Source of the DNA: Ignavibacteriota bacterium
Lineage (GTDB): Bacteria > Bacteroidota > Ignavibacteria > Kapaibacteriales > UBA2268
Length of the DNA: 39,746 bases
Direction of reading: 5' to 3'
Assembly: GCA_024636855.1 (NCBI GenBank)
Contig: JAGXGG010000049.1
Span: 84,362 to 124,107 of the forward strand
Shown: positions 1 to 39,746 of the stretch, piece by piece
Layout of the letters: each line of letters opens with the position of its first letter
Position numbering within the stretch: position 1 is the first letter of the stretch
Notes under the pieces: model-generated
Told to the model about the DNA's origin: nothing
The model's input: the letters and a program-made list of their open reading frames with translations, nothing else
Database searches by the model: none
Position numbers and translations under genes: made by a program

Positions 1-643
1 AATCATTATGTACTTCGACTAGTTTGGATTGTGCATCTGGTATACCTAGAAAAGCAAGAGTAAATTTATTCTTCAAGAGAAACTTAGCTGCAATATTATG
101 AAATAGTATTTTTTCTAATTCTAAATATAATTGGTATTGCTCTTCGAGAGTGACGCAATTAACCATCTCATTTACTTTGTTCCTAAGCTTCTTGTTTAAC
201 TTGAGATGATAATAAAACCCTCGAGCTATTAACCCCGAAGTACCGTAGTGATAAAATGGTAATTTGGATGTGAAATAATGCTTCTTATTAGTCCAAAACT
301 TATATGCAGAAGGGGAGAGCGAAGGTTTAAATTCATCAAGTAGAAGCTCAATATCTTTATATTGACCATATCCGAACAAATCAAAAAGCGTATCATGACT
401 AGTATTCTTGATTGCTACAAATTTCAATTCAGCTAAAGCATTCTGAGCAGGATTCAGGTCTACTGAAGTTATAGAGTGAGGAGAATCGAGTAGATAGTCG
501 AGAACATTGTCCCCAGCACTAGTGATAGTAAGTACATCACTTTCTTTATTTAAGTCCAATAATTTTCTATCTATAGCGGGGTCTTCCCAACTAGAATTGA
601 AAATTAATTGATCTTTAACAAAATATTTGAATAAAAAATTCAA
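1..643 (-). CDS. btaA: BtaA-like S-adenosylmethionine:diacylglycerol 3-amino-3-carboxypropyltransferase (partial)
   Basis: Only the N-terminal part (about 214 residues) is visible; the gene runs leftward out of the window. The product resembles the DUF3419/BtaA family, which moves the aminocarboxypropyl group of S-adenosylmethionine onto diacylglycerol, the first step of betaine lipid (DGTS) synthesis; BtaB then methylates the product. Visible motifs are FNSSWEDP (residues 15-22), a SAM-binding stretch TITSAGDNVLDYLL (39-52), VDLNPAQNALAELK just after it, and FLGIPDAQ near the window edge. There is no ATG. The frame opens after TAA at 662-664; I chose TTG at 641-643, while ATA at 659-661 would add six residues (IKVFDL) that look coding. 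The gene is divergent from the tRNA cluster. Family assignment is fairly sure; the start is not. Confidence 0.75.
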   Translation of the reverse strand, partial: MNFLFKYFVKDQLIFNSSWEDPAIDRKLLDLNKESDVLTITSAGDNVLDYLLDSPHSITSVDLNPAQNALAELKFVAIKNTSHDTLFDLFGYGQYKDIELLLDEFKPSLSPSAYKFWTNKKHYFTSKLPFYHYGTSGLIARGFYYHLKLNKKLRNKVNEMVNCVTLEEQYQLYLELEKILFHNIAAKFLLKNKFTLAFLGIPDAQSKLVEVHND

Positions 644-752
644 TAAATCAAAAACTTTTATTTAGATTGCAAACCTTGTTCTGACAAAATATGATAATTT
701 AGAATTGAAAAAAGAATAAATCAGGGATATTTTGAAATTATTTTCAAAAAAA

Positions 753-784
753 CTTGGATATTAAATTTCAATCAACTAATTTTG
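753..784 (+). promoter_or_regulatory. Bacteroidota-type promoter for the tRNA cluster
   Basis: CTTG at 753-756, then 20 bases, then TAATTTTG at 777-784. This fits the Bacteroidota primary sigma consensus TTTG-N19/20-TAnnTTTG with one mismatch in the -33 box. Transcription would begin about 7 bases later, some 10 bases before tRNA-Tyr. It lies in the 662-801 gap between the divergent btaA-like gene and the tRNAs; nothing else clear is seen there. Confidence 0.6.
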
Positions 785-801
785 TAAGCTCAATAATATT
801 G

Positions 802-884
802 GGGCAGGTACCGAAGCGGTCAACCGGGGCAGACTGTAAATCTGCTGGGAAATCCCTACGGAGGTTCGAATCCTTCCCTGCCCA
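802..884 (+). tRNA. tRNA-Tyr (GTA)
   Basis: The acceptor stem GGGCAGG (802-808) pairs with CCTGCCC (877-883) and is followed by discriminator A. The anticodon stem GCAGA/TCTGC encloses GTA. The gene has the long variable arm of a class II tRNA, as expected for bacterial tRNA-Tyr. CCA is not encoded. It is first in a Tyr-Gly-Thr-Trp cluster. Confidence 0.96.
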
Positions 885-908
885 CAAGTATTTGATATTG
901 CATAGCAT

Positions 909-981
909 GCGGGAGTAGCTCAGTTGGTAGAGCATCAGCCTTCCAAGCTGAGGGTCGCGGGTTCGAGTCTCGTCTCCCGCT
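909..981 (+). tRNA. tRNA-Gly (TCC)
   Basis: The acceptor stem GCGGGAG (909-915) pairs with CTCCCGC (974-980), with discriminator T as usual for glycine. The anticodon stem TCAGC/GCTGA carries loop CTTCCAA, giving anticodon TCC. CCA is not encoded. It lies 24 bases after tRNA-Tyr and is probably cotranscribed with it. Confidence 0.96.
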
Positions 982-1026
982 CTAAAAACTATCGTATATT
1001 GAGTAGCCAGCAAAAAAGAAATTAGG

Positions 1027-1057
1027 AATTGAGATACAAAATATCTCAATTTTTTTT
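1027..1057 (+). terminator. Possible intrinsic terminator between tRNA-Gly and tRNA-Thr
   Basis: AATTGAGATA (1027-1036) and TATCTCAATT (1042-1051) are perfect complements around the loop CAAAA, and a T-run follows to 1057. The stem is AT-rich, so termination may be partial. No clear promoter is seen between it and tRNA-Thr at 1075, so it could instead be an attenuator or a processing hairpin. Confidence 0.5.
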
Positions 1058-1074
1058 CTGTATGAAGTGTGTGT

Positions 1075-1148
<74 letters not shown>

Positions 1149-1178
1149 CAAAAAGAGGATAGAAACATGGACTTACAC

Positions 1179-1251
1179 ACGGGTGTAGCTCAATTGGTAG
1201 AGTAGTGGTCTCCAAAACCATTGGCTGTGGGTTCAAGTCCTACCACCCGTG
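1179..1251 (+). tRNA. tRNA-Trp (CCA)
   Basis: The acceptor stem ACGGGTG (1179-1185) pairs with CACCCGT (1244-1250), with discriminator G as expected for tryptophan. The anticodon loop CTCCAAA gives anticodon CCA. A 3' CCA end is not encoded. It lies 25 bases before secE, a widely conserved trp tRNA-secE-nusG arrangement. Confidence 0.96.
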
Positions 1252-1276
1252 CTAACTTTTAAATAAAGAGTTTTTT

Positions 1277-1468
1277 ATGATAGCGAAAATTAAAAAAGTA
1301 ACTGAAGAAGTAACTGCAGAGATGAAAAAAGTTGCTTGGCCTTCAAGGGAACACCTTTGGAAGTCAAGTCAAATTGTCGTTGTAGTATCTATTATTATTA
1401 CGCTTATTGTCTCAGTGTTTGACTGGATAATATCTAATGGCGTTAATACATTGTTTTCTTCATTCTAA
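1277..1468 (+). CDS. secE: Preprotein translocase subunit SecE
   Basis: A 63-residue single-span SecE, the small subunit that clamps SecY in the inner-membrane Sec channel. The amphipathic N-terminal helix carries the family signature EMKKVAWPSREHLWKSS (about residues 15-31), followed by one transmembrane helix (about 33-53) and a short tail. This short form is usual outside enterobacteria, whose SecE has three spans. The ATG at 1277 follows AAATAAAGAGTTTTTT with no Shine-Dalgarno sequence. It sits between tRNA-Trp and nusG (20 bases away) in the conserved secE-nusG-rplKAJL-rpoBC order; its channel partner secY is also in this window at 35056. Confidence 0.95.
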   Translation: MIAKIKKVTEEVTAEMKKVAWPSREHLWKSSQIVVVVSIIITLIVSVFDWIISNGVNTLFSSF

Positions 1469-1488
1469 GTAAAAAGAAAGATTAATAT

Positions 1489-2070
1489 ATGCATGATCCA
1501 CAGGCACTAGAAGAAGAAAGGAAAAAACCCAATTGGTACGCTATACGTACTTTTACGGGACACGAAGCTAAGGTTAAGAACTTAATCGAAGTCGAATCTA
1601 AGAGAATTGGAATCGACGATAGGATAATAGAAGTTATTATACCTGAAGAAACAGTGTTCGAGGTAAGAGGCGGTAAACGTCGTACTAAAACAAGGAATTT
1701 CCTACCTGGTTACATCATCTTGCACGCGGTTTTAGACCTAAAAGTACAAGATGTTATTCAGAATTTACCTTCTGTAGTTAGCTTTGTAGGACGTCGTAAC
1801 GACGCTACTCCTCTTCGTAAAGATGAAGTAAGTAGAATAATCGGCCGACTAGAAGAAAGAAAGGATATTGCGACTATAGATACGCAGTTCCAAATCGGAG
1901 ACCCAGTAAAGGTAATCGATGGTCCTTTCAATACTTTCTCTGGTTCGGTGAAAGAAGTGAATAACGAAAAACAAAAATTGAAAGTAGAAGTTGGTATTCT
2001 AGGACGTAAAACTCCAGTTGAGCTTGACTTTAGTCAAGTTGAAATAGAAAATCCAACAGATAATAATTAA
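1489..2070 (+). CDS. nusG: Transcription termination/antitermination protein NusG
   Basis: A 193-residue NusG. The NGN domain (about residues 14-120) binds the RNA polymerase clamp and suppresses pausing; it starts with NWYAIRTFTGHEAKVK and contains FLPGYIILH. The KOW domain (about 137-170) has the signature GDPVKVIDGPFNTFSG and can contact ribosomal protein S10 or Rho. A short N-terminal extension of about 12 residues precedes the NGN domain. The gene lies 20 bases after secE and 22 before rplK, so it is probably in one transcript with them. Its partners rpoB, rpoC and rpsJ are all encoded in this window. Length and motifs are normal. Confidence 0.96.
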   Translation: MHDPQALEEERKKPNWYAIRTFTGHEAKVKNLIEVESKRIGIDDRIIEVIIPEETVFEVRGGKRRTKTRNFLPGYIILHAVLDLKVQDVIQNLPSVVSFVGRRNDATPLRKDEVSRIIGRLEERKDIATIDTQFQIGDPVKVIDGPFNTFSGSVKEVNNEKQKLKVEVGILGRKTPVELDFSQVEIENPTDNN

Positions 2071-2092
2071 TATTTAAATAAAAGAGTTTATA

Positions 2093-2518
2093 ATGGCTAA
2101 AAAAGTTGCTGGTACATTCAAGCTGCAGTTAAAAGCCGGTGAAGCGTCAATGGCCCCACCAGTAGGTCCTGCTTTCGGTCAAAGAGGTTTGAATGGTATG
2201 GAATTCGTAAAGGCATTTAACGCTTCTACGCAGAATGATAAAGGACTTATCATTCCTGCGCAAGTGACGTTTTTTGCAGACAAGTCTTTTACGTTTGTTA
2301 CCAAATCGCCTCCTGCTGCAGTACTAATAAAAAATATACTAAAGTTGAAAAGTGGTTCAGGTGAACCCAATAAGACAAAGGTTGGAGTTATCACTCGTGC
2401 ACAATGCGAGGAAATAGCTAAAATTAAAATGGAAGATTTGAATTGTTCATCTATGGATTCTGCTGTTGATATGATCAAAGGAACAGCTAGAGCTATGGGC
2501 GTTAACTTCAAAGGTTAA
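2093..2518 (+). CDS. rplK: 50S ribosomal protein L11
   Basis: A 141-residue uL11, the usual length. It binds 23S rRNA at the GTPase-associated centre next to L10 and L7/L12, where EF-G and EF-Tu act, and it is the thiostrepton-site protein. The N-terminal domain has the conserved proline-rich stretch [19 protein letters not shown]; the C-terminal RNA-binding domain includes [10 protein letters not shown] and ends with [11 protein letters not shown]. The gene is 30 bases before rplA, the classic L11 operon pair. Confidence 0.97.
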
Positions 2519-2548
2519 TTTTATCTATTATAATTATTGGAAAACAAA

Positions 2549-3247
2549 ATGAACAAACATGGTAAAAAGTACGCAGCAATTGCTACTAAAATAGACAAGA
2601 ATAAAAAGTATTCCGTAGATGAAGCCATTGAATTTATCAAATCAAACCCATCTGCAAAATTCGACGAGTCGTTCGAAATCTCTATGAATTTAGGGGTTGA
2701 TCCTCGTAAATCTGACCAAAATATCCGTGGTACTGTATCTTTACCTCACGGTACTGGTAAATCAGTAAGAGTATTAGTATTCGCTAAAACTCCTAAAGAT
2801 AAAGAAGCACTGGATGCTGGAGCAGATTACGCTGGACTAGACGAATACGTTGAAAAAATCAAATCTGGTTGGGCTGACGTAGATGTAATAGTTGCAACTC
2901 CTGACGTAATGGGTGAAGTTGGTAAACTAGGTCGTGTTTTAGGACCTCGTGGACTAATGCCTAATCCTAAGGTAGGAACAGTTACTTTTGACGTAGCTAA
3001 AGCAGTCGAAGAACTCAAAGCTGGTAAGATCGAGTACCGTGTTGACAAATCAGGTAATATAGCTGGTGCTGTTGGCAAATGTACTTTCTCTGCTGACGCT
3101 TTGAAAGATAACGTAAGCTTATTCTATGAAACTATATTGAAAAGCCGTCCATCATCAGCTAAAGGTAAATACATTAAAAATGTTTACGTTAGTTCGACTA
3201 TGGGTCCTAGCTTATCAATAGATGAAAGTAGTTTTAAATTAAGCTAA
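2549..3247 (+). CDS. rplA: 50S ribosomal protein L1
   Basis: A 232-residue uL1 of the ribosomal L1 stalk, which helps release deacylated tRNA from the E site; in many bacteria free L1 represses its own operon. It has the conserved [17 protein letters not shown] stretch in domain II and [14 protein letters not shown] further on. I use the ATG at 2549 (MNKHGKKY) because it matches family N-termini; an in-frame TTG at 2537 would add four residues. It is followed by an 88-base gap holding the rplJ leader. Confidence 0.96.
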
Positions 3248-3282
3248 TAACAAAGAAACAAACAAAAAATTTACGCACTCTA

Positions 3283-3316
3283 ATTAAATGCTTCTACATT
3301 TAATCCATTTTTGGAT
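3283..3316 (+). promoter_or_regulatory. Candidate L10 leader hairpins upstream of rplJ
   Basis: ATTAAATG (3283-3290) pairs perfectly with CATTTAAT (3297-3304) around a 6-base loop. A shorter ATCC/GGAT hairpin (3303-3306 with 3313-3316) shares bases with it, so the two compete. L10 leaders, bound by the L10-L7/L12 complex for autogenous control, occupy this position in many bacteria. The structure here is AT-rich, and its identity as an L10 leader is inferred from position. Confidence 0.35.
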
Positions 3317-3335
3317 AACAAAAGGTAACTAAACA

Positions 3336-3866
3336 ATGATTACATTAGAGAAGAAAAAACAAATAGTCGAAGAGATACAGGGATATCTTGAGAAAGCTAG
3401 TGCTGCTTATCTAATTGACTTTGAATTCATGACCGTTGCAGAATCGAACAAATTTCGTTCGGCTTTGAGAGAAGGTGGTTTTGATTACAAAGTAGCTAAG
3501 AACACTGCGTTCCGTCGTGCTATCGAAGGCAATGAGAAATTTGCTTTCCCAGAGACGGATTTCAAGGGTTATTCGGGTATGGTATTCGGTTATGAAGATC
3601 CAGTTACTCCTGCTAAAATCATCAAGAAAGCTTTCGATGACAAAGAAAGACCAAAGTTAAAAGCAGCCATCATAGATGGTAAGTACTTCGATAGTACTCA
3701 GCTTAAAACATTGGCTTCATTGCCTACGAAAGAAGATATCATGGCTGCAATCGTTGGTTCTATCAACGCTCCAGCTTCTGGTATTCATGGTGCAATTAGT
3801 GCAGTAATGCGTGATCTAGCTAACGTGATACACGTAGCAATTAAATCAAAAAGCGATGTCGCTTAA
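3336..3866 (+). CDS. rplJ: 50S ribosomal protein L10
   Basis: A 176-residue uL10, the base of the stalk that carries L7/L12 dimers. The N-terminal rRNA-binding domain includes KKKQIVEEIQGYLEKASAAY and the FDYKVAKNTAFRRA stretch typical of the family. The C-terminal helix, about residues 130-176, is where L7/L12 dimers attach. It lies 43 bases before rplL, its stalk partner. An 88-base, potentially structured leader precedes it, consistent with autogenous control by the L10-L7/L12 complex known in other bacteria. Confidence 0.96.
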   Translation: MITLEKKKQIVEEIQGYLEKASAAYLIDFEFMTVAESNKFRSALREGGFDYKVAKNTAFRRAIEGNEKFAFPETDFKGYSGMVFGYEDPVTPAKIIKKAFDDKERPKLKAAIIDGKYFDSTQLKTLASLPTKEDIMAAIVGSINAPASGIHGAISAVMRDLANVIHVAIKSKSDVA

Positions 3867-3909
3867 TTTTATTAAATAGTAAACAATATTTTTTTATTAG
3901 GAGTTTAAT

Positions 3910-4287
3910 ATGTCTGATATAGTAGAAAAGCTAGTAGACCAAATTGGTGCTTTAACATTAGTTGAAGCTGCAGCTTTAAAAGAAGCGTTAGAAGAAAAAT
4001 TCGGTGTTAGCGCTGCTGCACCAATGATGATGGCTGCTGCTGGTGGTGGAGACGCTGCTGGTGCTGAAGAAGCTAAAGATAGCTTTGATGTAGAATTGAC
4101 TGACATTGGAGCTAGCAAGCTTAATGTTATCAAAGCAGTTAGAGAAATCACTGGTCTTGGCTTGAAAGAAGCTAAAGAAAAAGTTGAATCTGCTCCTTGT
4201 ATCGTAAAAGACGGTGCTAATAAAGCAGAAGCAGACGAACTTAAAGCTAAGCTTGAAGAAGCTGGTGCTAAAGTTACGTTAAAATAA
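3910..4287 (+). CDS. rplL: 50S ribosomal protein L7/L12
   Basis: A 125-residue bL12. The N-terminal dimerisation domain (about 1-35) is followed by an Ala/Gly/Met-rich hinge (about 36-55), and the C-terminal domain (about 57-125) contains [20 protein letters not shown], which recruits and stimulates translational GTPases. AGGAG at 3899-3903 lies 6 bases before the ATG, one of few clear Shine-Dalgarno sites in the window and fitting for a protein made in several copies per ribosome. A strong hairpin follows 12 bases after the stop, which should uncouple rplL levels from rpoB. Confidence 0.97.
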
Positions 4288-4299
4288 TTCTTTGAATTA

Positions 4300-4341
4300 A
4301 TCGGCTAGGCAATACAACAATATTGCTTAGTCGATATATTT
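4300..4341 (+). terminator. rplL-rpoB attenuator/terminator hairpin
   Basis: Bases 4300-4313 pair with 4322-4335 in a 14-bp stem including two G-U pairs, with an 8-base loop. ATATTTTT follows. Its place between rplL and rpoB matches the partial terminator known in other bacteria that lowers polymerase subunit output relative to r-proteins. Confidence 0.7.
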
Positions 4342-4396
4342 TTAAAAAAAGTATTGATAAATTTATCTAATAAAAAACATATTCTGATATAGATCC

Positions 4397-4445
4397 AGGG
4401 TTTTTTGACCAAATACCTTACTTAGGTGCTTTGTCAAAAAATCCT
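4397..4445 (+). promoter_or_regulatory. Second structured element in the rpoB leader
   Basis: GGGTTTTTTGAC (4398-4409) pairs with GTCAAAAAATCC (4433-4444); one further A-T pair closes it. The 23-base loop contains a small ACCT/AGGT hairpin. It ends 42 bases before the rpoB ATG. The T-run lies inside the stem, so it is not a simple terminator; a regulatory RNA structure or RNase III-type processing site are possibilities. Confidence 0.4.
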
Positions 4446-4487
4446 TTTCCTGTATAAAGAACACGAAGAAATCGGAGTACTTCAAAT

Positions 4488-7400
4488 ATGAGTGCCATTA
4501 CTAAGGAAATTATTAATTCTACGTTAGTCCAAAAATACCCGAAGTTATCTACTTCACGTGGTATCCACAGACTAAGAGATAGAGTTACCTTTGCAAAATC
4601 TAATATTTCTAAATCTAATTATCCGGATTTGTTGAACATTCAACTAGAAGCGTATGACGACTTCTTACAAGAGAATGTTCCACCTCACAAAAGAGAGATG
4701 AAAGGACTACAACAGTCTTTCCATCAGAATTTCCCTATTTTAGATAATTCAGAAATATTTCAATTGGAATTCATCGAATATACAATTGAAAAACCTAAAT
4801 ATGCTGAAGAAGAATGTAGAGAAAGAGAGCTTACTTACTCAAAACCACTAAAAGCTAAACTTAGATTGTCTAGTAAAGCTGATAAAGAATCTGAAGATTA
4901 TATAGAAGCTGTTGAACAAGAAGTATATCTTGGTAACATCCCTTCTATGACTCCAAAAGGTACTTTTATCATAAATGGTGCAGAGAGAGTAATCGTATCA
5001 CAAATTCACCGTTCACCAGGTGTATTCTTTGATGATGCAGTTCACCCTAACGGAACACGTATTTATTCTGCTCGTATCATACCTTTCAGAGGGTCATGGG
5101 TAGAGTTTACTACTGATATACACGAAATTATGTATGCGTATATCGATAGAAAGAAAAAGTTTCCTGTTACTACATTACTTCGTGCTATCGGATATTCTTC
5201 TGATGAAGATATCTTATCACTTTTCGGTCTAGCTAATGACTTCAAATTAACTGATGTTGCTGAAGAACACATTGGTCGTAAAATTGCATCTGATGTAATA
5301 GATATGGCTACTGGTGAGATCATAGCTACTCGTGATATGGTATTGGACGAAGAACTATATAAGAAATTAAAAGAATCAGATGCTGAAGATATAAAACTTT
5401 ACGGTTTTATAGATCCAACTGATGAGCCACTTATCGCTCGTACTATAACTAAAGATACTTCTCGTAATAGAGATGACGCTTTGGAATCAATATATAGAAC
5501 TTTAAGATCAAGTGAGCCACCAGATGTAGAAACAGCTGAACTATTATTAGAAAGATTATTTTTCAGCGAAAAAAGATATGATTTAGGTATAGTAGGTAGA
5601 TACAGATTGAACGATCGTTTAGGTCTTGATATCGATGAGAGTGTTACTACTTTGACTAATACTGATATCGTTGAGATTATCAAACAACTTATAGAGTTAC
5701 ATACAGCTAAACATACTGGTGACGATATTGACCACTTAGGTAATCGTCGTGTCAGAACAGTTGGAGAGCAATTGGGCTCCCAATTTAATGTTGGTCTAGC
5801 TCGTATGGCTCGTACTATCAAAGAAAGATTAAGTATTCATGATGGCGAAAACCTAACTCCTTCTGAGTTAGTTAATGCTAGAACTATCAGTTCAGTTGTG
5901 AATCAATTCTTTGGTACTAACCAACTATCTCAGTTTATGGATCAAACGAATCCGTTAGCAGAGATTACTCATAAAAGAAGAACATCAGCATTAGGCCCAG
6001 GTGGTCTAACGAGAGAAAGAGCAGGTTTCGAGGTACGTGACGTTCACTATACACATTATGGTCGTCTATGTCCTATCGAGACTCCTGAGGGACCGAATAT
6101 TGGTCTTATCTCATCTCTTGCAATTCATGCAGAAATTAATACTTTAGGATTTATCCAAACTCCTTATCGTAAGGTAGTAAATGGTGTAGTTACTGAAGAA
6201 ATCGAATATTTGACTGCTGAGAAAGAAGATGGTAAAGTAATTTGTACGTGTTCGACACTTACAGATGAAAATGGAAAACTAATCGGTGACAGAGTTAAAG
6301 CTCGTCAATCTGGTGATTTCGTGTTAGTATCTGCAGAAGAAGTAGATTACATAGACGTATCAACTGATCAGATTACTTCTCTTGCATCATCTATGATTCC
6401 TTTCTTAGAGCATGATGATGCCAACCGTGCCCTGATGGGTGCGAATATGCAACGTCAAGCAGTACCGTTATTGAAACCCAAAGCACCTATCGTAGGTACT
6501 GGTATGGAAGCAAAAGCGGCGAAAGATTCTAAGACTATGATATTAGCAGAGTCTGATGGTATAGTAGAATATGTGAGTGCGAAAGAAATTCGCGTTCGCT
6601 ACGAAGATAAGAGAACAGAAGATGATAAATTAACTGGCTTCGAGTTCGAAGAAGTTAAAACTTACAAATTATTAAAGTTCTTTAGAACTAACCAAGATAC
6701 TTGTATCAACCAAAAGCCACTAGTATTAGCTGGACAAAAGGTTGTAGTGGGGCAACCACTATGCGATGGTGCTTCTACTGAGCAAGCAGAACTTGGTCTT
6801 GGACAAAACGTTTTAGTAGCTTTCATGCCTTGGAGAGGGTACAACTTTGAGGATGCGATTATCGTTTCTGAAAGATTTGTAGCTGAAGACGTATTTACTT
6901 CTATTCATATAGAAGAATTTACACTTCAAGTAAGGGATACTAAGCGTGGTGAAGAAGAATTCACACGTGAGATTCCTAACGTAAGTGAAGAATCAACGAA
7001 AGACCTAGACGAACATGGTATCATCCGTTCTGGAGCTAAAGTAGGTGAGGGTGATATCCTCATCGGTAAGATTACTCCAAAAGGTGAAACAGATCCAACT
7101 CCAGAAGAGAAATTACTAAGAGCAATCTTCGGTGATAAAGCTGGTGATGTGAAAGATGTTTCTCTAAAAGGTAGTCCTGGACTGAAAGGTGTGGTTATCA
7201 ATACAAAACTATTCTCTAGAAGAGTATTGACTACTGACAAAGAAATCAGAACAAGAGAAAGAAAACGTAAAGAAGCAATCGCAAGAAGAGAACGTAAAGT
7301 TATCAAACAAGTTGATGAAGAATTCATCAGCAGATTGGGTGGAATACTAGAAGATAAGAAAATCTTAGGTATGAAGCTTAATAATAACGTGAACGTATAT

Positions 7401-8351
7401 CGTGGTGGATCAAATGTAACTACAGCTGATTTGCTTGATAAATTCGAAGAAGGATTGCTAAAACCAGAATTGCTAGATGTTGACGCAGGTATAGTAGAAG
7501 ACGAAAAAACTTCTTCATTGTTGAAGGATTTATATGTTAACTACTTGAAATACAGAAATGATGTCAAAACTGACTTCAAAACTGAGAAAAACAAATTAGC
7601 AGCTGGTGATGAATTGCAACCAGGTATCTTACAGATGGCAAAAGTATACGTAGCAAAAAAACGTAAACTACAAGTTGGAGATAAGATGGCGGGTCGTCAC
7701 GGTAACAAAGGTATTGTATCCAAAGTTGTAAAACTTGAAGATATGCCGTTCTTACCAGATGGTACTCCTGTCGATATCGTACTAAACCCACTTGGTGTAC
7801 CTTCACGTATGAACTTGGGACAATTGTATGAGACTGCACTTGGTTGGGCTGGCGATAAACTGGGTGTACACTTTGCTACTCCTATTTTCGACGGTGGAAC
7901 CTGGGAAGAAGTTGGAGACTTCTTAGAGGAAGCTGGTTTACCACGTAACGGTAAAACTAAGCTTATAGATGGTAGAACTGGAGAAGCTTTTGATCAAGAA
8001 GTAACAGTTGGGTATATTTATATGCTTAAACTATCTCACTTGGTTGAAGATAAACTTCACGCTCGTTCTATCGGTCCTTACTCACTTATTACTCAGCAAC
8101 CTCTTGGTGGTAAAGCACAATTTGGTGGTCAGAGATTAGGAGAGATGGAAGTTTGGGCACTAGAAGCTTATGGAGCAGCTCATACTCTGCAAGAAATGCT
8201 AACTCTCAAGTCAGATGATGTACAAGGTAGAGCGAAGATGTACGAAGCTATTGTAAAAGGTGATAACTTACCTAACCCTAATATACCTGAATCTTTCAAC
8301 GTATTAGTAAGGGAACTACAAGGTCTTTGTTTAGATATAGAAATTGAATAA
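4488..8351 (+). CDS. rpoB: DNA-directed RNA polymerase subunit beta
   Basis: A 1287-residue beta subunit, half of the polymerase active-site cleft. The rifampicin-pocket segment at about residues 475-502 reads NQLSQFMDQTNPLAEITHK then RRTSALGPGGLTRERAG; the usual Q, D, H, R and S contact residues are kept, with changes at a few neighbouring positions (for example L-A-E for L-S-E). Near the C-terminus are GDKMAGRHGNKG and the rpoC-contacting region GGKAQFGGQRLGEMEVWALEAYGA (split here as GGKAQFGGQRLGEM, EVWALEAYGA). It has no large lineage insertion apart from a charged RERKRKEAIARRERK stretch near residue 930. A 200-base structured leader precedes it, and rpoC follows after 29 bases. Confidence 0.98.
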   Translation: MSAITKEIINSTLVQKYPKLSTSRGIHRLRDRVTFAKSNISKSNYPDLLNIQLEAYDDFLQENVPPHKREMKGLQQSFHQNFPILDNSEIFQLEFIEYTIEKPKYAEEECRERELTYSKPLKAKLRLSSKADKESEDYIEAVEQEVYLGNIPSMTPKGTFIINGAERVIVSQIHRSPGVFFDDAVHPNGTRIYSARIIPFRGSWVEFTTDIHEIMYAYIDRKKKFPVTTLLRAIGYSSDEDILSLFGLANDFKLTDVAEEHIGRKIASDVIDMATGEIIATRDMVLDEELYKKLKESDAEDIKLYGFIDPTDEPLIARTITKDTSRNRDDALESIYRTLRSSEPPDVETAELLLERLFFSEKRYDLGIVGRYRLNDRLGLDIDESVTTLTNTDIVEIIKQLIELHTAKHTGDDIDHLGNRRVRTVGEQLGSQFNVGLARMARTIKERLSIHDGENLTPSELVNARTISSVVNQFFGTNQLSQFMDQTNPLAEITHKRRTSALGPGGLTRERAGFEVRDVHYTHYGRLCPIETPEGPNIGLISSLAIHAEINTLGFIQTPYRKVVNGVVTEEIEYLTAEKEDGKVICTCSTLTDENGKLIGDRVKARQSGDFVLVSAEEVDYIDVSTDQITSLASSMIPFLEHDDANRALMGANMQRQAVPLLKPKAPIVGTGMEAKAAKDSKTMILAESDGIVEYVSAKEIRVRYEDKRTEDDKLTGFEFEEVKTYKLLKFFRTNQDTCINQKPLVLAGQKVVVGQPLCDGASTEQAELGLGQNVLVAFMPWRGYNFEDAIIVSERFVAEDVFTSIHIEEFTLQVRDTKRGEEEFTREIPNVSEESTKDLDEHGIIRSGAKVGEGDILIGKITPKGETDPTPEEKLLRAIFGDKAGDVKDVSLKGSPGLKGVVINTKLFSRRVLTTDKEIRTRERKRKEAIARRERKVIKQVDEEFISRLGGILEDKKILGMKLNNNVNVYRGGSNVTTADLLDKFEEGLLKPELLDVDAGIVEDEKTSSLLKDLYVNYLKYRNDVKTDFKTEKNKLAAGDELQPGILQMAKVYVAKKRKLQVGDKMAGRHGNKGIVSKVVKLEDMPFLPDGTPVDIVLNPLGVPSRMNLGQLYETALGWAGDKLGVHFATPIFDGGTWEEVGDFLEEAGLPRNGKTKLIDGRTGEAFDQEVTVGYIYMLKLSHLVEDKLHARSIGPYSLITQQPLGGKAQFGGQRLGEMEVWALEAYGAAHTLQEMLTLKSDDVQGRAKMYEAIVKGDNLPNPNIPESFNVLVRELQGLCLDIEIE

Positions 8352-8366
8352 ACTAAAAAAATATAA

Positions 8367-8382
8367 ATAGGAGTACTCCTAT
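8367..8382 (+). promoter_or_regulatory. Palindromic Shine-Dalgarno/start region of rpoC
   Basis: ATAGGAGTACTCCTAT is a perfect 16-base palindrome that contains the AGGAG ribosome site (8369-8373) and the first two bases of the rpoC ATG. In RNA, AGGAG could pair with CTCCT only through a very tight loop or between two molecules, hiding the ribosome site. It may also serve as a protein-binding operator. Confidence 0.45.
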
Positions 8383-11300
8383 GCAATCAATACCATTACC
8401 GAAAAAAGGTTACAATAAGATTTCCATCAAGATTGCTTCGCCGGATGACATATTAAATAGGTCAAGAGGAGAGGTAACTAAACCGGAAACCATCAATTAC
8501 AGGTCATTTAGACCAGAGAAAGATGGGCTTTTCTGTGAAAAAATCTTCGGTCCAATCAAAGATTGGGAATGTGCTTGTGGTAAGTATAAGAGAATTAGAT
8601 ACAAAGGTATTGTATGTGATAGATGTGGGGTAGAAGTTACCCAAAAATCTGTACGTCGTGAACGTATGGGGCACATCATGCTTGCAGTCCCTGTTGTCCA
8701 TGTATGGTTCCTACGTACACTGCCTAGTAAAATAGCAGGTATTTTGGGAATGACAACGAAAGATGTAGAGCGTATCGCTTACTATGAATCTTATGTTGTT
8801 GTTCAGCCAGGTGGGACTGGACTTCAAATCAAAGATTTGTTGACTGAGGAACAGTATCTAGAGGTTATGGACTCATTGCCTCCTGAACACTTCGAATTAG
8901 ATGATGAAGACGAAGCTAAATTCGTAGCTCTAATTGGTGGAGAAGCAATCAAAGAACTTCTAAAAAGGGTTAAACCTATAGAAGACTATCACAGATTAAA
9001 AGAAAGATTAAAAACTGAAACTTCGCAAACTAGAAAGAAAGATATTCTAAAACGTTTGACTATCTTAGATGCATTCGGTCCGAACGCTGAAAAAGAAATG
9101 CCAAATGATCCAGATTGGATGGTTTTAGATATTATTCCAGTTATTCCACCAGACCTAAGACCGCTTGTGCCTTTGGAAGGTGGTAGATTTGCGACTTCTG
9201 ATTTGAATGACCTTTATAGAAGGGTAATCATCAGAAACAACAGATTAAAAAGACTAATTGATATCAAAGCTCCTGAAGTAATTCTTAGAAATGAGAAGCG
9301 TATGCTTCAAGAATCTGTAGATGCACTATTCGATAATTCGAGAAGAGCAGTACGTAGTGATTCACAAAGAGCATTGAAATCTTTAGCTGATACATTGAAA
9401 GGGAAATCTGGTAGATTCCGTCAGAACTTACTTGGTAAACGTGTTGACTATTCTGGTCGTTCGGTTATCGTTGTAGGTCCTGAGTTGAAATTACACGAAT
9501 GTGGTCTCCCTAAAGATATGGCTGTCGAACTATTCAAACCTTTTATCATACGTAAGTTGATAGAGCGTGGATATGTTAAAACAGTTAAATCGGCTAAAAA
9601 ATTAGTTGAAAGAAAAACTGATGAAGTATGGGATATTCTAGAGAAAGTTATTCAGGGTCACCCTGTTATGCTTAATCGTGCTCCTACGCTACACCGTTTG
9701 GGTATCCAAGCTTTCCAACCAAGATTGGTCGAAGGTAAAGCTATTCAGCTTCACCCATTAGTATGTACTGCATTCAACGCCGATTTTGACGGTGATCAGA
9801 TGGCAGTCCATCTACCAATTAGTTATGAAGCACAATTAGAGGCTTTCCTACTAATACTTGCGCCGCATAATATTATGCACACGCAAAACGGTGATCCAAT
9901 TGCAGTTCCTTCTCAAGATATGGTCTTGGGTGTGTATTATCTTACGAAACACAAACCGGATGCTAAAGGCGAAGGTAAAATGTTTGGTAATACAGAAGAA
10001 GTTAAGTTAGCTTACGACAATAAAGTTGTCGACTTACACGCTAAAATTAAACTTCGTTGGAATGGTAAAATGGTTGAAACTACAGTTGGTAGAGCAATGT
10101 TTAACGATATTGTTCCTCCAGAAATGGGCTTCATCAATGAGTTATTAACTAAGAAAAGACTAAGACAAATTATCGGTTCTTGTTTCAGAACAACTGGACT
10201 TGATGTTACTGTCAAATTCTTAGATAAACTAAAAGAACTTGGTTTCTTCTATGCAACTCGTGGTGGTTTATCTGTAAGTATTCATGATGTTAAAATCCCT
10301 GAATTAAAAACTAAAATAATTGACGCTGCTGATAAGAAAGTAGAAGGCATCGAGATGGCATACATCAATGGTGTAATCAGTGGTGGTGAAAGATATAACA
10401 AGATAATTGATACATGGTCAAATGCTACTAATAAAGTAGCTGATAAACTTTACTCAGAAATAGCAAAAGACAAACAAGGGTTTAACTCTTTTTGGATGAT
10501 GCTTGACTCTCAAGCGAGAGGGTCTAAAGAGCAAATTCGTCAGTTAGCTGGTATGCGTGGTCTAATGGCGAAACCGAAGAAATCAGTTTCTGGTTCTACA
10601 GGTGAGCTAATTGAAAATCCGATTATCTCTAACTTCAAGGAAGGTCTATCTATCCTTGAGTACTTTATCTCTACTCACGGTGCTCGTAAAGGTCTAGCCG
10701 ATACAGCATTGAAAACAGCAGATGCGGGTTATCTAACTCGTAGATTGCATGACGTAGCTCAAGATATGATCATAACTGATCGTGATTGTGGTACGATAAG
10801 GGGTGTGGAGATGGAAGCACTGAAAGATGGGGAAGAGGTTAAAGAGCCACTTTACGAAAGAATCTTAGGACGTGTGGCACTAGTAGATGTACATGATAAT
10901 ATATCAGACGAATTACTTGTCAAAGGTGGAGAAATCATCGATGAGAATATTGCTCAGAAGATTGAGGGTTCATCAGTAGAGAAAATTAATATACGTTCTG
11001 TATTAACATGTGAAAATCGTCGTGGTGTTTGTGCTAAGTGTTACGGGCGTAATATGTCAACTTCACGTCTTGTAGATGTTGGGGAAGCAGTTGGTACTAT
11101 AGCTTCACAATCAATCGGTGAACCTGGTACACAGCTAACACTAAGAACGTTCCACACAGGTGGTTCTGCTTCATTAGTAGCTTCACAATCGACAGTTAAT
11201 GCTAAATTTGACGGTATTATTCAGTTCGAGAATATGAGAACTGTATCTTATAATGGTGAATCAGGCGAGATTACAATCGTAGTTTCTCGTAGTGGTGTTA

Positions 11301-12634
11301 TCAATCTAATTGATCCAGAATCTAACCGTAAACTAACTTCTTATGACGCAACTTATGGTGCTACTATCGAAATTCAAGATGGTGATAAAGTTACTAAAGG
11401 ACAGCTGTTATACGAATGGGATCCATATAACTCATCAATCGTTTCGGAAGTTGCGGGTAAAATTAACTATAAAGATTTATTACCTAATGTAACTTATCGT
11501 GAAGTAAATGATGAGCAAACTGGTCACATTACAAAAGTTGTTATTGATTCTAGAGATAGAACTAAATCTCCAACTATTGAAATACTTGATAAAGCAGGTG
11601 AAGTAATACGTACATACAATATTCCATCTCGTTCTCAACTTAGAGTTGAAAACAACGAAGATATTGGATCTGGTACGCAATTAGTTAAGATTCCTAGAGA
11701 CATGGGTCGTACAAGAGATATCACGGGTGGTTTACCTAGGGTAACTGAATTGTTCGAAGCTCGTTCTCCACATAATCCAGCTATTGTTACTGAGATTGAT
11801 GGTATCGTATCATTTGAAAAACCTAAGCGTAATCAACGTGTTGTGAGAATAACTTCACTTGATGAAAAGACAGAATCAGAATACTTAGTACCTGTAGGAC
11901 GTCATATATTGGTTCAAGAGAAAGACTTTATTCGTGCTGGTGATAGAATCTCTGAAGGCTCGATCAACCCTCACGATATATTGAAAATTAAAGGACCAAA
12001 CGCTGTACAGGAATACTTAGTAAATGAAATACAAGAAGTTTACCGTATGCAAGGTGTTAAGCTGAATGATAAGCACATAGAAGTAATTGTAAGACAAATG
12101 CTTCAAAAAGTGAAAATCATTGACTCTGGTGATACACACATGCTAGAAAACGAAAACTTCGATAAGATTAAGTTTATAGATGATAACGAAGCAGTTAAAT
12201 CACTAGTAGTCGTTACTGACAAAGGTGATTCTAACTACAACGAGAATTATCTATATCCAAGAAGAAAAGTAAAAGCTGTAGTTAAGGACTTGAAGAAGAA
12301 AGGTAAGACTCCTCCTGAATTCAGACCAGCAGAGCCATCTATAGGTGAACCAATATTATTAGGTATCACTCAGGCATCTCTGAAAACTGAAAGTTGGCTG
12401 TCCGCTGCTTCGTTCCAACAAACGACTGCTGTTCTATCTGACGCTTCTATTTCTGCTAAGGTTGATTACTTGAAAGGCTTGAAGGAGAATATCATACTTG
12501 GTCAACTAATACCTGCTGGTACTGGTTTACGTAAGTATCAAGATATGCATATAGCAAGTACTATAGGTAATATATTCGGACATAATCCGAAACCAATCGA
12601 AGAAGAAGAAACAGAAGAGAAAGTAGAAGCTTAA
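8381..12634 (+). CDS. rpoC: DNA-directed RNA polymerase subunit beta'
   Basis: A 1417-residue beta' subunit. The N-terminal zinc site uses C64, C66, C79 and C82. The catalytic [12 protein letters not shown] motif, whose three aspartates bind the active-site magnesium, lies near residue 467. The second zinc site uses C803, C877, C884 and C887. The bridge-helix and trigger-loop region is present ([19 protein letters not shown]; then [18 protein letters not shown] near 905). The C-terminal part has the usual Bacteroidota-like domain length, ending in an acidic Glu-rich tail. It is separate from rpoB, unlike in some epsilonproteobacteria. A clear Shine-Dalgarno site sits 7 bases before ATG, and an intrinsic terminator follows 26 bases after the stop. 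Confidence 0.98.
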
Positions 12635-12660
12635 TCTACTAACTTAATATCAAATTACAA

Positions 12661-12695
12661 AAGCCGAATTAGTTAATACTGATTCGGTTTTTTTT
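12661..12695 (+). terminator. Intrinsic terminator after rpoC (copy 1 of a direct repeat)
   Basis: AAGCCGAAT (12661-12669) pairs with ATTCGGTTT (12682-12690) with one G-U pair, and the T-run continues to 12695. A near-copy with the same spacing occurs at 14571-14604, differing at three positions over about 34 bases. It ends the secE-to-rpoC transcript. Confidence 0.85.
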
Positions 12696-12823
12696 GTTGA
12701 AAATATGTTTAAATTTAGATAGGATTCTTTTAAATTAAGATTAATTGTAGAATAGTTATTCTTAATAATCTATTCAAATTAACTATATTGTAATCTGAAT
12801 AAACTAAAAACGCATCATTTAAT

Positions 12824-14545
12824 ATGAAATATGCAATTATAATTATATCAATTATTCTTTTAAATTTGAACTCCCTCAAAGCCAATGAGTTCGAATTTAT
12901 TAATCGATTTACGAATACAAACCGTACTAACCAATATATATCTACAATAGATCAAGAATATAATATATTTATTACTGGAGGTTTTGAGGAACCGATTAAT
13001 TTCAATCCTAATTCTGAAGAAAGTGAATTAAAATCTAATGATTATTCTGACATTTATCTTGCTAAATTAGATTCGGAGGGTAACCATATCTGGTCTCATA
13101 GTTTTGGAGGTGAAGGTAGTCAAATATCTTATACTCTGACTATAGATAGAAATGGAGATATATTGATTACAGGACTATTCACAGAATCAATTATTTTCGA
13201 CTCAACGAATACAAATCAATCATTTCTTGCTAAAGGACATAATGATATTTTTATTGCCAAATTCTCGAGTGATGGTAAACTAAAATGGGCAAGGCAAATA
13301 GGGTCTAGTTTAGATGAATATGTACGCTCACTATCTGTTGACAGTCTTGATAATCTCTATATTTCCGGTACATTTAGTATGGAAACAGATTTCGATCCTA
13401 GTGAAAACACTACTATAATAAAACCAAAATATGGAACTGACATCTTTATTTTGAAACTTGATGCAAATGGTGAATTTCTATGGGTTAAATCATTAGAAGG
13501 GGATTATAATGAGAATTCATCTGTTAGTCTTATTGATAATAATGGAGACTTTTGCTTAACGGGTTACTTCCATAAACAATTAGATTTTGACCCAAGTGAT
13601 GAAGAATTCATAATCAAAAACTTAGGATATACTGATATATTTATAGCAAAATATACTCAAAATGGAGATTTCCTATGGGCTAAAAGTTTTAGAGGTGTTT
13701 CTAGGACTTTTGTAACAGATATGGTTGTCGACAAATATGACAATCTAATCATCGTTGGTGATTATACTTGGACGGTAGATTTTGACACAGGTGAAAGTGA
13801 AGACACTTTAACGTCTTTAGAAATGAACGATGGTTTTATCTCTAAACTTGATAAAAATGGAAATTATATTTGGGTAAAAAGGTTTAGTGGTTCTCTAGGA
13901 GTATGGATTAGCGGGATTGAATTGAATAGTAGGAATGAAATTCTCACTATTGGTAGGTTTGCTCGAGATTGTGATTTTGACACAGGTGAGGGGACGTTAA
14001 TAGAATCGACTACTAATGGTAGTGCCTTTTATTTGGCTAGTTTAGATTCTAACGGTAAACTATTAGATGCATCTATAATTGATGGAATAGTAATGCCAAG
14101 ATCAATTAATCTACTGAAAGATGGCAAAGTATTAATAGGGCTGACTTTATCTGGGGATTCTGATTTTATATTAAGTGGTAAAGAGATAAAAGTAAAAGAT
14201 TATTTCAATAATGACTTTTTATTTATACGAACTGCAGAAATAGAGTCGTCTATTGCTACAAATTATACAAAAAGACCGATTGAAATATTCCCCAACCCAG
14301 CAAAGGAGTGTATAGCTCTACAATTCTATACTGATTTATCAAGTGATATAGGTAAGCTGGAGTTAGAGCTTATAAATATTTCCACAGGCGTAGCTTATAA
14401 TATTAAAGATTATAACATTAGCTTTATTAATAATTGGGAAGGAACGTTTGATTTTGATGTGTCAAGATTTCCTACTGGTAGCTATCTAATTAATATGAAA
14501 CTTGGTGAATACCAAAGAAGCTCCAAATTAATCATAGCAAAATAA
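12824..14545 (+). CDS. Secreted repeat protein with type IX secretion C-terminal sorting domain
   Basis: A 573-residue protein with a Sec signal peptide (about 1-20, hydrophobic, ending LKA). Residues about 40-430 hold five or six repeats of about 65 residues following the pattern DIFIAKLDxxGxxLWxKSFxG ... D..DNLxITGxF...xDFDPS, similar to SBBP-type or delta-60-type beta-propeller repeats. The C-terminus from about 486 (IEIFPNPAKECIALQF, later FPTGSYLINMKLGE and KLIIAK) is a type A type IX sorting domain, cleaved as the protein is anchored or released at the cell surface. The ligand is unknown. It stands alone between two near-identical terminators, so it is probably a monocistronic insertion after rpoC. 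No good Bacteroidota promoter was found in its 128-base leader. Confidence 0.85.
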   Translation: MKYAIIIISIILLNLNSLKANEFEFINRFTNTNRTNQYISTIDQEYNIFITGGFEEPINFNPNSEESELKSNDYSDIYLAKLDSEGNHIWSHSFGGEGSQISYTLTIDRNGDILITGLFTESIIFDSTNTNQSFLAKGHNDIFIAKFSSDGKLKWARQIGSSLDEYVRSLSVDSLDNLYISGTFSMETDFDPSENTTIIKPKYGTDIFILKLDANGEFLWVKSLEGDYNENSSVSLIDNNGDFCLTGYFHKQLDFDPSDEEFIIKNLGYTDIFIAKYTQNGDFLWAKSFRGVSRTFVTDMVVDKYDNLIIVGDYTWTVDFDTGESEDTLTSLEMNDGFISKLDKNGNYIWVKRFSGSLGVWISGIELNSRNEILTIGRFARDCDFDTGEGTLIESTTNGSAFYLASLDSNGKLLDASIIDGIVMPRSINLLKDGKVLIGLTLSGDSDFILSGKEIKVKDYFNNDFLFIRTAEIESSIATNYTKRPIEIFPNPAKECIALQFYTDLSSDIGKLELELINISTGVAYNIKDYNISFINNWEGTFDFDVSRFPTGSYLINMKLGEYQRSSKLIIAK

Positions 14546-14570
14546 CTATACTTTTTTGATTGAAGTTAAA

Positions 14571-14604
14571 AAGCCAAATTAGTTAAAACTGATTCGGCTT
14601 TTTT
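14571..14604. terminator. Bidirectional terminator (copy 2 of a direct repeat)
   Basis: AAGCCAAAT (14571-14579) pairs with ATTCGGCTT (14592-14600) with one A-C mismatch. It has T-runs on both sides: AAAAA before the stem gives Ts on the minus strand. It lies between the convergent ends of the secreted-protein gene (plus) and the small membrane gene (minus), so it can serve both. Confidence 0.75.
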
Positions 14605-14611
14605 ATGTTGT

Positions 14612-14884
14612 CTATTTTGGATGAAGTGGTTTGTTATTTAGCGAAGGGGGAGTGGAACTTTTCTTTTTATTAATATTCATGCTATACTCGATTGAATTTG
14701 TTTTGTTTAAGACCTTAAATAAGATAAATATTATAACAATAGCTCCAAAAGCAACATTGTAAATATTGTCAATTGAATGAAAACCTTTATTCCCATTTGT
14801 AAACAACATTATAATCAGCTTAATTATGAAAAATATTGCTAATGATGAAAGTAATCTTTTAATGAAACTGGATTTCTTATTCAT
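14612..14884 (-). CDS. Small two-span membrane protein, unknown function
   Basis: A 90-residue product that I do not recognise. It has a basic N-terminus (MNKKSSFIKR), a hydrophobic helix at about 11-28 (SLAIFFIIKLIIMLF), a short polar loop, a second helix at about 42-59 (VAFGAIVIIFILFKVL), and a basic, Pro/Ser-rich tail. Both ends are probably cytoplasmic. The ATG overlaps by 8 bases the end of the frameshifted remnant upstream, which suggests that the two were once translationally coupled. It ends 8 bases from a bidirectional terminator. The gene may be real, or part of the decaying region behind the lipoprotein cluster. Confidence 0.55.
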   Translation of the reverse strand: MNKKSSFIKRLLSSLAIFFIIKLIIMLFTNGNKGFHSIDNIYNVAFGAIVIIFILFKVLNKTNSIEYSMNINKKKSSTPPSLNNKPLHPK

Positions 14885-15198
14885 CTCTTTTTATACTATA
14901 CTCCTCAAGTATATGCATCTTCCCATAATTAGAGGGATTAATTTCAGTTATGTAACTAAGCTGTTTAAAGTAATAAAGTCCAATGCTGTCTGCTAATGCA
15001 TAGAGGTAGTGTCTGACTGATTTACTTTTGTCTCGCTACACCTTTACGGATTTCAACATCTACAGCATTTAATATACCTATGAACTCATAGGTTTTAACT
15101 GATTTGCAATTTATTTCTTTAGAGAAATTACCAATTTTCTTGCCTGTCAATGTCATCGTAATGTTGGCTTTATAATCACTTTGTTCTAAGATTGGTGA
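14877..15198 (-). pseudogene. Frameshifted gene remnant downstream of the lipoprotein cluster
   Basis: Two overlapping frames together look like one coding sequence. The upstream frame (15198 to 15022) reads YKANITMTLTGKKIGNFSK... to ...GILNAVDVEIRKGVARQK then stops. The downstream frame picks up at about 15036 with KSVRHYLYALADSIGLYYF... to ...MHILEEYSIKRDE, stopping at 14877. Removing one base from the A4 run (15026-15029 on the plus strand, as T4) would join them as GVARQSKSVRHYLYA. The only ATG gives about 100 residues after repair. No known family is recognised. It begins four bases beyond the end of the first LamG lipoprotein gene. A sequencing or assembly error in the short run is possible. 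Confidence 0.55.
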
Positions 15199-15202
15199 CT
15201 AA

Positions 15203-16498
15203 TCATTGAATTAAACTTAGTATTTCGCTTTCAGTTAGCGCTCTACTAAATAAATAAATATCATCAATAGCCCCATGAAATGAACTTAGTTGGTCTGGTC
15301 TTGCACCTATACCAATATTCAAATTTGATACTTGTGGAGTTTGAAAACCAGTTGTTTCAAGTGAAGACTTCCCATTAAGATAAAAAGTCGCAGAACCATT
15401 CTTGAATGTAACAGCTACATGATGCCATTGTGATTGCGTCACACTTAAAGAAGAGATTTTAACAGTTGAGGCGTTACCATAAGTCCCCAAAAATACTTTC
15501 ATATCCTTATATATACCAAATGCCCATGAAGCAGCCCCTGCTTTGCCAGAACCCCATTTCGATAAAAACTCGTAGTAACCAACATTCGAATTTTCACCTA
15601 ATGTAGGATCTGGTTTTACCCACATTGAAATTGTGAAATCTGTCTGAAGTTGAATCTCATTAGAGATTAATATTTTTGAATTTGTACCACTTGAACCTTT
15701 GAAATAAGCAGCGCTTGACTTATTCCCATATCTATCATCAACATACTGGATATTCTGCTCTAAACCATCATAACCATTAATTCCAGAATCAATAGCATCT
15801 CCATCTAACTTCCAATTCGCTATAAGATTCGGTAAATCTACAACTACTTTCTCCTTATAGGCAAATAAAGCTATCTCACTAGGAGTTTGAGAGTACTTGT
15901 CTTTTACAATTACTTGCCATTGATATTCAATACCTTCAACGAAATCATACGAATATTCGAAATAGCTTAGGGGCTCATTCTCTGCAATTAATTCCATCTC
16001 TTTATCAGCTACACCAAAATATACATCATATTTCAATGAATCAGTATTTATATCTGTTGCTGACCATCTAAATTGGAATTTCTTTGAACCAATAAAAGAT
16101 TGATTTCTTGGGTATAATATTTCCGGGATACTTGGTGGTGAATTAAGTGATTCTTTCGAAGTCAAACTAAAAAGTATATCATTCGTTATATCAGCACTTA
16201 CTCGAATTTTATCTTTGAATTCTATATAGTCATTATGAGTTATAATAATATCATATAGCTCTGGCCCTATAGTTTCCAAAAAGAAAGTACCATCTTCATT
16301 TGATTTAGTAGTAGAAGAGAGTGGAGATGTTTTGATAAATGCTCCAGATATTGGTTCCTCTGTGCTTGCGTCTATCAATTTTCCTTTTATACTGCCAATA
16401 AGTTTATGGTATGATTCATCCGAATTTGTAGGGCTTGCATCGTCACCACAAGATACAAGAGCCAACAAAAGTAGAGAAGCTGCTAGAATACTTTGCAT
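15203..16498 (-). CDS. LamG-domain lipoprotein, paralogue 1
   Basis: A 431-residue predicted lipoprotein: the signal MQSILAASLLLLALVSC has lipobox LVSC with Cys17, followed by acidic GDD. Next come a carboxypeptidase-regulatory-like beta domain (about 33-112, GSIKGKLIDASTEEPISGA), a fibronectin-III-like domain (about 118-215), and a C-terminal LamG/concanavalin-like fold (about 220-431, with NWKLDGDAIDSG, FTISMWVKP, WHHVAVTFKNG, FHGAIDDIYLF). LamG folds often bind glycans or adhesive ligands. I start at 16498, not the longer frame from 16564, because the extra 22 codons are the duplicated non-coding spacer also found before paralogue 2. It is last of three tandem copies, probably one transcript with the other two. 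Confidence 0.85.
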   Translation of the reverse strand: MQSILAASLLLLALVSCGDDASPTNSDESYHKLIGSIKGKLIDASTEEPISGAFIKTSPLSSTTKSNEDGTFFLETIGPELYDIIITHNDYIEFKDKIRVSADITNDILFSLTSKESLNSPPSIPEILYPRNQSFIGSKKFQFRWSATDINTDSLKYDVYFGVADKEMELIAENEPLSYFEYSYDFVEGIEYQWQVIVKDKYSQTPSEIALFAYKEKVVVDLPNLIANWKLDGDAIDSGINGYDGLEQNIQYVDDRYGNKSSAAYFKGSSGTNSKILISNEIQLQTDFTISMWVKPDPTLGENSNVGYYEFLSKWGSGKAGAASWAFGIYKDMKVFLGTYGNASTVKISSLSVTQSQWHHVAVTFKNGSATFYLNGKSSLETTGFQTPQVSNLNIGIGARPDQLSSFHGAIDDIYLFSRALTESEILSLIQ

Positions 16499-16503
16499 TT
16501 TAT

Positions 16504-16531
16504 AGAATCCGTTGTTGTTGAATATAGACAT
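16504..16531 (-). repeat. Duplicated spacer block, copy A
   Basis: This 28-base block just upstream of paralogue 1 matches 17881-17908 upstream of paralogue 2 with one mismatch. It marks the spacer as part of a tandem gene duplication and supports the shorter start for paralogue 1. GAGATACAC near the far side of both spacers is also shared. Confidence 0.85.
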
Positions 16532-16572
16532 TTTATATACGGTTATTTTATTTTGGAGATACACTTTTTTGT

Positions 16573-17874
16573 TTATTCTCGTGAGAGTTTTAATATTTCA
16601 TGTTCCTCTAAAGCTCTGGTGAAAATGTAAACATCATCAATTTGTCCATGGTAAGAGCTCAATTGATCTTGTCTACCACCTATTGAAGCATTATTATCAG
16701 AGTCTTTAGGATTATATAGACCTACAGCAGTGTAAAAAAACTCACCATTTACATAAAAATTTGCAACACCACTATTATATGTAACAGCAATATGACTCCA
16801 TTTGTTAGGAATCATATAAGTATTATGGGCTATTTTAATGTGTGAGGAATAATTAAATGTTGAGATATAAAGATTGGAATTCTTAGTTATCCCGAATGCC
16901 CATGACGCTCTACCTGCTCCGGACCCTCCCCACTTAGAAACACATTCAAAATAGCCCTCTCCTCCATTTTCGCCTAGTGAAGGTTCAGGATTCACCCAAA
17001 GTGCTATAGTAAATTGACTAGATAGTTGGAATGTCTTTGGTAACAAAACTTTAGACTTTACTGAGTAACTTCCTTTGAATTTTGCTGAACTGTAAGCCTT
17101 ATTATTTCTATCTTCCACAAAATCTACATTTTGTACAATTCCATCGTAAGAATTCGGACCGTAATCTTTAGCATTACCATCTAATTTCCAATACCCAAGA
17201 AGATCTGGGATATCAGAAAGAATTTTTTCATTATACTGGAACATATTCGTATCACTTACAGAATATGAATATTTATCAGATGCTATAACATACCAATAGT
17301 AGTAATGATCATTAACAAACTCTTTTTCATAATCTAAATAGTTTACTTTTAAATTTGTATTTAAAGAATAAAAATCCTCACCATTTTCACTAAAGTATAA
17401 TCTATAAGTTAAACTATCTTCATCTATATCAAAGGCGTCCCATCTAAATCTGAATGATTTAGATCCTATCTTTGATCCATTAGAGGGGTAAACTAATATT
17501 GGCTTATCTGGTTTAGTATTCATAGAAACTAATGAACTTAATTCAAATCTAATGTTATTTGTAATACCCGCACTAACTATTATTTTCTCTTTGTATTTGA
17601 TATAATCAGAATGTGTTATAATAATTTCATAAGTCTCTGGGCCGACTGATTCAATTATAAAAGTACCATCTTCATTTGATTTGGTAGTAGAAGAGAGTGG
17701 AAAAGTTTTGATAAATGCTCCAGATATTGGTTCCTCAGTAATTGCGTCTATCAATTTTCCTTTTATACTGCCAATTAGTTTGTGGTATGATTCATTCGAA
17801 TCTGTAGGGCTTGCATTCTCAACACAAGATACTAGAGACAATAAAAGTAGAGAAGCTAATAAAATACTTTTCAT
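16573..17874 (-). CDS. LamG-domain lipoprotein, paralogue 2
   Basis: A 433-residue paralogue with the same order: lipoprotein signal MKSILLASLLLLSLVSC (Cys17, followed by VEN rather than GDD), a carboxypeptidase-regulatory-like domain (about 33-112), an Fn3-like domain (about 118-215, with FRFRWDAFDIDEDSLTY) and LamG (about 222-433, with YWKLDGNAKDYGPNSYDG, FTIALWVNP, WSHIAVTYNSG, YHGQIDDVYIF). Its first 90 or so codons are nearly identical at DNA level to paralogue 1, while the Fn3-like region differs strongly. It lies 74 bases upstream of paralogue 1. The exact ligand is unknown; surface adhesion or glycan binding is inference from the LamG fold. Confidence 0.85.
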   Translation of the reverse strand: MKSILLASLLLLSLVSCVENASPTDSNESYHKLIGSIKGKLIDAITEEPISGAFIKTFPLSSTTKSNEDGTFIIESVGPETYEIIITHSDYIKYKEKIIVSAGITNNIRFELSSLVSMNTKPDKPILVYPSNGSKIGSKSFRFRWDAFDIDEDSLTYRLYFSENGEDFYSLNTNLKVNYLDYEKEFVNDHYYYWYVIASDKYSYSVSDTNMFQYNEKILSDIPDLLGYWKLDGNAKDYGPNSYDGIVQNVDFVEDRNNKAYSSAKFKGSYSVKSKVLLPKTFQLSSQFTIALWVNPEPSLGENGGEGYFECVSKWGGSGAGRASWAFGITKNSNLYISTFNYSSHIKIAHNTYMIPNKWSHIAVTYNSGVANFYVNGEFFYTAVGLYNPKDSDNNASIGGRQDQLSSYHGQIDDVYIFTRALEEHEILKLSRE

Positions 17875-17880
17875 CTTACT

Positions 17881-17908
17881 AGAATCCGTTATTGTTGAAT
17901 ATAGACAT
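17881..17908 (-). repeat. Duplicated spacer block, copy B
   Basis: This is the partner of 16504-16531 (27 of 28 bases identical), placed six bases upstream of the start of paralogue 2. The spacer before paralogue 3 (19252 onwards) has diverged and no longer shows the block clearly. Confidence 0.85.
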
Positions 17909-17946
17909 ATAACATACGATTTTTTTATTTTTGAGATACACTTTGT

Positions 17947-19251
17947 TTATTCTTGTGATAATGATTGAATTTCTTGATCAGATAATTCCCTATCAAATAT
18001 ATATACATCGTCAATAGCCCCATGAAAAGAACTCAATTGATCTTGTCTTCCACCAATAGAAGCATTGAAGTTAGAAAACTGTGGGTTTTGCATCCCACCG
18101 GCAGTATATACATTTTCACCATCTATATAAAAAGTGGCCGTACCTGCTTTAAAAGTCACAGCGATATGAATCCAAACTTCAGTATCAATTTCAATATTAT
18201 CAGTGGCTTTTAAGGTTGTACTATTTCCGTAAGTTCCTAGGAATAAATTGCGGCTTTTATTAATTCCAAATGTCCAAGAGGTTTTACCAGCTCCTGTACT
18301 TCCCCATTTAGAAATACAATCATAATTCCCCACTGATCCGTTTTCTCCAAGGGTTGGTAATGCTTTTATCCATAGTGCAATTGTGAATTGATTAGATAAT
18401 TGTATCGAAGTAGGTAATATGACTTTAGAATTAGAACCACTATTCCCTTGAAAACTAGCTGCATATTCAAAGTTATTTTTCCTGTCATTCACAAAAAAAA
18501 CATTTTGTATGCTACTTGCGTAGCTATTGGGTCCATAGTCAGTCGCGTTACCATCGAATTTCCAGTTCCCAATCATATTGGGTATATCAGTAATCACAGT
18601 TTCTTTAAAATTAAAACTAAAGGTATCGCTTATACTAAATGCATAATTATCCTTCGCAATAACATACCATTCAAATTTATCTATTCCATTTAGACTATAC
18701 TCATAATCCAAAGTTTTTGTAATCAAGTTATTACCAATTATTTGAAAATCTGAACCAACGATTCTAAAGAAAACATCGTATTTTAAACTATCATTGTCAA
18801 TGTCTTTGCATTCCCATGTAAATTTGATTTCTTTAACTCCTATATTAGCGCCATTTAATGGGTATGTCAGGGTCGGTTTGTTTGGTCTATTATTAGCCGA
18901 TTCGATAGAAGTAATAAATAATTCAATATCATTAGTTATTCTATCACTTACTTTAATCTTGGATGTATATGCTAAGTAATTCTTATGCTTAATATTCAAA
19001 TCATAAATATCTGGACTTATTTCAGGAAGTTCAAATTTACCATTCTCGTCACTCCTCGTTGTTGAGGTAATTGGGAATGTGCTAATGATAGCTCCACTTA
19101 CAGGTAAGTCTGTTGCAGCATCTATTATATACCCTTTGATATTTCCCTTTAATAAAGGCTCATTCTTTTCTGTCGGTGTTGTCGGGTTTTCATCGTCACC
19201 ACATGACGCAAGTATTAACAATAGTAAGGTTGATACAATAATTCTTTTCAT
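17947..19251 (-). CDS. LamG-domain lipoprotein, paralogue 3
   Basis: A 434-residue paralogue: signal MKRIIVSTLLLLILASC (Cys17) followed by acidic GDDENPT, a carboxypeptidase-regulatory-like domain (about 36-113, NIKGYIIDAATDLPVSGA), an Fn3-like domain (about 121-218) and LamG (about 226-432, with NWKFDGNATDYGPNSYAS, FTIALWIKA, WIHIAVTFKAG, FHGAIDDVYIF). It is the first gene of the minus-strand cluster and the most diverged at its N-terminus, so probably the oldest split. It is divergent from the EF-G gene at 19466. A weak CATCTTTG -7-like box lies 10-17 bases before its ATG on the minus strand, too weak to call. Confidence 0.85.
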   Translation of the reverse strand: MKRIIVSTLLLLILASCGDDENPTTPTEKNEPLLKGNIKGYIIDAATDLPVSGAIISTFPITSTTRSDENGKFELPEISPDIYDLNIKHKNYLAYTSKIKVSDRITNDIELFITSIESANNRPNKPTLTYPLNGANIGVKEIKFTWECKDIDNDSLKYDVFFRIVGSDFQIIGNNLITKTLDYEYSLNGIDKFEWYVIAKDNYAFSISDTFSFNFKETVITDIPNMIGNWKFDGNATDYGPNSYASSIQNVFFVNDRKNNFEYAASFQGNSGSNSKVILPTSIQLSNQFTIALWIKALPTLGENGSVGNYDCISKWGSTGAGKTSWTFGINKSRNLFLGTYGNSTTLKATDNIEIDTEVWIHIAVTFKAGTATFYIDGENVYTAGGMQNPQFSNFNASIGGRQDQLSSFHGAIDDVYIFDRELSDQEIQSLSQE

Positions 19252-19340
19252 AACACTAAATCCAAAGATGAATATCTTAATATACTAATTTAAGAAAATT
19301 AGAAATAAAGAAAAATTATTTAAAATAAATTGAAATTTGT

Positions 19341-19372
19341 TTTGTAGATTAAATGTTTTCTTCTTAATTTTG
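19341..19372 (+). promoter_or_regulatory. Bacteroidota-type promoter for the str operon
   Basis: TTTG at 19341-19344, 20 bases, then TAATTTTG at 19365-19372: a full match to the Bacteroidota -33/-7 consensus. Transcription would begin near 19378-19380, leaving a leader of about 86 bases before EF-G. The leader has two small hairpins (19387-19393 with 19408-19414; 19416-19422 with 19431-19437). Confidence 0.7.
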
Positions 19373-19380
19373 TTATCTGT

Positions 19381-19443
19381 ATGAAATCTCAAAAAGCAAA
19401 ATGTGTGTTTGAGAATTCTAAACATAAAAATTTAGAAAAATAA
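19381..19443 (+). CDS. Possible leader peptide upstream of EF-G
   Basis: A 20-codon frame, [20 protein letters not shown], begins one or two bases after the predicted transcription start and ends 22 bases before EF-G. It is rich in lysine (six of twenty) and overlaps the two leader hairpins. With no Shine-Dalgarno site it would have to be read as a leaderless mRNA. A frame of this size can occur by chance, so this is a low-confidence call. Confidence 0.2.
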
Positions 19444-19465
19444 AAAATTTCGTAGGTCTATTAAA

Positions 19466-21556
19466 ATGTTTAATATTGAAAAACTTCGTAATATTGGTAT
19501 AGCTGCTCATATTGATTCTGGTAAAACAACAGTTTCTGAGCGTATATTATTCTATACTGGTAAAATTCACAAAATTTCTGAAGTTCGTGGTAAAGATGGT
19601 GTCGGTGCTAAAATGGACAGCATGGAGCTGGAAAGAGAAAAAGGTATCACTATCCAATCTGCTGCTACTTTCTGTGAGTGGAAAGGTTATTCTATAAACG
19701 TTATTGATACTCCAGGTCACATTGACTTCACAGTTGAGGTAGAGCGTTCACTTAGAGTGTTGGACGGTGCTGTGTTAGTGCTTTGTTCAGTGGCTGGTGT
19801 TCAATCACAATCAATAACTGTTGATAGACAAATGCGTCGTTATGGTGTTCCTCGTCTTGCATTTATCAATAAATGTGATAGATCTGGTGCAAACCCTGAC
19901 AGAGTTATAGGTCAACTTAAAGACAAGTTGAAACATAACCCTGTACAGATTACGATGGAAGTTGAACTAGAAGATAAATTCAATGGTATTATTGACCTAT
20001 TGAAAATGAAAGCTCTTTACTTTGAAGGTGATGATGGTGAGATAATTGTTGAAAAGGAAATCCCTGAAGACAAATTAGCTCGTGCAAAAGAGAAAAGAGT
20101 AAAAATGATTGAGTCTTTAGCGGACTACAATGATGAGATTGCAGAAAAATTCTTGATGGAAGAAGACTTTACAATAGAAGAATTACAATTAGCGATTAGA
20201 AAGGCTACTATTTCTCAAGATATTACTCCAGTTTTAGTTGGTACGGCACTTAAAAATCAAGGTGTTCAAACTTTATTGGATGCTGTAGTTGACTATTTGC
20301 CAAATCCGAAAGAAGTAGAAAACTTTGCTTTAGATTTAGATCAAGAAGAGAAAAAAGTTCCTTTAGATATTAATCCTGATAAGCCTCTTGTGGCTTTAGC
20401 TTTCAAATTAGAAGATGGCCAATTTGGTCAACTTACTTATATGAGAATATATCAAGGTGTATTGACGAAAGGTGAAAACATATTTAATACAAGTACTGAT
20501 AAGAAATTTAAAATACCTAGATTGGTAAGAATGCACTCAGACGAAATGGTAGAGATTGAAACAGCTCAAGCTGGTGATATCGTAGCTACTTTTGGTATTG
20601 ATTGTGCATCTGGAGATACTTTTGGTGACGGCAAATTGCATTACTCAATGGAGACAATGTATATTGCTAATCCTGTTATTGAATTAACAGTAAAACCTAA
20701 AGATAAAGCTGGTCAAGTGAATTTCTCTAAAGCATTAAACAGATTTACTAAAGAAGATCCTACATTCCAAGTTGCTCGTGATGACGAATCTGGAGATACA
20801 ATCATCAAAGGAATGGGTGAGCTTCACTTAGAAATCTACATAGAAAGAATAAAACGTGAGTTTAAAACTGATGTAATAGTAGGTGAACCTAAAGTAGCTT
20901 ATAGAGAGGCAATTAGTATGCCTATCGATTATGATTATACACATAAGAAGCAATCGGGTGGTTCTGGACAATATGCTCGTATAGCGGGTAGATTTGAGCC
21001 AATGGAAGCAAGTGCTGAAGAATCTTATTTATTTGAAAACAAGATTGTCGGTGGTTCTGTTCCTAGAGAATATATACCAGCTGTAGATAAAGGTTTCCAA
21101 GAGCAACTAAAAGAAGGTGTTCTGATTGGTCAGCCAGTAGTTGGTGTGAAAGCATTATTGAATGATGGTTCTACTCACGCAGTTGACTCTTCTGATGGTG
21201 CATTTAAAATTGCAGCTAAAGCTGCTATTAGAGAATCTCTAAGAAAAGCTGGTCCAGTAATCTTAGAACCAATAATGAAATTAGAAACTAGCTGTCCTGA
21301 AGAGTTCCAAGGGGTTGTAATTGGTCAAATCAACCAAAGACGTGGTTTGATTCTTACAACAACAATGGATGCTACTTATGTAGTTGTTGAAGCTGAGGTT
21401 CCTTTGAAGGAAATGTTTGGTTATTCAACTGACTTACGTTCAGCTACACAAGGTAAAGGAGAATTTACAATGGAATTCGCTAAGTATGAGAGAGTTCCTA
21501 AGTCAGTTCAAGAAGAAATTATTAGAGCTTACGAAGAGCAAGAAGCTCAAAAATAA
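19466..21556 (+). CDS. fusA: Elongation factor G, spdEFG1/mitochondrial EFG1-like
   Basis: A 696-residue translational GTPase that drives translocation on the ribosome. G motifs: AHIDSGKT (14-21), DTPGH, NKCD. The switch region reads [20 protein letters not shown] then GITIQSAAT, the signature of spdEFG1 and mitochondrial EFG1 rather than of the classic bacterial EF-G. The domain IV tip, near residues 491-505, keeps the translocation motif [13 protein letters not shown]. The end, [16 protein letters not shown] then a short helix, also fits EFG1. It opens the str operon under its own promoter, before rpsL, reversing the usual rpsL-rpsG-fusA order for this copy. A second, different EF-G is at 22560. 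Subfamily assignment is from motifs, not a tree. Confidence 0.93.
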
Positions 21557-21584
21557 TAAATTTATAGAAAAATGTCGAAATAGT

Positions 21585-21615
21585 TTTGAGATTGCAAATA
21601 AAACTATTAACTTTG
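21585..21615 (+). promoter_or_regulatory. Bacteroidota-type promoter upstream of rpsL
   Basis: TTTG at 21585-21588, exactly 19 bases, then TAACTTTG at 21608-21615, a full consensus match. It lies in the 105-base gap after the first EF-G gene and would start transcription near 21622, about 40 bases before rpsL. It lets the ribosomal genes be expressed apart from the EF-G upstream. Confidence 0.75.
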
Positions 21616-21661
21616 CATCCTCTATTTAATACGGCAATAAAAAAAATAACGGAGAACTTTA

Positions 21662-22033
21662 GTGCCTACTATAAGTCAATTAGTCAGAAAAGGAAGAAAG
21701 AAGCAGATCAAGAAAAGTAAATCTGCTGCTTTGGTGAATTGTCCCCAAAGAAAAGGTGTTTGTACTAGAGTGTATACTACTACACCTAAGAAACCAAACT
21801 CTGCGCTTAGAAAAGTAGCTCGTGTTAGACTAACTTCTGGTTTTGAAGTTTCCGCTTATATTGGCGGTGAAGGTCATAACTTACAAGAGCACTCTATAGT
21901 AGTTGTTAGAGGTGGTAGAGTAAAAGATTTACCAGGTGTTAGGTATCACATCGTTAGGGGTACTGCTGATACACAAGGTGTAGAAGGAAGAAAACAAGGT
22001 CGTTCTAAATACGGCACTAAAAAACCTAAGTAA
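21662..22033 (+). CDS. rpsL: 30S ribosomal protein S12
   Basis: A 123-residue uS12, which sits at the decoding centre and monitors codon-anticodon pairing. The conserved [16 protein letters not shown] loop and [13 protein letters not shown] loop are intact, with the lysines whose change gives streptomycin resistance in other bacteria still present. The start is GTG at 21662 ([12 protein letters not shown] follows), preceded by GGAG. It has its own promoter and is 13 bases before rpsG. Confidence 0.97.
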
Positions 22034-22046
22034 ATAAAGAATTGAA

Positions 22047-22514
22047 ATGAGAAAGAAACAAGCAGAAAAACGTAGGATAAATCCTGATCCTCAATACAAT
22101 GATTTGATAGTTGCAAAATTTATCAATATCATTATGGATGATGGTAAAAAAGCAGTTGCAAGTAAATTAGTTTACAAAGCTTTCACTGAAGTTGGTGAAA
22201 AGACTGAAAAGAACCCTCTAGAAGTATTTAGAGAAGCTTTGACTAATGTTGCACCTATGCTAGAAGTAAAGTCACGTAGAGTGGGTGGCGCAACTTATCA
22301 AGTACCTCAAGAAGTTAGAGAGGATAGAAGAGTTGCTTTGGCTTTACGTTGGATTAAATCATTCTCGTCTGCTCGTAGAGAAAAATCAATGGCTAGTAAA
22401 TTAGCTAACGAAATCATAGCAGCTTCAAAAGGTGAAGGTGCTTCTGTTAAGAGAAGAGAAGATATGCATAGAATGGCCGAAGCTAATAAAGCATTCGCTC
22501 ATTTTAGATGGTAA
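22047..22514 (+). CDS. rpsG: 30S ribosomal protein S7
   Basis: A 155-residue uS7 that nucleates assembly of the 16S 3' domain and lines the E site; in E. coli it also represses the str operon. Family segments [42 protein letters not shown] and [20 protein letters not shown] are all visible. It sits 13 bases after rpsL and 45 before the second EF-G gene. Length is typical, with nothing odd. Confidence 0.97.
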
Positions 22515-22559
22515 TCTGAATTTATTGTTCTTTGAAATCTTTAAAAGAAAAAAACTGAA

Positions 22560-24599
22560 ATGCCAAGAACTGTTCCTATAGAGAAAGTTAGAAATATTGG
22601 AATTATGGCACACATTGATGCTGGTAAAACTACAACTACCGAACGCATCTTGTTTTATACTGGCTATCTTCATAAGATAGGCGAAGTTGATGAAGGTACT
22701 GCTTTCATGGACTTTATGGAACAAGAGAAAGAAAGAGGTATTACGATACAATCTGCTGCGATTCCTACTGAATGGAAGGGGAACAAGATTAATATTATTG
22801 ATACTCCGGGTCACGTAGATTTTACTGCTGAGGTGCAACGCTCACTTAGAGTTTTAGATGGTGCGATTGCTGTATTTTGTGGAGTTGGTGGTGTTGAACC
22901 GCAAACAGAAACTGTATGGCGTCAAGCTGATGAATATCATGTTCCTAGAATAGCTTATGTAAATAAGATGGATAGATTAGGGGCTGATTTTGATAAAGCT
23001 GTTCTCTCAATCAAAGAGAAGCTAAAAGCTAATCCTATTCCAGTTCAGTATCCTATTGGTGCTGAAGATAATTTCGAAGGGATTATTGATTTGATTGAAA
23101 TGGTTGCTTACAAATATGATATACCATCTTATGGTGCAAAGTTTGAAAAAATTGAAATACCAGCTAATCTAGTTAGTAAATGCGAAGAGTTAAGAGGGAA
23201 TCTACTTGAGTCTGTTGCTGAACAAAGTGAAGAGCTATTAGAAAGTTATCTTGAAAATGGTGATTTGACAATAGATGAAATTAAATCTGGAATTAGAAAA
23301 GGTGTTTTGAATCTAACTATTATACCAGTTCACGTTGGTTCATCTTTAAAGAATGTTGGAGTTCAACCTTTATTAGATGCAGTTATAGATTATCTTCCAT
23401 CTCCATTAGATGTAAAATACATGGATGGATTTGATATAGAAGATGAACAAAAGCATTTGACTAGAAAGCCTAATGATGAAGAAAGCTTTTCAGCATTAGC
23501 ATTTAAAGTTAATTCAGATCCTTTTGTAGGTAAAGTTACTTTTATTAGAGTATATTCAGGAGTATTAAAAGTTGGAGATTCTGTATTGAATCCAACTGAA
23601 GGAAAAAAAGAGAAAATCCTAAAGATACTTCAAATATTTTCTAATAAGAGAAATGAAATAGCTGAAGCTCATGCAGGTGATATAGTAGCAATACCATCAC
23701 TAAGGTTTACTAAAACAGGAGATACTCTTTGCGATAGTAAAAACCCGATAATGTATGAAAAAATTAACTTTTCTGAACCTGTGATAAATCAATCTTTGGA
23801 AGCAAAGACGACAGCAGATCAAGATAAGTTAGTTGAAGTTCTTGAAAAATTACAAATAGAAGACCCTACGTTTAAATACAAATATGATGAAGACAATGGT
23901 CAATTAATCATAAGTGGAGTAGGGGAGTTACATCTGGAGATAATAGTCGATAGATTAACTCGTGAATTCAAACTTCCTGTTCGAGTAGGTCAACCACAAG
24001 TTGCTTACAGAGAGTGTATCATAGATACAGTAGAGCAAGAAGCTGAATTTGACAGAGATTTATCCGGTAAGAAGCATTACGGGAAAGTTCTTTTAAAGTT
24101 AGAAATAAACGACAACTCCGAAACTGTTGAGTTTGAAAACAAAGTGGACAAAAAAGTTCCACTAGAGTATATTAAAGCTGCCGAATTAGGTTCGGTGCAG
24201 GCTCTTCAAGTCGGTCCTCATGGTTATCCTATGACAAAAGTAAAAATTACTTTGTTGGATATACACTTTGACTCCGATTTGACTACCGATTTAGGTAGTA
24301 AGCTAGCCGCATCAGCTGCTGTTAGAGAAGCAGCCCGCCAAGCAGGTACAAATATACTAGAACCAATATTTTTCGTAGAAGTAACAACACCAGAAGATTA
24401 TCTTGGTGATGTGATTGCTGATTTGAATTCCCGTCATGGTAGAATAGAAGGAATAAGTCAGAAAAACGATTTACAGATAGTGCGAGCACAAGCTCCACTA
24501 TCAAAAATGTTTGGATATGTAACCAAGCTAAGATCTGTTTCGCAAGGTAGAGCAAGTTATTCGATGAATTTCTCTCATTACGAAATAGTAAATAAATAG
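22560..24599 (+). CDS. fusA: Elongation factor G paralogue, spdEFG2/mitochondrial EFG2-like
   Basis: A 679-residue EF-G family GTPase. G motifs are intact: AHIDAGKT (17-24), DTPGH, NKMD. The switch region reads [18 protein letters not shown]. The domain IV tip near residues 497-510, where translocating EF-Gs carry H-K-x-Q-S-G-G, instead has [14 protein letters not shown], close to the mitochondrial EFG2 pattern LDRTLGDKRH. Mitochondrial EFG2 and spirochaete spdEFG2 work with ribosome recycling factor to split ribosomes and do not translocate. By that analogy this copy is likely a recycling factor in the place where most bacteria keep fusA (after rpsG, before tuf). The subfamily call is inference from motifs; membership of the EF-G family is certain. 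Confidence 0.92.
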
Positions 24600-24643
24600 A
24601 AAACATAAACATTAAAAATAACAATTATTTATAGGAGCTAAAA

Positions 24644-25852
24644 ATGGCTAAAGAAAAATTCGACCGTAGTAAGCCCCACGTTAACGTTGGTACAATTGGT
24701 CACGTAGATCATGGAAAAACAACTTTAACTGCTGCTATCACTGTTTCACTAGCGAAAAAAGGACTAGGTGAAAAAAGAAGTTTTGATCAAATTGATAATG
24801 CACCTGAAGAAAAAGCTCGTGGTATAACTATTGCTTCTTCTCACGTAGAGTATGAAACTGAAGCTAGACACTATGCACACGTAGATTGTCCTGGTCACGC
24901 GGATTATGTTAAGAACATGATCACTGGTGCAGCACAGATGGATGGAGCTATTTTAGTTGTAGCTGCTACTGACGGACCTATGCCTCAAACTAGAGAGCAT
25001 ATTCTTTTAGCTCGTCAAGTTGGTGTTCCTAAGATGGTTGTATTTATGAATAAGATTGATATTGCTGATGAAGAATTAGCAGAATTAGTTGAAATGGAAG
25101 TAAGAGAGTTATTGACTTCTTATGATTTCCCGGGTGATGATATTCCAATTATCAAAGGATCTGCTTTACAAGCATTAACTGCTGGTACTGATGATTCAAC
25201 TACACCTGAAGATCCACGTTTTGGTTGCATATATGAATTAATGGAAGCCGTTGATACTTATATTCCAACTCCCGAAAGAGCTACTGACAAACCATTTTTG
25301 ATGCCAGTAGAGGACGTATTCTCTATCACTGGTCGTGGTACAGTAGGAACAGGAAGAATAGAAAGAGGAATCGTAAATGTGAACGATGAAGTAGAAATCG
25401 TAGGATTTGGTTTGAAAAAGAAAACAACTTGTACTGGAGTAGAGATGTTCCGTAAGTTGTTGGATCAAGGTCAAGCTGGTGATAACGTAGGTCTTTTACT
25501 TCGTGGTGTAGAGAAAGAAGAATTAGAAAGAGGAATGGTTATCTGTAAACCAGGTGCTATTACTCCTCACCACAAATTCACAGCACAAGTTTACGTATTG
25601 AAAAAAGAAGAAGGCGGACGTCACACTCCATTCTTCTCTGGTTACAGACCACAATTTTACTTCAGAACTACAGATGTTACAGGTTCATTGACACTTCCGG
25701 AAGGAACTGAGATGGTTATGCCTGGTGACAACCTAGATGCAATCAACATTGAACTAATCGCTCCAATCGCAATGGAAGAAGGTTTAAGATTTGCGATTCG
25801 TGAAGGCGGTAGAACTGTAGGTGCAGGCGTTGTAACTAAAATTGTTGAGTAA
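24644..25852 (+). CDS. tuf: Elongation factor Tu
   Basis: A 402-residue EF-Tu that delivers aminoacyl-tRNA to the A site as a GTP complex. GHVDHGKT (19-26), DCPGH and NKID make the GTP site. The switch I end reads [13 protein letters not shown], with ASS where NTA or NTS is most common. A short extra loop ([11 protein letters not shown]) lies near residue 190 in the G domain. Domains II and III are complete, ending [16 protein letters not shown] at 24633-24637, 6 bases before ATG, gives it one of the strongest ribosome sites in the window. It is the only tuf copy here, 29 bases before rpsJ. Confidence 0.98.
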
Positions 25853-25881
25853 TATACTCGCACAAACTATAGGTTTTAAAA

Positions 25882-26190
25882 GTGTCAACACAAAAAATAA
25901 GAATAAAGTTAAAGTCATACGATCATAATTTGATTGATAAATCTAGTGACAGAATCGTAAAAACTGTAAAGCAAACTGGTGCAGTGGTATCGGGTCCGAT
26001 ACCACTACCCACTTGCAAAACAATTTACACTGTTAACAGATCACCCCACGTAGATAAAAAATCACGTGAGCAATTTGAAACTAGAGTTCACAAAAGATTA
26101 ATTGACATATTTAGTTCTTCGCAAAAAACAGTAGATGCTCTGATGAAAATCGAGTTACCAGCTGGCGTAGATGTAGAAGTAAAGGTATAA
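25882..26190 (+). CDS. rpsJ: 30S ribosomal protein S10
   Basis: A 102-residue uS10 of the 30S head; it also acts as NusE, bridging ribosome or antitermination complexes to NusG. Motifs include [43 protein letters not shown] and the C-terminal [11 protein letters not shown]. The start is GTG at 25882. It directly follows tuf, so the str and S10 gene sets are probably one transcript; no terminator is seen between them. Confidence 0.97.
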
Positions 26191-26199
26191 GGTTAGAAA

Positions 26200-26820
26200 A
26201 TGAAAGCTGCTATCCTTGGCAAGAAAAAAGGTATGACAAGTTATTTTACTGAAAATGGTACTCACGTTCCATGTACAGTAGTAGAAGCTGGACCTTGCTA
26301 CGTAAGTCAAGTTAAAACTGACGAGACTGATGGTTACAATGCTGTTCAGATAACTTATGATGAGAAATCTGAAAAGAATGTTACTAAACCTTTGAAAGGT
26401 CATTTTGACAAAGCTGGTATTAAACCTGCTTATGTTCTTAAAGAATTTAGAAACTTGGAAGATGAACTAAAAGTAGGTGAAAGTCTAACTGTAGAACAAT
26501 TCCAACCTGGTGACTTAATTAAAGTTAAGGGAACATCGAAGGGAAAGGGTTTCCAAGGGGTTATGAAACGTTATAACTTCAAAGGTGTTGGTATGGCGAC
26601 TCACGGTCAAAAGAACAGACAAAGACACCCTGGTTCAATCGGTCAATCATCCGATCCTTCTAGAGTAATGAAGGGACTAAGAATGGCAGGAAGAATGGGT
26701 GGAGACACTGTTACAATTGCAAACATGGAAGTTGTTGACGTATTCCCTGATAAAAACATTATCCTTGTAAAAGGTAGCGTACCGGGTACACGTAACTCTT
26801 ATTTAGAAATTTACAAATAG
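26200..26820 (+). CDS. rplC: 50S ribosomal protein L3
   Basis: A 206-residue uL3, an early 23S-binding assembly protein whose loop reaches toward the peptidyl-transferase centre. Key segments are GKKKGMTSYF near the start, GKGFQGVMKRYNF, and the central loop MATHGQKNRQRHPGSIGQ followed by GRMGGDTVTI. The loop contains the glutamine that PrmB methylates in E. coli. It starts with ATG 9 bases after rpsJ and ends 10 bases before rplD. Confidence 0.97.
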   Translation: MKAAILGKKKGMTSYFTENGTHVPCTVVEAGPCYVSQVKTDETDGYNAVQITYDEKSEKNVTKPLKGHFDKAGIKPAYVLKEFRNLEDELKVGESLTVEQFQPGDLIKVKGTSKGKGFQGVMKRYNFKGVGMATHGQKNRQRHPGSIGQSSDPSRVMKGLRMAGRMGGDTVTIANMEVVDVFPDKNIILVKGSVPGTRNSYLEIYK

Positions 26821-26830
26821 GCATTTGAAA

Positions 26831-27454
26831 ATGCAAGCAGAAGTTTACAATAAAGATGGACAAAGCGCAGGTACGATTGACCTGAATAGCAGTATCTTTG
26901 GAATTACTCCAAATGAAGCAGCTATGCACATGGCAGTAGTATTTCACTTAGCTAACAAAAGACAAGGAACTAGAAAGACAAAGATCCGTTCTGAAGTTAG
27001 TGGTGGTGGGAAAAAGCCATGGAAACAAAAAGGTCGTGGAACTGCTCGTGCTGGTTCAACTAGATCACCTATATGGGTAGGTGGGGGAACAATACATGGT
27101 CCAAAGCCACAATTATTCCACAAGAAATTGAATAAAAAAGTTAATAGACTTGCTCGTCGTTCTGCTCTATCATCTAGAGTAGCTGAGAACAACTTTAAAA
27201 TAGTTGAAGACTTTAACTTAAATGAATTCAAAACAAAGGAAATAGCTAACGTTATTAAAAATCTACAATTGACTGATAACTCAATATTGTTCATAATTCC
27301 TGAACACAATGAGCATATCTTCAAATCTGCTAGAAATATTAACAAGCTAGATATCAAACCTGCTGATCAAATATCAACTTATGATATACTATCTCATAAG
27401 AAAATATTGTTATTCAAAGGGTCTATAGAAAAAATTGAACAAGTATTAAACTAA
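26831..27454 (+). CDS. rplD: 50S ribosomal protein L4
   Basis: A 207-residue uL4 that lines the polypeptide exit tunnel; in E. coli it also represses the S10 operon by attenuation. The extended tunnel loop is visible as RSEVSGGGKKPWKQKGRGTA then RAGSTRSPIWVGGG. I use the ATG at 26831 (MQAEVYN), since an in-frame TTG at 26825 would add only two residues. The C-terminal half, about residues 130-207, is AT-rich and less conserved, as usual for this family. Confidence 0.96.
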   Translation: MQAEVYNKDGQSAGTIDLNSSIFGITPNEAAMHMAVVFHLANKRQGTRKTKIRSEVSGGGKKPWKQKGRGTARAGSTRSPIWVGGGTIHGPKPQLFHKKLNKKVNRLARRSALSSRVAENNFKIVEDFNLNEFKTKEIANVIKNLQLTDNSILFIIPEHNEHIFKSARNINKLDIKPADQISTYDILSHKKILLFKGSIEKIEQVLN

Positions 27455-27463
27455 GATAATATT

Positions 27464-27760
27464 ATGGCTATAGTTTTAAAAAGACCGATAATTACCGAAA
27501 AAGGTATGTCACTTGCCGAAAGCAGACAATATGTGTTTGAAGTAGATACTAGATCTACTAAACCACAAATTAAAGATGCTGTCGAAGATATGTTCGAAGT
27601 CGTTGTAAGAAACGTAAGAACTCTTAAGGTAAAAGGTAAAGTGAAAAGAAGATTTACAAAGCAAGGTTTGCAAGTAGGTAGAACAAGTACTTACAAAAAA
27701 GCATACGTAACTCTGGCTGAAGGCCATGAAATAGAATTAGTTTCAGGTGCACAAGAATAA
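27464..27760 (+). CDS. rplW: 50S ribosomal protein L23
   Basis: A 98-residue uL23 at the tunnel exit, the docking site for signal recognition particle and trigger factor. Family features are LKRPIITEKGMSLAESRQYV, the FEVDTRSTKPQIKDAVEDMF helix, and the loop VKGKVKRRFTKQGLQVGRT before KKAYVTLAEG. It begins 9 bases after rplD and ends 18 before rplB. Size and motifs are ordinary. Confidence 0.96.
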   Translation: MAIVLKRPIITEKGMSLAESRQYVFEVDTRSTKPQIKDAVEDMFEVVVRNVRTLKVKGKVKRRFTKQGLQVGRTSTYKKAYVTLAEGHEIELVSGAQE

Positions 27761-27778
27761 AACAAAGATTGAATTACT

Positions 27779-28630
27779 ATGGGTATTAGAAAATTAAAAC
27801 CAATAACTCCAGGTACAAGGCACTATTCAGTAAATAAGTATGAAGAACTTACTACTGATAAACCTTACAAACCTCTACTAACACCAATTAAAAAGAGTGG
27901 TGGTAGAAATAACACTGGAAGAATTACATCTCGTCATAGAGGTGGTGGACATAAGAGAAGATATAGAATCATCGATTGGAAACGTAACAGATTTGGCGAT
28001 AAAGCGACTGTTGAAACAATTGAGTACGATCCGAACAGATCATCTTTTATTGCACTAGTCTCTTATAAAGATGAAGAAAAAAGATATATACTATGTCCAT
28101 TTGGATTAAAGGTTGGCGATGTACTAGAGCAAGGACCAGATTCTGAATTGAATCCAGGTAATGCACTACCATTGGAGAAAATACCTACAGGATTTAGTGT
28201 TCACAATATAGAGATGAAACCTGGTAAAGGTGGTCAATTAGTAAGAAGTGCTGGTCAGTCTGCTCAAGTAGTAGGTTTTGATAAAAAATATGCACAAGTG
28301 AAATTACCATCAGGTGAAATTAGATTAATTCTTAAAACTTGTTACGCTACTCTAGGTAGAGTAAGCAATCCAGAACATGAGAATATCATCCAAGGAAAGG
28401 CTGGTCGTAATAGATGGAGAGGTATCAAACCACAAACTCGTGGTATGGCGATGAATCCAGTAGATCACCCAATGGGTGGTGGTGAAGGAAGGTCTAAATC
28501 TGGTGGTGGTAGATTACACCCTAGATCTCCTTGGGGCAGAAATGCTAAAGGTGCTAAGACTAGAAAGCTTAAGAATAGTAGCAATAAGATGATAATTCGA
28601 AGACGTAAAAACAAAAAGCAAGGAAAGTAA
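27779..28630 (+). CDS. rplB: 50S ribosomal protein L2
   Basis: A 283-residue uL2, a highly conserved 23S-binding protein needed for subunit association and near the peptidyl-transferase centre. [20 protein letters not shown] in the N-terminal region and [19 protein letters not shown] near residue 225 are hallmark stretches; the latter holds the histidine (in DHPMGGG) important for activity. The C-terminus is strongly basic. It is only 3 bases before rpsS, so translation of the two is probably coupled. Confidence 0.98.
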
Positions 28631-28633
28631 GGT

Positions 28634-28903
28634 ATGTCTAGATCATTAAAGAAAGGTATATATGTTCACTACAAACTTCAAAGGAAAGTAGATGCAGCCA
28701 ATGAATCACAAAAGAAATCTGTGATTAAAACTTGGGCTAGATCTTCTACTATTACTCCTGATTTTGTAGGACATACAATAGCTGTACACAATGGGAAAAG
28801 TTTTATCCCAGTTTACGTAACAGAGAATATGGTTGGACATAAATTCGGTGAATTTTCTCCTACTAGGAATTATAGAGGCCACTCAGGTCACAGAAAGAAA
28901 TAA
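28634..28903 (+). CDS. rpsS: 30S ribosomal protein S19
   Basis: An 89-residue uS19 in the 30S head, contacting S13 and the A-site finger. Visible family motifs are [53 protein letters not shown] and [20 protein letters not shown]. Length is usual. It is tightly linked to rplB (3 bases) and followed 27 bases later by rplV. Confidence 0.97.
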
Positions 28904-28930
28904 GAAGCAATTAATTAGGTAAATGACCAA

Positions 28931-29326
28931 ATGCAAGCAAGAGCACTAAAAAAATATATTAAATCATCACCACGTAAAATGCGTTTGGTAATTGATTTGA
29001 TACGTGGAAAGTCGACTGAGGAAGCATTGAATATACTTAGCAGTACTCCTAATTTGGCTGCAAGAATGACAAAAGACGTTTTACGTTCAGCAATCTCAAA
29101 TTTGAACAATAAAGCTAAGGAAGAAGGTATGTCTTATGATAACAATGAAATAGTTATCAAAGCTATCTTTTCAAACCAAGGGCCGTCTATGAAAAGAATT
29201 AGACCTGCACCTATGGGAAGAGCTTTTAGAATTCGAAAAAGATCGAATCACTTGACGATAGAGTTGCAAACATTAGACCATAATCAATCATTACTAGAAA
29301 CTGAAAAAGTAAATTCAGAGGGGTAA
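28931..29326 (+). CDS. rplV: 50S ribosomal protein L22
   Basis: A 131-residue uL22 whose hairpin lines the exit tunnel beside L4 and can affect macrolide sensitivity. Motifs are IKSSPRKMRLVIDLIRGKS near the start and the hairpin region KRIRPAPMGRAFRIRKRSNH followed by LTIEL. The tail of about 15 residues past the core is variable. An ATG at 28931 is used. rpsC follows after 4 bases. Confidence 0.96.
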   Translation: MQARALKKYIKSSPRKMRLVIDLIRGKSTEEALNILSSTPNLAARMTKDVLRSAISNLNNKAKEEGMSYDNNEIVIKAIFSNQGPSMKRIRPAPMGRAFRIRKRSNHLTIELQTLDHNQSLLETEKVNSEG

Positions 29327-29330
29327 AGTC

Positions 29331-29963
29331 TTGGGACAAAAAACTAATCCAATAGGGATAAGACTAGGTATTAATAGAAGCCACGATGCCAATTGGTTCG
29401 ATGAAAAGAATATGGCTGAGAAAATACTAGAAGATATAAAAGTAAGAAACTATATCAAAAGTAGAAAAAAAGGAGCTGGCATATCTAGAATAATTGTTGA
29501 AAGAACTGCTAAACAATTAAGAGTAACAATTAATACTTCGAGACCTGGTGTTATAATCGGACGTTCTGGTAGAGATATTACTCAGTTAGAAGAAGAAATC
29601 AAACAAGTAACTGGTAAAGATGTAAAGTTACTTATAAATGAAATCAAAAGACCTGAATTAGACGCTATATTAGTTGCTGAGAATATTGCTCAACAACTAG
29701 AAGGTAGAATCTCATTCAGAAGAGCATTAAAGCAAGCAGTATCTGCTGCTACTAGAATGGGAGCCGAAGGTATAAAAGTTATGGCTTCTGGTAGATTAGG
29801 TGGTGCAGAGATGGCAAGAACAGAACAATACAAAGAAGGACGTACTCCACTTCATACGTTGAGAGCAGAAATCGATTATGGTACTGCTACTGCGCACACT
29901 ATATATGGTGCTATTGGAGTTAAAGTTTGGATTTGTAAAGGCGATATTACAACCGCTGTTTAA
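29331..29963 (+). CDS. rpsC: 30S ribosomal protein S3
   Basis: A 210-residue uS3 at the mRNA entry tunnel, with helicase-like duties together with S4 and S5. The KH domain holds [20 protein letters not shown] (about residues 64-83); the C-terminal domain holds [19 protein letters not shown] and [18 protein letters not shown]. The start is TTG at 29331 ([12 protein letters not shown] follows, the invariant N-terminus), 4 bases after rplV. It lacks the long tail seen in some other phyla. Confidence 0.97.
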
Positions 29964-29983
29964 GAAAAAATTGGAACAATACA

Positions 29984-30403
29984 ATGTTAAGCCCGAAAAG
30001 AGTAAAACACAGAAAGACGCATAGAGGCAGAAGAAAAGGTAAAGCTTTGAGAGGTTCATTAGTAACTTTTGGATCTTTTGGATTAAAAGCTTTAGAACCA
30101 GTGTCTATTAATAATAGACAAATAGAATCTGCTCGTATTGCGATCAACAGATATCTACGAAGAGATGGTAAAGTATGGATAAGAATATTTCCTGACAAAC
30201 CATTTACTAAAAAACCTGCTGAAACTAGAATGGGTAAAGGTAAAGGTTCTCCAGAAGGTTGGGAAGCTGTAGTAAGACCCGGCAGAATATTGTTTGAGAT
30301 AGATGGTGTAACAGAAGAAAGAGCAAAAGAAGCAATGCGTTTGGCTGCTCATAAACTTCCTGTTAAAACGAAATTTGTATCACGTGTTGACCTAAGAGGT
30401 TAA
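29984..30403 (+). CDS. rplP: 50S ribosomal protein L16
   Basis: A 139-residue uL16 that helps position A-site tRNA. It starts [19 protein letters not shown], then has [40 protein letters not shown] and [20 protein letters not shown], all typical. The site of the YcfD-type arginine hydroxylation in the R-M-G-K-G stretch is present. Its stop codon overlaps the first base of the rpmC start, TAATG. Confidence 0.97.
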
Positions 30404-30609
30404 TGGTAATGAAACCAAGATTAGCAAAAGATTTAAGAGAATTATCAGACCAAGAATTAGTAAACTTGGTAGAGGAATCGCAAGAAACACTTGCAAAGCA
30501 AAAGTTTCAGCATGCACTAAAACAGTTGCAGGATACAACTTATTTGAAAATCCTAAGACGTGATATTGCAAAGATGAAAACTATTTTAAGACAGAGAAGT
30601 TCTAAGTAA
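30403..30609 (+). CDS. rpmC: 50S ribosomal protein L29
   Basis: A 68-residue uL29, a two-helix protein at the tunnel exit next to L23. LAKDLRELSDQELVNLVEES opens it, and LKILRRDIAKMKTILRQR closes it. The ATG at 30403 overlaps the rplP stop (TAATG), favouring termination-reinitiation; a second ATG at 30409 (MKPRLAKDL) fits family N-termini equally well, so the true start may be two codons later. Confidence 0.94.
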   Translation: MVMKPRLAKDLRELSDQELVNLVEESQETLAKQKFQHALKQLQDTTYLKILRRDIAKMKTILRQRSSK

Positions 30610-30618
30610 GGAAAAGCT

Positions 30619-30903
30619 ATGGCAGAGCAAATAAAAGATGCAAACGTAGAAACATCTTCAAGAAAAAAAGTATTTCAAGGTATAGTAGTATCAGATAAAG
30701 CTGATAAAACTATCACTGTAAAAACGGAGAGACAAATAGCTCACCCTTTGTACAGAAAATACTATAAAAAATCTAAGAAGATTACGGCACACGATGAAAA
30801 CAACGAGTGCGGTATTGGAGATATAGTAAAAGTTCAAGAGATAAGACCACTTAGCAGAACTAAGAGATGGACTCTCATTGAAATTCTTGAGAAAGCTAAG
30901 TAA
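30619..30903 (+). CDS. rpsQ: 30S ribosomal protein S17
   Basis: A 94-residue uS17, an early 16S 5'-domain binder. The OB-fold core has [40 protein letters not shown], and [20 protein letters not shown]. About 15 polar residues ([15 protein letters not shown]) precede the core, slightly more than in short-form S17. It is 9 bases after rpmC and 17 before rplN. Confidence 0.96.
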
Positions 30904-30920
30904 ATTTATAGGAAACTAAA

Positions 30921-31289
30921 ATGATACAAGAAGAAACAAACTTAGCTGTTGCCGATAATTCGGGTGCAAAAAAAATAAGATGCATCAGAGTATTAGGTGG
31001 ACATGGTAAAAAGTATGCTCGCATCGGCGACATAATAGTTGCCTCAGTAAAGTCAGCAATACCTAATGGTGGTATCAAAAAGGGTGAAGTTGTAAAAGCT
31101 GTCATAGTAAGAACTGCTAAAGAACAAAGAAGAAGTGATGGTTCTTATATTAGATTTGACGACAACGCCGCTGTTATTTTAAATCAAAAAGGTGATCCGA
31201 AAGGAACACGTATCTTTGGACCAGTTGCTAGAGAGCTTCGTGAGAAGCAATATATGAAAATTATATCTCTTGCTCCCGAAGTACTTTAA
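30921..31289 (+). CDS. rplN: 50S ribosomal protein L14
   Basis: A 122-residue uL14, the standard length, at the subunit interface; it is also the docking site of the silencing factor RsfS. It starts [19 protein letters not shown], with RCIRVLGG, then [20 protein letters not shown], and ends [20 protein letters not shown]. An AGGA sequence lies 8 bases before ATG. It opens the spc gene group, which here continues from the S10 group without a visible terminator. Confidence 0.97.
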
Positions 31290-31306
31290 TAAGAAGAGTC
31301 TAGAAA

Positions 31307-31534
31307 ATGAAACTAAAGATAAAGAAAGGCGACACAGTACAAGTAATTACTGGTGTTGACAAAGGAAAAGAAGGAAGAGTATTAGAAATATATCCTTCTA
31401 AAATGAAAGTTTTAGTTGAAGGTGTGAATGAAAAAATCAAACACGAAAAGCCAAGTCAACAAAACCAACAAGGCGGTAGAGTAACTAAAAGTGCACCTTT
31501 GCATTACTCTAATGTCAAATTGATTCAAACGTAA
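31307..31534 (+). CDS. rplX: 50S ribosomal protein L24
   Basis: A 75-residue uL24, an assembly-initiator protein. The KOW motif reads KKGDTVQVITGVDKGKEGRV (about residues 5-24); KIKHEKPSQQNQQGGRVTKS and PLHYSNVKLI follow. At 75 residues it is at the short end of the family, lacking the C-terminal extension found in most bacteria (about 100 or more residues). It lies between rplN (17 bases) and rplE (29). Confidence 0.95.
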   Translation: MKLKIKKGDTVQVITGVDKGKEGRVLEIYPSKMKVLVEGVNEKIKHEKPSQQNQQGGRVTKSAPLHYSNVKLIQT

Positions 31535-31563
31535 TAAAGATAATTCACGGGATATAAAAAGTC

Positions 31564-32196
31564 ATGGCAAAAGCGATATCTAAAAGAGACATATTCGCAT
31601 TTGAAGGACAAAGATTTGAAGATGCAGCTAGGAACGAAGAAATTCCAGTAGCACAATTCCAAGTCCATTACAAAGAAAATGTAGTTCCGGCAATGCAGAA
31701 AAAGTTTAATTACAAATCTGTAATGGAAGTGCCGAAATTGAAGAAAATAAGCTTGAATATGGGTGTTGGTAGAGCAACTCAAGATCCTAAATTATTGCAA
31801 GCAGCTATCAATGAGCTTGAGCTAATCACTGGTCAAAGACCTGTTGTTAGAAAAGCAAAAATAGCAATCTCAAATTTTAAACTTAGAGACGGTATGCCAA
31901 TTGGTGCTTCTGTTACTCTAAGAAGAATAAGAATGTATGAGTTCTTGGACAGGTTTGTAAATATTACTGCTCCACGTATCAGAGATTTTAGAGGTTTTCC
32001 CGATAAAAGTTTTGATGGTAGAGGTAATTATACTTTAGGTATAAAAGAACAAATTATATTCCCGGAAATAGACGTAGATAAAGTAAACAGAATAACTGGT
32101 ATGGATATTACATTCGTAACTACAGCGAAAACTGATGAAGAAGCGAGAGCTCTTCTTACTGAATTTGGATTTCCATTTAAAACGAAAAATCAATAA
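31564..32196 (+). CDS. rplE: 50S ribosomal protein L5 with N-terminal extension
   Basis: A 210-residue uL5, which binds 5S rRNA in the central protuberance and touches P-site tRNA. The core begins near residue 35 with [16 protein letters not shown] and continues [17 protein letters not shown], with [20 protein letters not shown] near residue 140. It carries about 28 extra N-terminal residues ([18 protein letters not shown]...) compared with the usual 179-186-residue protein. The ATG at 31564 is the only good start before the core. No Shine-Dalgarno site is seen. Confidence 0.96.
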
Positions 32197-32211
32197 ACAG
32201 GTACTTTTAGA

Positions 32212-32481
32212 ATGGCTAGAAAAAGTGTAATAGCTAGAAACGAGAAAAGAAAAAGACTTGTATCTAAATACGCTGAGAAAAGAGCAGCTTTGAAAGAAGC
32301 TGGAGACATGGAAGGATTACAAAAACTTCCTAGAAACTCATCTCCTACTAGAGTGGTAAATAGATGCTCTGTAACAGGAAGAAGTAGAGCAGTCTATCGT
32401 AAATATGGGCTAACGAGACACGTATTCAGACAGTTGGCGTTAGAGGGCAAGTTGCCCGGAATTAAAAAAGCAAGTTGGTAA
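32212..32481 (+). CDS. rpsN: 30S ribosomal protein S14 (zinc-free form)
   Basis: An 89-residue uS14 of the 30S head. It is the long, zinc-independent type: the two CxxC motifs of the short zinc form are missing, and only one cysteine remains, in [20 protein letters not shown]. The C-terminal motif [14 protein letters not shown] is intact. It lies 15 bases after rplE and 18 before rpsH, the normal spc order. Confidence 0.97.
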
Positions 32482-32499
32482 TTTCTTAGGTTAAAAACT

Positions 32500-32895
32500 A
32501 TGGCAGTAACAGATCAAATAGCAGATTTCTTGACAAGAATTAGAAACGGCGGTAATGCTGGTCACAGATATGTGAACATACCACGTTCTAATATGAAAGT
32601 AGCTCTCTCTAAAATCCTTCTTGAACAAGGTTTCATTTCAGGATACCAAGAAGTTGAGAGCGGCGTACAAGGCGAAATCAAAGTAGAATTAAGATATTTT
32701 AAGAAAAAGCCTGCTTTCAATCAAATTACTCGAGTAAGTAAACCTGGTAGAAGGATATATGTTCCTTCTGATCAGATACCGAGAGTAAAGAATGGCTTAG
32801 GTATGGCAATTATCTCTACTTCTAGAGGTGTATTGACAGACAAAGAGGCTAGAAAGCATAATGTCGGTGGCGAAGTAATTTGCACCGTATGGTAA
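32500..32895 (+). CDS. rpsH: 30S ribosomal protein S8
   Basis: A 131-residue uS8, which binds the central domain of 16S rRNA and, in E. coli, represses the spc operon. It starts VTDQIADFLTRIRNGGNAGH, contains VSKPGRRIYVPSDQIPRVKN, and ends with GLGMAIISTSRGVLTDKEAR then GGEVICTVW, all standard. Length is normal. It is 18 bases from both neighbours. Confidence 0.97.
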   Translation: MAVTDQIADFLTRIRNGGNAGHRYVNIPRSNMKVALSKILLEQGFISGYQEVESGVQGEIKVELRYFKKKPAFNQITRVSKPGRRIYVPSDQIPRVKNGLGMAIISTSRGVLTDKEARKHNVGGEVICTVW

Positions 32896-32913
32896 TATAA
32901 TTGGAGAAATCTA

Positions 32914-33453
32914 GTGTCTAGAATAGGTAAACAAATTATAGAAATTCCTGAAAAGGTAACAGTAACTCATAATGAAGGTACTGTAACTGCAAAAGGTCCT
33001 AATGGCGAAAGAGCAGTTAATCTACCAGAAGGTATTTCTTTAGAAATAAATGATAATGTAATTACAGTAGTTAGAGCTAACGAAACTAAATCCGTTAAAT
33101 CTAAACACGGTATGATTCGTTCGATGATTAACAATGCTGTTAATGGTGTACACGAAGGATTCAAAAAGACTCTTATCATAGAGGGTGTTGGTTATAGAGC
33201 TGAATTAAAAGGCACTAGACTAGTATTAAGTTTAGGATTTTCACATCCTATCTTAGTTATACCTCCTGATGGGATTGAATTCCAAACTCCAACACAAACA
33301 TCTATTGTAATTTCTGGTTCAGATAAGCAATTGGTTGGAGAAGTATCTTCTAAATTAAGAAAACTTAGACCACCAGAGCCTTACAAAGGTAAGGGCGTAA
33401 GATATGATGGTGAAATAATTAGAAGAAAAGCAGGTAAGTCTGCATCTAAATAA
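32914..33453 (+). CDS. rplF: 50S ribosomal protein L6
   Basis: A 179-residue uL6 near the sarcin-ricin loop and factor-binding site, made of two similar domains. SRIGKQIIEIPEKVTV opens the first; LSLGFSHPILVIPPDGIEF opens the second; the C-terminus has RPPEPYKGKGVRYDGEIIRR. The start is GTG at 32914 with GGAG about 9 bases upstream. rplR follows 23 bases later. Confidence 0.97.
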   Translation: MSRIGKQIIEIPEKVTVTHNEGTVTAKGPNGERAVNLPEGISLEINDNVITVVRANETKSVKSKHGMIRSMINNAVNGVHEGFKKTLIIEGVGYRAELKGTRLVLSLGFSHPILVIPPDGIEFQTPTQTSIVISGSDKQLVGEVSSKLRKLRPPEPYKGKGVRYDGEIIRRKAGKSASK

Positions 33454-33476
33454 AACTTATAATAGTTAGAGAAGTT

Positions 33477-33848
33477 ATGAATACTACAAGTTTGAAATAC
33501 AAAAGAAAAGCTAGAAGAAAAAGAAGTATCAAGTCAAAAATTCGTGGAACTGCTTCAGTACCTCGTCTTTCAGTCTTCAAAAGTTTGACAAATATATTTG
33601 TTCAAATAATAGATGATACAAATTCTGTAACTTTAGCTTCAGCATCAACGATTGATTCAGATGTAAAAGCTCAGATCAAATCTGATATGAATAAAACTCA
33701 ATTGAGTCAGTTAGTAGGTAAAGCAATTGCTGAAAGAGCAATAGCAAAAGATATAAAGCAAGTACGTTTCGATAGAAACGGTAATTTATACACCGGTAGA
33801 GTTAAAGCATTAGCTGATTCTGCAAGAGAAGGTGGACTTCAATTTTAA
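33477..33848 (+). CDS. rplR: 50S ribosomal protein L18
   Basis: A 123-residue uL18 that binds 5S rRNA beside L5. The basic N-terminus KYKRKARRKRSIKSKIRGTA leads to PRLSVFKSLTNIFVQIIDD; the C-terminus VRFDRNGNLYTGRVKALADS and AREGGLQF is diagnostic. ATG at 33477. Length fits the family. It lies between rplF and rpsE in the usual order. Confidence 0.96.
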   Translation: MNTTSLKYKRKARRKRSIKSKIRGTASVPRLSVFKSLTNIFVQIIDDTNSVTLASASTIDSDVKAQIKSDMNKTQLSQLVGKAIAERAIAKDIKQVRFDRNGNLYTGRVKALADSAREGGLQF

Positions 33849-33875
33849 AAAGATCACTCAAGGGAGTATTTGAAA

Positions 33876-34379
33876 GTGAGCAAAATAAAAGCTTCAGAAT
33901 TAAACTTAAATGATAAACTAGTTTACGTAGGAAGAACTGCTAAAGTAGTTAAAGGTGGACGTAGATTTAATTTCTCTGCTCTAGTAGTAGTCGGCGATGG
34001 CAATGGCCATGTTGGTTATGGTCTAGGTAAAGCATCAGAAGTTGTAGATGCTATTTCAAAAGCTACAGATGTTGCTAAGAAAAGTCTCATCAGTGTTACA
34101 ATTCAAAACGGTACTATACCTCACGAAGTGACGGGTAAATATGGTGCTGGAAAAGTATTAATCAAACCTGCTACGCCTGGTACTGGTGTTATCGCTTCTG
34201 GTGGTATCCGTGCTGTATTAGAATTAGCTGGTATTCAGAATGTATTAACTAAGAATCTTGGTTCTTCTAATCCGCATAATGCTATAAAAGCAGCGTTGAA
34301 CGGATTACAGAGAGTTGAAGACAGTAATTCAGTTGCTTCTAGAAGAGGCATTTCAGTAGAAAAAGTGATCTACGGGTAA
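33876..34379 (+). CDS. rpsE: 30S ribosomal protein S5
   Basis: A 167-residue uS5, part of the mRNA entry site and involved in decoding accuracy. The double-stranded RNA-binding N-domain has [20 protein letters not shown] and [20 protein letters not shown]; the C-domain has [20 protein letters not shown] and [21 protein letters not shown] chose GTG at 33876 because AGGGAG (33861-33866) lies 9 bases upstream; an in-frame TTG at 33870 would add two residues but leave only 3 bases of spacing. Confidence 0.95.
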
Positions 34380-34395
34380 CTCTAAAGGGAAAATC

Positions 34396-34581
34396 ATGTC
34401 TAAAATAAAAGTAGTTCAGATAAAAAGTTGCATTAAGTCTAAAAGCAAACATAAATTAACAATAGAAGCTCTTGGTTTAGGAAGACCAAATTACTCAAAC
34501 GTTCTTCCTGATAATGAGCAGACTCGTGGTATGGTTAATGTTGTTAGACATTTAGTGAAAGTAGAACAAGTTAGTGAATAA
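34396..34581 (+). CDS. rpmD: 50S ribosomal protein L30
   Basis: A 61-residue uL30, a small 23S-binding protein absent from some bacterial lineages. Features are VVQIKSCIKSKSKHKLTIEA, then LGLGRPNYSNVLPDNEQTRG and MVNVVRHLVKVEQV. It is 16 bases after rpsE and 20 before rplO, the typical position. Confidence 0.95.
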   Translation: MSKIKVVQIKSCIKSKSKHKLTIEALGLGRPNYSNVLPDNEQTRGMVNVVRHLVKVEQVSE

Positions 34582-34601
34582 AAAATATTACCGGTTTTAA
34601 A

Positions 34602-35063
34602 ATGAAACATGTTGGAAATTTAATAAAGCCGAAAGGCTCTACACATAGTAAAAAAAGAGTTGGTCGCGGTGAAGGTTCTGGTTACGGTGGAACGTCTGGT
34701 AAAGGGCACAAAGGACAAAAATCACGTTCTGGTGCAACAATCAGAATCGGTTTCGAAGGTGGGCAAATGCCGATCAACCGTAGAGTACCTAAGTTCGGAT
34801 TTCATAACAAATTCTCATTGAAGTTTTCTGTTGTGAATTTAGGCCAAATACAAATGTTAATAGATGAAAATAAAGTAGATGCTAAAAATATAGATAAAGC
34901 TGCACTTATAGCTGTTGGATTAATCACTAAAAAGAGAATTCCGCTGAAAGTATTAGGTGATGGTAATCTAACATCGGCTGCTACTATAACTGCTGACAAA
35001 TTTAGCTCTACGGCGAAAGAAAAGATAGAAACAGCCGGGGGGGCGGTAAATCTTAATGGCTAA
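34602..35063 (+). CDS. rplO: 50S ribosomal protein L15
   Basis: A 153-residue uL15, a late assembly protein with an extended glycine-rich N-terminus: KPKGSTHSKKRVGRGEGSGY, GGTSGKGHKGQKSRSG, then GFEGGQMPINRRVPKFGFHN. The C-terminal domain ends AGGAVNLNG. A run of seven Gs (35037-35043) lies 18 bases before its stop, unusual in this AT-rich DNA. The last 8 bases overlap the start of secY, implying translational coupling to the membrane-channel gene. Confidence 0.96.
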   Translation: MKHVGNLIKPKGSTHSKKRVGRGEGSGYGGTSGKGHKGQKSRSGATIRIGFEGGQMPINRRVPKFGFHNKFSLKFSVVNLGQIQMLIDENKVDAKNIDKAALIAVGLITKKRIPLKVLGDGNLTSAATITADKFSSTAKEKIETAGGAVNLNG

Positions 35064-36405
35064 ATTTGGAGAGACTTTTAGTAATATATTCAAGATTGAA
35101 GAATTAAGAAAAAGAATATTTTTTACTTTACTAATATTATTAGTTGTTAGAGTAGGTGCATTCATAACTATACCTGGTATAGATATAGATGTATTGAAAT
35201 CAACTATGGGATCTGGCGGAGCTGACGATTTGTTTGGCTTCTTCGATTTATTTGTGGGTGGTGCGTTTTCTAATGCTGCTATATTTGCATTAGGTATCAT
35301 GCCTTATATCACATCATCAATCATTTTTCAATTGGCTGGTGTTGTATTCCCTCAAATACAAAAAATGCAAAAAGAGGGTGAAGACGGTAGACGCAAGATT
35401 AATCAATGGACTAGATTTGCTACTGTATTTGTAGCTGGTTTACAGTCAATTGGTGTTGCAGTAAAATTAGTTAATCAAACTGCAGCTAATGGAGCTCCAG
35501 TAGTACCTGATGCTGGTGTTTTATTCTTTTTATCTACTGTTATAATATTAACTGCTGGGACTGTGTTCTTGATGTGGTTAGGTGAGCAAATAACAGAAAG
35601 AGGTGTTGGTAACGGTATATCTTTGATTATCTTTATTGGTATTATCGCTGCTTTACCTGCTGCACTACTACAAGAATGGGAGCTTATATCAGTTGGTTCT
35701 AGACCTTGGTTCTTAGAAATTATAATCTTTGCTTTCTTATTCGGTATTATTGCATCTATTGTATTGATTACACAAGGTGCCCGAAGAATACCAGTACAGT
35801 ATGCAAAAAGACAAGTTGGGAAAAGAGTATTTGGTGGAACTACACAGTTTATTCCTCTAAGGGTGAATACAGCTGGTGTGATGCCAATTATCTTTGCTCA
35901 ATCTTTAATGTTTATACCTAATACTATTGCATCATTCTTCCCGAATGTACCAGCTATGCAAGGATTTGCTGCTTGGTTTAATCCATCATCTTTTGGATAT
36001 GCATTTGTATATGGTATTATGGTTGTCTTGTTTACTTTCTTCTACACTGCAATTATTTTCAATCCGAAAGAAATTGCTGATAATATGAAAAGACAAGGCG
36101 GTTTCGTACCAGGTATTAGACCAGGTGCCCCAACAGCTGATTACATTGAAAAAATATTAACTAGAATAACATTACCAGGTTCAATATTCCTAGCGTTGAT
36201 AGCGATATTACCTACTTTTGTACAGAATATATTCGGTATCACATCATTGTTCGCATCGTTCTTCGGTGGAACTAGTTTGATTATCATAGTTGGTGTTGGT
36301 TTAGATACATTACAACAGATAGAATCACACTTGATGATGAGACATTACGATGGATTTATGAAAACTGGAAAGATGAAAGGTAGAGCTGGAATAGGTGGAT
36401 TTTAG
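35056..36405 (+). CDS. secY: Preprotein translocase subunit SecY
   Basis: A 449-residue SecY, the pore of the inner-membrane Sec channel, with ten predicted transmembrane helices. The first helix (about residues 17-36, FFTLLILLVVRVGAFITIPG) is followed by the plug region, and ALGIMPYITSSIIFQLAGVV is the conserved second helix. Conserved cytosolic loops include ERGVGNGISLIIFIGI and NPKEIADNMKRQGGFVPGIR then PGAPTADYI; SHLMMRHYDGFMK lies near the C-terminus. The ATG at 35056 lies inside the end of rplO. A 70-base gap to infA replaces the adk and/or map genes seen at this place in many bacteria. Confidence 0.97.
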   Translation: MAKFGETFSNIFKIEELRKRIFFTLLILLVVRVGAFITIPGIDIDVLKSTMGSGGADDLFGFFDLFVGGAFSNAAIFALGIMPYITSSIIFQLAGVVFPQIQKMQKEGEDGRRKINQWTRFATVFVAGLQSIGVAVKLVNQTAANGAPVVPDAGVLFFLSTVIILTAGTVFLMWLGEQITERGVGNGISLIIFIGIIAALPAALLQEWELISVGSRPWFLEIIIFAFLFGIIASIVLITQGARRIPVQYAKRQVGKRVFGGTTQFIPLRVNTAGVMPIIFAQSLMFIPNTIASFFPNVPAMQGFAAWFNPSSFGYAFVYGIMVVLFTFFYTAIIFNPKEIADNMKRQGGFVPGIRPGAPTADYIEKILTRITLPGSIFLALIAILPTFVQNIFGITSLFASFFGGTSLIIIVGVGLDTLQQIESHLMMRHYDGFMKTGKMKGRAGIGGF

Positions 36406-36475
36406 TACTGCACAAATGCAATTATCTAATTAGAAATTCGTTAGTTTACAGTACTGAAATAGAAGAAAAGAGAAA

Positions 36476-36694
36476 ATGGCAAAACAAAAGTTAATAGAGT
36501 TAGATGGTATAGTAGAGGAAACTCTACCTAATACACAATTTAAAGTGAAGTTTGAAAATGGGCATGTAATACATGCACATATTTCTGGAAAAATGCGCAT
36601 GCATTTTATAAAAATATTACAAGGCGATAAAGTAAGAGTGGAAATGTCGCCCTACGATCTATCAAAAGGTCGTATAGTATATAGATATAAATAA
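36476..36694 (+). CDS. infA: Translation initiation factor IF-1
   Basis: A 72-residue IF-1, a single OB-fold that blocks the A site during initiation. Segments are [40 protein letters not shown], and [20 protein letters not shown] followed by RYK, all standard. Length is exactly typical. It follows secY by 70 bases and precedes rpmJ by 15. Confidence 0.97.
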
Positions 36695-36709
36695 TATTAG
36701 GTTTTTAAA

Positions 36710-36826
36710 ATGAAAGTACAAGCTTCTGTTAAAAAGCGAAACCCAGACGATAAAATCGTAAAGAGAAAGGGAAGAGTATATATAATAAACAAGAAAAATC
36801 CAAGATTTAAACAACGTCAAGGGTAA
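36710..36826 (+). CDS. rpmJ: 50S ribosomal protein L36 (zinc-free form)
   Basis: A 38-residue bL36, a short gene that is easily missed. It begins [20 protein letters not shown] and ends [10 protein letters not shown]. The zinc ligands of the classic form (C11, C14, C27, H33) are replaced by N11, D14, N27 and F33, so it cannot bind zinc the usual way. It sits in the expected infA-rpmJ-rpsM order, 15 bases after infA and 12 before rpsM. Confidence 0.95.
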
Positions 36827-36838
36827 TAGGAGAAGATT

Positions 36839-37213
36839 ATGGCACGTATAGCTGGTGTAGATTTACCAAAGAATAAAAGAGGCGTTATCGGTTTGACTTA
36901 CCTATTTGGTATAGGTAATAAGATAGCTAAAGACATTTTAGCAGAAGCTGGTATAGACGAAAATAAAAAAGTTCATGATTGGTCAGATGCAGAAGTTGCA
37001 ACTCTCCGTGATATCATAGATAATTACAGAGTAGAAGGGTCATTAAGATCTCAAACTCAAATGAACATAAAGCGTTTGATGGATATCGGATGTTACCGTG
37101 GTCTTCGTCATAGAAGAGGATTACCATGCCGTGGACAACGTACTAAAACTAACGCACGTACTCGTAAGGGTAGAAGAAAGACTATCGCAAACAAGAAAAA
37201 AGTAACTAAATAA
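36839..37213 (+). CDS. rpsM: 30S ribosomal protein S13
   Basis: A 124-residue uS13 of the 30S head that bridges to the large subunit and touches P-site t[23 protein letters not shown] opens it; [20 protein letters not shown] and [20 protein letters not shown] form the basic C-terminus. AGGAG at 36828-36832 lies 6 bases before ATG. It begins the alpha gene group. Confidence 0.97.
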
Positions 37214-37229
37214 TAAGTAGGTATCCACG

Positions 37230-37610
37230 TTGGCTAAAAAAAGACAAAAAAAGAAAGTCGTATCGGATGTCCATGGAAAAGCATTTGTTAAAGCATCATT
37301 CAATAATGTACTAGTAACAATTACTGATACTTATGGAAATACTTTAGCTTGGTCTTCTTCTGGAAAAAATGGTTTTAAAGGATCTAAGAAGAATACTCCA
37401 TACGCTGCACAAATTTCAGCTGAATTAGCTGGTAAAGAAGCTTTCGATATGGGACTACGTAAAGTTGACGTCGTAGTCAAAGGTCCAGGTTCCGGACGTG
37501 AAGCTGCTGTAAGAGCACTTTCTAACTCGGGTCTAGAAATTCATTCTATAATTGACAAAACTCCTGTCCCACATAATGGGTGTAGACCACCTAAAAGACG
37601 TAGAGTTTAA
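37230..37610 (+). CDS. rpsK: 30S ribosomal protein S11
   Basis: A 126-residue uS11 on the 30S platform near the E site. Family stretches are [60 protein letters not shown] and [18 protein letters not shown]. The N-G within HNGCRPP, where IsoAsp formation occurs in E. coli, is present. The start is TTG at 37230. rpoA follows after only 39 bases; the usual intervening rpsD is missing. Confidence 0.97.
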
Positions 37611-37649
37611 TTCGATTTTTCGACTCAACTAAAAAAACTGTAAATAAAT

Positions 37650-38666
37650 ATGAATATTCAAATGCAAATGCCTGAAAGGGTAATAATTGAAGAAAATTCG
37701 ACGGATTTTCACAGTCAATTTGTTATGCAACCGTTAGAGCAAGGTTATGGAGTTACTATTGGTAACTCTCTAAGAAGAATATTGCTTTCTTCTATTCCTG
37801 GCTCAGCTATTACTGGCTTAAAGATTTCTGAAGTTCTACACGAATTCCAAACTATTGATGGAGTTGTAGAGGATGTTTCAGAGATAATATTAAATCTTAA
37901 GCAAGTAAGAATCAAGAATGTAGACAAAAAACCTGTAACTGTGAATTTCACTCTTAAAGGTTCTGGTACTTGGACTGCAAAAGATATCCAAGATGCATCA
38001 GACGAAATAGAAGTTATCAATCAAGACTTGCACATAGCTACATTAGCTGATGATGCAGAATTTGATGTAGAATTAAAAATTGGTCGTGGTAAAGGATATG
38101 TTCCTTCTGAAGAACAAAATATGGTTGACTATCCTATCGGAATGTTACCTATAGATTCAATCTTCACACCAGTTAGAAATGTTATTTTCAATGTAGAGCC
38201 TTATCGTGTTGGTCAAAGAACTGATTACGAAAGATTAGTACTTGATGTAAAAACTGATGGTACAATCACTGCTCAAGAATCTCTTCACTTAGCTTCAAAA
38301 ATTCTAAGTGACCACATCAAGTTCTTTATTAACTTTGATGCTTACGAAACAGATTCACTTTCGGGTAGATCTGCTGAAGAAGAAGAGAAATCTGCAGAGA
38401 AAAAACGTATTAAGAAAATACTTGAAACTCCAGTTGATGAATTAGAATTATCAGTAAGAGCCCATAACTGTCTGAAAAGAGCAGAGATTGGCAGACTTGC
38501 TGACTTAGTATCACTTAAAGAAGCTGAATTATTGAAATTCAGAAACTTTGGTAAAAAATCATTAACAGAATTAAGAGACCTTGTTGCAAACCAAGGACTT
38601 GAATTTGGTATGAACGTAGATCAATATCTAAAAGAAGAACCCAAATCAATGTTAATTAACAATTAA
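37650..38666 (+). CDS. rpoA: DNA-directed RNA polymerase subunit alpha
   Basis: A 338-residue alpha subunit whose dimer scaffolds polymerase assembly. The N-terminal domain (about 1-240) includes MQPLEQGYGVTIGNSLRRIL and LSSIPGSAITGLKI; a charged linker (about 243-262, EEEEKSAEKK) leads to the C-terminal domain (about 265-325), which binds UP elements and activators: ELSVRAHNCLKRAEIGRLAD and FRNFGKKSLTELRD. It follows rpsK directly and is 25 bases from rplQ. Confidence 0.98.
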   Translation: MNIQMQMPERVIIEENSTDFHSQFVMQPLEQGYGVTIGNSLRRILLSSIPGSAITGLKISEVLHEFQTIDGVVEDVSEIILNLKQVRIKNVDKKPVTVNFTLKGSGTWTAKDIQDASDEIEVINQDLHIATLADDAEFDVELKIGRGKGYVPSEEQNMVDYPIGMLPIDSIFTPVRNVIFNVEPYRVGQRTDYERLVLDVKTDGTITAQESLHLASKILSDHIKFFINFDAYETDSLSGRSAEEEEKSAEKKRIKKILETPVDELELSVRAHNCLKRAEIGRLADLVSLKEAELLKFRNFGKKSLTELRDLVANQGLEFGMNVDQYLKEEPKSMLINN

Positions 38667-38691
38667 TAAACGTCTAAATTGAAGTACGAAA

Positions 38692-39450
38692 ATGAGACAC
38701 TTAAAATCTGGTAAGAAACTAAATAGAACGGCTAGTCATAGAAAAGCAACTTTACAAAGTTTGGCTAGTAATCTAATCGAGCATAAAAGAATCAAAACTA
38801 CTACTGCAAAGGCAAAAGCTTTAAGACCTTATGCAGAGAAATTGATTTCTAAAGCGAGACATGCTCTTGCTAATGAACAAAATGGCAGTTTACCTGATGG
38901 TCAAACTATCGATATTCACACTAGACGTATTGTTGCTCGTGAATTGAAAAGAAAAGATGTTCTACAAGAATTATTCGACTCTATAGCTCCTGTTGTAGCT
39001 GAAAGAGAAGGTGGTTATACTAGAATCATCAAATTAGGAACACGTAGAGGTGACTCTGCTGAAGTTGCTCTTATAGAATTAGTTGATTGGTCTAACCCAC
39101 AAGAGGGCGCTGCCGAAAAACCTAAGAAGAAAAAAGCATCAACTCCTAAAGTTGCTCCAGTAGCTACACCTGCTAAAGAAGAAAAAACTGCAGAGCCTGT
39201 TTCTGAAGAAACTACAGAAGAAGCTAGCTTAATAGAAGATGTAATAGAAACTACTAAAGATGCAGCAGAAGTCGTTGCTGAAGCTACTACTGATGAAGTA
39301 GAAGAAGCAAAAGAAGCTGTTGAAGAAGTTGTAGAAGAAGCAAAAGAAAAAGTAGAAGAAATCGTTGAGGAAATTTCTGAAAAAGCTGAAGAAATCAAAG
39401 ATGAAGCTACTGATGAAAGTGATGATTCTACAAAAGAAAAGAAAGACTAG
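38692..39450 (+). CDS. rplQ: 50S ribosomal protein L17 with long charged C-terminal extension
   Basis: A 252-residue bL17. The core (about 1-133) has MRHLKSGKKLNRTASHRKAT, TTTAKAKALRPYAEKLISKA and GTRRGDSAEVALIELVDW, and sits near the tunnel exit. The remaining 119 or so residues are low-complexity: a short basic stretch (KPKKKKAS), then Glu/Ala/Val/Thr-rich heptad-like sequence likely to form a long helix or be disordered. Longer L17 tails are known in Bacteroidota, with no established role. It ends the operon; a strong terminator follows 31 bases after the stop. Confidence 0.95.
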   Translation: MRHLKSGKKLNRTASHRKATLQSLASNLIEHKRIKTTTAKAKALRPYAEKLISKARHALANEQNGSLPDGQTIDIHTRRIVARELKRKDVLQELFDSIAPVVAEREGGYTRIIKLGTRRGDSAEVALIELVDWSNPQEGAAEKPKKKKASTPKVAPVATPAKEEKTAEPVSEETTEEASLIEDVIETTKDAAEVVAEATTDEVEEAKEAVEEVVEEAKEKVEEIVEEISEKAEEIKDEATDESDDSTKEKKD

Positions 39451-39473
39451 TATCTTTTTATAGAAAATATTCC

Positions 39474-39481
39474 TATATTTG
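39474..39481 (+). promoter_or_regulatory. Possible -7 promoter box for the ABC ATPase gene
   Basis: TATATTTG matches the Bacteroidota -7 element TAnnTTTG. No good TTTG lies 19-21 bases upstream, so the -33 part is weak. Transcription would start near 39488, inside the rplQ terminator hairpin, giving the ABC gene a leader of about 20 bases. Confidence 0.35.
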
Positions 39482-39507
39482 GGCGTTCATTTTGGACGCC
39501 TTTTTTT
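39482..39507 (+). terminator. Intrinsic terminator after rplQ
   Basis: GGCGTTC (39482-39488) pairs with GGACGCC (39494-39500) with one G-U pair and a 5-base loop, followed by seven Ts (39501-39507). It closes the str-S10-spc-alpha transcript. The next gene's ATG starts at the very next base. Confidence 0.9.
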
Positions 39508-39746
39508 ATGATTAAATATAATATCAAAAACATATCAAAAACTTATTCTATTCCTAATTCGGATGATCTTACTGTATTCAGGGATTTATCTCTTACATTG
39601 GAATTTAATCAGATTATCTCTATAGTAGGGGCTTCTGGTGTAGGTAAAAGTACACTACTTCATATAATCGGTTCTATTGATAGTCCTACAAATGGATCAC
39701 TTAGTTATTCAGATGACGACACTAATTTAGATTTGCTCAATTGTTC
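39508..39746 (+). CDS. ABC transporter ATP-binding protein, LolD-like (partial)
   Basis: The first 79 codons of an ABC ATPase that runs off the window. After MIKYNIKNISKTY comes an aromatic/beta segment (LTVFRDLSLTLEFNQIISIV), then Walker A GASGVGKST (about residues 42-50) followed by LLHIIGSIDSPTNGSLSY, the typical pattern of the LolD/MacB/FtsE group (usual form G-x-S-G-S-G-K-S-T-L-L...G..D.PT.G). Such ATPases power lipoprotein release or similar exporters. The Q-loop, signature and Walker B motifs are outside the window, so the subfamily is tentative. The ATG directly abuts the T-run of the rplQ terminator. Confidence 0.8.
   Translation, partial: MIKYNIKNISKTYSIPNSDDLTVFRDLSLTLEFNQIISIVGASGVGKSTLLHIIGSIDSPTNGSLSYSDDDTNLDLLNC

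What the first reader, a model, noticed from the sequence alone, without database searches (positions are those of the whole stretch)
15203..19251. Lipoprotein triplet with mosaic divergence
Paralogues 1 and 2 are almost identical in DNA over the signal peptide and carboxypeptidase-regulatory-like domain (about 16290-16498 versus 17664-17874), yet their Fn3-like regions and much of LamG differ strongly. The spacer block is also nearly identical. This pattern fits either gene conversion limited to the 5' end, or rapid diversification of the ligand-facing domains behind a fixed export module.
Basis: seen in the sequence. Interest (0 to 1): 0.5.

Follow-up and report, generated by a model that had tools for sequence, protein, structure and literature searches.

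The report
Patchwork copying between neighbouring lipoprotein genes
Two of three neighbouring genes for cell-envelope lipoproteins share one sharply bounded stretch of about 300 bases at their front ends, most likely because one copy overwrote part of the other (gene conversion), an ordinary process seen here with clean boundaries.

Summary
Three tandem minus-strand genes (p3 17947-19251, p2 16573-17874, p1 15203-16498) encode CarboxypepD-regulatory + LamG lipoproteins. p1 and p2 share one 298-column tract (p1 16284-16584 / p2 17660-17958), 90.3% identical against 58.0% elsewhere; 0 of 200 shuffles reach this, and each edge is placed within about 10 bases. It runs from the last codons of the preceding gene through the spacer to codon ~72, inside the CarboxypepD domain. 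Silent sites show the step too: dS 0.24 inside, 1.66-1.85 outside; the p1/G002 pair shows no such step at fourfold sites. In the 3' part p1 groups with G002 (99/98) and p1+p2 is rejected (p-AU 0.0155, one of six tests, uncorrected). So this is recombination. Diversification behind a fixed export module is not supported: the tract ignores domain borders, and three family orthologue pairs have dN/dS of 0.30 or less in every part. Best reading: partial gene conversion, perhaps p1 to p2, in a lipoprotein cluster beside fusA whose content differs in all four genomes of the genus. Ordinary in kind; H. pylori bab 5' conversion is a close published parallel.

The parts
17947..19251 (-). p3: lipoprotein, 434 aa, first gene of the array; CarboxypepD-regulatory + unnamed middle part + LamG_3; not part of the tract
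   Evidence: ORF; LamG_3 93.9 bits (cut-off 27.6), CarbopepD_reg_2 36.3 bits (cut-off 32.2)
16573..17874 (-). p2: lipoprotein, 433 aa, second gene; 5' end p1-like, the rest a separate old paralogue
   Evidence: ORF; LamG_3 84.5 bits, CarbopepD_reg_2 39.8 bits; trees
15203..16498 (-). p1: lipoprotein, 431 aa, third gene; nearest relative over the 3' part is the gene of G002
   Evidence: ORF (longer mechanical start 16564), start set by alignment; LamG_3 90.8 bits, CarbopepD_reg_2 38.6 bits; 99/98 with G002
16284..16584 (-). tract copy at p1: last codons of p2, spacer, signal peptide, first half of CarboxypepD domain of p1
   Evidence: best segment, 298 columns at 90.3%; same breakpoints in the BIC-best 3-segment model
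17660..17958 (-). tract copy at p2: last codons of p3, spacer, signal peptide, first half of CarboxypepD domain of p2
16499..16572 (-). spacer p2/p1, 74 nt, inside the tract
   Evidence: 85% to the other spacer (D5); gapped alignment
17875..17946 (-). spacer p3/p2, 72 nt, inside the tract
14889..15189 (-). broken remnant of another lipoprotein gene (239 aa, intact in G003), just downstream of p1; part of the cluster's turnover
   Evidence: tblastn of the G003 protein, residues 140-239 in two pieces at 63% identity, E 4e-26
14612..14884 (-). small 90-aa protein; look-alike small ORFs (88-90 aa) lie in the clusters of G002 and G003
   Evidence: ORFs (likeness judged by eye); no Pfam match

Best explanation
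A partial gene conversion (non-reciprocal homologous recombination) copied about 300 bp between the neighbouring genes p1 and p2: the last codons of the upstream gene, the spacer, the signal peptide and the first half of the CarboxypepD domain. The rest of the two genes stayed as old paralogues with near-saturated silent sites. p1 is the likelier donor. The proteins are lipid-anchored envelope proteins whose C-terminal LamG (concanavalin-like) domain probably binds glycan or matrix. The array is one state of a lipoprotein cluster beside fusA that gains, loses and breaks genes within the genus. Shown: the tract, its edges, the silent-site step, the differing cluster content. Inferred: the mechanism (RecA-type conversion), the direction, surface exposure, ligand binding.
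For: Segment 90.3% vs 58.0%, 0 of 200 shuffles, sharp edges; 0 of 5000 permutations. Fourfold sites identical in p1/p2: 26 of 31 in columns 1-76 vs 15 of 53 after column 106, p 1e-6; flat in p1/G002 (11 of 22 vs 22 of 68, p 0.2), p2/p3 (p 0.26) and p1/p3 (p 0.41). dS 0.24 in codons 1-73 vs 1.66 and 1.85 beyond. Spacer 85% identical. 3' part: p1 with G002 99/98, p1+p2 rejected p-AU 0.0155; 5' part: p1 with p2 92/86 and G002 next. Exact shared runs up to 34 bp inside the tract.
Against: 5' tree supports are below the starred level; of six AU tests one was under 0.05 and none was corrected; in the tract p2+p3 (p-AU 0.07) and p1+G002 without p2 (0.10) are not rejected, so the direction is open. 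Codons 76-105 of p1/p2 are intermediate (103 columns at 71% in the 4-segment model, which BIC does not prefer), which may point to more than one event. Only one genome of the species is held and no reads were seen, so a fault of the assembly is not formally excluded.
Confidence: 0.85

Rival explanations
1. Unequal crossing-over between two older tandem genes created p2 as a hybrid (p1-like front, p3-like back) and duplicated the spacer in one step.
For: p2's 3' part is nominally sister to p3 (70/39) and slightly closer to p3 than to p1 (aa 51% vs 46% after column 106); the order of the genes fits.
Against: In one step the back of p2 would be as close to p3 as its front is to p1. It is not: p2/p3 dS after column 106 is 1.66 against 0.24-0.36 for p1/p2 in the front. 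An ancient crossing-over followed by a later conversion remains possible.
Confidence: 0.06
2. Fast adaptive diversification of the ligand-facing domains after a recent whole-gene duplication, behind a fixed export module.
For: LamG has the highest dN/dS of the four parts in two of three family orthologue pairs (0.30 and 0.18 against lower values; in the third pair 0.19 is second to 0.22; in the L042/L044 pair the middle part, 0.24, is higher), so it is slightly looser at most.
Against: Silent sites jump together with replacement sites at the edge; the tract ends in mid-domain and includes a non-coding spacer; dN/dS is 0.30 or less in every part of the three pairs; the signal peptide and linker diverge fastest between p1 and G002.
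Confidence: 0.04
3. The tract came into p2, or into both genes, from a third copy in another strain or species by horizontal transfer and homologous recombination.
For: p1's CarboxypepD core is 92% identical in protein to that of G002 over columns 51-100, so related versions exist in the genus.
Against: dS of p1/G002 there is 1.22, about that of fusA1 (1.20), so that likeness is old and kept by constraint. In the four genomes of the genus the tract's DNA matches only p1 and p2 well, plus 74 nt at 84% in G002 and two matches of about 21 nt in the own genome. The neighbour is a sufficient donor.
Confidence: 0.05

Closest known systems
Helicobacter pylori babA/babB/babC 5' gene conversion (PMC4552749; passages seen)
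   Different: There the converted front carries CT repeats that make the gene phase-variable and the 3' end is homologous too; here no such repeat was noted in the tract, the back ends are saturated, and the genes are adjacent lipoproteins in one array.
Cassette systems: Borrelia vlsE, Neisseria pilE/pilS, Anaplasma msp2 (review PMC4534519; passages seen)
   Same: Segmental gene conversion between copies of a surface protein gene.
   Different: Those move variable segments from silent partial copies into one expression site. Here all three genes are complete and it is the conserved front that was copied.
Porphyromonas gingivalis fimC/fimCDE mosaic (PMC5266723; passages seen)
   Same: A conserved 5' part (fimC 5' region over 96% nt identity) beside strongly divergent sequence.
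   Different: Allelic exchange between strains, not between neighbouring paralogues of one genome.
Gene conversion between E. coli rRNA operons (PMC8022953; listing and abstract start seen)
   Same: Intragenomic conversion between copies in a bacterium.
   Different: Near-identical RNA genes kept alike; here a single tract in otherwise diverged protein genes.

Membership tests
Partial gene conversion between paralogues | One sharply bounded segment far more alike than the rest, beyond chance | tested here: met
   90.3% vs 58.0%, 0 of 200 shuffles, edges within about 10 bases; 0 of 5000 permutations
Partial gene conversion between paralogues | The step is present at silent and non-coding sites | tested here: met
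   fourfold 26 of 31 vs 15 of 53, p 1e-6; spacer 85%
Partial gene conversion between paralogues | Gene trees differ inside and outside the tract | tested here: inconclusive
   3' part rejects p1+p2 (p-AU 0.0155, uncorrected, one of six); 5' part favours p1+p2 (92/86) without rejecting the alternatives (0.07, 0.10)
Partial gene conversion between paralogues | Non-reciprocal transfer with a known donor | tested here: inconclusive
   p1 favoured as donor by the nesting of p2 with p1 and G002 in the tract; not shown
Silent-cassette antigenic variation | Silent or partial donor copies beside one expressed gene | tested here: not met
   All three genes are complete open frames; the only other match in the genome at E 0.001 or better is a LamG-only match of 29% identity
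CarboxypepD-regulatory + LamG lipoproteins | Both Pfam domains above the curated cut-off | tested here: met
   LamG_3 84.5-93.9 bits (27.6), CarbopepD_reg_2 36.3-39.8 bits (32.2) in 3 of 3
CarboxypepD-regulatory + LamG lipoproteins | Lipidation at the lipobox cysteine | not testable with these tools
   Cys17 follows an LVS/LAS stretch in 3 of 3; Pfam LPAM_1 only at 15.1 bits (cut-off 20) in p3
Bacteroidota surface-exposed lipoproteins | Export signal of acidic residues after the +1 cysteine | tested here: inconclusive
   CGDDAS in p1, CGDDEN in p3, CVENAS in p2, against the motifs QKDDE, SDDDD, SDDFE in PMC5080379 (passages); p2 fits poorly and the taxon is unnamed

The most novel reading that the evidence does not exclude
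The cluster beside fusA keeps a shared 5' module (spacer, export signal, stalk domain) homogenised by repeated directed conversion while the binding domains drift apart: a standing device for fitting new binding domains onto a working front end. The intermediate codons 76-105 would be the trace of an earlier round.
Probability: 0.06. Interest if true: 0.45.

Novelty: new member of a known kind. Interest (0 to 1): 0.2.

Why it matters
It is a clean natural example of how neighbouring envelope-protein genes become mosaics, with edges placed to a few bases and a control pair that separates recombination from selection. It also warns that trees or annotation transfer based on the N-terminal part of such genes will mislead. 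It does not change general understanding.

Tried and rejected
Generality: two further tandem pairs in the family (G018 in L021, G006 in L012) show no 5' tract (highest 30-codon nt identity in the first 100 columns 0.52 and 0.59). Only these two pairs were examined; there was no systematic search for others.

Naming the organism: the one genome-contig scan gave one distant hit, to a cyanobacterial MAG, 28% over the LamG part; the plasmid collection gave two Spirosoma plasmids at 24-25% over 39% of the query.

Structure: AlphaFold2 on the three window proteins gave mean pLDDT 59.4 and pTM 0.41. The 50 Foldseek hits shown (of 322 at E 0.001 or better) are parts of sialidases, an arabinanase, teneurins, a minor pilin and clostridial neurotoxin binding domains, at TM 0.18-0.31 by query length. 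I read these as shared beta-sandwich/jelly-roll fold from a poor model and draw no function from them.

Middle domain: no fn3 match in p1-p3 at E up to 5; fn3 at E 0.15 in the G002 gene and fn3_SORL1 at E 0.03 in the G003 gene, both under their cut-offs.

Promoter/terminator scan: 25 promoter-like sites against 28.8 (sd 6.0) in shuffles and 1 terminator-like against 1.8, so it says nothing about the spacers.

Family orthologue pairs: four were computed; the fourth (L049/L050) is saturated (dS 1.29 to infinite) and was left out of the dN/dS statement. In one of the three kept pairs (L043/L055) dS is also lower in the front (0.24) than in the middle and LamG (0.56, 0.62), a milder slope than in p1/p2; I did not test it.

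Rows: for the trees 17 family loci were given and 16 used; L053 was dropped by the script as giving no new ORF. With 6 genus rows this made 22. L052 (LamG-only frame) was not given. The lipobox listing took the first cysteine after residue 8 and is wrong for several family rows, so it is cited for the window and genus rows only. The GENECONV program itself was not run.

Papers: eight searches. None of the listings seen names this array, but the library lacks most subscription journals, so no claim is made about what is in print.

Full report
WHAT IS THERE. Between a 1417-aa gene that I take for rpoC (8381-12634; name recalled from its sequence, not tested) plus an SBBP-repeat gene (12824-14545), and the first of two EF-G genes (19466-21556; NCBIfam EF-G), lie three head-to-tail genes on the minus strand, transcribed p3, p2, p1, with spacers of 72 and 74 nt. 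Each encodes a likely lipoprotein of 431-434 aa with a CarboxypepD regulatory-like domain, a middle part without a Pfam name and a C-terminal LamG_3 domain. Protein identities are 48-54% over the whole length.

THE MOSAIC. Aligned with their upstream spacers, p1 and p2 share one segment, p1 16584-16284 / p2 17958-17660, at 90.3% identity over 298 columns; the other 1129 columns are 58.0% identical. The gain in log-likelihood is 63.0, the highest of 200 shuffles 14.0. The upstream edge lies at 16586..16576 and the downstream edge at 16288..16283. A three-segment model with these breakpoints is the best by BIC among one to five segments. A GENECONV-like permutation of 783 variable sites gave 0 of 5000 for p1/p2, 366 of 5000 for p1/p3 and 1744 of 5000 for p2/p3. 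The other two pairs give only short C-terminal segments of borderline weight (10 and 14 of 200 shuffles). The tract starts in the last codons of the upstream gene and ends near codon 72, inside the CarboxypepD domain, so it respects neither gene nor domain limits.

RECOMBINATION, NOT SELECTION. Identical fourfold-degenerate sites in p1/p2: 26 of 31 in codon columns 1-76, 15 of 53 after column 106 (Fisher p 1e-6). The same comparison is flat for p1/G002 (11 of 22 vs 22 of 68, p 0.2), p2/p3 (p 0.26) and p1/p3 (p 0.41). NG86 dS for p1/p2 is 0.24 in codons 1-73, 1.66 in the middle part and 1.85 in LamG. The spacer is 85% identical. The p1/G002 pair shows what selection alone looks like: protein identity is 92% in columns 51-100 and 58% after column 106, with dS 1.22 and infinite. 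G002's fusA1 differs from the window's by dS 1.20, so the pair behaves like ordinary orthologues of that age. In smaller pieces p1/G002 dS is noisier (0.78 in columns 51-80; 0.86 in codons 1-34).

GENEALOGY. With 22 rows (6 from the genus, window included, and 16 of 17 family loci given), the 3' part (106-431) puts p1 with the G002 gene at 99/98; holding p1 and p2 together costs 25.1 log units, p-AU 0.0155. In codons 1-73 p1 and p2 pair at 92/86 with G002 next at 86/87. These 5' supports are short of starred; the p-AU is the only one under 0.05 of six run, uncorrected; and p2+p3 is not formally rejected in the tract (0.07) or in residues 18-105 (0.17). The picture favours p1 as donor and p2 as recipient, but p1+G002 without p2 is not rejected (0.10 and 0.16), so direction is open.

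DIVERSIFYING SELECTION. Of four family orthologue pairs computed, three have unsaturated dS (L043/L055, L054/L058, L042/L044). Their dN/dS is 0.13-0.24 in signal peptide plus linker, 0.04-0.17 in the CarboxypepD domain, 0.06-0.24 in the middle part and 0.18-0.30 in LamG. That is purifying selection throughout, at most a little looser in LamG. These are averages over whole parts and could hide single selected sites. One of the three pairs has a mild slope in dS as well (0.24 in front, 0.56-0.62 behind).

THE NEIGHBOURHOOD. In the four genomes of the genus the place beside fusA1 differs: three array genes here; in G003 one gene of 528 aa with an extra stretch that looks like a second copy of the middle part; in G001 one gene of 330 aa without the middle part, plus a LamG-only remnant; in G002 one gene at a contig start with fusA1 at the start of another contig, so the arrangement there is cut by the assembly. 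Downstream of p1, at 14889-15189, lies a broken remnant of a lipoprotein gene that is an open frame of 239 aa in G003. In the family 16 of 54 genomes have a match at E 1e-40 or better. For ten family genomes outside the genus I compared contigs with fusA1: in three (G027, G074, G035) an array relative and fusA1 share a contig and lie about 46, 49 and 269 kb apart; in the other seven they are on different contigs, which does not exclude adjacency where the array gene lies at a contig end (G018, G062). So the place beside fusA1 looks like a habit of this genus, not proven for all others.

HOW IT MOST LIKELY WORKS. The encoded proteins are probably lipid-anchored; p1 and p3 carry acidic residues after the cysteine, as in known surface-export signals of Bacteroidota (PMC5080379, passages), p2 only weakly. 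The LamG domain probably binds glycan or matrix; that is inference from the family. At DNA level, tandem copies with shared stretches of identity (now up to 34 bp) recombine; one such event copied about 300 bp between p1 and p2. Codons 76-105 are intermediate and might record an earlier event, but BIC does not ask for a fourth segment.

KNOWN OR NEW. The kind of event is well known. H. pylori bab genes show conversion in the 5' region, giving chimeras (PMC4552749, passages). Cassette systems such as vlsE and pilE (PMC4534519, passages) move variable parts from silent copies into one site; complete open frames in all three genes speak against that here. Two other tandem pairs in this family lack a 5' tract, so there is no sign of a standing mechanism. 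The finding is real, well explained and ordinary.

Noticed in passing
window 19466-21556 and 22560-24599: Two EF-G genes about 44% identical flank two short genes (123 and 155 aa, taken for rpsL and rpsG; names recalled); both pass NCBIfam EF-G and all four genomes of the genus have both. They may be a divided pair of the spdEFG type (name recalled; papers seen as listing only).
   Followed up: partly
window 14889-15189: Broken remnant of a lipoprotein gene whose 239-aa relative is an open frame in G003, directly downstream of p1.
   Followed up: partly
L034 5863-6252 (G001): LamG-only remnant of a further array gene between the 330-aa gene and fusA1.
   Followed up: partly
L006 868-2454 (G003): Array gene with an extra stretch before the middle part that looks like a second copy of it (by eye).
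   Followed up: no
window 12824-14545: SBBP beta-propeller protein with a Por secretion tail (27.1 bits, cut-off 27.0), between the presumed rpoC and the cluster; G003 has no ORF of this kind in the ORF list of that interval.
   Followed up: no
G000 C47 19034-19648 (L004, L036): A fourth LamG stretch in the genome, 29% identical to p2; a read-through of the region also shows an FkbM methyltransferase domain before it.
   Followed up: partly
L031 1318-1704, L033 7952-8305, L034 4369-4725: Small CarboxypepD-only lipoprotein-like ORFs (117-128 aa) in the clusters of G002, G003 and G001; Pfam-confirmed for the first two. No ORF of this kind is listed at that place in the window.
   Followed up: partly
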